Notes under the pieces: generated by a model
What the model was told of the DNA's origin: nothing
Seen by the model: the letters and a program-made list of their open reading frames with translations, nothing else
Databases searched by the model: none
Position numbers and translations under genes: made by a program
In this document: positions 1 to 64,000 of the stretch, piece by piece
How the letters are laid out: each line of letters begins with the position of its first letter
Numbering within the stretch: the stretch's first letter is position 1
NCBI GenBank assembly: GCA_029232285.1
Contig: JAOXFI010000012.1
Location: forward strand, 1 to 64,000
DNA length: 64,000 bases
DNA from: Agmasoma carcini (nom. nud.)
Taxonomy: Eukaryota > Microsporidia > Thelohaniidae
Direction: 5' to 3'

Positions 1-829
1 AAGGATGTATACTACCTTGAAAAAATTTAATTATTGTGATCAATTTATAAAAAAGAGAATAATAATAATAGGTTTATATTGTTTATGTTTATATTTTCTG
101 TTAATATTGATTAAAATAGAATCATCGTGATCAATATATAAAATTTGTCGCGTGCGAAAATTTGTTTCTATTCTATTATTTAAAAATTATAAAACATAAT
201 ATTTATGTCCAAGCTATTTACTTAAAGACAATAATATTAATAGTTACTGATTTGTAGTTGAATTTGAGCTGAAATTCTATCTCATATAAAAGATGAAAAA
301 CGTTGCATTGATTCTCATGATAATTTTATAGCGTAGAACAAAACCAAACTCTTATGAAATTACTTCTTTGTTAATATTATTTTAAAAAATGATTTATAAC
401 CTCCTTATCGGAAATTGTTCAAGAACCTATTTATCCTTTAATCCGTGTAACGGCAACTCAACGATATCTAGAGTATTATAAATATTCTTATTGGTATTTA
501 TACACATAAGGCTAAACCATTTTTGAGTAAGAAAATATTATATTGAGAAACGGTCCTTTTATGAAAAAGTAGAAATTATAATATTATCCTTAGCTGTTAG
601 ATAATAGTGACTTTATCAAGAAAATGATATATAAAAATTGAATTATAAGTGTGTTATTTCTTCTATAAAACGTAGTGTTGGACAAATTTTGATATAGCTT
701 GTATGCAATCAATTTGAAGGTTTGGTCAAACCTATCTTTGTTAATACAATAATATATACAATCTGCTTATAACCCATTATTAGTCTAAATATAAATAATT
801 GCTGCGTATTGTGTGACGCTCAGTCTTAT
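1..829. other. gene-free A/T-rich stretch
   Basis: No open frame of useful length and no recognisable protein remnant in either strand. Composition is the A/T-rich background of the window. I see no tandem repeat or tRNA here. Confidence 0.5.
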
Positions 830-1180
830 ATTTTCGGCATTATAATACTGGCTCCTCCTTTAAGATTGGTGGAGTAACACCAGACTCTAAGTTTCTGGCC
901 TATCCAAATCAACACGAAAGCGTTCGAGTAAGATTGCTTACGTTGATGGTCAACCTAGATGTAAGTCAAGAAGTCCCCGCTCCTAAATGAGGAGCAGATA
1001 CAGCGAGTAGTAAGGTTTTACCTTTTTGATGCGACACACTATGTGTTCATCAAAATTACGGGATTCAAAGGGATGCAAATCTCTTTCGTTAAACAAGCTC
1101 TCGCTTTATAAACGAAGATCTTAAAACACTATTTCCTCTATATAGGAACAAATGAGGAGGGATCATATACACTATTTGTT
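830..1180. other. GC-richer island with successive hairpins
   Basis: This stretch is visibly richer in G+C than its surroundings. It contains several short inverted repeats: a stem of GCTCCT/AGGAGC around an AAATG loop near 990-1006, complementary arms around the ACACA/TGTGT near 1032-1050, and TCTTTCGTT paired with AACGAAGA around 1082-1120. It does not read as a conserved protein in any frame that I can see. A structured RNA or the untranslated part of a retroelement are both possible; I cannot tell which. Confidence 0.3.
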
Positions 1181-2480
1181 AGAGTAATGGACATCCCAAA
1201 AATCTTAATGGGATTTAATTGCTCTCCTAATATTGTGTTTTGGGAAACCGACTTAATTGAAGTTGGAAAAGTTAAAGTTTTTAAAAACTTGGAGATAAAT
1301 CCACAAGCTCGTAGAGCTGTAGCAAGACTCCTAAAGTGGAAAGACAGTAGGAAGAATGAACTCGTACCTTCTCAAATGATTGCGGTGACAAAATAGAGTC
1401 TGACTAGTGCAGGATCTACTATAAGAATTGAGTTACTCGGAAGGAGCTGTTTAAAGGAGAGATAGCTACAATAAATAAAAATTCATCTTATTCAGAAAAC
1501 TTTTTTAGTTTAGATCCTCTTCATAGAAGAGCAAAAATGTTGAAAAGTAATTATTACTTTTCATACATTATACTTAGAAACTCATTCATCAAAAAAAGCG
1601 AAATTTTCTCGCTTTTAAAACAATTATTTAATAAAGACCATATTGCAAGATATCTAATTGTAAAAAGAGTATGTGATAAATACTCTATAGAGTATTATAA
1701 AAAAAATTATATACACAAAGGTTGCCCTTTAGACATAGGGGTAATAAGAAAGCCATATCAACAGCCAAAGGTTTACGTGTACACAACCGCAACTATAAAA
1801 AGATAAATACTAAAAACATCAAACCTAAAAAAGGGATATTAAGCATGATGAGTCTAAACAAAGCAAATTTCAAGTCTAAATAATTAGAGTTTGATTATTA
1901 TTTAAATAATTACAATAGACATCATCTGCTTGCTGAGATTCATACTCTGAACAGAAGATAAGCTCTATATCCTAACTATGTTTGTGAATATGAGTATAGT
2001 TACCAATGCCTTATTAAAAAGGTTTTATTAGCATTAAGAAAGGGTCTAAAGGCACTAATCCTAAAAACAAAACAAATTTGTAATTTACTAAATACCGAAG
2101 TAATAATCTCAGGAAATGCCATAAATTTGACAAATAACTATATACCTAATCAGCACCAAGAAAAAGGGCTGACTTTAGACAAACTAGAAGAATTGGTTAA
2201 ACCATTATAATATGAAATCAATATATTTATGGAGGGATTGGAATACAACACCAAAACCCCCAAAAGAAATTTTCTAAAAAGATCGGTAGTTTGCACAGCA
2301 CTAACCCAGTCACTAGAGGCACAAGAAAATAAAAACCTTTAAAGTCCACTAAAGGGGTAATAAACTATTCAATAGAAGTTTAAAGCGATGTAATAGAATC
2401 ACAAAAACAGAAAGAAAGTCTGATATTTTAGACCACAAACATATAAGAATATACTTTAAATACTGAAAAGGCAAGAGAAG
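1150..2480 (+). pseudogene. broken ORFs, possibly old retroelement
   Basis: Short open frames follow one another on the plus strand (about 1187-1396, preceded in frame by a few open codons, and 1537-1806, also open upstream), separated by stops and shifts. I do not recognise the proteins. The position upstream of a clear LINE reverse transcriptase relic (from about 4830) and the plus orientation make an older retroelement fragment plausible, but there is no diagnostic motif. None has the start signal used by the window's real genes, so I do not call them genes. Confidence 0.25.
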
Positions 2481-2499
2481 TGCAAGAAACGAAACTAAC

Positions 2500-3330
2500 T
2501 TTTAATAGAAGTAAGTTGCATCAAACAAGAAAGAATTGATCAAGACCAAAAATTTCAATATATCAAATATTTGTTCAAAATCATTTTGAAGAACATTTCT
2601 TTCAGCATCATTGCTACGTGAAAACATCTGCTTTAGTAAATAGCAACCTTTTCTCTCTTTTATTCGTGCCTTGATTTTGCCCAAATAAGATTCAATATTT
2701 TTACAGTATGAAACAAAGTCCAGAGATAAACAAAATTTAGACTATGATTGACTGTTTCGTAGAACTAAATCAAGGTTACGATATATCCTTGAATATAATT
2801 TCCATTTATCAGAATAGATTATTGAGCCTCGGCGAAAACTCTATATATAATTTATAAAAGAATAGATGGGCTTCTGTCATGCACATACTATATATATACT
2901 TTTGAAGGTTTTTATAAAATATAGCAATATCAAAACCCCAAATATCGTATTTTAGTATCTTACTTTATTCGCCTTTCGTTTGTAGTTAAATTTTATTTTA
3001 TCAACTTGAGATATAATATTTAATCCAATTCTAAAAGGTTAAATTCAAAATAATTAAAAGCGATATTATTTAATTTCAAATATATTTTTGAAATTGTACC
3101 TTTTGAAGAGTATATGATTTTGACGGTTTTGGATCTTGTTATATCATTTAGCAATTAATTCATGATCCTCAAAGCGTTACTCAAAGTAAGGTTGAGACCA
3201 TTAAAGAAATTACCTTTTCGAATTATAAAATATTTTTGTAAGAAAAATGTATGTACTATTCATGCGTCTAAATGCCCTCTTGTCGATGTCTCTTGTGTAT
3301 TTAACAATTGAACAAATTGAAAAACACTCA
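2500..3330 (-). pseudogene. Merlin-type transposase relic (copy 1)
   Basis: The minus strand carries the C-terminal part of an IS1016/ISXO2-like (Merlin) DDE transposase in an open frame at 2502-2684 (GKIKARIKERKG, the region that follows the IESYW motif). The adjoining DNA to about 3330 is collinear with the better-preserved relic at 60440-61150: the same ordered blocks are recognisable at nucleotide level, including the region giving the DE(T/S) and SDE motifs there. It is broken by many stops and shifts. Merlin elements are cut-and-paste DNA transposons; this copy is dead. Confidence 0.65.
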
Positions 3331-3539
3331 GAATATCTGTGATGTCTTTTAAAACACTAAACTCACATAATAATTATAGTAAATGATCTATAATCGTCTA
3401 AAAATAGACCAATGTTTTTGTTGAATTAATTACTCATATTAACTAAAATTGTTGAAATTTTATTCGTATAACTAACTTTTAAATAAATTATATCATATTG
3501 ATCAAAAATGATTATTAATAAAAAAATTGGTTGTGATCT

Positions 3540-4160
3540 AAAAGAATTGTATAGGGTAAATAAAGAAAGGGTCTCGACATCTTGAAATTCGATGAACAAC
3601 TAATTGAAATAGTCATAAACTCAAAATACTTAGACCCAAAAGAAAGGCCGTGCAATTTAGAAAAGGGCTAAAAGATCCGAAAAGCTATCAAAATGAACAT
3701 TAAATATTGAAGTTAACAAATTAAACAATGACATGCTATCAGAATATAGAAAAAATCTTAAAGAGGGCATTGAAGTTTTTAGGGAGTCAAAACTAAAAAA
3801 GTTTGAAATTCTCAAGAAACAAAATAGAACAGTTAAGAAGTGTCATCACGCTTAACCCACTCCTTAACAAACAAGGAAATAAAAACATGTTCAAAGCAAA
3901 AATAATATTGAGCTTTGGACTGAAATTTACAATTATTTATCCTTCTGCATCCTCAAAAACCTATCTTTAAAAAAGAACTAAAGTTAGAACAATTGTCAAG
4001 AAAAAGATAAAGGTAATGACAGTATTACAAAGTCGCAAAAAACAATTGTATATGACTAGATAAAACCCTTGGTGAACCTCACAAACTGGCATTAATTAGA
4101 ACATCTTCTGGTGCTGTTTGGATATGTGATCTCAAAAGAAATATTGTTAATATATGTGAT
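3540..4160 (+). other. decayed repeat-like DNA upstream of LINE
   Basis: A region with lysine-rich broken frames on the plus strand between the Merlin relic and the LINE reverse transcriptase. It could be the 5' part of the LINE (endonuclease or ORF1), but I see no motif that settles it. 4160-4830 is A/T-rich with nothing recognisable. Confidence 0.2.
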
Positions 4161-4829
4161 TTATGCGTTTTCAAATGTTTTTTGATTAAGTAAGCTATAC
4201 TCTATGAATATAATGTTGTTTATTAAGCGTTTAATTTTTTATATCTTGAATATAACATTTTAAAACATCGTTATACTGTATTTCGGATCTCTTCTAGCTT
4301 ATAAAATCTATATGAAACTAAAATGAACTAGGAGTTATACTTTTTATTTTTATATATTTTAATATTTAACCACAATCTTTCTATGGTTTGAGTATGTGGC
4401 TAGACAGTGAGTCAACTTAGTTAATTGATGATTAACAGTGTAATACAGATAATTATGTACTTTTGATTTGATAAACTATTTATTCCTCAAAAATATGACT
4501 GAAGTCTTTTCTTTGATTTATCAAATACTGAATTCTGTTAATTTGTAAAAAAATATTTGACCTTTATAATATTTAAATAAACATATTGAAAAATTATTGT
4601 TATAAATAAATATTTTACTTGTATTCATATGTACGAGCGTATTATAAAACTATTCGTTCTTATATAAAAAATTTTATCTGAGATAAAAATATCCAAACAC
4701 ACCCATCTTCTAAATATGTATGATGTTTTTAAAATTTCTTTCTAAAAGCAATCAATGCAATTGAAAATTGTCAAAAATACCTGATAGCATGAAAACTACT
4801 ATTATAATTTAAATCTATAAAAAGAGTGA

Positions 4830-6780
4830 TACCCAGGATACAAGTAATTATAGAGGTATAAATCTGATAAGTGTTCTCATGAAGATCACATCAAAAAATA
4901 TAAATATGAAGCTAAATAAGTTCTTAGGAACGGATAAAATTTTTATAAAGGAGCAACTAGGTTTTAGAATAAATGAAGAATGCCCTGGAAAACAACTACA
5001 ATCTATGAGATCTTTAAAAGATGGTTAAATAATAACTTAAATTCAACAGTTACATTCGTTGATTTTAAAAATCTTTTTATATTGAGACCATAACATACTT
5101 ATCAACAAGCTAATTGATAAACAAATTTATTAAAAACCTATTTTAACATTCATTCATAGAAGTTAAAATTGAAAAACATAGGTCAAGTCAAATAAAACTG
5201 GAAAGAGGAGTTAGGCAAAGATACCTTTTCTCTCCTACACTTTTTGGATTATACATCAATGATATTGTGGTTGATCAAATAAACACACCTTACTCTAACA
5301 CCAAATGTGGTGATTTGCTATTTGCTGATGATACTGTTCTGATTACCGAAAAATCGTAGAGAAATGAACCAAAAAATTTCTAAGCTAAATGAATGAACAT
5401 CCAAAAATTAAATGAGATAAATACCAAGAAATGCGGTACTTCTACGTTAAAGCATAATACTTCGAAAATGATGGAAGAAATTCTAATAATACATAATGAC
5501 TAACAAATGCTAGAAGTGGAATCGTATTGATGTGTTGTAGTACAGATTAATTTAAATCTTGACATGAACTCTATACTAAAATACAGGCAAAATGTCACAA
5601 AAGTGAAAATAGAAGTTATAACACACATTTTAACCATAAAATACTATTCTCTAGCAATTTAAAAGATATTCATCAAAAAGGTTATTCAATCTATACCTTT
5701 TCCGTTTTAAAATGAGAATAGTAAACTTTAAAATGAGAATATGTAAAAAATTTATATGCATAAATAAAAAACATGAATTTTTTTATTTTTTTAATCAGTG
5801 GGTTCAAAATTTTTATTAATTTTAAAAAATATAAAAACGGTGGGGTTTTGATTTTTTAATATCAATAAGATAGGCTTGATTTTTAATTTGTTTTTCGTTT
5901 GAAAATTTTGGGGGTTTTGATTAATTTTTTCTTAGAAAAGATTTAAGATCAGTTGTAAAACTGCATATATTGTATTTTTTGTTAAAACATCATTTTTTTA
6001 ATTAAAACCCCCATAATCACGCGAGTAGAAAATAATGTGTTATTTGAGTTTTTAATTTATATATACAAACACAAAAACTCCAAAAAATTATTGTTTTTTA
6101 AACAATATTTTTTTATATGTATTAATAAATGAATTTTATGTTTTTTATTTATTAATGCATAAAATAATAAAGTATAAATTTTTATATTTTACATTTTCTC
6201 ATTTTAAAGTTTCTTATTCTCATTTAAAAACGGAAAAAGTAAATATTAGTAGAATACGGCAATGAATTATTTGGCTTCAATGATGCAAGAATTCAACCGC
6301 TGCATAGAATATACAATTGGGCATAAGGAAGTCATTAGGTAAAACCAACTTCTACAAGGTTCAGGTGTACAAAGAGCTCAATCGAAAGATATAAAAACTA
6401 TATTAAGTTTAAGTAGATAAGAGCAACAAAGAAATTTATGAATTCCGAGGGTAATATTACCAACCTAATTGAAAATACTTTTCGATCAAGAAGAGGAACA
6501 TAAGTTTTCAATTGCAAATCAGTGATGCAAAGATATAGAATAAATCCATTATCTAAAAAAATACAAAATACTTAATAATGTAATTATAAACCGTAGAATT
6601 CTTAATAAAATTATAATAATCGGGTCTATTATAGAGTATTGTAACCTTAAATTCGCAAAAAACTGTTTAACACAAGTCTTAAAAACCATCTCAATCAAAT
6701 AGGTAGGCAATATATCAAAACTCTGAATCAGATTAAAAGATTTAATTATGAACTAAAAATGTTAGGCAGATCATCGGTAA
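4830..6780 (+). pseudogene. non-LTR retrotransposon (LINE) reverse transcriptase relic, split by a MITE
   Basis: Plus-strand fragments match the order of a non-LTR reverse transcriptase: a NYRGI block with EQLGFR downstream (about 4840-4960), then GVRQRY...SPTLFGLYINDI, then the catalytic FADD at 5321-5332. After the inserted MITE (5696-6239) the sequence resumes with EYGNELFGFNDARIQPL, the typical block C-terminal to the RT fingers and palm. Stops and frameshifts occur throughout, including a stop a few codons after FADD. A full element would encode reverse transcriptase and endonuclease acting by target-primed insertion. The 3' limit near 6780 is approximate. The Dong/R4-type LINEs reported from microsporidia are a candidate relative, but I assign the clade only tentatively. 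Confidence 0.75.
5696..6239. mobile_element. 544-bp MITE with long terminal inverted repeats and TA duplication
   Basis: The left end reads CCTTTTCCGTTTTAAAATG and the right end, reverse-complemented, CTTTTTCCGTTTTTAAATG; similarity continues for roughly 80-90 bases on each side, including a second AAACTTTAAAATGAGAA block and an A/T-rich GCATWAATAAAAAACAT block. TA lies directly outside both ends (5694-5695 and 6240-6241), as expected for Tc1/mariner-type insertion. The interior has no coding capacity but has GGGGTTTTGAT-like words in both orientations. It sits inside the LINE relic and splits its reading. Confidence 0.8.
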
Positions 6781-6789
6781 AATTTCATT

Positions 6790-8170
6790 AATAAAATAAT
6801 ATTTTTAATAATGGTATTTAATTTTTAACAATGAAATCAAGCCATACTTGCATGACACTGATAGTTTCATCTCTTTTTGCAAGAGTTTGTTCTAGTATAT
6901 AATATTTTTGCTGCCTAATTTGTCACATTTCTTGTAATGTTGTGAAATATAAAAGAAATGTTGATAGCATAAAAAGCTTAATATAAAATGTTTAGACCGT
7001 TTTGATATAATCCAATGCGATTAAGAGGCGGAAACGTGGTGTGTCAAATTGACGAGAATCAACTCTAGTATAAAAGAAAAAGAGATAGAGGAAGATTCTT
7101 AATAACGATGTTCAGATCTTTGATATAGCAGATATATCATCTGGATCTTCTAAAATATATTTGAAGTATTTTTAAGACAGAAGTGCACTGTATTTATTGC
7201 CTATAATCATAAGAGTATATAATGAAGGTACTATCATTCATTTTGATAAGTAGCGTTCATACTTAAGCATAAATCAAAAGTTGAGTTTTGCATGATACTG
7301 CTAATCATAGTATAATTTTTTGAGTAATATTGGGCAAAGGTTAATGTAAGAATCAATAAGCGAAGAAGAATGTAATCTAACAAAGTAGATGTATTTTGAC
7401 TGAAATAGTGTATAAAGACTGTATTATATGTGACAAATTGCACAAATTATTAAAATATAAAAATCAATTAAATAAATTATCAAATATTAAAAATTTATTT
7501 ATTTTTCTTCATGCAAAATTTTTACTTATGATACACTTTGGGTGAAATTTTATCGATGATCTGGTTAGGTCTTAATTCTAATATCATTAATACTTTTCAA
7601 GCTGTAAGCAATACAGGGAGAATATACAACACATTTTCGTATGTGAAAAATATAGGAGTATTATTAATACTCATCTTACCAACTCAAAAGAACTGGTTAG
7701 GGTTGACAACCTAGTTATTATAAATAATTTTTTTAGAAAGAAATAACAAGCTCCTGGATATAATAAAATTTTCAAAATTTTTACTAGCTAAGCTCTTTTA
7801 TCTCCTAAATCTTCAAGAAGCGAGAAATTTCTATTGAAAGCATTGATATAAAATCTCTCCTAGTAACCAGAGCGCGGTGAGCTATGGTCGGCTGAAGCAC
7901 CAAGAATTACCATTTTTGATATAACAGGATTATCGTTTTTGTACACATATGATTTTTTAAACCTCTGATTTCAAGTGGAATTAATGAATCTTTGATTCTA
8001 AATTTTCATGTTAATAGCTTAATTTAAAACCTTTAAAAATATTAAGTGTTAATAAGATGTTTTAGGGTTCTTTAAAAATTATGTTTTTATAGTTCCAAAA
8101 AATTGTGTTGATTATTGAATTTATATTATTTTTTTACAAGACTAATTTTTCAAAATTTATATATGTGCAA
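6790..8170. other. gene-free stretch with repeat fragments
   Basis: No gene. A fragment of the dispersed repeat tail (GTGAGC...GGTCGG...GCACCAAGA) is visible at about 7868-7950, and a GACAACCTAG word near 7703 recurs at 18980 and 20038. The small minus frame at 7234-7443 has no start signal or recognisable domain. Confidence 0.4.
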
Positions 8171-8171
8171 A

Positions 8172-9515
8172 GAGTAAAATATATTCTTAATTAGGTTTGA
8201 GGGTAATAACAAGGTTACGGTATATTTTTCTTAATAATTTTATTAATACTTTATAAAAAATTAATATATAATGGTGATATTTAAATAAACACATCGTGAA
8301 AGAATGATTAATTGAAATAGGAATTCTTGAAGTTTTCAAATCATGTAAGTTTGTGAATATGCGCTTTCCATTAATTCTGATACCATTTTAAGCTTTTAGT
8401 TTCTTCTATTATTGCAAGAATTGTAAAAAAGATTTGACGTTGGGAGAGTATCAGCCTTCAGTATGACAAAGATCAATGTCACTGAAATATTAAGATTAAT
8501 TGCACTCTTTGCTGATAACCTTCAAGCGGGCAAAATATCAGATGAAATTAAATCTCTTATAAAACGGTTGCTAAAATAATAAGCATGAAAAAGTAACACT
8601 TAAAGAATATCATGATAACCTTTTCGTTGTTTTAGGTGATTCAATTGTAATCGATAATTATCTTATAGCTAAAAGGTGAAAATAAATTGATAGATTCTTC
8701 GATCGGCAATGAATTTTGGAGGCAATTGAAAGAGGTAGTGAAAGGTTATTATCGAAAAAGGTTAAACAGACTAATAGAATACTCTTAGTACAACGATAGG
8801 TATGTTTATTATTGAAATGCGACTTTTATGAGTGATTGTTGACCATTTACGTGTCATTATTTGGTAAAGATGGCACATATGTTATGGTGTGGTAAATTGT
8901 TAAACTAATTTCGTATCTCTTACGAACCGGAAAGTGCGCAGCCAACCGATCGAATGCACGTGTGGTTTAAATATAAAATTGAAAACAACTATAGGAAGGT
9001 TTTATATGTAATTTAAATTAAGCGAATTTGTTTTTGCAAGGAACAATGGTACTTTTTCAAGGATTGAACTATTTTGGTTCGCTGTTATCAATCATTTTTA
9101 ATTAAAAAATTATTATTCTTTATTTTATTGAAAATATAAGATTAAGAATTTTAAAAGCAAAAAAGCTGTAAATTTTTTATAGACCTTACAAAAATCCTTT
9201 CGAATTTATTTTTAAACGTTTGCATATACTATAATAATTACATATTTGTGTTTTTTTTTTGCAAAAATAAAAATTCATAAAATAATGATAATTTTTAATA
9301 AAAATGTAAACTTTTAAAATATATTCGAATACGTGTTTGTAAGGTCCATAAGAAAGTTTACAGTTTTTTGGCTTTTAAATTTTTAATCAATAATTTAAAT
9401 GTTTATTTTTTACTAATTACGCAAACTTGGATTAATTTTTTATATAGAAAAATATACCTTGTCCCTGTTATTACCCTCAAGCTATTAATTGTATTTTATT
9501 ATTTTTCACTATTTT
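8172..9515. mobile_element. possible 1.3-kb element with inverted termini
   Basis: TGAGGGTAATAAC at 8198-8210 reappears inverted at 9467-9479. The flanking sequence matches as well (GGTATATTTTTCT, and TATAAAAAATTAAT with a small insertion in the left arm), giving arms of about 80-90 bases. The interior contains one short broken frame (about 8460-8580) that I do not recognise. The arrangement suggests a decayed DNA transposon; ends and target duplication are unresolved. Confidence 0.45.
9136..9397. repeat. foldback palindrome, ~85-base arms
   Basis: The left arm (about 9136-9222) contains GATTAAGAATTTTAAAAGC, CTGTAAA, AGACCTTACAAA and TTCGAAT. The right arm (about 9305-9397) has the same blocks in inverted order (ATTCGAA, TTTGTAAGGTCC, TTTACAG, GGCTTTTAAA). 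A short A/T-rich spacer separates them. This would be a MITE-like or hairpin element, partly nested in the larger inverted repeat. Confidence 0.6.
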
Positions 9516-9824
9516 TAAAGATTAAAATGTATTTTTGGAGAGTTATTTTCTTAAATACAGTGTATCTATTATAAAATCTAAATAATATTTTAATTATAAG
9601 TTGAAAATGTTTAATATATAAAATTATAATAAATATTTGATTTAATACCCATAAAGTGCTTTAACTATTGATAAATTTATTAATTACATATAAACAATAA
9701 TAAATATTAAGTTTTTAGAATGTAAGTATTCTCATTTGATTCGCTCTCAACGTAATATATTAATATAATAAAGGTTTATTTAATATATTTACTAAAGTAT
9801 AAAGTGTGAAAAAATACAAAATAG

Positions 9825-10245
9825 TATCGATTAAAATCACACCGCTTAATTTAGCTTTATCTAAAATAATTTTAAAGTATAATCGACCTATTGAAACATC
9901 AAGTGAAAATCAATAATCAAAATTGACTATAGAAAGGATAATAAAGAGACAATTATTGTATTTTGGTAAATTATACTAGAAAAATCGATTTTAATGTTAT
10001 AAGGGGTTACAGAAAACCTTTAAAGATGCAATACTATATTGTGACTAGGTTAGTGCTATTACGCACACCAACATGGTTATATTTTTGTGAAGTGCGCTTC
10101 CTTGCCAATAAAAGTATTTATTAATCACAAATTAGTTTTACAGAGTAGACAAGATTATTTGCATACTATTGGCATTCTTTTGACCCCTTTTAAGCCTTAA
10201 CATGCTATGTGTCGCTCCCACTATGTACCACGTGGAATTTTTGAC
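9825..10245 (-). repeat. dispersed ~460-bp repeat, copy 1
   Basis: Begins with TATCGATTRAAA and contains the conserved core TTAGTGCTATTACGCACACC, then the CTTCC.TGCCAA, TTTTACAGAGTA.ACAAG and ACCACGTGGA blocks found in the other copies. It is degraded by small indels and ends about 300 bases upstream of the gene at 10542. Strand is arbitrary: minus marks copies that read AGTGCTATTACGCA on the plus strand. Confidence 0.7.
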
Positions 10246-10541
10246 TATTTGCAGACGTAATACAATTTATTTATTTATTAAATTTTTTCAATCTTTAAAT
10301 TGAACAATTAAAAGCTGACATAAAATCAATGTAATACATTCACAGTATAAATTAAATAAAATTAATGTTTAACTAACAAATATAAATAAAAGAAATGATA
10401 TTATAATAAACAAAAACATATTTAAAATTGTCATAACAAGTTAAAAAGAAGAATAAGTGCATTTATAAAAGAATTAATTAAAAAATTAATATTAATTTTA
10501 TTATTAAAATTTTAATTTAAAAAAAAAATAAAAAATCTTTA

Positions 10542-10964
10542 ATGGTTGAAACATATTTTGATAAAAAATTGAATACAATTAAGAAAACATCTTTTAATGC
10601 ATGTAAAGATGGCAAGGTGAGTCACAAATCATATTTTAATTCAAATCTCTCCAAGTTAATAAGAATTATTAATTTTCCATTCGCTTTATTTTATCTATTT
10701 AACAGAATTGTAAAAGCTAATCCAACTCAGAATATCCAAGATGGTGGTGTAACTTTTTATTCATTTGAAAGTTTTACTAGTGATGTAAAGATTTTCGAAA
10801 ATCATGACTCTAAATATAATTTATTCATTTTGGGTAGTGTAATTCATCTTTTTTTTACAATTATGACTATGATTTACAGTAAAAACGATAAAGTTGTATT
10901 TTTTTTTGTAACATATAACATGTTACTCTTAGTGATCCAAGGTTTAATTTTCTTAAATCTTTAA
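10542..10964 (+). CDS. small membrane protein, NxSKL family member 1
   Basis: 140 residues, function unknown. Layout: a polar N-terminal part of about 35 residues, the family motif NLSKL at about 35-39 followed by a hydrophobic segment (about 44-58) ending in RIVKAN, a polar loop of about 35 residues, then two membrane segments (about 95-112 and 118-138). The same arrangement recurs at 13475 and 21025 (NISKLK in both), so these are three paralogues of one lineage-restricted family. The first hydrophobic segment could be a signal anchor with a short cytoplasmic extension. The gene follows a copy of the dispersed repeat. The start is the first ATG after a long A/T run; unlike most genes here it lacks the CC signal. 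Confidence 0.6.
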   Translation: MVETYFDKKLNTIKKTSFNACKDGKVSHKSYFNSNLSKLIRIINFPFALFYLFNRIVKANPTQNIQDGGVTFYSFESFTSDVKIFENHDSKYNLFILGSVIHLFFTIMTMIYSKNDKVVFFFVTYNMLLLVIQGLIFLNL

Positions 10965-12340
10965 CTTTAGTTTGAAATATCAAATAAATTTATTAACATT
11001 TTGTTAGTTAGTCATTTAAGAATAAATATTAGAAAAATATAATTTATCATATTTATGATTTTATAGGACATTATTTTATTATTAAGGATAATGATGAATG
11101 TTTTGCATTGACTTATAATATAAAATACGCGTAGGGGTTGACCTGTTGAACGTATATGTTCGATATAATGTAATTTATTGCATGTTTTAAGCCCTGTGAC
11201 TTTGAATTTTTGTAAATAATAATTTTGATCAAAATATCATTAAAATCGACTAAAGCGCTCAATTGTGAGTCATTAAATTGGTTCATAACTATTTTTTGAT
11301 TTAAGACTCTTCAAATTAATTTATGTTTTTTACTGAGTAATTATATTAAATAAACAAGGGCAATCATGACCAAAGGATTATAGCTAAGAATTGAAAATAT
11401 TAAAAGAAAGATTATATTTATTAACCAAAAAGGTTTAAATGTAAAGGAAAATTTAAAAATAATGACGTTAGAAGGGCTAATTGTATAGTTTTAAAAACTT
11501 ACAAACATTTTGTGAATTCCGAATATTAAAAATTAACAATACCCCCTTTTATGAAATTTGTTTAATTAAGGGTTGCAAGAAAAGATAACTAAAGAATAGG
11601 TGTTCTGTCAAATACTATAATATAATCATTCAAATAGTATAGACCTCTATGTGGTAATGTTGTAAACAACCTCTAATTGAACAAATAATTTTTATAGAAC
11701 ATATTCAGTTCATCACATTTTATATCAGATCCGAAACGAGTGTATATAGATTGTGTTACATACCTGCAACATGATATTATTATAATTTTAAAGGTCATTT
11801 TCAGATTTGACCCAAAAATTCTATATTTTCTAAAGATAAATCATCCACCAGTAAAGTTATATTTTGGAATATTGATTTATTTAATTTCAACACGAATAAA
11901 ACATTGTAATGTGAACCATGTGTCTCTGTTTATAGTTTTGATTTATTAAATACATTCTTGAGTATGACGCTTTGTATATTTTCATTAACTAGACGATTTA
12001 GATCACAGTTTTGATTGGTCAGACGTACTATAACGTACTTTTATGATTAACTCTTTGAAAGATTTAATAAATTATTTAACATATATTGTCTAACTTAATC
12101 ACAAAATAGTATATCTAATGGTTACATTGTTTTGAGAAATCTCTTTCTAAGACCTTTTTATACATTCTTGCTTGAATTTAAAATTACGAATATCTATTAC
12201 ATAAGTAAAAGTTATAACACACCCCCTTACATTGTTATAAAATCTTTGAATAAGATCAAACAATATCTTGTGGAACTACATATATAGTTGTGGAACACAT
12301 AATTACTATTTTTGATCTTTGTAAATAATAAGTCTATTTA
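10965..12340. other. gene-free intergenic stretch
   Basis: A/T-rich, with no supported gene. The small frame at 11740-11949 lacks a start signal. No clear transposase remnant. Confidence 0.4.
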
Positions 12341-12344
12341 TCTA

Positions 12345-12445
12345 TAGTAATCAAAGAGTGGTGAGCGTATGGTCGGTGTAAAGCACTAAGATTTACTACC
12401 CCTGATATTGTAGGTTTTGTACACGCGTGCTTTTTTCAAACCTAT
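12345..12445 (+). repeat. fragment of dispersed repeat tail
   Basis: GTGGTGAGCGTATGGTCGG, then GTAAAGCACTAAGATTTAC and a TTTGTACAC word. The same tail occurs at 7868, 46690 and 47165. At 47165 it follows the main repeat body, so it is probably part of the same family. Confidence 0.55.
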
Positions 12446-12546
12446 GATTTCAAGTATAATTGATAAATCATTGTTTTTTATATATATTTATTTATCGAAT
12501 ATGCTTGCTCAGGCCAAAATATGAAAACAAGAAAAGTTACAAAGTA

Positions 12547-13003
12547 TTATCGATTGAAAACAACCCTGCCCATTTTCTATAAATAATATTAATTATCAAT
12601 CAACTTAGAGAGGAGAAAGGCTGAACCAGCTAATAAAAACTTTAAAATCAAATAGAACCGAAAATGAGGCTAATGATCATACAATATTCGTGCTTTGGTA
12701 ATAGGGAATAAAAAAACCAGATTATCCTGCTATTTTAAACCATAATAGATGGTAACGATAATATATTAAAGACACTATGATATATAATTAAGTTGCAGTT
12801 GGGCTTAGTGCTATTACGCATATCCTAACTTATATTTTTAAGAAATGGCCTTTCCCTGCCAGTTAAGAAGATGTGTCTTCTATTAACCGTAAATCAGTTT
12901 TCTAGAGATTAACAAAGTTAAGTGTAATTATATGGCTTTGTTTTAGCCCAATTAGCCGTTGTTTTCAACGTTACCACTCTGCATCACGTGGGGGTCTGGA
13001 CTC
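12547..13003 (-). repeat. dispersed ~460-bp repeat, copy 2 (full length)
   Basis: Starts TATCGATTGAAAAC and ends CACGTGGGGGTCTGGACTC. Between them are GGCTTAGTGCTATTACGCA, TTTCCCTGCCA, CAGTTTTCTAGAG and GCCGTTGTTTTCAACG. It lies about 470 bases upstream of the gene at 13475. More GC-rich than its flanks. Confidence 0.8.
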
Positions 13004-13464
13004 TTTTAGAGTAAAAGTTATACAAAAAATTTCATAATTTTTTATATGAATAAGTGAGTAAAATGCTAAGCCTTTGAGTATTTATTCCATAGACGGATTT
13101 TGAGAGTGTTTTATCTTAATATTATTATTAAATTGAATGATAATCTTTTGATTCATTTTTTAATAATTAAAAAATTACTATTGATGCAATTATCACAATA
13201 AAATAGAATATTAAGAGTTGATTTATTCAAAACAACATATATTATCATTGCTTATAAGTAAATATATCATTTATATGCATATTCTAACTAAATGACACTG
13301 TGATGTGTATTAAATAATTATATTTTAGATAGTATAAGCATACGTTACGTATTATTTTTGAGATAAACAGCTTATTAATATTGTTTTAGTGTTTGTTAGT
13401 TAAAATTTGTATGCCTATTGAATATTGCACAATTAAATATATTTTTTTAATAATTTTTTAAAAA

Positions 13465-13474
13465 AAAATTCCCC
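13465..13474 (+). promoter_or_regulatory. CCC-type start signal
   Basis: A run of A and T followed by CCCC directly before the ATG of the gene at 13475. CCC-like signals next to start codons are documented for microsporidian genes; here they recur in front of most genes and help pick starts. Confidence 0.6.
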
Positions 13475-13909
13475 ATGATCAAAAATCTATTCAATGATAA
13501 AATGATAGAAAAATATACTTTAGATATAAATATCCATAAATTGAACAACATCAACCATTTAAATAGTAGTAATGAATCTCAAAGCCTGTCCTTAAACAAT
13601 ATTTCTAAACTGAAGGCCTTCTTTAAGAGTAAAATATTATTATTTTTTCTATTTAGCAATATTATAAAAGCGACTGAACTTAATAAGACAGAAGATTTTA
13701 ACATAGAAAAAGAAATGTTGCTACATGATTTTTTTGTATACAATCCCCTTTTAAAGTATTTGATTCTTTATGTTGTTAGTGTAATATTTTTATTTAGTAG
13801 CTGTTTAATGTATGAAAGAAAATATTATAAAAGGCTTTTAGGTTTATTAATATTTAACTTAATCACTATTATTTATATTTATACAATTTATTTAATTGTT
13901 TTATTTTAA
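13475..13909 (+). CDS. small membrane protein, NxSKL family member 2
   Basis: 144 residues, function unknown. The polar Asn-rich N-terminus (about 1-40) leads to the motif NISKLK at about 42-47, a hydrophobic segment (LLFFLFSNIIKA, about 54-66), a short acidic loop (about 67-88), and two hydrophobic membrane segments (about 92-112 and 120-143). Closest relatives in the window are the genes at 10542 and 21025. The ATG directly follows a CCCC start signal. A three-unit 72-bp tandem repeat begins at the stop codon. Probably a secretory-pathway membrane protein; topology is inferred from hydrophobicity only. Confidence 0.65.
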   Translation: MIKNLFNDKMIEKYTLDINIHKLNNINHLNSSNESQSLSLNNISKLKAFFKSKILLFFLFSNIIKATELNKTEDFNIEKEMLLHDFFVYNPLLKYLILYVVSVIFLFSSCLMYERKYYKRLLGLLIFNLITIIYIYTIYLIVLF

Positions 13910-13910
13910 A

Positions 13911-14135
13911 TAATCAATAAATTATTATATAATTATTTAGTTATGAATATAAAGGCTTTATAATAAGTAGATTTTACTTTAAAGATCAATAAATTATTAT
14001 ATAATTATTTAGTTATGAATATAAAGGCTTTATAATAAGTAGACTTTACTTTAAAGATCAATAAATTATTATATAATTATTTAGTTATGAATATAAAGGC
14101 TCTTATAATAATAAGTAGACTTTATTTATATATTT
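13911..14135. repeat. 72-bp tandem repeat, three units
   Basis: The word ATTATTATATAATTATTTAG starts at 13921, 13993 and 14065, a period of 72. Units are nearly identical; the last has small changes near its end. It starts right at the stop codon of the preceding gene and so probably falls in its 3' untranslated region. Confidence 0.9.
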
Positions 14136-14139
14136 TTAA

Positions 14140-14796
14140 TTATCAATAACATGAGATGAATGGGTGTATCTAGTAAAGTATAATCCTTATTAAACTTAAA
14201 AATTGATATCAAACATTATTATCACTTTATTAGATAAATAATTGAAATTTAGCATATCACTAAGAATTGCTTACATTGAAAAAAATTTGTAATAAGATCA
14301 ATAACAATTGCTTTTAGTATGAAATATCTAAAAATGTATATGGCTTGGACTATTGCCTATCTTTACAGTAAGTTTGTTCTTTTTATAACTATATTAGAAT
14401 AGAAATATAAAACTTACTAACATTAGTAAAATACTTTAATCAAATAAATATTTATCAAGTAATCTATAGTTATTGATGTATCAGAAGTAATTTATTATCT
14501 CCAATGACACCCCTTACACATAATATGTAACTTAAAATTATTTTTATACATCAGACATATAAGGGTATGAATAACATATCATGAAACATATAAAAATAAC
14601 CAACCGAATGATTAATAAATATCTTGAAGTGCCAAGTATAATAATTAAGGATAAAATACATTTCAATAGTAATTAATAGCTTTTTTCAAAGGGCTCAATC
14701 AAAAAATTAATATTAAACATAAGCGTTCCTAAAAAATAAATTGTGGTTCAATGTTCTATCAAATATATTTGTGAAATTTATCATTCATGATAAGAA
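14140..14796. other. gene-free intergenic stretch
   Basis: A/T-rich with no supported gene or clear mobile-element remnant. Confidence 0.4.
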
Positions 14797-15010
14797 AATT
14801 TATAAAGAAACTATTAATAGTAAATATTCATAAATTAATCTTACTAACGTTATATACATTGTATTAATAATCCGAATAGGAATAAAAACATGGATGTGAA
14901 CTGATGTGATTCAATATAAACAATTTATTATTAATAGTACTAGCTAAGTTGCAATATCAAAAATATTTTAACATATTTAATATTTCAAGAGTAAAGAATG
15001 GTTAATAAAA
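14797..15010 (+). repeat. ~210-bp duplicated segment, unit 1
   Basis: Shares a string of blocks in the same order and orientation with 19812-20020: TGTATTAATAATC.GAAT.GG, AATAAAAACA.GGATGT, GTGATTCA.TAT, CTAAGTTGCAATATCAAAAA, and GAGTAAAGAATG.TTAATAAAA. It points to a duplication across the region holding the NxSKL family genes. Confidence 0.7.
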
Positions 15011-15639
15011 ATATTCATCAATTAACAACATAATGTCGTGTATTACAATCTGGTCCAAGGATGGGGTTTCATTTGTTATTTAAGACCAAATTGGATATTT
15101 TTAAAAAATTAATTCAACAATCTCTATCGGTGGGTGATTTTTATATTTTCTTAAGTGAAAATCTAAACATATATTTTATTATTCAACTTTGTTATAAATG
15201 TTTTTGATAAGCAAATACGAAATTTGTTTGTATTTTAACTGCTCAAGTTCAACAGTGTATGGTACGTAACTAATACAATTTTGACAGTGAAAGCCAATAT
15301 TAAAATGAGAGAAATTAACCGGTGTTATTTAAATGTAAAAGTTATATTTAGTAAATAAAAACAAATAAATATTATATTGATTTCTTTAGTATTGGGTTAA
15401 TATAAAATGAAAAGAAAAAAAGGAAAATTTTTATAATAATTTCGTTATTTTTAGGGTTTTGATTTATTTAGAGTAAAAAAGTAATAACAGCATATAAATG
15501 TGCAAATTTGATAATTACATGTTTTAAAACCATTTTATATTATATTAATAATGTTTTTAAGCTTGTATGGTCTTTTCATAGTCATTCTAAGTATCAATAG
15601 GTCTTCTAAATGCATTTTTTGTTTTTGTGGAATTATTGA

Positions 15640-16930
15640 TATGGGGGTATGTACGAGAAGGTGAATTTGCAGCAATAGGTATAGAAAACAGAAGTGTAAT
15701 CAATTGGTATGTTCACGAAGCCGAAGGTATTCTATAGCCATCTTCCAAATCTCAATAAGGTTTTATCTCTTGTCAAGCCTATTCTTAAGAATATTATCTT
15801 CAGCAATTTCAATCAATTCCATTATGAATTCTTCAACAGTATTTGATATTTTAACTAAGTGGGGTTGAAATACAAGTTTTAAGTTGTATCCATCTTTTAA
15901 AATCTATTAAAGAGTTTATAACAGACTTGTATTTCTCAAAAATTGATTATTTTGTATATTAATTTTCATTACCATCGTAAATCTTTTGAAAGTTTTGATC
16001 TTGGTAGAAGTAAATTGTTGAATATTATTTTTCCCCAAATGCTTGGATTATCGCTACATATTTATATTGATTTGTTTATTCCTTGTAATGATATATCTAA
16101 TTCATTTTGTTTGACATAATTTAGCATAAAAACCCCATATCTCTATAAAAATATACTTCTGATAAATTACATTCTTAGTTGCTATTGTTATAAATTCAAT
16201 AATCTGTCTACTTAATAATATAATTTTGTGTAATAAGACAAACCTGTGCTAACCAAATCACTATCTAACTCCTGCATTGTTATGTATAGTTGCATTTGTT
16301 CTCATGTAATTAACAATGCTAATAACCATTTACAAGTATTGTTGATGAGGTAAAATACAATGAAAATAAATCAACAAATATTGTTATTTTATCGTATTAA
16401 AATGTACTTTAAATCCTTCAACCTTAGTCATCAGTACAAACACTTACTAAATTATTTTAATTTAATACCTATCCCTTGCGTTCGTTCTTCAAGAGTACCC
16501 AAAGCAAATAATTCTTCGTATATTTCAAAAACATCTGTTACTGCACAGATAAAATATAATATATTTTTATCATTTAAAGATATATTTTTGAATTATTTCA
16601 TATAGATGATTTTCACACCTCCTGATAATTCATGTTGTGGTCTGTGTATGTTCTTTGTGAAAGCGGCACCTCTTTATATTAAATAATTTTATCGGGTCAA
16701 TACACTCAACCACCTCTAAAATACATTCCTTCACTTGTTCCGCTTCTACAAAAGGTTCACCTGATATATTGACTTTATAAATACTTTCTGTCGCACTGTT
16801 TCCCAGGTGTAACATTAAATAAAAATCTAAATTCTTTCTTTTAGCTTTTTTGATTTTTTACAATTCTTTAATACGCGGCACATCTTATAATTAGCATTAG
16901 ACTTCTTAACTGTTACAATCATTGTGTCAC
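15640..16930 (-). pseudogene. decayed hAT-superfamily transposase
   Basis: Reading the minus strand from 16930 downwards, fragments in several frames follow the order of animal-type hAT transposases (the ZBED/GTF2IRD2-like group). An N-terminal piece (open at 16815-16630) comes first. Then FICAVTDVFEIYEELFALGTL (about 16570-16490), like the 'FVDxxFxxxEELLGFxxL' block. Then MQELDSDL..GLSYYTK (about 16290-16220), like the block before the conserved 'VRWLS'. Last is EFIMELIEIAED...KR...LIEIWK (about 15840-15730), like 'ELIDLQ...FW'. Stops and shifts break every block. Assignment rests on pattern recognition; individual matches are weak but their order is right. Confidence 0.5.
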
Positions 16931-17028
16931 AAAGCAAATAAATTATTTTACCTTCATTAAAATAATAATAGAAAGTTTATTTTTCAATATGCTTAATCAA
17001 TCAAATTTATGAAAAAGGCTTAAAGTAA

Positions 17029-17439
17029 TATCGATTGGAAGCCTCTCCATACAAAGAATCTTAATTATCAATAAACTTACTATAAGAGAACCAGCAAGTA
17101 AAAACTCTTAAATCAAACAACAATATAGAAGGGACTAAAACAGATATTAATGACCATACACTATTCTTTCTTTAGTAAAAACATGATTGTTATAGTGACA
17201 GTAAGACTTTAAAAATATCAATTTTATATTGTAAGCTAAGATTGATGCTATTACTTACATCCTAACTTTTTTCCCTGCCAGTGGAGAAGAGGTGTCTGTC
17301 TATCGACCGCAAACCAGTTTTCCAGAGTAAACAAGGTTATCCGTATCCCACATGACCCTGCTTTAGCCCTTGAACTGTTATAGCTTAATTAACCGTTGTT
17401 TCCAACGTTACCACTCTGCATCAAGTGGAGGTCTGACTC
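17029..17439 (-). repeat. dispersed ~460-bp repeat, copy 3
   Basis: From TATCGATTGGAA to GGAGGTCTGACTC. Very clear in its second half: CAGTGGAGAAGAGGTGTCTG, CTATCGACCGCAAACCAG, AACAAGGTTATCCGTATCCC and GTTGTTTCCAACGTTACCAC. The end lies about 70 bases before the ATG at 17511, so the repeat probably contributes to that gene's upstream region. Confidence 0.85.
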
Positions 17440-17510
17440 ATCAGAGAGAATTTCTTTTGTGATCTCAAGTCCAAACTACATCTAAAACTTATTAAAAAAA
17501 ATTTATATCC

Positions 17511-18731
17511 ATGGAAATTTTTTATTTTATTTTAAATACAAAATGTACAAGTGATGTTACTAAACCTAGTTCAGATGCTAAATTACCTCTAATAAAAACA
17601 TTTACACCACTTATACATGATACTAAAGCTACAATTGTTGATCAGAGCTTAGAGAATGTAAACTCAAGTCGTAAAGAATTTGGACAAAATCTCATAAATA
17701 TCAAAACTAATATAAAGCAACAACTATCTTCAGTTAAGGTAAATTATAAGGAAACAATGAAAAGTTTTGATATTTTATTACAAAGAAGAATAGGAGATGA
17801 TTTTTTTAAAATCTTGTTGAGTGAATCTTTTGAAGAAAATAACAAATCTTATAATAGTTTGTGTGCATCGGAAGAACCGAAAACCCCTGAGGAGAAGAAT
17901 AGGAAGAGGAGAAGTATTTTATTTGGAACCTTTTTTAAAGAAAATACAAAAGAGAAAAGTGATTTGGTCAAAGGCGATTTTTTAAATATTACGAAGACTG
18001 TTTATTTGAAATGTCTAAATTGTACTATGAAAATAGTTAAACAAGATAAAAATGCCAACGAGATTGTTACTTTTGAGATAAATAATGAAATTTATTCAAA
18101 TTATATAAATACAGATGAAAAAACATTCATTTTTTTTAGAAAAAATACACCAGATGAAAATTCTCTGAATACTAATAATTGGGATTTTATTGATATTCAA
18201 AGATATTCAACTAAAAATAATAATTTTAAAAGGTATAATAAAGAATTTAACTTACCAGATCATATTGAGTATAAACCCAATAATTCTTATGTAGTAGCAA
18301 TACTTGATAAAAAATTAAATCTTAAAAATATGTTAATTTATATATCAGAAGAATTGGATAAAAAAGTTGAAAAACAGGAAGAAGTAGAAAATGATGAATC
18401 CCAACCTAGTTTAGCAGCGGATCAGGAGCAAAATAACTTAAATAAAAAGGTTGAAAAACAGGAAGAAGTAGAAAATGATGAATCTCAACCTAGTTTAGCA
18501 GTGGATCAGGAGCAAAATAACTTAAATAAAGACTCACCCAAACCCAAAAAAATAAAGAATAAAGTTTCTAATAAAAGTGATCAAAATATTTCAAAATCTG
18601 ATGATACTGGAAAAACAACAACTACAGATTTTGATTTGAACTCTGATAAAAAATTTCAATTTTTAAGTCTCCTTGCTGCAGGAGGTTTGTTGATTTTTAT
18701 ATCTTATAAATTTTTAACTTTCAAAGAATAA
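17511..18731 (+). CDS. membrane-anchored protein with internal 28-residue repeat
   Basis: 406 residues, function unknown. A short hydrophobic start (IFYFIL) may act as a weak signal sequence. A helical region (about 40-130) ends in a basic RKRR at about 131-135 that resembles a dibasic processing site. A central part has a CLNC motif near 168-171. A Glu/Gln-rich segment carries a 28-residue unit (KKVEKQEEVENDESQPSLA...) in two almost identical tandem copies. A Lys/Ser-rich linker follows, and a hydrophobic segment near the C-terminus (LLAAGGLLIFISYKFL) looks like a single membrane anchor. The start ATG follows AAATTTATATCC. Likely a lineage-specific surface or exported protein; that role is inferred from layout only. 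Confidence 0.7.
   Translation: MEIFYFILNTKCTSDVTKPSSDAKLPLIKTFTPLIHDTKATIVDQSLENVNSSRKEFGQNLINIKTNIKQQLSSVKVNYKETMKSFDILLQRRIGDDFFKILLSESFEENNKSYNSLCASEEPKTPEEKNRKRRSILFGTFFKENTKEKSDLVKGDFLNITKTVYLKCLNCTMKIVKQDKNANEIVTFEINNEIYSNYINTDEKTFIFFRKNTPDENSLNTNNWDFIDIQRYSTKNNNFKRYNKEFNLPDHIEYKPNNSYVVAILDKKLNLKNMLIYISEELDKKVEKQEEVENDESQPSLAADQEQNNLNKKVEKQEEVENDESQPSLAVDQEQNNLNKDSPKPKKIKNKVSNKSDQNISKSDDTGKTTTTDFDLNSDKKFQFLSLLAAGGLLIFISYKFLTFKE
18358..18525 (+). repeat. 84-bp coding tandem repeat, two units
   Basis: Two in-frame units of 84 bases inside the gene at 17511 differ at very few positions (one gives Ala to Val). The near identity indicates a recent duplication, so copy number may vary between strains. 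Confidence 0.85.
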
Positions 18732-19340
18732 AAATATTAATTTTTTTATAAACAAATTTGTATAATGTTAGTTTTTGTATGTTTAAGGGTTGATATATTA
18801 CATAAAAGGTATTAAAAGTACCATATAAATGTTTATAAACATAAAAAAGATAGACGTATAAATTAAAGCGATTCATCACAATTATCAATAATAGCGAATG
18901 CTCTTGTTGTAAATAAAATCACATTTTTAAATATGAATAGTATAAATGACGACCTTATCAATAACTAGTTAGGTATGACAACCTAGCAATATAAGCAAAT
19001 ACAATAGAGAATAGTGGTCAGTCTATGGATATAAGTGCTCTGTCCTTATTATTACAAATATTTAAGTTGTATGCAATTATTATAGAATTTCACTGATAAA
19101 GGTTCATAGTAGTAACAAAAGTAAAGTGATTCATGATTAGACTTCACCGATATTTACTACGTATGTAGTTGTTGAATTAAGAATCTCTTTTGTTAAATTC
19201 ATGTAATGATAATTAGTTTAAAAAATCACATCAAATTAAATTTTTGAATAATGAAAAATGATAATTTATTATCACTAATATTAAGTCTAATAGCAATTGT
19301 ATTAAATGCTTGGTAAGGATGAAAATAAGACACAAAGTAG
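18732..19340. other. gene-free intergenic stretch
   Basis: A/T-rich. A GACAACCTAG-containing word near 18980 recurs at 7703 and 20038, perhaps a small dispersed repeat. Nothing else recognised. Confidence 0.4.
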
Positions 19341-19790
19341 TATCGATTGAAAACATATATAATAATCTTAAGTATCAGTCAAATACAAAAGGAGAAAAGC
19401 CGAACATAAATTAAATACCACTAAAATAAAATTACAATAAATAAATAAATAAATATGCGAGAAATAGATAGCTTAATATACTGATCATACACTTTTCTTG
19501 CTTTGGTAAAAGGTTGTTGAAAAACTTGTATATTATATAGTAACTGTATATTGAATGTGTTGTGACTAAACTTAGTGCTATTACATTCATCAACCAGCTT
19601 ATATCTTCAATATTTCAAGTGTCTTCCCTACCAACAGAGAAGAAGTGTTTGTCTATTGACCACAAGCCAGTTTCACAGAGTGAACAAGGTTATTCCTTAT
19701 GGCTCTGCTTTAGCCTCTGGCAGACTCTGAACATTTATAGTCAAATTAGCAATCATTTCAAATACTGACACGTGAAGATTTTGATTCTTT
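19341..19790 (-). repeat. dispersed ~460-bp repeat, copy 4
   Basis: Starts TATCGATTGAAAAC. Contains CTTAGTGCTATTAC, CAACCAGCTTATATCTTCAA, CAGAGAAGAAGTG, CCAGTTTCACAGAGTGAACA and GACACGTG near the end. The 68-codon open frame at 19562-19768 lies inside it and is not a gene. Confidence 0.8.
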
Positions 19791-19811
19791 GCAGTGCTCG
19801 GTAAAATTTAT

Positions 19812-20020
19812 AAATTTATAAAGAAACTATGTATTCGTAGATTATATCTTTCCAAGGTTATGTTTAATGTATTAATAATCTGAATGGGAATAAAAACAAG
19901 GATGTATGAACTGAAGTGATTCAGTATATTTATTGTTAATAGTGATAGTCAGCTAAGTTGCAATATCAAAAAAATTTTAACATATTTCATATGTGAAGAG
20001 TAAAGAATGCTTAATAAAAA
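19812..20020 (+). repeat. ~210-bp duplicated segment, unit 2
   Basis: Direct partner of 14797-15010, with the same block order and small indels. Confidence 0.7.
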
Positions 20021-20464
20021 ACATATGGTTGTGTATGACAACCTAGGCAGTGTAAAATTTTTCAATAGTGTGAATTAATAAACTTTTGTTCAACTATTTT
20101 TACAATTTTATCAATAAGGCTAAAGTTTTTTTTTAAAAAAGAATTTAGAGATTGACGAGTTGTTAAAAGTTACATTTTATTATGAAATAAATATAGAAAT
20201 TAATAAAATTAATCAGTGTTTGAATATTAAGTTGTGATGGTATTTAATTTATATAATTGAAGATTAATTTATTAGTTCAAATCAGAAATATAAGATATTC
20301 GTACAGCTTTAATATACAGTAGAAATAAGTTAAAATTTTGTATTATGAAATCTTATATTTATATAAATATAGAAGCTGTATGTTAAAACTTAGAGCTTGT
20401 GATTCTAAGGCATTCTATTTATATTGGAAACGAGGCTATAACTAGAGATTGCATATTAGCTAGA

Positions 20465-20800
20465 ATTTTTCAGAATATGGTTTAAAAAACTCTTTAAGAG
20501 TCAAAACCCTTACGTGGAAACAATATATGCCTATCACGGGTTGGAGTCTGCTAAGGCTAAAGCAGGGTCGAAGTGATACAGATAATCTTGTTCGCTCTAA
20601 CTAACGATAGGTAGACACCTCTTCTTTGTTGACAAAGAAAACAATTTCAGGCTCTGTTAGATATAATTGGGTCGTGTATGTTGATCACTAATTCAACTAC
20701 AGTCGAATCATACGCTAAGTATCTTTATAATCTTGTTATAACTATCTAAAATGGTATGATGTCTGCTTTTGCTGCCTTTTATCAAAATTATGATAAATAT
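20465..20800 (+). repeat. dispersed ~460-bp repeat, copy 5 (opposite orientation)
   Basis: Inverted relative to copies 1-4: GGCTAAAGCAGGGTCG, GATAATCTTGTTCGCTC, GATAGGTAGACACCTCTTC and, further on, a TTTTGCTGCCTTTTATCA block. It lies about 225 bases upstream of the NxSKL gene at 21025. Confidence 0.7.
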
Positions 20801-21024
20801 AAGTTTGTTATCACCCGCTATTTTTATTCTCTATTAAATCTTACTGTTGATTGTATGAGTTTTATAAGTATTTACATGTTGTATTTATATTAATAAATTA
20901 AAGTTTTTAACTACCATAATTATGAATACAAATGTGCTCTTCTTTTTCTAGTATGATTAACAAAACTTATAACAGTACAATAAAACTCAATGATTAATTT
21001 AATTGAAAAAATATAAACAAAAAA

Positions 21025-21492
21025 ATGCTTAAAAAATCAAACATGACAGAAAATTTATTTTATAAGATGTTGATGCTAAAATTTAACAATAACGAGAGTG
21101 TTACGCATAATTATAACTCTTATAAGTACAAATTTAATATTATTTCAAAATTTAAACTTATTATTAATTGTCTTACAAACTATAATTGTAATAATATTTC
21201 TAAGTTAAAAATTATAAATAAAAACCCAATATTATTTAATATAACTATAAATGCAAATATAATTGATAGATATGGTAATACAACAGATGAGGGTGTAACT
21301 ACAAATTACATAGATAGGGTTTATGTGAATTATGCTATAATTGCACTTGTTTATATTTTTAAAATCTTTGCTACGATTTTATATTTTTATAAAACATTTA
21401 AGAAAAATCAAAAATTAACAAAAAAAAATCTGTTTTTTATTGGATTGAATTTATGTTTATTAATATTTACAAGTTTATTTTTTATCTGGTAA
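21025..21492 (+). CDS. small membrane protein, NxSKL family member 3
   Basis: 155 residues, function unknown. An Asn/Lys-rich polar N-terminus leads to NISKLKIINKN at about 57-67. The hydrophobic segment that follows this motif in the paralogues at 10542 and 13475 is reduced here. An acidic loop contains a DEGVTTN run (compare DGGVTFY in the member at 10542). Two membrane segments follow (about 107-124 and 136-154). A second in-frame ATG at codon 7 is an alternative start; neither has the CC signal. Loss of the first hydrophobic segment suggests the members differ in topology or are drifting. Confidence 0.6.
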   Translation: MLKKSNMTENLFYKMLMLKFNNNESVTHNYNSYKYKFNIISKFKLIINCLTNYNCNNISKLKIINKNPILFNITINANIIDRYGNTTDEGVTTNYIDRVYVNYAIIALVYIFKIFATILYFYKTFKKNQKLTKKNLFFIGLNLCLLIFTSLFFIW

Positions 21493-21759
21493 AATATATT
21501 AGCAATAAAAATTAATTTTATTATTTTTTAAAGTTTTTATTAAAATGGTATTGTTATGAAGTGGATTTATGACATAATTAATATAAAGAAAGGATTTAAT
21601 TTGTTTTTTAGATCAACGGGATTTTTTTTATAATATTTTGTTGATTTTATATCACGTAGAAAAGCTATGATTATTTTTCTCATGTTCTCTTAGATCTTTT
21701 TTAACAAAAAAATTATTTTGGATTGAAATGTAAATAGTGACACCTTCATCGTGGAAGGG

Positions 21760-22575
21760 CTCCAAAAAACAAAAATGGCACAATTTAACCTTATCATTTT
21801 AATCTTAGACACAAGCCATAACCGTTCAACACCTTAAGTATGTGCACCTGTAATTGGATCAACATAATTAAGTTGATGATTTACAATCTTATGCTGATAT
21901 CCTATCGAACTCAAACATCTATATAGAGGCCATTCATCAGAGTGAATTAAGAGCCTAATTCAACTTCAATTGATTATTTCAACAAGTGTGTTTCGATCAC
22001 GGCTTTCTACCAAAAATATCTCTAATCATTACCTTGTTTGAGACCAAAAGCCAATTTCCCATCAATTCTACGCCCATGGTTTCTATTGTTGAAAACTTCA
22101 ACAGTTTGATCCTTATATAAAATCGGACCATCACCCAAAAGCATTCTTCTCTATTATATTTCCTTCGCCTAAAAAGTTTGTTCTCATCGATTTGTATTGA
22201 ATTTCATCAATACGATTTTTTAGCAGACTTTTCTACACATTTCAAACCGTTTCGTGACAGTATTTGATGATCTTTCTGACAAATCTACCACATTTAAGAT
22301 CGGTATTTCGAATATAAAATTCAAAATCTCACATAATGTTATCTTACAGTAAAACTTTCTATTTATATCAGTAAGGCAAAAACAGACCTTTTAAGTATTG
22401 AACATGTTATCTAACAGACTTTTTAGGGCATCTCAATACTGGTATTTAATTTCCCTCTTTCTTTACTTTTTTATTTTCATTATTGAACCACATTTGCAAG
22501 GGGATACATCAACGAGTGTATCTAGAAGGTTATGCTCTCTTAAAAGCCTAACAACATCTTCTTCTGTATATATTA
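21760..22575 (-). pseudogene. Merlin-type transposase relic (copy 2, near full length)
   Basis: The minus strand reads, with stops and shifts, in the order of an ISXO2/IS1016-like transposase. It gives a CKCGSIMKIKK zinc-ribbon-like start (about 22490), a helix-turn-helix-like NTVTKRFEMCRKVC (about 22270), and RRIDGKLAFGLKQG in the WVFG position (about 22060-22020). Near the end comes NHQLNYVDPITGAHT followed by VERLW (about 21880-21810), the hallmark NHS..FVDP.TG.HT..IE.LW block. Both metal-binding blocks are damaged, so it cannot be active. The small plus frame at 22398-22586 is its antisense shadow. Confidence 0.75.
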
Positions 22576-22929
22576 AATTGTTTTAGTGTATTTGTTATTG
22601 TTTATTTTCGATTTTTAAATAAAAATTTATACTCAATTTTGATAGACCATGTAAAAAAAAAATTCATATTTTAATATCTTGAAGTGATAAAAGAAAGATA
22701 ATATACAATCATATAATAAAATTTCAATTTTTTTCTAACTATTTTTATTTCATATCTAAAATTTTATTAGAACAATTACTTAGATCGCAAAACAGAATTA
22801 ATATTTACTCTATTTAAAAGCAGTTTATAAAAAATGAATCACAATACCAAAAATTTATCCCTGGAATTGATTAATTTTAATAAATCAAAAATTTTGAAAA
22901 TGAATTTCCGTTGAGCCAAATGATGTTGA

Positions 22930-23630
22930 AAAAATGATTGAAATAAAAGTATTATGCAAAGGATTGTATATTGTCTTATTTGTAACAACCCTTTTAAAGA
23001 AATTAAGTATTCTCGATCAGTGATAATATAACTTTTATTTTCTACAATTCCAACTGTGGTAAAAGAATCAGTACAAGATTGAATATTTTTTGTGATATTA
23101 AAATATCATTAAAAAGGCGGTTATTTTATGTTTTAGATGGTTTGAAAATGACCCACAAGCTATGATTATTCACAAAATAAATTTGTCTGAGGGGTGTTCA
23201 AATAGAATATATCAAAAAATCGAGAAAAATGTATATATTGATATATACTCAATTTTTCTAGGTGGTTCTGGTATAATTTGTTAAATTGATGAATTCTAAA
23301 CAAAAACATCATAGGATAAGAGTACAAATGAATAGAGATGTGTGTTTGGTATTACTGATACATCACACTCACCCTATAAATATTTTCTCAAATTGGTGAC
23401 AAATAAAAGTGTAGCCACTATTTTACCTATAATAAGCAATGTGTGCAGATAATATGGCGTAGCTACATTCATTTAATAATTAAATCTCTCTCATTCATAC
23501 TCAAAATATTAAGTCTCTATGAATCAAATCTAAAAGAAAATGTGATGGGTTTTTATCCCAGATTATTATAATATTACTTACTTGAGTGGATGTGAAAGGA
23601 TTATAGGCAAAAGGGAATCTAATGAGTTTT
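22930..23630 (+). pseudogene. Merlin-type transposase relic (copy 3)
   Basis: On the plus strand, opposite to copy 2. About 22970 gives CLICNNPFKE, like the zinc ribbon. GGSGIIC.IDEF at about 23260-23295 corresponds to the first catalytic Asp block. VFGITDTSHSPYKYFLKLV and ATILPIISNVC follow at about 23340-23450, and a decayed IE-like block after that. Multiple in-frame stops. Confidence 0.7.
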
Positions 23631-23839
23631 ATGATTTAAAAATGATGGCTTTTAATTTATCGATTATATATGTAGTGTTTATTTATATAAGATAATTTAT
23701 ATATATTAAAAAATCATATGTGAAAAATGTTACAAAATTGATATATGTGGGTAAATGTGCTGGATTTAAAATATTCTTTTTAAAAATTATATTTCATCAT
23801 CTACTCGCCAAGAACACGTTTATTTTAATATAATAACTG

Positions 23840-24400
23840 ACCCATTACTCTATTTATTCGTTATTTAACATCTGTCCAATACGACTCAATACTTATAGTA
23901 TGAACAAAGGTTATAGGATTTATAAAATTGATACCATGATTCACTATATCATATATTAACATTGATGAAGACATATACTTGCATATGATCTCTTTGAATG
24001 GATAATAGTACCTTCGTGACATATTCTTTGTTATATAAATAGTAATATACATGCACCCTGTCTTCTAAATCCTCCATATATATTTGGCAAGCCCTGATAC
24101 CGAATGTCAAAATATTGTTATTTTGATATCTTTGATATATAATCCTAAACCCTCATAATTGCCCTTATTCAAGTTGAACAACTTGCATTAAGCTTAGAAT
24201 CAGTCTTTATTATTGTTCTATCTGACAAACTGTTAGAATCATTATTTTAAAATTGGAATTTCAAATCATCAAAAACCACCCTCGCAAATTAATCAATATT
24301 TGTTATATGATTTCTGTTTAGGTATCAAAATGTCTTTCTGTCAATATTTCTCTTATATTTGACTTTATATAAGAAATGTTATGTGGTTATGTGAAGGTTT
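23840..24400 (-). pseudogene. Merlin-type transposase relic (copy 4)
   Basis: The open minus frame 24052-23861 ends in NHGINFINPITFVHTISIESYW, the third catalytic block of Merlin transposases. The region upstream on the minus strand to about 24400 reads as broken fragments of the same protein. The 63-codon frame has no start signal and is part of the relic. Confidence 0.65.
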
Positions 24401-24766
24401 CTTTGCAACACAGCTACGTCTTATAAGAATTAAATAGTTTATTTTACATCATTAAGAATTGGTTCTACATTAATTATAAATTTCAGTTGATCTAAAGTAT
24501 TAAATAAATATTGATAAGATAATGATAATTTTTATCTAAAAATCATTTGTAATATCTTAATTATATAATATATTATCTTAGATGTTAAAATCACTAAAGA
24601 TGATGCCATCTTAGAATTTAAGACTTTTTCCTGTGATCATATCATCTTATAACATTTGATAAATAAAGACATAAGGTAATTATCAATTGATTTTAAATTT
24701 ATAAGATTTGAAGTCACATCCTTTCTATTTTGATTAAAAAAATTAAATTATAAAAAAAATTGTAAA
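24401..24766. other. gene-free intergenic stretch
   Basis: A/T-rich upstream region of the gene at 24775; nothing recognised. Confidence 0.4.
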
Positions 24767-24774
24767 ATCTACCC
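24767..24774 (+). promoter_or_regulatory. CCC-type start signal
   Basis: CTACCC immediately before the ATG at 24775, preceded by an A-rich run. Confidence 0.55.
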
Positions 24775-26241
24775 ATGTTTCTTTATTTAACCCATGAACT
24801 ACTTCCAATTGTTGAATGTCTGTTTAAAACTGAACTACCTCCAGAGTACCAACCTCTTAATAGATTTGCTGAATATATTTCTAACTTACCAACAACTTTA
24901 AAAAATTCAAGTGTATTAAGATTTTCACATCATAAAAGAAAATTTATTAATAGAATTGTCAATACAAGTGATTTAGTAAGACCAAATGAGTTTCTATTAA
25001 AAGAAGAAGCTGCTCAAATCAAATTTTTAGCTTTAGATACATTTTTTAGACATATCAACAATGATAAATGTATTTTAGAGACTTATAAAGATTATTATTC
25101 AAATAATAGCAATTTAATTGAAGAATTGAATACAATCTTATTTGAATACAATGATTCTAGAACGAAAGTTACAGCAGATGAAAGGTTCGTATTACATAAA
25201 GACTCAATAACATTTAAAATACTTAAAAATCGAAAATATAAATCAATTTTTAAAGAAATATCAAAGATTCTGAAAGAGGTTGAATATTTTGATGAAATTT
25301 GTAAATTTATTGATGGAACTGATTTGTATAAAGAGTTTGATGTTAGAAGAATGTCATATATTTTAGATACAAGCAGATTTAAAGATGATATTATTGATAT
25401 ATTTAAGTATATTGATGAGTTAATAGCAACTAAAAGAATATATGAAATGATTTCATTCATTCCTGATCAAAAAAATTATGTTGAATGTTCATTTATAAAT
25501 TGTATTAGTAGGAAAATTGCTGATAATACAAAAAAATTAATTTCATATCTTAAATTGATATTAATCAAAATTGATCTTCCGAAATATAAAAATGATTTTA
25601 TTTTGCTGAATTTGAATTGCCTTGAAGCATTAATGGATTATTTAGTAGAACTTGAAAGTATTAATGATAAATATATTTTATTAACTACGTTTTTACTTAG
25701 CTTAAAAAAACAAAATTTGGATATTTTGTATATAGCTGATACAATATGTAAGGTATTTGAAACTGATCCAAAGTTTATATTTACTTATTATGGTATTAAT
25801 TATAATAGATTATTTATTTCATCATTTTCTTCAAAAGGAGAGGTATTAAGCAGTAGCGATTCAGTAGAAATATTGTATCAACCTAAAAGTCTTTTTGAAA
25901 TTGCATATGATAAACATGTAAAGGTAAATAAAATAAATCTTGATATATTTTATAAGAATATATTAGGATCTGAATATTTTAATATTATATTAAATTTGGA
26001 AAATGGTGATGATGAAGTAATAATAAGAAATATATTTGAAGATAAATATTTTAGTATTATATCAAAACCATTATCATTATTTGATATTTATTTAGAGATG
26101 GGCATGCTTAGTATTTATTTAAAGGATTATCTTATATATGGAACGATAAGTATGTTTGAAAATAGAAATAATATACAATTTATAAATAGTAGTATTATTA
26201 ATTCATTAAAGGAATATTCAAATTTATCAAAAAGGAAATAA
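24775..26241 (+). CDS. uncharacterised helical protein
   Basis: 488 residues. I do not recognise the family. The sequence is rich in Lys, Ile, Asn and Asp and looks mostly helical, with no signal peptide and no membrane segment. A PPEYQPLNRF motif near residue 22 and conserved-looking aromatic positions in the first 100 residues suggest a real domain there. Large helical scaffolds such as nucleoporins or tethering subunits are possible in a reduced eukaryote, but no motif supports a specific choice. The start is well supported by CTACCC before the ATG. Codon use matches the other genes. A 20-21 bp tandem repeat begins in the last codons. Confidence 0.75.
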   Translation: MFLYLTHELLPIVECLFKTELPPEYQPLNRFAEYISNLPTTLKNSSVLRFSHHKRKFINRIVNTSDLVRPNEFLLKEEAAQIKFLALDTFFRHINNDKCILETYKDYYSNNSNLIEELNTILFEYNDSRTKVTADERFVLHKDSITFKILKNRKYKSIFKEISKILKEVEYFDEICKFIDGTDLYKEFDVRRMSYILDTSRFKDDIIDIFKYIDELIATKRIYEMISFIPDQKNYVECSFINCISRKIADNTKKLISYLKLILIKIDLPKYKNDFILLNLNCLEALMDYLVELESINDKYILLTTFLLSLKKQNLDILYIADTICKVFETDPKFIFTYYGINYNRLFISSFSSKGEVLSSSDSVEILYQPKSLFEIAYDKHVKVNKINLDIFYKNILGSEYFNIILNLENGDDEVIIRNIFEDKYFSIISKPLSLFDIYLEMGMLSIYLKDYLIYGTISMFENRNNIQFINSSIINSLKEYSNLSKRK

Positions 26242-26320
26242 ATTTATCAAAAATCAAATAAAATTTATCAAAAATCAAATAAAATTTATCAAAAATTCAT
26301 TAAAATCAAATAAATTCATT
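26223..26320. repeat. 20-21 bp tandem repeat spanning the stop codon
   Basis: The word TTTATCAAAAA recurs at 26223, 26243, 26264 and 26285. The first unit encodes the last residues of the upstream gene, and a decayed TTCATTAAAATCAAA version follows. The repeat therefore grew out of, or into, the end of the reading frame. Confidence 0.8.
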
Positions 26321-27255
26321 AAAATTATAATATTTGTTTTATATATGATCACATTATAAATATATTTCATAGATCCAATTAATATTGTATTAATTATGAA
26401 TAAAATGGTGTCTTTAAAGTACAATCTTTTACCTGTGAATTACAGCGATAATTATTAATTTATTTATCAAATAGAGTGTATGTTCAAATGTCTAAAAATT
26501 AGTAAAATTCATCATTTTAGATCCAATTTAGGCATAGAACAACGATTGAATACCCTATTATATCTATTATTAAAGCAATAAGTCAAATTTTTAACATAAA
26601 GGTGTATCACAACAATTGATTATTTAATTTGGTAATGATCATATATATCTATATGTAATATATATGATATTAATATTAAGTATAATTACATAAAACATTA
26701 TAAGATAAGAGATACAGCTTTAAATAGGACATAATAAAGTTAATACACTGCAATAATCACAATTTTATTACAATTTATATTGATGAAACTTTTATAATTT
26801 TAAGTGTATGGCTGTTTTATTTTTACAATTTTATTACTTTATATATATAAATGTTACATATTTGAAATTTCATTCTTAACTAAAATATTAAAATAAAATA
26901 AATATTATTACAATATAAATTATATTAAATGAGACACACCCTTTTGTTTTTGGCTAAGGCTTCATAACTTTTATATTTTTAAGTTCTGGTGTTTTATTTA
27001 AATTGATTTTAGGATAAAAATAAGTATAATGTTACCATATAAACCACAATCATAAATTAAGTAATAAAAGACTTAATAACGTTATTTAGTTTTTAATCAT
27101 TACTTATTTGGCTTGTTTCAAGATCAATAACATCAACAATACAAAATCTATAATCTTAGTCACTTTGTATATCGATGATTCAAAAAACTATCAATATTTG
27201 TTATAAGATTGGGATCAGAGGTATTTTTACTAAAAATTAATTGATTCAAGTACCA
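26321..27255. other. gene-free intergenic stretch
   Basis: Very A/T-rich. No gene, RNA or clear repeat identified. Confidence 0.4.
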
Positions 27256-27259
27256 CATT

Positions 27260-28010
27260 GAAATCATAACAAGAAATGTTATCTTTAAACACCCACTTAT
27301 TCAAATTATTATCAATAAAGTTTAAGACTTTTTTCACTTGTCCAGAGTGATTCAACAGCTTGTGTGTTAGCATTATTATCAGGATTTATAAAATTGTATT
27401 TGTGATTAAGATGAGTCGGAATTTATTATAAGATGAGTCGGAATTTATTATAAGATGAATTGGTATATTATACTATATGATGAATTGGAATTTATTATAA
27501 GATGAGTTGGTATATTATACTATATGATGAGTTGGAATTTATTATATGATGAGTTGGTATATTATAAGATTTCTATTCATCATTCCAAATAATTGACATA
27601 AGAATATTTACACTTTGATCCATAACTTGAATTACAATTTTTTTTGAAAATCTTCTAGAAACATCACATATACCAAATACCCACCTATTCTCTTGTGATA
27701 TTTTTGCTTATAATATAACATTTGTATATTCACTTGACAAACTATACTTTCTCCACCTAAGCGTATTGAATTATCTTCAAAATACTTAACAACCTATTTT
27801 TTATAATTCTCTTATAACCTGAATTTGAAAAATATTATTAAACCAACTGTAGATACAATAATAATTTCCCTCGGTTCAATATTAAAACTATCAAAGAAAG
27901 AATTACACTTTATTGAAATATATTTATCTTATAAACAACCCTTTTAAAAAAATTATTACATTTCGAACAGTACAAAACCCCTCTCAAGACATTCCATTCT
28001 CTTAATCTAG
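27260..28010 (-). pseudogene. Merlin-type transposase relic (copy 5), interrupted by a minisatellite
   Basis: Minus-strand fragments in the right order: an N-terminal part near 28000-27930; VVKYFEDNSIRLGGESIVCQV (about 27810-27750), aligning with the helical region before the first catalytic block; YLVYVMFLEDFQKKL (about 27690-27640) in the WVFG region; and NHKYNFINPDNNANTQAVESLW (about 27400-27330), the third catalytic block. A tandem repeat at 27408-27575 sits between the last two. Confidence 0.7.
27408..27575. repeat. A/T-rich minisatellite, ~22-27 bp units
   Basis: About seven or eight units of the type AAGATGAGTYGGAATTTATTAT alternating with units carrying GGTATATTATACTATATG. It lies within Merlin relic copy 5 and replaces or expands transposase sequence. 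Confidence 0.85.
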
Positions 28011-28988
28011 TAATTATCTCTGTAGTTAAATATTATTTTTAATAATATGAGATCACACACTTGAAATCTCATCGTATTAACATCACTACTAATATTTTTA
28101 AAATCTGTCACTGAATGTTAAATAGATTGTCATTTTCAAAGTCTCTATCATCATTATTTCATATATTAAGGAAGCATTAATCGTTTTAAAACAGGAAATT
28201 TATAAGTGATGTTTTAATCAAATAAAACCCATTTATTATAATTCAAATCTGTTAAACACTAAAATATTTGTCTTTAAAGTATCTGATTATGTTACATGTT
28301 CATAAGCTTTGGTCTATTGTATACTGGATGAACCAAAAATTCAGAAAATATAACAAATACGTGTTAATTGTACAATTATTTGTTGTCATCAAAATATTTG
28401 CCTTAGAACTAAGTTATATGAAAATATGTATATGTTTTAGATTTTATTGTGTATAAAATTTCTTTTTTGATCTTTATCTAAATCATTTGTATATTTCATG
28501 ACTTAATATATATTTTAATATTGTATTGCTTTTTTTATTTTAATAAAGGGGTTAAAATAAATAAAAATTATTTTTGTAAATTTGATATGATAAAAACACA
28601 ATTTTTAAGATTTAAGCCTATTCATAAGTCTATAACTTATGATCAGGTATCATTATTGAATTTAAATAAGTATTTTTATATATTTTCACATTTTATAGTA
28701 TTCTATAATATCAAAACATATTATATATTATGATTTCATTAATTAATGAATATTCTTTATTATATAATATCTTATGTTTATAAATTTGAAAAAATATATT
28801 TTCAAAAGATAAAGCATTAAACTAGGCTATTATAAGACAATAATATACAAGTTTATGGTCCTCTGTCTCAATATAAGTCTAAAAAAGAGGTCACTTTATA
28901 ATAAATGTCTTATTTACTTAAGTGACCAATAATTTATAGTATATCAATTATGTCATAGTACTATAAATAATCCTTTTATAATTTTTTT
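28011..28988. other. gene-free stretch with a small hairpin
   Basis: Short plus frames at 28268-28456 and 28521-28733 have no start signal or recognisable domain. GGTCACTT and AAGTGACC form inverted arms around an A/T-rich loop at about 28890-28926, some 60 bases before the next gene. Confidence 0.4.
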
Positions 28989-29546
28989 ATGGATTCACGA
29001 GTAAGAAGAGATATTTTGAATTTTAATGAAGGTATTGATGAAAAGACGTTTGAAGATTATTTAATATCAACTGGTGATGATTTTTGCTTCACCATGGACA
29101 GGTTTAGCAAGGATGGCGTTAATGTTGAAGGTGAACTTTCAATTGAATTTTTAGAAACTCAAAATCTTCATATTTACAAATTAACACACCAAAAAGGAAA
29201 ATATAAAATTGATGATTTTGAATTTAGTGTTGAATGTTTTAGAGATTGTGATGGGATTACAGTCTGTTGTAAATATGAATATATTGTTTCTGTTCCAAGT
29301 GAGATATATTTTAAATATTTAAATCAAAAAATTGACTTAATAATTATTGATGAAGCATATGGAAGAGAAGGTGTGGAAGTGATTGTTGGAAATGACAAAT
29401 TTTATTCAAAAGAAATGTTTGTTTATAAGAATTTTTCTTTTAAGAATTTTATAAATAATTCAAATGAAAATATTGTTTTTGGTGAGGATGAAGAATTATT
29501 TGAAATATATTGCGATTCTTATTTTAAAATTAAAAGAAATGAATAG
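28989..29546 (+). CDS. uncharacterised acidic protein
   Basis: 185 residues, family not recognised. Acidic overall, with many alternating hydrophobic and charged residues that suggest beta strands. It has no signal peptide or membrane segment, so is likely cytosolic or nuclear. Cys residues near 76, 81, 86 and 87 (ECFRDCDGITVCCKY) stand out and could bind metal, though the spacing fits no family I know. The ATG follows a run of T and lacks the CC signal. The frame is uninterrupted and codon use matches its neighbours. Confidence 0.65.
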   Translation: MDSRVRRDILNFNEGIDEKTFEDYLISTGDDFCFTMDRFSKDGVNVEGELSIEFLETQNLHIYKLTHQKGKYKIDDFEFSVECFRDCDGITVCCKYEYIVSVPSEIYFKYLNQKIDLIIIDEAYGREGVEVIVGNDKFYSKEMFVYKNFSFKNFINNSNENIVFGEDEELFEIYCDSYFKIKRNE

Positions 29547-29990
29547 AATTTGATTCAATTGATTAACATTGTATTAATAATGATTATTTTAGTAGAAAAA
29601 TCTATACAGAGATGGCTTACGTTTTTAAAAGACATTCTTTTATATATTAGATTTTATATAGAACAATTGATACACAAAGAAAATCCCTTTATTTGGTGAA
29701 AATAAAATTTAATAAATGCTAAGTATATTATAAAGATAGATATACACCTCTTATTATGAAGGTTAATTCGTAATCACCAAAATATAAGCTGGTCAGTGTA
29801 TGTAAAGCATTGAATACAGCTGCAATTACATCCTAAGGTGATGCATTTGATTGTTTAATCTAAGAAGGTATGACATTCCTTCTAATACTATTATTAATAA
29901 TTGTATATGTGTTCAAATTTTTGAATTTTTAAATTTTGTCATTTTTTAACAATAAATTTTTTATTTATATTAAATACAATGTCTAAGATT
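29547..29990. other. intergenic stretch with a dispersed-repeat fragment
   Basis: TAAGCTGGTCAGTGTATGTA, then AAGCATTGAATACAGCTGCAATTACATC at about 29785-29840, matches the plus-orientation middle of the ~460-bp dispersed repeat. The rest is A/T-rich with nothing recognised. Confidence 0.5.
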
Positions 29991-29993
29991 AAT

Positions 29994-30130
29994 AATAGTA
30001 AGTATCACATTTTTAATATATAATAACAAACTTTCATCACCTCTTCTTATGTTACTTTTCAATTATTAATAGTAAGTATCACATTTTTAATATATAATAA
30101 CAAACTTTCATCACCTCCTCTTATGTTAAT
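29994..30130. repeat. 74-bp direct repeat, two units
   Basis: Two near-identical units starting at 29994 and 30068, each containing AATAGTAAGTATCACATTTT and CTTTCATCACCTC. They lie directly upstream of the GPI18 gene. Confidence 0.9.
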
Positions 30131-30171
30131 TCTATATTAAAAAAATATTTTTTGTTAAAAAATTTAAGGCC

Positions 30172-31269
30172 ATGGAACTAACAATAATACATTTATTAAA
30201 GATAAGCGTTTTAAGTAGAGCATTGTTTCTTTTAATAGGCTATACTTCTCCACTTATATCAAATCACTATGATACTAGCCTTTACATATCACTTCATACC
30301 AAGTTTTTACTATTAAAGTGTTGGGATGTAATACATTTTCTAGGTATCATTCATAACGGTTATTCAACAGAGCATTCTCTAGCATTTTTCCCACTTCTAC
30401 CCATCCTTGTAAAATCTATAAATATTTTTGATCCTTATATTACAGGAATCATTCTTAATAATATTTTATTTATTATAAGCTCATTGATCATATATAAAAT
30501 ATCAAATATTTTCTTTTCATTTAGAATTGCTTATATTTCTACTCTTTTATTTATATTTAATCCTGCATCAATCATATATAGCAGCTTATACTCAGAATCT
30601 TTATTCACTTTGATGTTTCTCTTAGGATGTTACTTTCATTTATGTCAAAAAACTATTAAATCACTAATATGGTTTGCTCTACTTGGTCTGTGTAGATCAA
30701 ACTCAATAATATTTATATTCTTCTTAAAACCACTCTCTATTATCATTTATTTAATACCTTTTAGCCTATTTCAGCTCTATTCTCTACTGCTTATATGCAG
30801 ATCTAAGTGTATTTTTAAAATATTCATTCCTTATTCTTATATACAATATAAATATTGGTTTCAGGCATTTTTAAACTTTTATGGTGTTCATAATATTGAT
30901 AAAATCATATTTGGTCTTCCAATCATCATACTTAACACATATTTAGTGTGGGACTATCTTAATCGTAATATAAATATAAAAATAAGATTGTATGACATGT
31001 TTTTATTTAAAAATAGCAATCCTTTACTTAATTTTGAATTTAAACTTATGATCATTCTTTTATTACAAATAATTATAACAATATTATTTATATATTGGAA
31101 TATTTTTGCTAGATTTACTGCTTTTAATCCTTTTATTTATTGGCGTTTAGCTTTTATGAGTGAAGCATATGGTAAAAGTTTGAAATTTAAAATATTAATA
31201 GGTTTATATATTTGGTATGGTGTTTTATATGCATTTTTATTCAGTGGGTTTTATTCACCTGCTTTTTAA
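30172..31269 (+). CDS. GPI18: GPI mannosyltransferase 2 (PIG-V/GPI18 family)
   Basis: 365 residues, multi-pass ER membrane protein. The family adds the second mannose to the GPI anchor precursor on the lumenal side, using dolichol-phosphate mannose. Seen: the N-terminal HYDTSL motif (about 32-37), CWDVIHFLGIIHNGY (50-64) and AFFPLLP (71-77), which are the PIG-V signature in the right order; then FNPASIIYSSLYSESLF (129-145), also typical. About eight hydrophobic segments fill the rest. It is shorter than the yeast protein, as usual in microsporidia. The ATG follows AATTTAAGGCC. It is convergent with SEC5; the short gap holds a tandem repeat. Implies that this parasite builds GPI-anchored surface proteins. 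Confidence 0.88.
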   Translation: MELTIIHLLKISVLSRALFLLIGYTSPLISNHYDTSLYISLHTKFLLLKCWDVIHFLGIIHNGYSTEHSLAFFPLLPILVKSINIFDPYITGIILNNILFIISSLIIYKISNIFFSFRIAYISTLLFIFNPASIIYSSLYSESLFTLMFLLGCYFHLCQKTIKSLIWFALLGLCRSNSIIFIFFLKPLSIIIYLIPFSLFQLYSLLLICRSKCIFKIFIPYSYIQYKYWFQAFLNFYGVHNIDKIIFGLPIIILNTYLVWDYLNRNINIKIRLYDMFLFKNSNPLLNFEFKLMIILLLQIIITILFIYWNIFARFTAFNPFIYWRLAFMSEAYGKSLKFKILIGLYIWYGVLYAFLFSGFYSPAF

Positions 31270-31318
31270 TAAATATTTCTATCTAATTTAACTTCATTGT
31301 AAGAATATTGAACGTGAT

Positions 31319-31507
31319 TAACTAACTATTTTATATACTACTATTGATCAAAAATATAGTAAATAAACAAATTAAAGGTGATATAACTAACTAATTTATA
31401 TACTACTATTGATCAAAAATATACAATATTATTTATAATAATATTGAACGTGATATAACTAACTAATTTATATACTACTATTGATCAAAAACATACAATA
31501 TTATTTA
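31319..31507. repeat. tandem repeat between convergent genes, three units
   Basis: Units containing TAACTAACTA, TATATACTACTATTGATCAA and AATAT begin at 31319, 31384 and 31456 (spacing 65 and 72). The third runs up to the stop codon region of the SEC5-like gene on the minus strand. Confidence 0.88.
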
Positions 31508-32976
31508 ATTAAGAATTCAAATTGATGATTTAAAAGCTTTTGAATCTTCTTTTCCTCTTCGTTAAGCTCTGGCCCTTCCAATGGCAATATTTTTCTAGAA
31601 AAAAAGAACACAAGTGGGCGTTCTAAAATTTTGGTTCGTGCCTCAAAAACTATTTTTTTATAATATTTAGGACATTTATATTTGATTCTACTTATCTCCA
31701 TAAGTGAAGCAACATAATCATCCTCAGATATGACTGTACTAAGTTTAATCCCTAATTCTTCAATAACCTTTTCTCTTTTACCTGATAAAAATTTTCTAAA
31801 AATTTTGTTTCTTTTTGATTTTTCAGGTCCTAAACAAGGAGAAATAATGTCTAAAGCCTTTGTTTCATAATTTAAATATTCAAATCCACCAACATCAATA
31901 TTTTCTATTTGTTCTTGTGAATACTTAAGCAAAATATCACGAACCTTGTCCAAGTCATCCTTATCATAAATCTCAAATAATATATTATAAACATCAAGCG
32001 CATTCTTAATACCACAAATATCCTTTTCTTTATTTATAAAGGCTTCAAAAGTTTGTATTTTAAACAATGAAAAATTATCAACCCATGAATTAATCAAGGA
32101 AGGTGAAAGATCAAATGATTTTTTAAATTCACGTATTCTATTAAGCACTATTTTACAATGAAATGGTGTTGAATCACTTATAATTTGTAATAATACATTA
32201 AAATAAAAGTTTACAGCATCAACTTGAAGATCTTCTTTGTCTACGTACTCAAATAATCTCATAATAGACGAACTGAGATATTCTAAGAATGAAAGCCTAT
32301 TCGCTCGCTTATTAAAGCAAGAATCTTTAAAATTAACCAACAAAGTTGTCATTATTTTCCTTTCTGTCTTTCGTTCTGCTACCTTGAAATATAAATCAAA
32401 ATAATAGCAACATTCTTCAAAGCTGATTCCTTCATTATATATTTCCTTATAAATCAGCTCAAGAAACTCATTTATGACAGGCCTTGCCCTTTCGAAACAT
32501 TCACACATATAAACACTATCCCTTACTGTATCATATAACTTTTTAGTTCTAACATATATTGCAACAAAATTTTCAAAATTTTTCAAATTATCATCTAAAT
32601 TCTCTTTTAGCTTAATAATATCAGTAAATTTCTCTTGATAATATATTTTCTTATTTTGAATAAACTTATTCTTTATATCAACGTTTACATCTGAAGTGAC
32701 TCTTTTGAACTTGTCTCTAAGTCTGTAAATGTGCTCAGCAATTGCGCTGTTTAAGTTCTTATCCAACTCCATCCGCTGAAAATCTTCCCATATTTCACCC
32801 AAAATCCTTCGGCATTCTATAAATTTAGAGAAATGTGATGATATAAGTTCTTTACTTTCTTGTTTGTTTTTTGATATTGATTTTGCTAACAGGTTCAGGG
32901 CTTCAGTCAATTCGTAGAGTGCTGACTCTTTATACTTTTCATTTATATATTCGATTGGATCAAAGTCTTCATCCAT
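31501..32976 (-). CDS. exocyst subunit, SEC5-like
   Basis: 491 residues, helical. The exocyst tethers secretory vesicles to the plasma membrane. The N-terminal part shows the pattern of Sec5: DFDPIEYINEKY (residues 4-15), then a predicted coiled coil with LNLLAKSI..K..ESKELISSHFSKFIECRRILGEI, which resembles the 'LVxxNFxxFVxxKxxIDxxY' start of exocyst subunits. The rest is too diverged to align by eye. I start at 32976, where the ATG is preceded by AAATTTTCCT, the usual signal; a longer frame would need a TTG start. Other exocyst or CATCHR subunits remain possible. In context it fits with signal peptidase, GPI18 and the CHS4-like gene as secretion machinery. Confidence 0.62.
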   Translation of the reverse strand: MDEDFDPIEYINEKYKESALYELTEALNLLAKSISKNKQESKELISSHFSKFIECRRILGEIWEDFQRMELDKNLNSAIAEHIYRLRDKFKRVTSDVNVDIKNKFIQNKKIYYQEKFTDIIKLKENLDDNLKNFENFVAIYVRTKKLYDTVRDSVYMCECFERARPVINEFLELIYKEIYNEGISFEECCYYFDLYFKVAERKTERKIMTTLLVNFKDSCFNKRANRLSFLEYLSSSIMRLFEYVDKEDLQVDAVNFYFNVLLQIISDSTPFHCKIVLNRIREFKKSFDLSPSLINSWVDNFSLFKIQTFEAFINKEKDICGIKNALDVYNILFEIYDKDDLDKVRDILLKYSQEQIENIDVGGFEYLNYETKALDIISPCLGPEKSKRNKIFRKFLSGKREKVIEELGIKLSTVISEDDYVASLMEISRIKYKCPKYYKKIVFEARTKILERPLVFFFSRKILPLEGPELNEEEKKIQKLLNHQFEFLIK

Positions 32977-33000
32977 AGGAAAATTTTTATCAACTAACAA

Positions 33001-33199
33001 ATGTTTAGATTTCTGACAATAAAAGAAAAAAAATCAATAAATTTATATATTTTACCTTGTGATGTGTTAGTTCATCTTTACAATAAAAATATGTCTACCT
33101 ACGGATAAAGAGCCATAATAATAGTTTTGTTTACACAATAAGCCTTCTCAGACAAAAAAGTATAAAAAAAAGTTGTATCCTTTGAAAACATATTCGGTT
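33001..33199. other. SEC5-like upstream region
   Basis: A/T-rich; carries the AAATTTTCC-type start signal of the minus-strand gene just inside the previous feature. Nothing else seen. Confidence 0.35.
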
Positions 33200-33204
33200 A
33201 TTTT

Positions 33205-33455
33205 GAATTTTCATGGTGATAGATGGACTTTAAAGATACCATACTACATTGTGGATAGCTTAGTGCTGTTACGCACACCATCAGTTTATATTTTTAAAAA
33301 ATAACCCTTCCCTGCCATTGGAAGAGGTGTATTTCTATCGTCCGTAAGAAAGTTCCCCAGAGTGAACAAGGTTGTTTGTGTATCACCGGTAAACCCTAAC
33401 CTGTTATAGTTTAATTAGTCGTTGTTTCTATGTGATTGCCTGGACTCTTTACAAA
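33205..33455 (-). repeat. dispersed repeat, copy 6 (partial)
   Basis: TTTAAAGATACCATACTACATTG, TAGTGCTGTTACGCACACCA, CCTTCCCTGCCA, CAGAGTGAACAAGGTTG, CCTGTTATAGTTTAATTAGTC and TGCCTGGACTC, in the family order. The 5' quarter is missing. Confidence 0.75.
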
Positions 33456-34197
33456 GAAAATGAGAATGTATTATTGCACAGATTAACTTTACCAAACTGG
33501 CTAATAGACCCTTGATGGTAGTAATGCTGATATTATTCTGTCTCTATTCTCTTAAAAAGTGTGATGAGGTTTAGATGGTATAATTTTATGTTCTAAATTT
33601 AGCATGTTTTTAAGACTTTGTTGATCATTCTTCTATATTTTATTACTATACCATGTCTTAGACATATATTGTTGTGTTTTGATGGAATATTTGATTATAA
33701 AGTATTTATATAAAGCGAGATGGTGTTCTAAGTTATTATGAAATGTATTAATCATATCTTAATACATAAAAGCTTCATATTTATACATTAATAACTCAAA
33801 TAATTATAAATGCTATACATAATGTTAAGATTTAATCAAAAATACAATATTTACCATATAATCAATCCTTTTTATCATATAATACGTTAATATAAAAAAA
33901 TTGAATATAAACAAACTGTATGTGATGAATTATATAATTTAAGTTTAATATTTTATCTCTTCTATATATTATAGATATTAATATTATCGTTGTAATTAAT
34001 GATAATTCGTTTAAGTTTTATATATGATATCATACATTTATCACAAACCTTAATTTAAAATATATATGATGTTATAATCCGCCATGTCCCATCATTTGTT
34101 CAATTTTATTGACATAACTAATAAAATCACGAATTTAAATCTGAAACATAAAATTGATCAACCTGAAACCTTTAAATATTCTTGAACAGTGCTAAAC
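33456..34197. other. gene-free intergenic stretch
   Basis: A/T-rich upstream region of the secreted Q/N-rich protein gene. No gene or RNA recognised. Confidence 0.4.
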
Positions 34198-35682
34198 ATG
34201 ATTTTTTCACTTTCGACACTTGGATGTGTTTTTGGTCAAAATGACAGTATTTTCAAAACTAAAGAGAAAGAAGTTGTAACTAAAGACATCAATGTGGCTG
34301 ATGGTATTATTAAAGCTAATATTGATGAAAATGGTGAAAAGAAGGAATATATGTTTAACTTATTTAAAAATAGTAGAAATGATACAGTCCTTAAAAATAA
34401 AGAACAAGATAAATGTATATTAAGTTCTTCAGAAGGCTTAATGCTTGGCTCATGTGATAGCCAATCTGTTGTAATGATGAAAGTTGACAATGAGGATAAA
34501 TATAAAAGACAAAATGATGATAATGTATACGATGATGAATATAATAGTGAATCTGAAACCAAACCTGAAGAAGAACCTAAAAAGGTAAATAATAAGAGAC
34601 GAAAAAGAAGAAATACAAAACCCAGAAAGAAGCAAAGAAAGCATAATAATCAACCCCATTCAAGAAAACAAAAAGAAGACGAGTCTGATGAGGAAGAAGT
34701 TCCAAAAAGAAAAAACCAAGAAATAGATAATACAGACTCAGGATTTAGTGATGATGCAAATTCAGTTGAAGATAGTGAAATTGAAGCAATTAGAAAAAAG
34801 GAACACAAAAAGGAAAACTTTATTCCTTCAAAATTAATAGAAGAAATTATACATCATATAGAAAATAAGAAAGAGGATAAAGAGAATGAAAAAGAAGAAT
34901 ATGAAGAAAAATTAAGAGCCTTGAATCAACATATTGATGGAATCTCACATGGAAATGGAGAAAATGTAGAAATGCACATTCTTAATCAATTGAATGAATT
35001 AGGACAGCAAATTAAAGAAATGATTTCAACTGGTTATGATAATAGAGGAGCAGTTGATAGAAATTATCAAAATGGATTCCAACATTATCCACAACAACAA
35101 TTACCATATAATTATCAACCTCAAGAAAATCCATTCTCATATGATCAACAACAAATCCCACAAAATCAAAATTACAATCAGCAGCAAATACATAATCCTC
35201 CACAATCAGTACCCCTACAGACACCCAATACACAAAGATACAATACAACCCCTTCTGAATATATTCAACCTCAAGTTGTGATTTCACCCCAAAATCCAAA
35301 TATTCAACAGAGCCCAAATAACTATCAACAACCAATTTATCAACCACAAAATCAACAGAATCCAAATTTAAGTCAACAGAATCCAAATATAAATCAACAG
35401 AACCCAAATTTAAATCAACAACCATTTTATCAACCACAAAATCAACAGAACCCAAATAACTATCAACAACCAGTTTATCAGTCCCAACATCAAGACGACC
35501 ATCCATTAGTACAGGTAGTTACACAAGTACCAGAAAGTAATAAATCTGCCGATTCTCCACTTTCTGGAATGTTTGGTATGACACCAGTTGGAAAAGCAGT
35601 AAATTTAGCTGATAAAACTACAAATAAAAAAACTGAATTAGTGGATAAGCTGAAAGGTGTTCTTTCCTTAATCAATTCTTAA
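34198..35682 (+). CDS. secreted protein with basic and Q/N/P-rich repeat regions
   Basis: 494 residues from the first ATG; nine bases of longer frame would need GTG. A signal peptide is clear (MIFSLSTLGCVFGQ). Then a small folded-looking part (about 15-97) ends in KCILSSSEGLMLGSC (72-86), a beta-trefoil-like pattern also seen in the gene at 37423-37998. A very basic stretch follows (KRRKRR...RKKQRKH), then acidic/Lys-rich coiled-coil-like sequence (about 195-280). A long Gln/Asn/Pro/Tyr-rich low-complexity part (about 290-435) has repeats of the type QNPN(L/I)(S/N)QQ, before a short ordered C-terminus. No membrane anchor. Such a protein could belong to spore wall, polar tube or exported material; no motif decides which. 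Confidence 0.75.
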   Translation: MIFSLSTLGCVFGQNDSIFKTKEKEVVTKDINVADGIIKANIDENGEKKEYMFNLFKNSRNDTVLKNKEQDKCILSSSEGLMLGSCDSQSVVMMKVDNEDKYKRQNDDNVYDDEYNSESETKPEEEPKKVNNKRRKRRNTKPRKKQRKHNNQPHSRKQKEDESDEEEVPKRKNQEIDNTDSGFSDDANSVEDSEIEAIRKKEHKKENFIPSKLIEEIIHHIENKKEDKENEKEEYEEKLRALNQHIDGISHGNGENVEMHILNQLNELGQQIKEMISTGYDNRGAVDRNYQNGFQHYPQQQLPYNYQPQENPFSYDQQQIPQNQNYNQQQIHNPPQSVPLQTPNTQRYNTTPSEYIQPQVVISPQNPNIQQSPNNYQQPIYQPQNQQNPNLSQQNPNINQQNPNLNQQPFYQPQNQQNPNNYQQPVYQSQHQDDHPLVQVVTQVPESNKSADSPLSGMFGMTPVGKAVNLADKTTNKKTELVDKLKGVLSLINS

Positions 35683-35789
35683 ATTTAATAAATATTTTCA
35701 TTATAATAAAATATGTAAAAAATATTTTCAAATATATAAATTGTTCTGAAATGACTCTAGATCTCTTCGTGATAATGTTTGAAACATTG

Positions 35790-36040
35790 GTTAATTAAAG
35801 TATAACAGGTTATGACTGTAGAGGGTACTGATTTGCGGTCGATAGACAGGCATCTCTTCATCATTGTAAGGAACGGACCACTTCTTTAAGATATGAGCTG
35901 GTTGGTGTGCGTAATAGCACCAAGCCTAGCTAAAACCGCATTCTATAATATGGTGTTTTATTGTTTTTTTACCAACGCACGATAAGCGTATGGTTGTTAT
36001 CCGTTTCTTTTTTACTTTAACATGCTGTGTCGGCTCTTTT
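35790..36040 (+). repeat. dispersed repeat, copy 7 (partial)
   Basis: TTAAAGTATAACAGGTTATG, TTTGCGGTCGATAGACAGGC, GATATGAGCTGGTTGGTGTG, GTAATAGCACCAAGCCTAGC and GCACGATAAGCGTATGGTTG, in plus orientation. It lies just downstream of the Q/N-rich gene. Confidence 0.8.
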
Positions 36041-36049
36041 ACAAGAAAT

Positions 36050-36432
36050 ATTAATTAATTTTTATCTTTTTGTAGTAAATTTGAAAAACAATATGATTTG
36101 GCACAATAAACCTATTTGTATTAGAATAATACCACCTTGAACCTTCAAAGGGTAGAAATAACACACAAAAACTCATGTTATAAGATGTGATCACAGATTT
36201 CTTAATAGTTTATCTAAGCCCTATTCAAATATAAAAATTAACAAATATGGGTTTTTATTTTGAGTCTATCTTTATCACTTAAAGGATCAATCAAGCATAT
36301 TTATAGCTTTAACATGTTCTGATGCTAGTTATAATCCAATTTACCATGAATTAAGATGTTTTCATTCATAACCACAGAAAGTACAGAATTCTAGCACAAT
36401 TTTTTTATAATCAAATTTTAACAAAAATAAAT
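36050..36432. other. gene-free intergenic stretch
   Basis: A/T-rich region downstream of the EDC3-like gene; nothing recognised. Confidence 0.4.
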
Positions 36433-37254
36433 TTATTTTTTAACTTTTTTATCACTAACACTAATAATACTATTTAAATAACTTATACTATTTTTATATT
36501 CTAAATTTATACCATAAATAGACTTAAGAAGATCTGGATAATACATATCAAGAATGATACACTTGTGATATACTTCTGGTCGAACATGTTCAGGTATAAA
36601 CCCATATCCAAGAGCATAATAGTTTTCAATCTTAACATTCCTTGGCATATCAAGATAATACACCTTCAGAGGTACTTTTTCTTTAATATCACGCACACAA
36701 TTTCTGTTAGATGCCATGATTAGATAATCAAAAGATGAATTATCAGTTTCTGTAGAAAGCTTTCCACCACATGATTTGAAGCCATTTAAATATTTTGAAA
36801 CTGTGGTATTGATGACATCAGTTTCTAGAAAAACAGATATATTATATTTACTAAGAAATGAACGTGCAAATTCAAGCCCTATAGCCCCAAATATATCATC
36901 AGAACCAATAACTACTTTTATCTTTAGATTTTTACTTTCATTAGGTTTTATAAGTTTCTTGATGTAATTTGCAACCAAGAAAACAAAGCTTTCTTTTAAT
37001 GGACCGTATCTCTCAAAGGCATTTTCAAACAAGGAATACATTTTTTGTTCGTTTAAAGTGCTTTCTGGTAAAGAATCGCAACCAAAATTTTCAGATAAAT
37101 TTATATCAACCAAATGTGATATTTGGATGATTTCGATGGAACCATCGATAAGGAGTTCTATTACATTCTTATTTCTATCTATTTTGATCAACCTCCCCAT
37201 TATTGTACCTTCTGATGTTGTAATTCTTACAATTTTATTTACAAGCGAGTCCAT
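36433..37254 (-). CDS. EDC3-like mRNA decapping activator (LSm + YjeF_N)
   Basis: 273 residues, two domains. Residues 1-55 resemble an LSm fold (beta strands around GTIMGRLIKIDRNKNVIELLIDGS). Residues about 70-255 resemble the YjeF_N Rossmann fold: KIKVVIGSDDIFGAIGLEFARSF (111-133) sits where the family has GxGNNGGDGxxxARxL, FDYLIMASN (175-183) is a mid-domain strand, and YYALGYGFIPE is further on. LSm followed by YjeF_N is the layout of EDC3, which scaffolds P-body decapping complexes. The usual FDF linker is not visible, and the linker is only about 15 residues. The nucleotide-binding Gly/Asn residues are changed, so an enzymatic role is unlikely. Start at 37254 is supported by AATTTACCAT before the ATG. 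Confidence 0.65.
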   Translation of the reverse strand: MDSLVNKIVRITTSEGTIMGRLIKIDRNKNVIELLIDGSIEIIQISHLVDINLSENFGCDSLPESTLNEQKMYSLFENAFERYGPLKESFVFLVANYIKKLIKPNESKNLKIKVVIGSDDIFGAIGLEFARSFLSKYNISVFLETDVINTTVSKYLNGFKSCGGKLSTETDNSSFDYLIMASNRNCVRDIKEKVPLKVYYLDMPRNVKIENYYALGYGFIPEHVRPEVYHKCIILDMYYPDLLKSIYGINLEYKNSISYLNSIISVSDKKVKK

Positions 37255-37268
37255 ATGGTAAATTTTTT
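37255..37268 (-). promoter_or_regulatory. AAATTTACC-type start signal
   Basis: On the minus strand AAAATTTACCAT precedes the ATG of the EDC3-like gene. Confidence 0.5.
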
Positions 37269-37422
37269 ATTTCAAAATTAGTAACTTTTATTAATAAAGG
37301 ACGATATGGAAACTTTCTTTGATATAGAATAAGTACAATTCTGTGAATTTATAGCATGCTTCTTATTATGAAAGCTATAGATCAAAACCAAATTTTTTTA
37401 TAAAATATTTACATTAATTTAT

Positions 37423-37998
37423 TTAATCTGAAGATTCAGAAGAATCACTAGAACTTGATTCACTATCTTTGATTGGTTCCTCTTTCTTAGGGTCTTCGCT
37501 TGGTTTTTCAGCATCTTTCTTATCACAGAAGGCTTTACAATCATCGGTTGGTGCTTTAGGACATGAACAAAATTTGTTGGGAGGCAAGTAAGTACCTATT
37601 TTACCCTCATCAAATTTTTCATCAACACTCTTAGGGCTTACCAGTTTTACTTTTTGAACATATACGTTATTCTTACTGGTGCAAGAACCCATATGTACGC
37701 CTTTATCAGGGGTGTAATTGAGACAACACTTTCCATTTGTAACTTTACCTTCATCAATGGCCCATGGTTCGTTATTTTTTTTTGAAATTTGTAGTTTATT
37801 ATTTTGTGAGCCAATCATTTTATTTCCACCAAAAAGCATATTACCAGCAATTGTAAACTTTTGTTTAAGGTTTGAACTACGTTCTAAGCTAGCCCTCACC
37901 TGCCCATCTAAATCATCAAAGTATATTGGAATAGATTTAAACTGATCTGTGAATAATAAGAAATTATCAGAACATTTTATTATTTCCAAAAAAAACAT
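37423..37998 (-). CDS. small Cys-containing protein with acidic Ser-rich tail
   Basis: 191 residues, function unknown. Beta-rich core: KCCLNYTPDKGVHMGSCTSKNN (90-111) matches the pattern KC.L....G..[LM]GSC.S in the secreted protein at 34198 and resembles a beta-trefoil (ricin-B-lectin-like) repeat, without the QxW. A Cys cluster, CSCPKAPTDDCKAFC, follows (about 143-158). The C-terminus is a Lys/Glu/Pro linker and a run of Ser with Asp and Glu (SSSSDSSESSD). The N-terminus is hydrophobic but not a convincing signal peptide, so a missed upstream exon or noncanonical export cannot be excluded. Ricin-B-lectin-like secreted proteins are known from microsporidia; assignment here is tentative. Confidence 0.6.
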   Translation of the reverse strand: MFFLEIIKCSDNFLLFTDQFKSIPIYFDDLDGQVRASLERSSNLKQKFTIAGNMLFGGNKMIGSQNNKLQISKKNNEPWAIDEGKVTNGKCCLNYTPDKGVHMGSCTSKNNVYVQKVKLVSPKSVDEKFDEGKIGTYLPPNKFCSCPKAPTDDCKAFCDKKDAEKPSEDPKKEEPIKDSESSSSDSSESSD

Positions 37999-38439
37999 AA
38001 AATCTTAATTTTTATTTTTTAAATTTATTTATAATGAAACAAATGTATTAAAAGTCTTGGGTTTTATCATGAAACATTTTGTTGTAACGTGTATGGTGTA
38101 TTTAATTGATAATAAATTATAACTTAATTAAATGATTTGATGGAGTTGATTGAACGATTGCACGTGTATAAATGGCTGTGGTTGTTGCTATACCAATCAT
38201 ATATTTGAATTGTATCAGAAATAATATAAAAAGATCTTTTGGTATATTTTATTAAAATATTATTTTAGTTATAATTTACTAACAATTATTATAGGTTAAG
38301 ATAAATATTCAATTATGATGTATTGACCATAAAATAATGTTAATATACCAGATTTATCATTAATATCTTCCAATATTGCTTTAGATGTTAAACATTTAAG
38401 TTTTTTTCCTTTATTCAGGTAAAACCAACTAACCTCGTC
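37999..38439. other. divergent promoter region
   Basis: A/T-rich gap between the minus gene at 37998 and the plus gene at 38440. A CAGGTAAAACCAACTAACC string lies just before the plus ATG; it has GT and a CTAAC branch-like word, but no acceptor that would help, so I do not call an intron. Confidence 0.4.
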
Positions 38440-38943
38440 ATGTCATCTCAATCACCCCCTCCTTTTTACTTATTTAAAAGACTCAAATTTATAATAAATA
38501 TGTTATTATTTAGACTTCTATGTTGTGTTTTAGCTGTTGAATTAGACACTAAATACAAACAATCATCTTTTAACATCACTAAAATATCAGATGAAATATT
38601 TTCTATTGATTTTGAGAATAATAATTTTCTAGTTTTCAGTGCCTTAGAAAATGAAAAATATAAAACGTTAGAATTGTTAAATTTAAACGAGAAAAACGAA
38701 TTTGAGTTGAGTATAAACTATAGAGACTTTGATAAGTTTGTAATTTTGGTTATTTATGGTAATGAAATTGAAAATGGCTTATTTCCTGATGATTATGTAA
38801 AATTTTCAGTATCAAATCAATATTTATATTATGACAAGATTTTAAAGGGAATTTATATATATTCTCCCTATTTTTGGGTTATAATATTTGGTATATCATT
38901 TATAGTGATTGTTATTTTGTTAATGTTATTTTTTAGAGGTTAA
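38440..38943 (+). CDS. type I membrane protein, uncharacterised
   Basis: 167 residues, family not recognised. A hydrophobic N-terminal segment (MLLFRLLCCVLA, from residue 20) looks like a signal peptide, so an internal ATG at 38497 is a plausible alternative start. The annotated ATG follows AACCTCGTC. A lumenal or extracellular part of about 105 residues with alternating strands follows, and one strong membrane segment near the C-terminus (about 146-165) ends in FFRG, leaving almost no cytoplasmic tail. The layout is like p24-type cargo proteins or an ER subunit, but no GOLD-domain motif is evident. Confidence 0.65.
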   Translation: MSSQSPPPFYLFKRLKFIINMLLFRLLCCVLAVELDTKYKQSSFNITKISDEIFSIDFENNNFLVFSALENEKYKTLELLNLNEKNEFELSINYRDFDKFVILVIYGNEIENGLFPDDYVKFSVSNQYLYYDKILKGIYIYSPYFWVIIFGISFIVIVILLMLFFRG

Positions 38944-39357
38944 AATATATATTTTGTATATTAATGATTTGTATTTTAAGATTTGTTTTGAGTAAATAAA
39001 TTTATTTGTAAGAATTTGATGTTATTTCACATCCTTAAACATGAATTTTACTAAAATTATATACAACATGACCAATAATATATTTATTGATACCTTTAAG
39101 CATTAGAAATATAAATTATGATCAGTTATCATTAATATTGAGGTAAACCACTAGAGGGAGGGGCAGGTAAAAGTTTATTAAGCACAATTTATCCACATAA
39201 CCACTCGAGGGTTTACCATTGTCTTCATTCTTATTTATAAAACTTTATTTTTAAAGAAATATTCTTTCTGGTACCTAATCAGATCAAATAATTAAAAATA
39301 AAATTTGGATCAGTGTTCGAAATTAAAAGTTAATTTCTATTATTTATTTTCACTTAA
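38944..39357. other. convergent intergenic stretch with an imperfect inverted repeat
   Basis: GGTAAACCACTAGAGGG at about 39142 and CCACTCGAGGGTTTACC at about 39202 form an imperfect inverted pair. The rest is A/T-rich without recognised features. Confidence 0.4.
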
Positions 39358-40437
39358 TCACAAATCTTCAATAAGAATATCACAGGTTATAGCACTAGAC
39401 GATCCAAGTTTAAATTTATACTTAAATACTTTCATATTTTCTCCTTTAACTTCAATAAAAGATTCAATCTCTTGATCAACTTTATCTAAATCATTAATAT
39501 TGTAAGCTTTAATCACACTTTTAAGATGATTAATGTTAATAGAGTCTCTTAAATCTCTTTTATATTGTGAAAATACATTTTGTCTATAATCTATACTACA
39601 AAAATCAACATCATTTTGTATTTTTGTGTATTTATATTCTTTTTTAATTTTATTTAAATAAAAAAGACTGAGAAATTCATATTCATCACCTAAATTAAGA
39701 ACTTCAGATCCATTTTCATAAAATTCGGACATTTGATCAAAAGTCATCAAATTTTCAATTAAAACAAAATCTAATGAAAAATCAACCATCCTTTTGGTAT
39801 TTATTGATTCTAAATCAGTAAGATTTAATGATTTTGAAAATAATTCTTTTAAATTTGAGAAAAACCCACCAATTTTAGGTTTTTTAAAACTCTTATTTGA
39901 AAGCTGAAGTTGATTAATCAAAAATCTTAAGTCATAATTACATAATTCATACATTTCTGATATAAATTTAGTATTAAATGAAATATTTTCATCTTTATAA
40001 ATCTTAGAAACAATATTATATATCGTTTCTAGTCTATGATTAGGAATTCTTAAGGTATATACATTTTTACACTTAAAATCATTAGAAACAATGATAACGG
40101 GCACTTTCGTATTCCTAAATACATTAATTGTATGACTATCTGGATTTTTAATCAGAATCAATGATTTTCTACCATCAATTCCTTTAAAAGGGTTTTTGCT
40201 TAATTCCTTGACTAAATAATGATTATCTTCAGTGTATTCAACAATATTATATGAAAATACATTAGAAATGGCACGCACTAAACATGTTTTACCTATTCCT
40301 ACACCTCCCGTAATGTGAAGAATACCGTTTTCATTGTTCTTAAGCCATTTAAGTGCTTGGAAATGAACATCATTGGCAAAATCAAGATCTGTAAATCTCT
40401 TAGGCTTATATTTCTCCATCCATGCTTGTTTGACCAT
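39358..40437 (-). CDS. CTF18: CTF18 alternative clamp loader large subunit, reduced
   Basis: 359 residues, less than half the usual length. Ctf18-RFC loads PCNA in sister-chromatid cohesion and replication-checkpoint signalling. Seen: WMEKYKPKRFTDL (6-18), like the start of the Ctf18 AAA+ module; LKWLK (29-33); Walker A GGVGIGKT (44-51); sensor 1 PVIIVSND (113-120, Asn119); and sensor 2 YDLRFLINQLQ (168-178, Arg171). The end, FKYKFKLGSSSAITCDILIEDL, matches the short C-terminal tail of Ctf18 that binds Ctf8/Dcc1. The Walker B block reads SLILIKN (92-98), with Lys-Asn where Asp-Glu is expected. Most of the region between AAA+ and tail is shortened. The tail argues against a canonical RFC subunit. 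Confidence 0.8.
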   Translation of the reverse strand: MVKQAWMEKYKPKRFTDLDFANDVHFQALKWLKNNENGILHITGGVGIGKTCLVRAISNVFSYNIVEYTEDNHYLVKELSKNPFKGIDGRKSLILIKNPDSHTINVFRNTKVPVIIVSNDFKCKNVYTLRIPNHRLETIYNIVSKIYKDENISFNTKFISEMYELCNYDLRFLINQLQLSNKSFKKPKIGGFFSNLKELFSKSLNLTDLESINTKRMVDFSLDFVLIENLMTFDQMSEFYENGSEVLNLGDEYEFLSLFYLNKIKKEYKYTKIQNDVDFCSIDYRQNVFSQYKRDLRDSININHLKSVIKAYNINDLDKVDQEIESFIEVKGENMKVFKYKFKLGSSSAITCDILIEDL

Positions 40438-41149
40438 AAGGATACAAATATTTATTTACTTAAAAAATTTAGTTAGTACTTGACATTAATAATAAGTGAT
40501 TCAAAAATATGTACTAAAAATGCTTTAATGATATTTTTAATACTTAATATCAAGTATTATTGTGATATAAAGCAATGTGAGCCATTAAAGGTAGTACAAA
40601 TATAAAAATATATAGAAAATCACATGAGTGGTGGTATATTAGATCAAACACTAAAAAAATATAGCTAAATATGAAATAAACCAAAATTTTATATAGCAGA
40701 TCTAAAATAACGTTATATTTTGTTATTAATTGATAAATAATGATTTAATACAAGAGTATAAATATCAAATCATCATGCTTGTAACAACAAGGTTGGTAAT
40801 TATTGGTGTTATACACTGACCATGCAATATAAGTGCTTTAATCACATATATTTACTATCTGTGAAGCTTTGCAATGGAAATCAGTTACTTATTTAATATT
40901 GTTAGAATATTTAATCTTAGAGATGGTCACTCTTCTTTAAAGAATTTGTTTATACTTATCACACCTAATCAGTTCTTGATGATCATTCTATGCTCTAAAC
41001 ATTTAAAAATATGTATGAGGTTTCCCCCTTTCCCTGTTTATATCTGGAAAATCACTGTTATTGAATTTTGTGCTGATTTGTCTATGTTGCACATCTATTT
41101 TTTGTACTTGTTCAGATTTTAAGTATTTTTACTAGATTTAGTGAAGGTA
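40438..41149. other. gene-free intergenic stretch
   Basis: A/T-rich. A fragment near 40790-40860 recalls the dispersed repeat. The open frame at 40874-41122 has no start signal or homology that I recognise. Confidence 0.4.
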
Positions 41150-41350
41150 AAAATTAAAAGAAATTTATCATAAAATACGGTTGTAGATGATTTAGCACAA
41201 TTATTCATACCAACCAGATTATAAATTCAAGAAGTAGCATTTCTCTACCATTAGAAGATTGTCTGTGTATAGTTAGAGTATATAAGGTTATACATGCCCC
41301 CACAGGCTTTCTTTAGCCCAGTTAGCTGTTGTTTAACTCTTAACGGGTAA
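41150..41350 (-). repeat. dispersed repeat, copy 8 (degraded)
   Basis: CATACCAACCAGATTATAAATTC, CAAGAAGTAGCATTTCTCTACC, ATAAGGTTATACATG, CTTTAGCCCAGTTAGCTGTTG, in family order with many changes. Confidence 0.6.
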
Positions 41351-41714
41351 AAAAGAAATGTCATCAGCTCAAGACATTTAATATACCAACTTATAATGTT
41401 AAATTAATATTGAGAGATGATTATAAAGTGTAAAACATCTCTAAAATGATTAATTATTGACATTAAACTTGTATAAATATTAAAAACCAAAACTTACTGA
41501 ATATAATTATTAAGTGATAAATAATCAATAATTAAAATATAAGTAATAAATATTAATTATATAATATGCGTAATATATATACAAAATAGTATAAATATTG
41601 ACCAAATGTTTGTTTAAAATAACAATATACAACAAATATTACATATTATAATCAAAAATATAACATTTTTATATATTATTTCATTAATTTTTAATTTTTT
41701 AAAAAAATTTACAT

Positions 41715-42365
41715 ATGTGCTTTGAATATCAAGGAGATGATTTAATATCAGTTGCTTCCAAGAGTGTTAGACATATAACTGCTAAGCAGTATAATTGCGA
41801 TTTAATTGTTGAAGATAAGTTGGTTTTGTTGTATTCTTCAAAACTTGAAAACTTTATTATGGCTGGTTTTGTATCAAAAAAGGAAAGAATACGTTTCACC
41901 TTAAATGACACGACAGATGAAGTTGAATGTTTATTTGTTGATAGAAATGATAAAAATATATGTGAAGGTGATCTAATCAAAATAATTGGTACGTATACCG
42001 GTGATGTCTATGTTTATAATCTGTTTAAAGCTAATTTTGATGAATTTATTTATGTGTTGACTAAAGCTTGTCATCAATTCTTGACCTATACTAAAAAGAC
42101 TGATATAAGAAAATATAAATATTGTGTTGAATTTACAAGTCAGCAGCAACAAATTATTTTAGAAGTGATTAAAAGTAATAGAATAAGCATAGAAAAGTAT
42201 AAAAACAGTGATGAGGTTGATAATGATGTTAATTATCTCATAAGAATGGGGTATATAAAGAAGAAAGGTGATAAATATAAAGTTAAAAGCAATATTGATT
42301 GTAATTTTATTAAAATAGGTATAGCTATTAATGAAATAGAAAGGATGGAAGGTTGTGAAGATTGA
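41715..42365 (+). CDS. RFA2: replication protein A 32-kDa subunit
   Basis: 216 residues. RPA2 is the middle subunit of the single-strand DNA-binding complex of replication and repair. Seen: VRHITAKQ (18-25), aligning with the conserved P.TI.QI block at the start of RPA32 OB folds; an OB-fold core with FIMAGFVSKKERIRFTLNDTT (47-67), VECLFVDRND, EGDLIKIIGTYTG (82-94) and the final helix FDEFIYVLTKACHQFL (about 108-123). A C-terminal winged helix (about 140-205: QQQQIILEVIKSN...DVNYLIRMGYIKKKGDKYKV) is present. The N-terminal Ser/Gly phosphorylation tail is short. The ATG follows AAAAAAAATTTACAT. Confidence 0.85.
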   Translation: MCFEYQGDDLISVASKSVRHITAKQYNCDLIVEDKLVLLYSSKLENFIMAGFVSKKERIRFTLNDTTDEVECLFVDRNDKNICEGDLIKIIGTYTGDVYVYNLFKANFDEFIYVLTKACHQFLTYTKKTDIRKYKYCVEFTSQQQQIILEVIKSNRISIEKYKNSDEVDNDVNYLIRMGYIKKKGDKYKVKSNIDCNFIKIGIAINEIERMEGCED

Positions 42366-42699
42366 AAGGTGATTAATAACTCTTTTATATAACTAAGGAT
42401 GTGGATATTTGATATCAAATCTAACTAACTAAATACTACAAAGATAATATTGAAATTTTGATAAATTTAGTTTAGATTTTGTTATTATAAAATATTTTAT
42501 ATGGATTGACTTGTCAATAATCTTTGTACTTAAATAAAGCTTGTTTTCGCATATTCTTTCATTGATTTCAAATCAGATAAAAAATATTTATCTTACTGAA
42601 TTATACAATGTAAAAATCTTGGAATGACAATAAAGTATATATAAATGTATTAAGCGAAGTGTGTTCACATATTTATATTTTTATAAATAAAATTAAAAT
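42366..42699. other. gene-free intergenic stretch
   Basis: A/T-rich; nothing recognised. Confidence 0.4.
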
Positions 42700-43580
42700 T
42701 TAGTATGTCTACCTCTTCATCAATATACTTTGATGTCATGTTTATTACCAGTTTTTGATAATAATTTTGAAGTATTTCATTCCAAATCCTCTCAAGTTTT
42801 TTAAATAATTCATCAGCATTTTTACCTCTAAAACCTTTTGTATTTTATAAAAGTGTGCCCAAAGTTGTTCATATGAAGTCAATCAAGTGATAATGTTCGT
42901 CGTTCGAGCTTCTCAACGTTTTTCGTTTGAAAATGCAGTTGCTTGATTGTAAATGTGCTTAGGACTGTTGAAGAATAACTTCTTCGTTTTCAAAATTTCT
43001 GACCAAATATCAATATATTGATATTTATTTTTTCAATCTTTCATCAGAACCAACACCATTTGAGTTAAAACAACCCAAAATATAACGTAACTATAAATGT
43101 GCTCAACTGTGGTGCAAGATAGTTATGATTAAGCGATGTAGATGCTCTTCACCTGCAAAATTCTCGTTTGTTGTTTACAAATAATTTAAATAATGATTTA
43201 TCACAAGTGTTATTATAATATATCCATCTCTTTGTAAGCCTTAGTCTGTTTAAAATGTATTTCCTGTTCAGTAAGGGTTTGCGAACAGCAACATATCCAT
43301 TTAACCTCTCATTATTAAGATAATTGCGTATTGTAGGGTAGTTACATTTAAGCCCTTTTTCTTTATTAAATCAATAAATTAAAACATTTTCTGTAATTGA
43401 TGCTACCTGCAAAGGATTCAAATTGTGTTCTCTATTTATTGTACCTATATATCTGACACAGTACTGATTGGTGAATCTACCTTATCAGTTATTTCTTTAA
43501 GCTTCAAATTATAGTGACCGAAAGCAATTATTCTACCTTTAATAAAGCTGATGATGTTTAACCATTTATAGATATTTTTG
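42700..43580 (-). pseudogene. Tc1/mariner transposase relic
   Basis: The minus strand, read from about 43570 to 42700, gives in order: GHYNLKLKEITDKVDSPISTV (a helix-turn-helix DNA-binding region), VAVRKPLLNRKYILNRLRLTK (the second domain, 'RKKPLLTxxNxxxRLxFAK'), KYIDIWSEILK (about 43010), LWAHFYKIQKVL (about 42840, the LW block after the DDE region), and NADELFKKLERIWNEILQ...LVINMTSKYI (about 42800-42715), the C-terminal end. Frames shift repeatedly and many stops are present. Tc1/mariner elements insert at TA; ends were not resolved. Confidence 0.75.
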
Positions 43581-44244
43581 TAGAAATATATAAAATTCTG
43601 GTTCTTCTCACAAAATATATAGTTTTATATCATAAAACCTAAATATAAATATGAAATTTATTTAATTTTTAATATTTATACGTTTTTCTAACACTGTATA
43701 TGTGCAAAAAAAAAGATCCGAATCTTTTTATAACAGTCAATTCGTTAGCTTTCGATTGAATTCTAGAATATTGAAGTTATTTGTAGTTCTAAGCGTATCT
43801 TTTGTACATTATAAGATCTTAGTCAAGAGACACAAGTTTATCGATCATTGAATCGATTTTTTTTGAGAATAATATTTCATTATAAAGATTTAGCTTTTAA
43901 TGTTATAAGTTCGAAGTTTTTGCTTTTATTTTAGAATTTTTTATTTTGTTTAGGTTCGTAAGATGGTTAATGGTTTTTAAATTTATATCAATACTAGTTA
44001 TTGTGTGAATTTTTAGGTCTTCTGAAATTTTTGTGCTTTTTTTTATTTATTGGGCACTGAATCACTACGACATGTGTTTTCGGAAATTTATTAAACTTCA
44101 AGTAATATAGATATATACTACTGATAATTTTGTAAGTGAATTGTTCATTAAATGAGTTCTTATGACTAGAATCAATTGAGCGTATAGCAGATATTTGTAT
44201 GTCTGGATTACTGGCCATACTTAGAAAAGGACTTTTTATATTTA
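43581..44244. other. gene-free stretch
   Basis: A near-perfect palindrome AAAAAGATCCGAATCTTTTT lies at about 43708-43727. The minus frame at 43994-44218 lacks a start signal and recognisable domain. Confidence 0.4.
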
Positions 44245-44379
44245 GTTTCTATATCTAATTGTAAATAATTCACATCGAATGTAAATTTTAAATTTATTAT
44301 TTGGTGTGCAAATAGAGACTAAATGATGAAAAAATTTATTTACCAGCTGATGTGAAATGTTTGCAATTAGATAGAGAAC
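44245..44379. repeat. foldback element, ~50-base inverted arms
   Basis: The left arm starts GTTTCTATATCTAATTG and includes TTCACATC and GTAAAT. The right arm, reverse-complemented, starts GTTCTCTATCTAATTG with TTTCACATC and GTAAAT at matching distances. A spacer of about 30 bases separates them. Looks like a small MITE or cruciform-forming element; no target duplication identified. Confidence 0.65.
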
Positions 44380-45274
44380 AATCATATTATCATTTAAATA
44401 TAATAAACATGATTTATATCTCTTTTATTCAGTATTAAGCATCAATATTATATAAAATAGCATTTTTAAATATATTTATGACTCATAGACATCTCAAGTC
44501 TTTATTTTTTGGATTATTAGTACATGTTAGATCAAATTTAATTCTTTTATAATATAAAAGTACGTTTAGAATAGCTAAAATATATCTTTAAGTGTATAGA
44601 TTATATCACATTCAGTCTATTTTATAATAGTTAACTAGTCTATACAATATATAATAGACTTATAAATGTAATTTTTGTCTATATAAATGCTTATATCACA
44701 TCCAATCTATTTATAATGATTGATTACTTTATACAATATAAAATATCAGTAATACATCTTTCAATTATTAAAAAGAATATCATGCCAGTTAAATATTAAA
44801 AAAAACGTATTTTCTGATATATAAAGATTTAATGTCATACATCATACACTATTAATATTAAAACATACAATATAAATTATATAGATTAATATATTAATAT
44901 AATTTGTTATGATTTTATATAGTAATCAACACTTGATGTCTCAATATATGTTTATCAATTAAAGTTAAACCTTTATTGATTTACAAAAGTGAAATATTAT
45001 TTATTAAAAATAACTTACTTAAAATCAAATAAAAATTTTAACTAAAATTTTTAAATATATAAAAAATATATAAAATTATTTCATTTAATAAAAAAATAAA
45101 ATTTTAATATAAATTTAATCATCATATATCAATTAATTAATATATCAGTTATAAATACTTACTTAAACTATATCATAAGTCATTGTTTATTAATTAATTA
45201 ATCATCCCCTTTAATTGATTTCATTATTCATTCCTTTTCAAATCCTTTATTGTAAATATAAAAGAACAAAAAAA
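44380..45274. other. gene-free stretch with a 90-bp spaced direct repeat
   Basis: Extremely A/T-rich. TTATATCACATYCARTCTAT followed by TTTATAATGRTT...CTATACAATATA occurs at 44601 and 44691, 90 bases apart. This is the upstream region of the amino-acid transporter. Confidence 0.5.
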
Positions 45275-45283
45275 ATTACCCAT
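45275..45283 (+). promoter_or_regulatory. ATTACCC start signal
   Basis: AAAAAATTACCCAT precedes the ATG at 45284 and identifies it as the start rather than any upstream codon in the longer open frame. Confidence 0.6.
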
Positions 45284-46531
45284 ATGTCAAATGTAGCAGA
45301 AGTAGGAAGATGCATCGTATTTAGTACAATAGCTGCCGTCGGCTCTGGTCTTCTCATGATGCCTCAAAAGTTTTTGGATGTTGGCTATGTCAGCTCTGGT
45401 ATATTCATAGCAATCATGGCTTTAATTACAGCCGTATCTTTATTCTTAATAGGACAAACAATGATCTATTTAAAAAATGAAAAAGTTGATCCTTCCTTTG
45501 GTTCAATGGCTCACTCATTCAATCGTCAATTTAAACACTTCGTCGATTCTTCACTTATCCTATCCAATGGGTGCACAAGTTTTATGTTTTATAAAATTTT
45601 CGTAGATCATCTCGTCACCTTTGCCAAAAACTTTTTTGGCGAAGATAAAGTAACTAAAATGGTTAAAATCATATTTTGTGTATGTTCATCAGGCATCCTT
45701 GCCTTCCTTATGAACTTAGAGGACCTAAGCTTCTTAGGATACCTCTTCTATGCCAATGTTACCTCAGCTTTCTTATATGTAATTTCCATTATTAGATATG
45801 GTATTCTTTATCCATCAAAGACTGTAGATGTTGCTTCATTTACTGGGTTTGGCCCTCTTCTAAAGAACGCTGGTGCTTTCGTACTTGCCATGCACTGTCA
45901 GTATTCATTCCCAGCACTTTTATCTGAGATGTCTAGTGAGAATTTGACTACCTCAAACGTTCTTATTGTGAGCATCTGCTCTTCTTTATTATCAGCATTT
46001 ATTTTCTTCTGTGGTGGTTACTTTGGTATTAGAATCTTTGGTATTAACAAACAGTATAACATGTCAACTGAGTATTTGATTGATAGTGATTCTTATATCT
46101 CACAGATGATCAAGTCTGATAATGGTTCTAGTTTCCTAAGAATATTACCAGCTATTGGTTTTACTTTAATATTCTTGTTTGGTATCCCAATTATGATGTC
46201 AACTGTCATCCCTGTTCTTCTAAAACTAATAGGTTTGGGTTGTGATGACAATAAGAAGGGTAGATTTGGTCTTTCCCTTGGTTTCTCAGTAGCTTTTGTT
46301 ATTTTCTACTTGTCAGAACTTGAAGTAGGTACTATTGCAAATGTTATTGGTGCTATATTTACAAATTCAATGAGTTTTATGATTCCTGGGTTTTTTGGTT
46401 TATTTACACCTTGTGACAAAACTATAAAAGGATTATCTGTTTTCCTTATGGGATTTAGTGCACTTGTAATGATTGGTCTTATTGGATCAATATTTAAGGA
46501 TCTATTTATTAGTAAACCTACTGTTGTTTAA
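45284..46531 (+). CDS. amino-acid transporter, AAAP/SLC38-like
   Basis: 415 residues. Polytopic membrane protein of the amino acid/auxin permease family (fungal AVT-type and animal SLC38). Seen: the first helix with STIAAVGSGLLMMPQKFLDVGY (14-35), which matches the family's 'GxGILxxPxAFxxxG' unwound helix; about eleven membrane segments; QYSFPALLSEM, corresponding to the substrate-site helix with 'F..H...P.I..E'; and a late GIPIMMSTVIPVL helix. The upstream open frame reaches 45215, but the start signal ATTACCCAT lies directly before 45284. Probably imports or releases host-derived amino acids. Codon use is richer in G+C than most genes here, suggesting strong expression or constraint. Confidence 0.85.
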   Translation: MSNVAEVGRCIVFSTIAAVGSGLLMMPQKFLDVGYVSSGIFIAIMALITAVSLFLIGQTMIYLKNEKVDPSFGSMAHSFNRQFKHFVDSSLILSNGCTSFMFYKIFVDHLVTFAKNFFGEDKVTKMVKIIFCVCSSGILAFLMNLEDLSFLGYLFYANVTSAFLYVISIIRYGILYPSKTVDVASFTGFGPLLKNAGAFVLAMHCQYSFPALLSEMSSENLTTSNVLIVSICSSLLSAFIFFCGGYFGIRIFGINKQYNMSTEYLIDSDSYISQMIKSDNGSSFLRILPAIGFTLIFLFGIPIMMSTVIPVLLKLIGLGCDDNKKGRFGLSLGFSVAFVIFYLSELEVGTIANVIGAIFTNSMSFMIPGFFGLFTPCDKTIKGLSVFLMGFSALVMIGLIGSIFKDLFISKPTVV

Positions 46532-46889
46532 CTTGAATATTAAATTATTTATTATTTTTATAAAATGTTTAAAATTTACTTATATTTTATGATAGCTTAG
46601 AGGGTATGCTGACATTGAATATTATATGTGCAGTTTATGAAACACTTTTAAGTTTTAATAAGAAGTGAATAAGTAATAACAAAAGTATATAGTGGTGTGT
46701 AGCACTAAGATTTATCACACCTACCACTTCGGGATTATCGGTTTAGTAATCATTAGCTCAATCTGCCTGCAAAAGTGCATAGGTTAGATTAATAACAATT
46801 TTTTCTTATTGGGTTGGCATTTATATAATTTTTTTTACAAATTGTAAGAATAAATAAATTTAAAAAAGAGAATACAGAATCACTGATTG
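46532..46889. other. intergenic stretch with a repeat-tail fragment
   Basis: GGTGTGTAGCACTAAGATTTATC at about 46693 matches the tail of the dispersed repeat. The minus frame at 46789-47037 overlaps repeat sequence and is not a gene. Confidence 0.45.
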
Positions 46890-47240
46890 TGTTATAACAG
46901 GTTATGGTAGCAAGGTATAATCTAGTAATTCGATTTGCGGTGATTGGTAAATATCTCTTTATATTGACAGAGAAGACTACTTTAGTATTAATGTAGACCG
47001 ATCGGTGTGTGTAGAGCATTAAACTTGACTGCAACAATATCTTAAAGTAGGTGTCATTAATGTTCTGCTATCAACATCTAAGAGGATATGACATTTCGCT
47101 TTTGCTGCTAAATTTTTATCAAAGCACGATAAATATATTATTGTTATCCATTCTTAGTAACCAAAGCGTGGCGAGTGTATAATCGGTGTGAAATACCAAG
47201 ATTTACTACCCTTAAGTTTGTTGGTTTAATATATTTTTTT
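46890..47240 (+). repeat. dispersed repeat, copy 9, with tail
   Basis: GTGTTATAACAGGTTATGGT, ATTTGCGGTGATTGG, ATTGACAGAGAAGAC, GACCGATCGGTGTGTGTAGAG, CATTAAACTTGACTGCAAC, GCACGATAAATATATTATTG, and then the tail ACCAAAGCGTGGCGAGTG...TACCAAGATTTACTACCC. It shows that the tail belongs to the same unit. Confidence 0.75.
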
Positions 47241-47289
47241 TTAGGAAATCTTTTTTTGAAATCCATTCCTTCTAGTTGAATGTGATTTA

Positions 47290-47620
47290 GAGTGGCAACG
47301 TTGAAAATAATGGCTAATTGGACTATAACAGGGCTAAAGAAGGGCCGAGAATGTACGGATAAACTTGTTCACTCTGTAAAACTAGTTTGTTCTCGATAGC
47401 AAGAAATCTATTCTATATTGGCAAGGAAGTGCCATTTCTTGAAGATATAAGCTGGTGGGTGTACGTAAAGCACTAAACCTAGCCGCAACTGCATCATTTG
47501 GTAGATGTCTTTAAAGTTTTACCGTCAACATCTAAGATGGCATGACCATGACATTCTGCCTTTTATTAAAGCACGATAAGTGCATTATTTCTATCCATTC
47601 CTTTGTTGATATGTTCCAAT
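47290..47620 (+). repeat. dispersed repeat, copy 10
   Basis: AGTGGCAACGTTGAAAATAATG, GGACTATAACAGGGCTAAAG, ACGGATAAACTTGTTCACTC, ATTGGCAAGGAAGTGCCATT, TCTTGAAGATATAAGCTGG, GTAAAGCACTAAACCTAGCC, GGCATGACC and GCACGATAAGTGCATTATT: one of the most complete plus-orientation copies, in tandem with copy 9. Confidence 0.85.
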
Positions 47621-48004
47621 CTTTGTAGATATATTAGTTTTGATCTTCTTGTGTACCTAAGATGTTTCTAATCATTAGTACTTTTTGATTTTGACGTTTT
47701 CTATTAATTGTTCCTATTAGGTCAATAAACTTATTTATTATTAAGAAAACTTCATAGTTTATATTTCAGTTGAGTAGAAATATATTGATTTTATTTAGAA
47801 ATATGTAAAATATGGCTCATGGTTACATTTAATATGCAGATATAACAAGTTTATGATATATGATGCACCTCTAATAACATAATTGCTTGTTAGCAAACCA
47901 AATCAGTGAGTTTCTCTGTCTATATCCAATCTTCTTAAGGTAAACAAATTTTAAACATATTTTATCTTTTTTTGTTTGTTTTAAAGAAAACTATATTTTT
48001 TTCC
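47621..48004. other. upstream region of the gene at 48005
   Basis: A/T-rich with nothing recognised except the TTTTTTTCC start signal at its end. Confidence 0.4.
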
Positions 48005-49366
48005 ATGGAAGATATTGAATATATTTTAATGTCAGAGGCTCTTTTATCATCTGCATATTTTGATGATAAAATAGATATAATTGATAATATATTAGAGCTA
48101 AGTTATACTGAGCCTGTACGTGTTGGTACATTTTGCCTAGATCCTGTGTTTAAAACCTTAAAGGAAGCAAATAATACCGAAATCAATATAATTCCCACTA
48201 TTTATTCAATAGTCAAAAATGTTCTAACTTCTGAACTAAAAATTGAGTTTATAGAAATTATACTTAAAGATAAACAAAATATTGAAATTATTTGTGAATT
48301 AAGAACTAACAATTTAGTTGATTTTGTTAGTCTTTTGGATACCAAAATGTTATATAAGAAGCTACTTTTATATCCTAACATTGATCAGGTTGTCTTAAAT
48401 ATTATAAAATATTTTAATAATGATAGTTCAACATTTGAAGATAATTTTATAGATAATTTATTAAAAATTGGCTATGGTGAAGAATTGAACTCTGAACTTA
48501 TTCATTATTTAGTAAAAAAGAAAAATATATTGAGAAAATTTAAATATAATTATAAAATTAAAGAAAAAATCATAAATCTAAATTTATTTGATGATTCTGT
48601 TGATATTTGTGATTTTATACTTGATTCTAGTGATGAAAAGTTTTTTGAATATCAAAAGGCTGTATATACAAAGGATTTATTGGCTAAATCCTTTGAAAAT
48701 AAGCATTTTAAGCTTGTTTACCATTTACTAATTCATAATTATGATGGAATTGAGTTTGTGATGAATAATGATGAGTTTATGAAGTCATTAGTGGTATATT
48801 TGAGTGATTATTATGCTTTTAATGCTTTAGAATCGATTTTTAATGTTTCTGATACAAATTTTATACTTAAAACTAAAAATTTTATAAAAGATGATGTTAA
48901 TGTTAGATTATACTTGTTATATGCCAGTTATAACATAGATATTGATTATAAATCAATTATTAGTGATTGTAGCATTACAATCGAATGGATTTTGATTATA
49001 ATATTGAAGTTTTCTGATATTGATAGTATTGAAAGTAAGATTAACAAATTTATTGAAAATGAAAATAATGTGATAGAGAAGAATTTTTGTATTTATTTAT
49101 TGTTAAGCTTTGATAAAGAAATTGGAATATCAAATATAAGATTATTTGATATATTAAATGAAATGGTTGTGTACTTGAGTACGAACAAGGTATTATCCTT
49201 ATCTTTGACCTTTAAAGTGATCAATTCTATAACAACAATTAATAATTTTATATATTCTGACATAAATGAATATCAAACTTTTAAAAATAGAAAGTTAAGT
49301 ATTTTTAAGGGAATTAATAATTTGATATTTTCTAAAAAGAAGGATGATGATGTTTATGATTTATGA
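48005..49366 (+). CDS. uncharacterised helical-repeat protein
   Basis: 453 residues. Mostly helical, with short repeating hydrophobic helices suggesting an armadillo/HEAT-like solenoid. It has no signal peptide and no membrane segment. The first helices (about 20-60: IDIIDNILELSYTEPVRVGTF) and later LVYHLLIHNYDG and LYASYNIDIDYKSII blocks would fit a tether or transport factor; the general vesicle transport factor USO1/p115 head was considered, but the match is too weak to name. I start at 48005 (TTTTTTTCCATGG), since the longer open frame has only a TTG before it. Acidic C-terminus (KKDDDVYDL). Confidence 0.7.
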   Translation: MEDIEYILMSEALLSSAYFDDKIDIIDNILELSYTEPVRVGTFCLDPVFKTLKEANNTEINIIPTIYSIVKNVLTSELKIEFIEIILKDKQNIEIICELRTNNLVDFVSLLDTKMLYKKLLLYPNIDQVVLNIIKYFNNDSSTFEDNFIDNLLKIGYGEELNSELIHYLVKKKNILRKFKYNYKIKEKIINLNLFDDSVDICDFILDSSDEKFFEYQKAVYTKDLLAKSFENKHFKLVYHLLIHNYDGIEFVMNNDEFMKSLVVYLSDYYAFNALESIFNVSDTNFILKTKNFIKDDVNVRLYLLYASYNIDIDYKSIISDCSITIEWILIIILKFSDIDSIESKINKFIENENNVIEKNFCIYLLLSFDKEIGISNIRLFDILNEMVVYLSTNKVLSLSLTFKVINSITTINNFIYSDINEYQTFKNRKLSIFKGINNLIFSKKKDDDVYDL

Positions 49367-49639
49367 TAAATGAATGGTGTTATGACAATATATATGTGTT
49401 TATTTTACATAAAAATCAAATATATTTAGGTTATGATCAATAATAATTTATTATTTATGTTAATACATCCTTATAGTGAAGTGTTTAAATGTTGCATATA
49501 ATTCTTTAAAGATTAGTGACAATGAGTTTTATGGGTTTTATGAGTTAATCAGATTCATGTTTGTTGATTTCGAATCCCGTTTAAATATATTTTAGAAAAT
49601 AATGAATAAATTTATTGACCTCAAAAAGAAAAAGCATGC
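49367..49639. other. gene-free intergenic stretch
   Basis: A/T-rich; nothing recognised. Confidence 0.35.
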
Positions 49640-50090
49640 AAATCACTGATTAGTAGGGATTTTAAACCTTTTTACAAGAAAATCAAATAGATTTTAGTTA
49701 TAAAAAGAGAAACCCCGACACGCATGTAAAATACCAAAAGTTAAATACATCAACAATAAAATTCAATGAAAAGGAATGTATAAAATCATAAGCATATCTT
49801 TATTTGATAAAAGGTAGCAAAATCAAAATGCCATGTCACTTTAGATGTTAAACTTTAAGGACACCTACCATAGGATGCAGTTGTAGCTAAATTTAGTGCT
49901 TTATATACACCGACCAGATTATATCTTCAAGAAATGGCACCCCCTGCCAATAAATAAAAGGTGTTTATCTATTGCCAGTTATAACGAATAGGCTTATCCA
50001 TATCCTCTCGGATTTGTTTTTACCCCTGGCAAGCCTTAACCTGTTATAGTCCAATTATCTATTGTTTCCAACGTATCACGTGAATTCTAG
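49640..50090 (-). repeat. dispersed repeat, copy 11
   Basis: CTACCATAGGATGCAGTTGTAG, AAATTTAGTGCTTTATATACACC, GACCAGATTATATCTTCAAG, AAATGGCACCCCCTGCCAAT, CCTTAACCTGTTATAGTCC and TTTCCAACGTATCACGTG, in family order. It ends about 290 bases before the gene at 50382. Confidence 0.8.
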
Positions 50091-50381
50091 ACTCATCATC
50101 CCAAAACTCTATCATCAGATAATAAATATTTTTATATTCAAAAATATCAATTTTTTATTTTTCAAATTAATATATAAAATGAAATAAGTTGATTTAGATC
50201 TATTGGTATTTATTTTATCATAATTAAGCCAATCATAATCTGTTAATCTTATATTTAATCTCAAATATTTAATATAATATATTTAACTCCTATACTTCTA
50301 CACTCCTATGCTTATTCCTTAACTTCACCCTATCCTCCTTATTCTCCTTATTCATTTATAAATTTTTCCAAAATAAACATC

Positions 50382-51182
50382 ATGCCGGCTACTAAACAAA
50401 GAGTTAACAATTTAGAGAAAAACTTAGCTAAATATGATTTAGTTAAAAAAGACTCTGATAGCATTGATAAAATTACTAAAAATATACATGAAAGAATTGC
50501 CATTCTTAATGAAATACAAAAGGAGATTGAAATTGTTTCCAAAGAGCTATTTTATTATGATTTTATTGATACTCTTAAGGACACTAAACTTACCAATTTT
50601 GATTTAAAAAGAACTAACTTGGTAATAAGAGAAATAAATAAAAGTATCATGAAATTTGATGCTGATAAGGATGAAAGCTATAAAAAGAAGGCCATAAAAC
50701 ATAAAAACAAGATGTTAACGCATGGTCTTAACAAAATATGGACAGTTGGAGCTAAAGATTCAGATTTTAAAAATTTTTATGATCTTTCCAGTGATGAATT
50801 AAAGGTCAAACTTGAAGACTTTTATGTTGAGTCTAGAAAGGCTGTTCTTAAGCCTAAAATATATGCCACAATAGAAAATATACATTCCACATTTGAGATT
50901 ATTATTTATACTGAAATTCTTCATTATTCTCACGTCTTTAGTGAAGATTTAGAAACAAAATATTTAAATCAAGAATTTAAGAATGAAAATCCATTTGAGA
51001 GGGTCTTAAGAGATATTTTTGATATGATTTTTGACAAAATAAGCTTTAATGAAGCAAAGACTTTGCTTGAGAGATGCAAGGCACAAAATAAAAAGATAAC
51101 CGTGAGTGATGAACGACTTGTAGTTGAAAAGATATTTGAAAAACTTATAAGTGATTTTTATCAAGAATCTATTGAAATATAA
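50382..51182 (+). CDS. uncharacterised coiled-coil protein
   Basis: 266 residues, family not recognised. The N-terminal third is a likely coiled coil (heptad-like Leu/Ile from about 8 to 60: NNLEKNLAKYDLV...IHERIAILNEIQKEIEIV). It is followed by a helical domain with an acidic central part and a short final helix. There is no signal peptide and no membrane segment. The size and coiled coil would suit a complex subunit, for example at kinetochore or vesicle tethers, but nothing specific is visible. The start lies after TTTTTCCAAAATAAACATC, a looser version of the usual signal. It is convergent with PDHB. Confidence 0.7.
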   Translation: MPATKQRVNNLEKNLAKYDLVKKDSDSIDKITKNIHERIAILNEIQKEIEIVSKELFYYDFIDTLKDTKLTNFDLKRTNLVIREINKSIMKFDADKDESYKKKAIKHKNKMLTHGLNKIWTVGAKDSDFKNFYDLSSDELKVKLEDFYVESRKAVLKPKIYATIENIHSTFEIIIYTEILHYSHVFSEDLETKYLNQEFKNENPFERVLRDIFDMIFDKISFNEAKTLLERCKAQNKKITVSDERLVVEKIFEKLISDFYQESIEI

Positions 51183-51239
51183 ATAAAAAAAGTTGATTTA
51201 TTGAAAACCCATTATTAATCAATTTAATTATTTTGATTT

Positions 51240-51720
51240 TAACTTCGTATGGCAAAAGCATGAAAAAAATACAAACGGGACAAAATATTACAGATTTGAA
51301 ACATCTTACTATTTTTCACGTATTCTATAAAGAATCTTAAATTATAAATCAACCGAAAACCAAAATAGTAAGTAAAAATTCTTAAAAATAAATAAAATTG
51401 GATGTAGAGAGGGTGGAAGCGGGATAATCGCGAAACACTTATCGTGCTTTGGTAAAAGATAATAGAAATTTTATTATATTGTAGCTGGGGTTAGTAGTAT
51501 TACACGCGGATCAACCAGCTTATATATTCAAGAAGTGGCACTCCCCTGCCAACGGAAAAAGGTGTCTATCTATTGACCGCAAAACTAGTTTCACAGAATA
51601 AACAAGGTTATCTGTATCTCCACGGACTGATTTAACCCATGATGGCACCTGACCTGTTATAGTCTGATTAGCTGTTATTTACAACTTTACCACATGGGGG
51701 TCTATACCCATTGCAGAGTT
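51240..51720 (-). repeat. dispersed repeat, copy 12 (near full length)
   Basis: CACTTATCGTGCTTTGGTAAA, GGGGTTAGTAGTATTACACG, CAACCAGCTTATATATTCAAG, GTGGCACTCCCCTGCCAACG, GGTGTCTATCTATTGACCGC, CTAGTTTCACAGAATAAACAAGG, GACCTGTTATAGTCTGATTAGC and CACATGGGGGTCTATACC. It lies between convergent genes. Confidence 0.85.
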
Positions 51721-51802
51721 ATAATATCAAAACAAGGTATGATTTTACGGATAATAGTCTTAAATTATTAAGGTCTGATAAAAATCATTCTAATCTAACT
51801 AT

Positions 51803-51910
51803 CTGACCATCACTTACCACGACTTACCGTGTCTAACAATATTTGAGCATTTGACCATCTGACCATGACTTAACACGACTTACCATTTCTAACAATATTT
51901 GAGCATCTTT
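51803..51910. repeat. 57-bp direct repeat, two units
   Basis: Two units with CTGACCATSACTTAMCACGA, CTTACC and TCTAACAATATTTGAGCAT, starting at about 51803 and 51860. They lie just downstream of the PDHB stop codon. Confidence 0.85.
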
Positions 51911-51965
51911 TTATCATCAATTAAATAAATTTTATAATTCATACACAATATCAACCTAAATAAAC

Positions 51966-52940
51966 TTAGCACATCAATTTTAATACTTCTCCTCTTATTT
52001 CATCAACAGAAGGATAAAAATTTTCTTCAAGATTAGCTGCATACGGAACATGCCCATCTTTTGCATTTAACTTCACTATTTTCTTATCCAATTCTCCAAA
52101 CATCATCTCATAAACTTGGCTTGATATTTCAGATGCAACAGAAAAACAAGGCGTGCTAAAATCAACAATCAACAGCTTTCTCGTCTTCCTAACTGAAGAA
52201 ATAATTATTTTCATGTCCAAAGGTCGAATTGAAATCAAATTTATAATCTCAACCCCTTCAATATTTTTACAAGCCTCTACAACCCTTGTAAGCCCATATG
52301 AAAAACCAATCACTGTTGCTTTGTTACCATTTCGTACTATTCTAGCCTTGTCTAGATTATAATCTTCACCACCTTTAAAGCTTATATTTTCATCATATAA
52401 AACATGATTCTCAAGTATAATCACTGGATTATCATCTCTTATCGCTAACTTAGTAAGATTATAATGATCTTCCATTGAAACTGGTGCAACAACCTTCAAT
52501 CCAGGTATTTGTCCATAGAACGAAAAAAATTCCATACAATGCTGTGCTGCACAGCCTGGATCATATCCTGATATTCCACGAAAAACAATTGGTGATGTTA
52601 CTACAGACCCTGACATATAAGAAATCTTCGCACAACTGTTAATTATATGATCAATCGCTTGTAATGAAAAGTTAAAGGTCATAAATTCAACAATTGGTCT
52701 CATCCCCATATATGAAGCCCCTATTCCAAATCCTGTAAATGCATTCTCACTGATTGGTGTATCAATCACTCTTCTTGCCCCATATTTTTTTAACAAACCC
52801 TTTGTCACTTTATATGCACCATCAGATTCACCTACTTCTTCACCTATTATAAAAACAGACTTATCATTTGCTAGTTCTTCATCTAATGCTAGATTGATTG
52901 CTTCTCTGACACTCTTCATGGTAATTTTTTTGTTTTTCAT
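51966..52940 (-). CDS. PDB1: pyruvate dehydrogenase E1 component, beta subunit
   Basis: 324 residues, near full length. With the alpha subunit it forms the thiamine diphosphate-dependent E1 that decarboxylates pyruvate. Seen: IIGEEVGESDGAYKVTKGL (31-49) with the Glu that activates the cofactor (34-35); RVIDTPISENAFTGFGIGAS; RPIVEFMTFNFSLQAIDHII; AAQHCMEFFSFYG with His134 at the usual histidine; PVIILEN; and a transketolase C-terminal domain with IRPLDMKII. There is no long N-terminal targeting sequence. In microsporidia E1 persists although E2, E3 and a respiratory mitochondrion are lost, so its electron acceptor and site are open questions. Start: ATG at 52940; the second ATG, at codon 8, is possible. 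Confidence 0.95.
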   Translation of the reverse strand: MKNKKITMKSVREAINLALDEELANDKSVFIIGEEVGESDGAYKVTKGLLKKYGARRVIDTPISENAFTGFGIGASYMGMRPIVEFMTFNFSLQAIDHIINSCAKISYMSGSVVTSPIVFRGISGYDPGCAAQHCMEFFSFYGQIPGLKVVAPVSMEDHYNLTKLAIRDDNPVIILENHVLYDENISFKGGEDYNLDKARIVRNGNKATVIGFSYGLTRVVEACKNIEGVEIINLISIRPLDMKIIISSVRKTRKLLIVDFSTPCFSVASEISSQVYEMMFGELDKKIVKLNAKDGHVPYAANLEENFYPSVDEIRGEVLKLMC

Positions 52941-53640
52941 TAAACTGTCTTTCTTATAATGAATGATTAAGCTTATTAAATATAAAAGAGATGTATTGGT
53001 GTTATTTTGATAAATGATAGAGGGTATATAATGATATTCAGTGTTATTATAACAATAATTAGTCTTAAGATGAATTATAAACGTAAACGCAAGTCATGTA
53101 ATATTTTTAAATAGCCTTGAACAAAAATATAAAAATTTAAAAAATTTACATATAAATAAAGGGTAGCCTTATTGAATATATGTGATAACATATACAATTA
53201 TATAAAGCTACAATCTTAATATTTATATCAATTTTTAACTATTCTTTTATAAGGTTAGTCAGTTATGAAACAAATATTTTTATTAAAAATTATACAAAAT
53301 TATAATTTATAATTTAAAAATTTATATCATTTTTATGTTTTAGATCATTAATTTTCATATCATTTTAATTCAATCATTTGTTTCAAAATTATCACCCACC
53401 TTCTGCAGTATATGCGTCTTAACGGTCATAACATCCCTTTTATACCATTTGCAAACTTTTCACACGTCAAAAGACTAATCAATCTAACCAACGAAAAAAC
53501 TTCACATCTCTTTTGATAAACTACAATTGGAGGCATAATGACGTCAATAGTGGTTTAATCTCTTATGAATTGCTTGATTGGTTTTTATCTTTTATCAGGT
53601 AACAAATGTTCTTATGATTAAGGAGGTTTTAAAAAATAGG
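52941..53640. other. divergent upstream region
   Basis: A/T-rich gap between PDHB (minus) and the CHS4-like gene (plus). No RNA or gene recognised. GTGCC directly before the plus ATG is a weak version of the start signal. Confidence 0.4.
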
Positions 53641-53659
53641 AAACACAATTCTTCGTGCC

Positions 53660-54763
53660 ATGGAAATTCTCTTTGATGACAAGATCCGTATTAGATTCTA
53701 TAAAGAGAAAGACACAAATTTACTTAATTTTCTTGCAGAATACGTTGAAAGAATTGAAAAAGGAAACTATAGGATACTTTGTGAAAGTGATGTTGAAAAA
53801 GATAAGGAACAGTATGATAGGTTTGTCAATTATAGTATATCATTTTTGAAGAAGAAGAGCCACAGTCATAACAAAAAGACTGAAGCGGAACGACATACTA
53901 TACTTGGTATTGCGACACAGTTAGGAATTTTGGGTCAAAAAAAGGACCATGAAAAGGCTTTTTGGTATTTTAAAATGGCTACAGTACTAAAACACTCACA
54001 TGGCACGTATAGATTGAGCTTATGTTACGAGAATGGTATTGGTGTAAATGTAGATTTGGACAAGGCAGTTTATTTTTTAAGAGTTGCAGCAAAGGAAGGA
54101 TCACCTGAGGCTATGCACAGATATGCAAAGGTTCTTTTCAAGGGTGTCTTTGTAGATAGAAATTTTGATGAAGGTTTGTATTACCTTAAACGATCGGCCA
54201 ATTTAGGAGGAACTAAATACCCGAATGCATATTATGACTTAGGAAGGATCTATGATGGAAGTGTTAAGAATGAAATTGTTGGGATTGATGTTGAATATTC
54301 ATTGGAATGTTTTAAGAAGGGGGCGCTGTTTGGGTGTAAAAACTGCCAATATAAGTTAGGTATAGTTTATGAGTTTGGTAGGTATAGTATTAAGAGAAGT
54401 ATAGGTTGTGCACTTAAGTATTATAAGAAAGCTGCTGATCAAGGTCAAACTGAGTCGCAGGTTAGGATGGCAGAGTTTTTTATAGAAGCTACTGATGCGT
54501 CTACGTTTAGTCCTTATGAGTTAACGTTTTATTGGGCATCTAAGGCTGCTGAAGCTGGTAATGTTAAGGCTGTTATGATTGTAGCTGATGCTTTAGAGTT
54601 TGGAAAGGGGGTTGGTATTAATTTGCTAGAAGCGTGGTGGTATTATGAGATAGCGGCATCAAAGGGTGATATTAAAGCTAAAGATAGAAAAGAAGAGATA
54701 CTGAGAAATTTGGGGGTTTATAAAGAGTTTGAGCCAAGGATGAGGTGGTGTTGTCTTATATAG
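53660..54763 (+). CDS. Sel1-repeat protein, CHS4/SKT5-like chitin synthase regulator
   Basis: 367 residues. It has about six to seven Sel1-like repeats from residue 85 onward. Each has the A..YF..AA..G...A.Y.LG..Y..G.GV..D...A pattern: GTYRLSLCYENGIGVNVDLDKAVYFLRVAAKEGSPEAMHRYAKVLFKG and later units with NAYYDLGRIYDG and CALKYYKKAADQGQTESQVRMAEFF. The C-terminus is CCLI, a CaaX box. Yeast Chs4/Skt5, which activates and localises chitin synthase III, has both Sel1 repeats and a prenylated CaaX end, so that is the best match; other Sel1 proteins usually lack CaaX. X being Ile fits geranylgeranylation rather than farnesylation. Microsporidian spores have a chitin layer, so the role makes sense. 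Start follows GTGCC. Confidence 0.8.
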   Translation: MEILFDDKIRIRFYKEKDTNLLNFLAEYVERIEKGNYRILCESDVEKDKEQYDRFVNYSISFLKKKSHSHNKKTEAERHTILGIATQLGILGQKKDHEKAFWYFKMATVLKHSHGTYRLSLCYENGIGVNVDLDKAVYFLRVAAKEGSPEAMHRYAKVLFKGVFVDRNFDEGLYYLKRSANLGGTKYPNAYYDLGRIYDGSVKNEIVGIDVEYSLECFKKGALFGCKNCQYKLGIVYEFGRYSIKRSIGCALKYYKKAADQGQTESQVRMAEFFIEATDASTFSPYELTFYWASKAAEAGNVKAVMIVADALEFGKGVGINLLEAWWYYEIAASKGDIKAKDRKEEILRNLGVYKEFEPRMRWCCLI

Positions 54764-55185
54764 ATTGGAAAGAGTAATTTTAGTAAAATTATTGTTTCAT
54801 TTCTATAAGAATCATTTAATTTAGATGTAATAAACAAAATTATAAATTATATTTAGAAAATTGCGATGTTAAAAATATTGATAATTGATGTTGTTATGTA
54901 TTGTTGGTTATTAAAGTGTGATTGGTACTTAAGGTATGATTTATATATCTTTTTCATATATTACTTAAATAAATCATGATGGTTATACCATATGATGTAT
55001 AAAAGATATAAAATTGGTTGGCTGTTTATGTATAGACGTATTATGATTGTTAAGAGATGAAAGTTGAATTTATTATATTTTTACTTATAATGGCTATCAC
55101 TGAACTAGTGATATATTGTAATTAGTTTTATATGAGATTAATGAAAATACGAGAAATATTTTTATATTTAATTCATATTTTATTT
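54764..55185. other. convergent intergenic stretch
   Basis: A/T-rich; nothing recognised. Confidence 0.35.
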
Positions 55186-55674
55186 TTATAAATTTTTAAA
55201 TAAATCAATAATAAAATTACTAATTTCAAAACCAAGAAAGCTAAATATCACTTTTACAATACCAAATAATATTATTGAGTTTATAACCTGTTTAAGTGAG
55301 TGATGTTGATGGTATACACGTGAGAATGATCCTAGTATAATTAGTAGTGCAGATACAAAGCAAGGATTCTCTAGGAAATATAAAGTATAGAACATTGTAT
55401 GAGTGCTTGGGAAGCCAAAGTTAACTTTTAGGAAGCTTAAAGATTGAATTGTACCCCACGCATTTCTACTAAGACTTGGTCTTTGTGATCTAAACATGAT
55501 TTTTAAGAATGAAGAAAAGCAATAATTTAGTGCTATTTTCAATACAATATTCAAATGTGTGTTACTAGTGGTCATCATAGTTAGATGATACGTCATTAAT
55601 GCTAGTGGTAGACCACTGAATGTTCTATTATAAAGGAGATGTGTTTTTTCTATCAATCTAGCCATGCAAACCAT
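55186..55674 (-). CDS. PAP2-type lipid phosphatase, sphingoid-phosphate-phosphatase-like
   Basis: 162 residues with about four to five hydrophobic segments. PAP2 membrane phosphatases remove phosphate from lipid phosphates. Seen: motif C1 as K58-IMFRSQ-RP (58-66), C2 as FGFPSTHTM (86-94), and C3 as SRVYHQHHSLKQ (118-129) with the nucleophilic His125. PSTH in C2 is the version found in long-chain-base phosphate phosphatases (LCB3/SGPP). C3 normally ends in Asp, here Gln129. The protein is short, lacking most of the C-terminal helices of yeast LCB3. The start at 55674 is fixed by GCAACCCCT before the ATG. It may recycle sphingolipid or dolichol-phosphate intermediates. Confidence 0.72.
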   Translation of the reverse strand: MVCMARLIEKTHLLYNRTFSGLPLALMTYHLTMMTTSNTHLNIVLKIALNYCFSSFLKIMFRSQRPSLSRNAWGTIQSLSFLKVNFGFPSTHTMFYTLYFLENPCFVSALLIILGSFSRVYHQHHSLKQVINSIILFGIVKVIFSFLGFEISNFIIDLFKNL

Positions 55675-55686
55675 AGGGGTTGCTCC
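55675..55686 (-). promoter_or_regulatory. CCCC start signal
   Basis: On the minus strand GCAACCCCT directly precedes the ATG of the lipid phosphatase gene. Confidence 0.55.
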
Positions 55687-55918
55687 TTAATTTTTTTAAA
55701 ATAAATATTTTTCATTGGATTAAATTATTATTGAATAGTTAGTTACTATGTTTGAAATATTATTTATTATAGTTAGTTTATGATTGATCAATTCATGAAT
55801 TTATGATTTAAATAATATTTATAAATAAGACATAAATTGAATGGTATAATCAATATATACTTTTTTTACATTGAACTACACAAATATTTTATATAAAAAA
55901 GTATTATTTAAATAAAAT

Positions 55919-56228
55919 GACTAGCCTTGACATTGCTAGCCTTGACATTGCTAGCCTTGATATGGCTAATCTGGCCTTATTCTGATCCTATCTGACCTTA
56001 TCTGAGTTATTCTTAACTTAATCTGTTTTTATCTGCCCTTATCTGTTTTTATCTGCCCTTATCTTCCCTATTCTTACCTATTCTGTCCTTATTTGACCTA
56101 ATCTACCCCATTCTGCCCTCATCTGTCCTTTTTTACCTCATCTGACCTCTCTGCCCTCATCTGACCTCATCTGCGTTATTCTTAACTTAATCTGTCCTAT
56201 TCTTACCTATTCTGTCCTAATCTAACCT
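55919..56228. repeat. pyrimidine-biased degenerate minisatellite
   Basis: About 310 bases built of 10-11 base units such as CTTATCTGAC, CTCATCTGCC and CTATTCTTAC, opened by three 15-base units TAGCCTTGACATTGC. The plus strand is almost free of G except in TG. It sits between the divergent lipid phosphatase and SEC11-like genes, unlike any other intergenic sequence in the window. Confidence 0.9.
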
Positions 56229-56485
56229 AACATATCATGATTAGGCTTTTAAGGTTTCATAACCCTTATATTGATATTAATAACACAATACATATATATT
56301 ACCTATTACATCACAACATAACATCTACTTAATAAAAAATAAGTGTCAACTATCACAGAGACTCAAACTTAATTAAATTTACAAAAAGAAAGCCATTAAA
56401 CAGCCTTAATGATAAACTTCTCTTACCGGAAATTTACTTATTTCAAAAATAAAACGTCAATTTGAATGAATTTTATAAAAATAAA

Positions 56486-56500
56486 CAAAAATTTTCAACC
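56486..56500 (+). promoter_or_regulatory. AAATTTTCAACC start signal
   Basis: AAAAATTTTCAACC stands directly before the ATG at 56501. It indicates that the SEC11 paralogue starts here and is expressed like other genes, not from the TTG further upstream in the open frame. Confidence 0.6.
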
Positions 56501-56986
56501 ATGAAATTTATAAAAATAAATTTAAGGGAATTTCTTAGTAAATTTAATAATTTATACTTTTATATAATTCTACATTTAGCAGTTAGAAATTTTATTGGTC
56601 TTTTATTGAACACTGCCGTACCAAATATTGTAATTATAGGTGAAAATAAGATGTCAGGATTTGATAGGGGTGACATAATCTATTTAACTGGTGAAAGTGA
56701 TTATAAAGTAGGTGATATTGTTTTATATAAAAGTAATTTTATATTACCAAATATTAGTCGAATCTGCTTTGAAAATCTTGGTAATTATAAAACAAAGTGT
56801 GATTTAAATAATATTGATGATGAAGCCCTTAATCAATATTCTAAGTGTTTAACTAACAATGAAATCTACGGTAAAGCTTATTTCATACTTCCGATTGTTG
56901 GTTACATAAATGTTTACCTCTTTGAGTATCCTTTCTTAATAACAATTGGTTATTTTATTTTAATTAATAAATTTATGAATTATTAA
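56501..56986 (+). CDS. catalytically dead SEC11 (signal peptidase) paralogue
   Basis: 161 residues, homologous over its whole length to the SEC11 gene at 58480. An N-terminal helix ends in RNFIGLLLN (SEC11: WKTIGLLLN), and the shared core GFDRGDIIYL (SEC11: GFKRGDILFL) follows. After that come a VGD block, KxDxNNxDD (SEC11: KGDNNIADD), and a final YFILPIVGYIN (SEC11: VFAYIPYFGLP). The catalytic Ser59 of SEC11 corresponds to Asn49 here, in GENKMSG instead of SASMEPG, and the catalytic His96 to Ser86 (PNISRI instead of PIVHRV). The Asp cluster is kept. A uniform open frame and a perfect start signal argue against a pseudogene. It may serve as a structural subunit of signal peptidase or as a substrate-binding decoy. 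Codon use is like its neighbours. Confidence 0.8.
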   Translation: MKFIKINLREFLSKFNNLYFYIILHLAVRNFIGLLLNTAVPNIVIIGENKMSGFDRGDIIYLTGESDYKVGDIVLYKSNFILPNISRICFENLGNYKTKCDLNNIDDEALNQYSKCLTNNEIYGKAYFILPIVGYINVYLFEYPFLITIGYFILINKFMNY

Positions 56987-57208
56987 TTTTTATTATTAAG
57001 TTGTAATAATTAGATAAGGTTTATCTATATAATTACAAACCTTTTCAATATATGTGTAAATCTTTCATATTAACATGCAACAGATTTTAAATTTAATATT
57101 TTTTTATATATATTTGTATGTTGATATGAAAAGTTTGAAATTAGATGGATAAACCCTATAATAAAATATAAACACTTAAATATAAAAAACAAGGTCTCAT
57201 ATATTTAT
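56987..57208. other. short convergent gap
   Basis: A/T-rich; nothing recognised. Confidence 0.35.
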
Positions 57209-57667
57209 TTATACTTCCTTATAACTCTTAACCACATACAATAAGTCTTCAGCAACATCAACCTTACTCTTATTCTCCTCCTTATAAAATCCTTTGTTAT
57301 TAAGAACATCAGACATATAATTCTTCATATTATTCACAATATCATTAAGAATCACCTTAAAAACAGGTGATTGAATCTCAATTATCTTATCAATCTCCAT
57401 ACCAGTGTATGCATCAATTACTTGATCAGCTATTAATATGTATTTGTTAGATAGATCCTCTCTTTTTATTGATTCTTGTAACATTCTAAGATCAACAATT
57501 TTATCCTTTTTTATGTGTACAAGCAACATATAAGCCTTATATAGTAAACTATCATCAGTTTCTATTCCAGTTGACCTAAAAATATAGTACGATAGTTCAA
57601 ATTCATCGTATTTATTAGACTTCATGGCCTTCTTAAGCTGTGCTTCTATGTTTGCTACACTATTCAT
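57209..57667 (-). CDS. uncharacterised small helical protein
   Basis: 152 residues, family not recognised. Predominantly helical, charged and soluble. The first helix IEAQLKKAMKSNKYDEFELSYYIF resembles the start of TPR-like or proteasome/COP9-lid helical proteins, but no signature is visible. A longer open frame reaches 57760; the ATG at 57667 is preceded by AAAATTTTTTACC, which is the start signal of the neighbouring genes. It is divergent from eS17, with about 265 bases between. Confidence 0.65.
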   Translation of the reverse strand: MNSVANIEAQLKKAMKSNKYDEFELSYYIFRSTGIETDDSLLYKAYMLLVHIKKDKIVDLRMLQESIKREDLSNKYILIADQVIDAYTGMEIDKIIEIQSPVFKVILNDIVNNMKNYMSDVLNNKGFYKEENKSKVDVAEDLLYVVKSYKEV

Positions 57668-57682
57668 GGTAAAAAATTTTAT
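57668..57682 (-). promoter_or_regulatory. AAATTTTTTACC start signal
   Basis: On the minus strand AAAATTTTTTACC directly precedes the ATG at 57667. Confidence 0.55.
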
Positions 57683-57918
57683 AACCAAACAAATTTTATT
57701 TTTTATTTCTATTTTTAGTTTAAAAAAGGAAATATTGGTAAATAATTTATAAATATTCAAATATTGATAAAATTGTAATAAATGAACATTGTTATTATGA
57801 TTAGACGCATGTTTATCATTGTCTAGTTATTATAATCATATAATAGCTCATATATTGACATAATCATCTCTTTTTACATCAATTTTTAAATTATATTTTC
57901 AAATCTAAAAAAATTATA

Positions 57919-57932
57919 AAAAATTTTACCCA
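57919..57932 (+). promoter_or_regulatory. AAATTTTACCCA start signal of eS17
   Basis: AAAAATTTTACCCA stands directly before the ATG of the ribosomal protein gene. It is the clearest example in the window of the AAATTT plus CCC arrangement, and is found at a highly expressed gene. Confidence 0.7.
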
Positions 57933-58298
57933 ATGGGTAAAGTACGTGGATTAGCTATAAAAAATGCTGCAAAGAAAGTATTAGAGCTTTATTACACCAG
58001 AGCATCATCTGACTTCCAGAGAAACCTTGACTTAGTTAGAGACGTATGTCAAGTTGAATCTAAGAAGCTTAGAAATAGAGTAGCTGGTTGTCTTACTCGT
58101 TTTTTTAACAGAGTACAACTTAAACCAGTCAAGGGTGTTTATATTAAGGCTCACGAGGAGGAGAAGGAGAGAAATGAAGCTTTTATTCCAAAGGTTGGTG
58201 TCTTAGATGAAGAAAAGGTTGAGATTGATCCAGTCACTTCTGATATGTTAAAGGCTTATGGAATTACAGGTGATTTTGTTACAATTGATACAGAATAA
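57933..58298 (+). CDS. RPS17: small ribosomal subunit protein eS17
   Basis: 121 residues, about the usual length. Structural protein of the 40S head. Seen: MGKVRGLAIKNAAKKVLELYY (compare the family start MGRVRTKTVKKAA), LDLVRDVCQVESKKLRNRVAGCLTRF, which is the RNA-binding helix block, and the C-terminal DPVTSDMLKAYGI. Eukaryote-specific family with archaeal homologues. No intron is apparent. Higher G+C at third positions than its neighbours, as expected for strong expression. It lies between the SEC11 paralogue and active SEC11. Confidence 0.95.
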   Translation: MGKVRGLAIKNAAKKVLELYYTRASSDFQRNLDLVRDVCQVESKKLRNRVAGCLTRFFNRVQLKPVKGVYIKAHEEEKERNEAFIPKVGVLDEEKVEIDPVTSDMLKAYGITGDFVTIDTE

Positions 58299-58350
58299 AG
58301 TTTTAGTTATTATTTCATTATAAGTTAGAAGTCATGTTAGTATAATATAT

Positions 58351-58430
58351 GTTAGTTAGTCAAGTTAGTTATACATGTTAGTTAGTCAAGTTAGTTATAC
58401 ATGTTAGTTAGTCAAGTTAGTTAGTCACTA
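58351..58430. repeat. 26-bp tandem repeat, three units
   Basis: GTTAGTTAGTCAAGTTAGTT starts at 58351, 58377 and 58403. It lies between eS17 and SEC11 in the short gap of 180 bases. Confidence 0.92.
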
Positions 58431-58468
58431 GATTTAGTCTTATGTTAATATATTTAATATAATTCTTA

Positions 58469-58479
58469 AAAATTTGACC
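58469..58479 (+). promoter_or_regulatory. AAATTTGACC start signal
   Basis: AAAAATTTGACC stands directly before the ATG at 58480. The open frame begins six bases earlier only by virtue of a TTG. Confidence 0.6.
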
Positions 58480-59001
58480 ATGGATTTTTTTATTTCCAAG
58501 AAAGAATTACAAACTTTGAAAAGTTTTAACATTCGTAAGTTTTTAGGTCAGTTAATAACAGCTTTCTTCAGTGTTGTGTATTCATATTCTGTATGGAAGA
58601 CCATTGGTCTTTTATTAAACAATGACAGTCCAGTTGTTGTTGTTCTTAGTGCTAGTATGGAGCCAGGCTTTAAAAGAGGTGATATTTTATTTTTAAAGCC
58701 CCAATATTATTACACAGGAAGTATGTGCGTATTTCAAACACATGAACCAAGCATACCCATTGTTCATAGAGTTATCAAAAAGGATGATGAAAGGCTGTTA
58801 ACAAAAGGTGATAACAATATAGCAGATGATACGTCTTTATATACACATGGTAAGGGTTATTTAACACCTAAAGAAACAAGATCAGGTGTGTTTGCTTATA
58901 TACCTTACTTTGGACTTCCAACACTATGGATTAACTCAATTCCTGGTCTTAAAATGGTGTTAATGTTTGGTGCAGCAATTATGACTTTATTTGACAATTA
59001 A
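58480..59001 (+). CDS. SEC11: signal peptidase catalytic subunit
   Basis: 173 residues. The ER signal peptidase cleaves signal peptides of secreted and membrane proteins as they enter the lumen. Seen: an N-terminal membrane helix (about 22-46); the active-site motif VLSASMEPGFKRGDILFL (55-72) with Ser59; VHRV with His96; KGDNNIADD (109-117) with the conserved Asp cluster; and a C-terminal hydrophobic segment (about 153-171). Ser-His-Asp is the type I signal peptidase arrangement in eukaryotes. Length is as in yeast SEC11. An inactive paralogue lies 1.5 kb upstream in the same orientation. Confidence 0.95.
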   Translation: MDFFISKKELQTLKSFNIRKFLGQLITAFFSVVYSYSVWKTIGLLLNNDSPVVVVLSASMEPGFKRGDILFLKPQYYYTGSMCVFQTHEPSIPIVHRVIKKDDERLLTKGDNNIADDTSLYTHGKGYLTPKETRSGVFAYIPYFGLPTLWINSIPGLKMVLMFGAAIMTLFDN

Positions 59002-59149
59002 ATTTTTGTTGTATTTTGATTATTTAAAATTTGTGATCGTAGTATTGTTGTATACAGTACGAAAGTTTATCCGGGAAAAATAGACCTGGTCCAAAGATTG
59101 TATTTAGTCTCTTATTATGTATAATATATAAAGTTTCTGAGGGGGGGTT

Positions 59150-59480
59150 CAGATTTTCTCGGGAAGAATTAAGGAAATAAACTAATTGACTATAATATTA
59201 CAGGGCGAGGATATACGGATGTATTTGTTCAGTCTTGGCAATTAGTTTTAGGTAAATAGATAGACTTCTCGTCTTATTGACAAAGAAGGCCACTTTGTGA
59301 TCTCGAAGATATAAGCAGGGTGGTTTTGTACAACACTAAATTTATTTGCAATTAAAATTTGATGTTATTATGACATTCTGTTTTTGAAACCGCATTCTAA
59401 ATTTAGTTGCAACCATTTCTATGGTAAGCGTCTTTAAAAAATTGATGTTATTATGACGTTCTGTTTTTGAAACCATTTTC
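59150..59480 (+). repeat. dispersed repeat, copy 13 (degraded)
   Basis: TATTACAGGGCGAGGATATACGG, TTGTTCAGTCTTGG, AAATAGATAGACTTCTCGTC, TTGACAAAGAAGGCCACTTTG, TCGAAGATATAAGC, CAACACTAAATTTATTTGCAAT and the TTATGACATTCTG block, in plus orientation, with heavy decay. Confidence 0.6.
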
Positions 59481-60439
59481 TTAAAACACAATGATTTTGA
59501 TTTCTATTTTTAATATTTTTACATCATAGTTAGCCTTTCTTAGGCATATGTTGTTTTGCAAGAAAATTGTGTTAAATATGATCATATTTAAAAATACTAA
59601 AATTTAACAATTAAATGTAATTCTTTAGTTCTATACATAAAACATTATCATTTTTACATATTTGAAAGTTTTTTGTAATTATTCAATTTTCTATATAAAG
59701 TCTTTGATATATGAAAATTTATTGATTTTTAGTTGTCCCTTTTTATAAAGCACTTAATATATGATCAAATATAAAATAATTTATATGATATTACAATACA
59801 ATTTTTTATACAATAATAATATCATAGTTGCTTATATTAAAAAATCTTAATGGTTTGATCAGATCATGTGAAAAATTTACATCTTATCATTTTTATGTGC
59901 AACATCAAAGAATACATTCAATTTTTCTGAAATATTAATTTCATGAATTGTATTCCTAATAAGAAGCCCTTCAAGTATCAAACATTATGTTATTGGATGT
60001 CATAATACAACTAACACGGTATTAAAATTTAAATTATATATATCTTGGGTGTTTTAACTTGATAAAAACATGCATTCTCACTCTTTAGAGTAATATGCAT
60101 TCACTGATCACAATAATGCTTTATTAAAGGTAAAATATATCAAAAATTTTTTTTTAAAATCACAACCAATTATGTTATTATTTGTATCATTTACGCTTAA
60201 AACTTATATTTTAGTAGATTGTGAACGTTTTATTGATTTTTCCTAAATGACACAATATTATTAGTAGAAGTTAAAGGATATACGAATTTAACACTATGAT
60301 TAAATGTGCGATGAATTAAGCACATGACAAAATTTTTTTGATTAAGACCTAAATTTCACCCGGTGTGCATCAAGTACAAAATTTTCCTCCAGAGAAAAAA
60401 TCAAATTTTAAATAAACATTTTTCAAGAATACTGCCTTT
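59481..60439. other. gene-free stretch
   Basis: A/T-rich. No gene, RNA or clear element recognised. Confidence 0.4.
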
Positions 60440-61150
60440 CAAATTATTTCTGCCAAGAAGATATCTATTTTAGTAGATTGCTACCCTTTCCTCTCTCTCA
60501 TTCGTGTCTTGACTTTGGCCCAATATTATTCAATGTCTTTGAGTATGAACTAAAGTCTCAGATTAATAAAATTAAAACTATGATTGACTGTTCCGTGGAC
60601 TAAACCAAGGTTAAGATATATCCTTGATTAGATTTACATTCATCAGAATAGATTATTGAGCATCAGCGACATACTCTGTATATAATTGGTAAAAGAGTAG
60701 ATGCGCTTCTGTCATGCACATACTCCATATATACATTTAAAGGTCTTGATGAAATATCAGCAATACCAAAAACCCAAATATCAGTATTTTGGTATCTTCT
60801 TTTGTTCGCCTTGCGTCTGTGGTTGAATTTTGTTTCATCAACCTGCCATATAATGTTTTGACCATCTAATTCTAAAGGGTTAAATTCAAAATATATTTTT
60901 GAAATTGTATCTTTTGATGAATTCATGATTTTTACAGCTTTAAATATTGTTATATCATTTAGTCATAAATTCATGTTTTTCGAAGCGTTACTCAAAGTAA
61001 GGTTGAGACCACAGAAGAAACTAGCTTTTTGAACTGAAAAATACTTTTTTGTGAGAAGGTCATAAACTATTCATTCGTCTAAATGCTTTCTTGTAATGTT
61101 TCTTGTGTATTTAACAATTGAAAAACACTCATAACATCCGTGATGTCTTT
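60440..61150 (-). pseudogene. Merlin-type transposase relic (copy 6, best preserved)
   Basis: The open minus frame 60926-60663 holds the first catalytic block and what follows: IIWQVDETKFNHRRKANKRRY, DIWVFGIADISSRPLNVYMEYV, and DRSASTLLPIIYRV. After a stop the same strand gives CSIIYSDE (second catalytic Asp), and further on a decayed region ending in KSRHE.ERKG, which corresponds to IKARIKERKG of copy 1. Upstream, FFCGLNLTLSNASKN and DTISKIYFEF fit the part before DDE. The 87-codon frame is part of the dead element, not a gene. Confidence 0.8.
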
Positions 61151-61239
61151 AAAAACACCAAGCTCACATAGTACTTGTAGTAGATGATCATATTATCTAA
61201 AAACGGTTCAATATTATTGTTAAAAATATTATATTATTT

Positions 61240-61440
61240 TGATCGTGATCCAATTTTTTTCTAGAATATGACCACCATTCATCAGAATAGATCACAGTAC
61301 CCTCTCTACAGACATGTCTAATAAAAAGTAATAAATTCAGACACTTCTGTCGGTAACATGTTCCATCTATACTTTGGCAGGTATTGATAAGATATCAATA
61401 ATATCGAACACCCATAATCATTTATTTGATACCCACCCAT
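61240..61440 (-). pseudogene. Merlin-type transposase fragment (copy 7)
   Basis: The minus strand gives a VFDIIDI piece near 61405, MEHVTDRS near 61350, and then a SDEWW-like reading near 61280, the blocks around the second catalytic Asp. Frames are broken. It lies just upstream of copy 6 and is more diverged from it than copy 1 is, so it is a separate insertion. Confidence 0.55.
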
Positions 61441-62350
61441 TTAATTTTTATTTTATGCTTTAATGTGTATCAAAATAATCCAAACACCTTTATTTTTTCA
61501 TAAATTAAACAGTTACATTGACAATTGTTGTATCGTTTATCTAAAAATTATTTATTTTTAAAATTTTAGTAGGTTTTATCAAAACACCCAATCACTTTAT
61601 TATCTATGTTTCTGGTATGATTTGAAATTATAAGGGGACGCAACAAATAGGAGATAGATAATTCTTATATAAGACGCCAAATATTGTAGAAATGTAATAA
61701 ATTTATCGTTATTATTTAAGAACGGCTCAATATCAATGTAACATTTTTTTATAAAATATTATATTTTATATAAATTGTTAAAAAAGTGACGTGTAGCTAG
61801 TTTATCAACCCAATATCTCTAATCCATCCAAGTAATCGCTCTAATGATCCTAATATAAATTTTATAGAGATAATAGTCATATTTAAGGTAAATTCTGATC
61901 ATGTTAAAAGAATTTTAATCAAATTCTTAAAATATACTTTTAGAAAACACAAAATCCTATTATTTATGTAATTATTTTTTATTTTGTTAAAATCACTTAT
62001 GACATAGATTTTTACCCTTAAGAAAGCCGTTTTTCTATGTGTATAATTCAAAAATAGAGAATGTTTTTAGGGTGATACCTTTTTGCAAAATAATCATGTT
62101 AAAAGCCATATTTAAGTATAAAAAGATAAATACATGATTAAATCTTAATTTTTTATTTTTATCGCTTATTCAGTTAAAATTTTATTTTTTGGGTGTTTTT
62201 CAAAAGAAGAAAATAATTGATTTATCAAATATTAAGTAAAAAATAGTAAAACATTATATAAAATTTATTTTAGTGATGCATAAATATATTCGCACATAGA
62301 CATAAATATAATAATTATCTTTGCATAAATAAAATTATTTTTTATCCAAC
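61441..62350. other. gene-free stretch
   Basis: A/T-rich. No gene or element recognised. The last bases (TTTTTTATCCAAC) form the start signal of the next gene. Confidence 0.4.
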
Positions 62351-62863
62351 ATGGAAAATTTTATAAGAGAAAATACAATTCCGGATAATGTCAATCCAAC
62401 ATTAGTTAGAAGGCATATGACACAACTTAAGAGTAATAAAGTAGATAAAACTTATTTATTTCAAAAACAGACACATGAAAATTATGTTTATACATTTTTT
62501 GAAAATATTAAGCTTGATTCCTCATTTGGAATAAAAATCAATAATTTTTCTGGAACAATTAATTCTGCTGTAGATTTTGACAGTTTTAGCCTTGAACAAA
62601 GTGTTGATCTTGAATATTTTTATTCAATTCTGTTTGAGGTGCCTTTCTGCTTTGTTTTTGTTCCTGATTCTACTTTATTAGAATTGAATTCATTCTGTGA
62701 TGGTGCTTTTACATTTAGAACTGGCCAGTATGAAGGAATGCTTATGAATTTAAACTTTGCTTCTAGAGTTGGTGTTGATTTTATAGGAAAGGATTTGATC
62801 TTTAACAAAAATGTTAATGTGTATTATATTGGATTTATTTATAAAAAAGAAATAAAAAATTAA
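62351..62863 (+). CDS. uncharacterised protein
   Basis: 170 residues, family not recognised. The N-terminus (PTLVRRHMTQLKSNKVDKTY) is basic and helical. The rest looks like alternating strands with many Phe residues (FSGTINSAVDFDSFSLEQ, FCFVFVPDSTLLEL, LIFNKNVNVYYIGFIY), possibly a compact beta domain. There is no signal peptide and no membrane segment. The ATG follows ATCCAAC. It is convergent with prolyl-tRNA synthetase, with about 110 bases between. Confidence 0.65.
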   Translation: MENFIRENTIPDNVNPTLVRRHMTQLKSNKVDKTYLFQKQTHENYVYTFFENIKLDSSFGIKINNFSGTINSAVDFDSFSLEQSVDLEYFYSILFEVPFCFVFVPDSTLLELNSFCDGAFTFRTGQYEGMLMNLNFASRVGVDFIGKDLIFNKNVNVYYIGFIYKKEIKN

Positions 62864-62975
62864 ATAAAAATTATTATAAGGTGAGATAAATTAAAATTTT
62901 ATTTTTGTATTTTTTTAGTCAATATATGTTAGTCTAATATTTTTTTATATAAATAAATTTTGTATATTAATAAAT

Positions 62976-64000
62976 TTAATAACTTCTTCCTATCAGAATA
63001 AAAGCCTTGGCTGCTTCACCACAATTCACACAAACCAAACCATCAACCGATTTTTGTTCATCAGGAATGCAAAGTGGCTTAGCCTTGCCATATCCAACTA
63101 TATCTTCTTCATACTTCACAGTAGCATCACCAATTGTATCTTCACAATCAGCTCCAAGACAAAATGGTGCCATACAAAGCTTCTTATTATTAATAATAGC
63201 TTGATAGTCCTTAGCACTATAAGCATACTCAATAGATGTTTTTAAACTCATCTGAGCCTTCTCATACATATCCTCATGCATCACATCAATAACACTTGAT
63301 ATGCTATTGTTAATATCATCCAATTCATACTTCTTCTTACTATAGTTATCTCTCCTCACAATTACTACCTCTTTTGATTCCATTTCCTTAAAACCAATAT
63401 CAATCCTTAGGGGTACTCCAAGCTTTTCATACTTGTTATACTTAAATCCAGGTGACTTCGTATCATCTGTATCCATCCGTACACGATACCTCTTCTTAAT
63501 AGAATCATAAACCATCTTTTGATAATCTTTTAACTTATTAATCCTTTCTACCCCATCATTAGCAGTAATACCACACAAAACAATCACAATCTGTGTATCT
63601 GCTACCTTAGGAGGACAAACAAAACCTCTATTATCAGAATGAAGCATAGAAGCAATACCAAGTGACCTAGTTGTAATACCCCAGCAGTTCTGATAAACAA
63701 ATTGTTTATTCTCATTTTCATCATCAACAGAAATATCAAACATTTTAGAGAAATTCTGTCCTAAGTGATGAGAAGTAGCTGCTTGAATGCCCCTTCCAGT
63801 ATTTGGAATAAATGCTTCAAGCGTTAACGTATATTCAGCACCTCCAAACTTCTCTAGAATGGTTTTCCTACCTTTAATAGTTGGTACTGCTAACAAATTT
63901 TTGTATACATCATGATATAAATCTTGAATATCAGCAGCCTCCTTTTCGGCTTCATCCTTATTATAGAAGCATGTATGTCCTTCCTGCCATAAGAATTCTC
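62976..64000 (-). CDS. prolyl-tRNA synthetase, C-terminal part (continues past window end)
   Basis: Class II aminoacyl-tRNA synthetase of the eukaryotic/archaeal type, charging tRNA-Pro in the cytosol. The minus frame stays open to the last base, so the start is outside the window. Seen from the edge: EFLWQEGHT-type motif 2 (about 63996-63972), a DEAEKEA helix, EAFIPNTGRGIQAATSHHLGQNFSKMFDI, WGITTRSLGIASMLHSDNRGFVCPP (motif 3 region), then an anticodon-binding domain (PPKVADTQIVIVL onward). The C-terminal zinc-binding-like domain carries CMAPFC, CEDTIG and CVNCG and ends in IGRSY, the characteristic aromatic end of this type. Confidence 0.95.
   Translation of the reverse strand, partial: EFLWQEGHTCFYNKDEAEKEAADIQDLYHDVYKNLLAVPTIKGRKTILEKFGGAEYTLTLEAFIPNTGRGIQAATSHHLGQNFSKMFDISVDDENENKQFVYQNCWGITTRSLGIASMLHSDNRGFVCPPKVADTQIVIVLCGITANDGVERINKLKDYQKMVYDSIKKRYRVRMDTDDTKSPGFKYNKYEKLGVPLRIDIGFKEMESKEVVIVRRDNYSKKKYELDDINNSISSVIDVMHEDMYEKAQMSLKTSIEYAYSAKDYQAIINNKKLCMAPFCLGADCEDTIGDATVKYEEDIVGYGKAKPLCIPDEQKSVDGLVCVNCGEAAKAFILIGRSY

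Follow-up and report, generated by a model that had tools for sequence, protein, structure and literature searches.

A SEC11 paralogue lacking the catalytic Ser and His in the genome of the microsporidian Agmasoma carcini

A clear pseudo-SEC11 is present in one genome, that of Agmasoma carcini, where it accompanies a canonical SEC11. The gene encodes 161 aa (56501..56986, + strand) and was recognized by BLASTP and by sequence and fold matches in the PDB within a 64,000-nucleotide stretch of contig JAOXFI010000012.1, hereafter the window. The canonical gene encodes 173 aa (58480..59001, + strand; PF00717; match to human SEC11C at E 1.4e-28) and retains Ser59, His96, Asp111 and Asp117. The first protein is almost certainly a protease-dead SEC11 homologue. 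We favor, with moderate confidence, the view that this pseudo-SEC11 is a maintained, non-catalytic protein that does not act as a peptide trap.

Both frames are present on the same strand and lie 1.5 kb apart, as originally predicted, and each runs from an ATG to a TAA stop. They are separated by an unassigned minus-strand ORF of 152 aa (57209..57667, with one Pfam match below the cut-off) and by the gene for ribosomal protein S17e (57933..58298, + strand), both of which serve as context only. The genome comprises 4.26 Mb in 69 contigs, with a GC content of 26% in the window. Searches of the genome with either protein recovered two SEC11-like loci, at 56501-56986 and 58480-59001, and no third one at E up to 0.001 or up to 1. 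A degenerate tandem array with periods of 10, 15, 19 and 40 bases, ATCTGACCTT-like, occupies window positions 55921-56228 on the 5' side of pseudo-SEC11, and a PAP2-type phosphatase (PF01569, E 9.7e-09) is encoded farther upstream on the opposite strand (55186-55674). Between S17e and SEC11 (58330-58439), a 26-base tandem repeat reaches about 3.5 copies, with 94% matches over 58330-58423. An 87-aa ORF at 60663-60926 on the minus strand has no Pfam match at E up to 0.01, and by eye we take it to resemble a piece of a DDE-type transposase. The minus-strand ORF at 51966-52940 presumably encodes the pyruvate dehydrogenase E1 beta subunit, likewise judged by eye.

The homology of pseudo-SEC11 to SEC11 is well supported. 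BLASTP aligned the two window proteins over 141 positions with one gap (60.1 bits, E 1e-16, 28% identity), and none of 1000 codon-order shuffles reached the alignment score. The best PDB matches, by sequence as well as by fold, are human SEC11C and SEC11A. Similarity to the SEC11 family is significant and extends over most of the protein, but no Pfam family was matched at E up to 1. The predicted structure (pLDDT 75.2, pTM 0.60) is weaker than that of the canonical SEC11 (88.3 and 0.73) and contains a first transmembrane helix (TM1, residues 8-36), a lumenal beta core and a C-terminal membrane helix, with the C-terminal helices located within residues 134-160. The C-terminal strand and helix had been predicted to persist, and the model indeed has a strand at 122-130 followed by helices at 134-142 and 144-160. 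Because the model was built from an alignment with SEC11s, the predicted fold is not independent of the assumption that the protein is a SEC11. Relative to SEC11, pseudo-SEC11 is missing roughly 10 residues at the N-terminus, a segment that accounts for most of a short helix (residues 7-14) when SEC11 is modelled.

The active site has lost its Ser and His. We took residue roles from the account of human SEC11A (PMC13385932) and aligned pseudo-SEC11 with 27 SEC11s, consisting of the window's own and 26 chosen from the 120 homologues listed. The nucleophilic Ser is present in 27/27 SEC11s and is replaced by Asn49 in pseudo-SEC11 (codon at 56645..56647). The base His, equally invariant (27/27), is replaced by Ser86 (codon at 56756..56758). 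The alignment confirms both replacements as originally predicted, together with the disappearance of the SxSMEP motif, where S-A-S-M-E-P has become G-E-N-K-M-S and the SM.P signature of the catalytic Ser is gone. The predicted retention of GF.RGDI also holds, and the catalytic Asp region (TKGDNN..DD) is still represented by D101, D106 and D107. The sole His of pseudo-SEC11 is H25 within TM1, hence a SEC11-type Ser-His-Asp triad is impossible, in agreement with the proposed origin of a pseudoenzyme from SEC11 by loss of both Ser and His. Among the listed homologues (the best 120 of 1062 matches), SM.P occurs in 119 and VHR in all 120. The single listed homologue without SM.P is a 114-residue fragment.

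Changes extend into the peptide pocket. The S1 Met, found in 27/27 SEC11s, corresponds to Lys50, the gatekeeper Trp39 (Trp in 26/27 SEC11s) to Arg29, and the gatekeeper Thr (T148 of the window's SEC11) to Asn137. Four Val residues of the S3/S1 pocket are enlarged (Ile43, Ile45, Leu75 and Ile85), and Pro83 and Phe54 are kept. The S3 residues thus remain hydrophobic but are larger, and both the S1 Met and the Trp gate are replaced. The control model of the canonical SEC11 has a helical turn at 58-60 after the nucleophile strand and a high-confidence Asp region; the pseudo-SEC11 model has no such turn, and its Asp loop (101-112) has a pLDDT under 50. The substitutions and both models together indicate that changes are centered on the active site and that the framework is predicted to persist.

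Whether the gene is maintained can be judged from several features. The frame is intact, as had been noted, with 160 codons free of stops. Such a frame would arise by chance with a probability of 1.7e-6 given the composition of three chosen nearby intergenic stretches, and the five other frames of the gene contain 11-33 stops. The claimed start signal is also real. Pseudo-SEC11 carries CC directly before its ATG (tcaaccATG, context at 56488..56500), and across the window CC occurs within 5 nt 5' of the ATG in 16/28 ATG ORFs of at least 100 aa, not all of which need be genes, compared to 125/2226 other ATGs. Pseudo-SEC11 kept 19 of the 41 positions at which 90% or more of the 27 SEC11s agree, compared to 24 of the 116 others (p 0.002), in a comparison where the alignment itself favors conserved columns. 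Retained elements include RGDI, T-K-x-D, the second Asp of DD, P131 and G134. The other 22 of the 41 conserved positions have changed, including active-site residues and conservative replacements. A codon-position test gave z values of 4.5, 7.1 and 1.5 when run without a realignment control. Once codon-order shuffles were realigned, the values fell to 1.1, 1.7 and 0.5 and were reached by 150, 49 and 289 of 1000 shuffles, respectively. Significance was thereby lost, and we do not use the codon-position signal as proof of constraint. The assertion that the gene looks maintained is therefore plausible on account of its open frame, start signal and higher retention of family-conserved positions, and finds little backing in codon positions. 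We regard maintenance of pseudo-SEC11 as likely, which is short of proven, and the protein probably retains some function. A recent loss of constraint is possible.

Searches for relatives of pseudo-SEC11 returned 149 candidates with the whole protein as query, none at E up to 1, and four candidates with the core region 28-131, none at E up to 10. The protein search needs shared 5-residue words and would miss orthologues as divergent as pseudo-SEC11 itself, which makes this absence weak evidence. Similarly, pseudo-SEC11s could sit below the 120 matches listed for canonical SEC11. Among those listed, the best named matches of canonical SEC11 are microsporidian. We built an IQ-TREE phylogeny of 64 rows, comprising the two window proteins and 62 homologues from the list of 120, of which 50 were treated as microsporidian and 12 were not. 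Three fragments (P0047, P0048 and P0052) and a plant row (P0050) were left out, and the other 54 listed rows were unused. Canonical SEC11 falls into a 35-row clade (100/99) with rows from Pancytospora, Enteropsectra, Vittaforma and Enterospora. Pseudo-SEC11 joins the 12 rows from outside microsporidia (97/98), on a branch of 7.85 changes per column. Neither a tree that pairs it with the canonical SEC11 of the window (p-AU 0.204) nor one that keeps it with the microsporidian rows as a whole (p-AU 0.278) was rejected. The letter composition of pseudo-SEC11 is odd in the tree, and the IQ-TREE run warned of meeting long branches. Given the rival placements and this warning, we draw no origin of pseudo-SEC11 from the tree. 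The long branch, odd composition and unsettled placement fit weak constraint on pseudo-SEC11.

The original prediction was that pseudo-SEC11 could be a structural subunit of a reduced signal peptidase complex (SPC), but the genome does not support a reduced complex. Profile searches of the genome at E up to 10 recovered each accessory subunit as a single match over the Pfam cut-off. SPC22 (SPC3, PF04573) is found at C10:71887-72312 (E 1.1e-14, ORF of 151 aa), SPC25 (SPC2, PF06703) at C18:60798-61202 (E 4.0e-8, ORF of 165 aa) and SPC12 (SPC1, PF06645) at C43:47786-47995 (E 4.5e-15, ORF of 83 aa). In 14 control genomes, the SPC22 and SPC25 searches produced no matches (0/14), and the SPC12 search produced matches below the cut-off in 4/14 and over it in 0/14. 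With SEC11, SPC1, SPC2 and SPC3 all present, the canonical set is complete, and pseudo-SEC11 is an addition rather than a replacement for a lost subunit. As one copy was found per accessory subunit, any second complex would have to share SPC1, SPC2 and SPC3. A tyrosinase-domain protein (L005:1869-2735; PF00264, E 1.2e-29) is encoded directly downstream of SPC1.

Pseudo-SEC11 could instead be a decaying SEC11 duplicate, which lost its activity and drifts under relaxed constraint, its frame having stayed open by chance or because decay has only recently begun. The very long branch, the lack of any homologue in the word-based protein search, the many altered conserved positions and the weak codon-position signal all agree with such decay, and the Val to Ile changes may also fit AT-rich drift. 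However, a protein so highly divergent has acquired neither a stop nor a frameshift, it has its start signal, and the retained residues from RGDI to G134 also speak against drift. We consider decay doubtful. That an ordinary second SEC11 was altered by faulty sequencing or assembly is close to negligible as an explanation, because differences from SEC11 extend along the whole protein and no single error could place Asn, Lys, Ser and Arg at several distinct conserved positions while leaving the frame open.

The protein might also retain an activity at its altered site. Relocated catalysis, for example by Ser52 together with a Lys, could draw on Ser52 and Lys50 within the former nucleophile loop, but it is highly improbable given Ser86 at the base position, a sole His confined to TM1, the missing turn of the SEC11 model and the low-confidence Asp loop. 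Pseudo-SEC11 could alternatively serve as a chaperone or substrate trap, which would bind certain signal peptides or spore proteins and leave them uncut. By analogy, such a role has been proposed for streptococcal SipA (PMC4049620) and engineered in human SEC11A S56A (PMC13385932). Yet the gates and S1 residue are replaced by Arg29, Asn137 and Lys50 and bulkier Ile or Leu residues occupy all four Val positions of the pocket, which makes a canonical Ala-X-Ala c-region less likely to fit. Even SipA did not bind peptides in its authors' assays (PMC4049620). We judge a peptide trap very unlikely.

We suggest that pseudo-SEC11 is an old or very fast-evolving SEC11 copy that lost proteolysis and may have survived as an ER membrane protein devoid of catalysis. 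The SEC11 framework of TM1, beta core, RGDI, Asp loop residues and C-terminal helix would have been retained because the protein continues to bind partners in the membrane or the lumen, of which SPC3 or SPC2 would be the simplest. It might then modulate or compete with the active SPC rather than fill the place of a missing subunit. An action on or in the SPC is a tentative part of the maintained function. The altered gate and S1 pocket would favor partner binding over canonical signal-peptide trapping, and on sequence grounds canonical signal-peptide binding appears less likely than partner binding. Replacement of SEC11 by pseudo-SEC11 in a second, non-cleaving complex sharing SPC1, SPC2 and SPC3 is quite unlikely. 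Were such a complex to exist, it would allow the parasite to retain or position particular membrane or spore proteins uncleaved. Gene loss is a well-known trait of microsporidia, and for this reason the retention of a duplicate without catalysis alongside a complete SPC set would be informative. Such a duplicate would set apart what SEC11 does as a scaffold from what it does as a protease.

Among the papers listed by full-text searches of mostly open-access literature, we saw no report of an inactive SEC11 paralogue or of a SEC11 or signal peptidase pseudoenzyme in microsporidia. Inactive relatives of signal peptidases are already known in bacteria, as described in PMC4049620 (SipA) and PMC12445088 (SpsA). 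Compared to SEC11 and human SEC11A and SEC11C, pseudo-SEC11 is homologous over most of its length, shares the predicted fold and keeps RGDI and the Asp loop residues, but lacks the catalytic Ser and His, the S1 Met, the Trp gate and the short N-terminal helix. In humans, the complexes of SEC11A and SEC11C are described as largely identical, and a model signal peptide carrying a P1' proline was co-purified with SEC11A S56A (PMC13385932). In function, the bacterial pseudo-signal-peptidases SipA and SpsA come closest. SipA of Streptococcus pyogenes (PDB 4n31) is the next best fold match of pseudo-SEC11 after SEC11, and its nucleophile and base are likewise replaced within a signal peptidase fold, in this case by Asp and Gly. 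It is a signal-peptidase-like protein of pilus loci without the dyad and is essential for pilus polymerization, but differs in being of the bacterial SPase I type and in keeping its peptide cleft (PMC4049620). Together, SEC11A S56A and SipA suggest by analogy that a signal peptidase without catalysis can still work through binding. SpsA of Staphylococcus aureus is an inactive homologue without two catalytic residues beside the active SpsB (PMC12445088), but belongs to the bacterial Ser/Lys family, and its likeness to pseudo-SEC11 is drawn from its description. The Dis3/RNase II pseudonucleases of ascomycete yeasts are reported to be likewise fungal proteins kept after the loss of catalysis (PMC8097288), though their enzyme class is unrelated. 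If the second, non-cleaving complex were true, pseudo-SEC11 would represent a eukaryotic counterpart of SipA that evolved independently.
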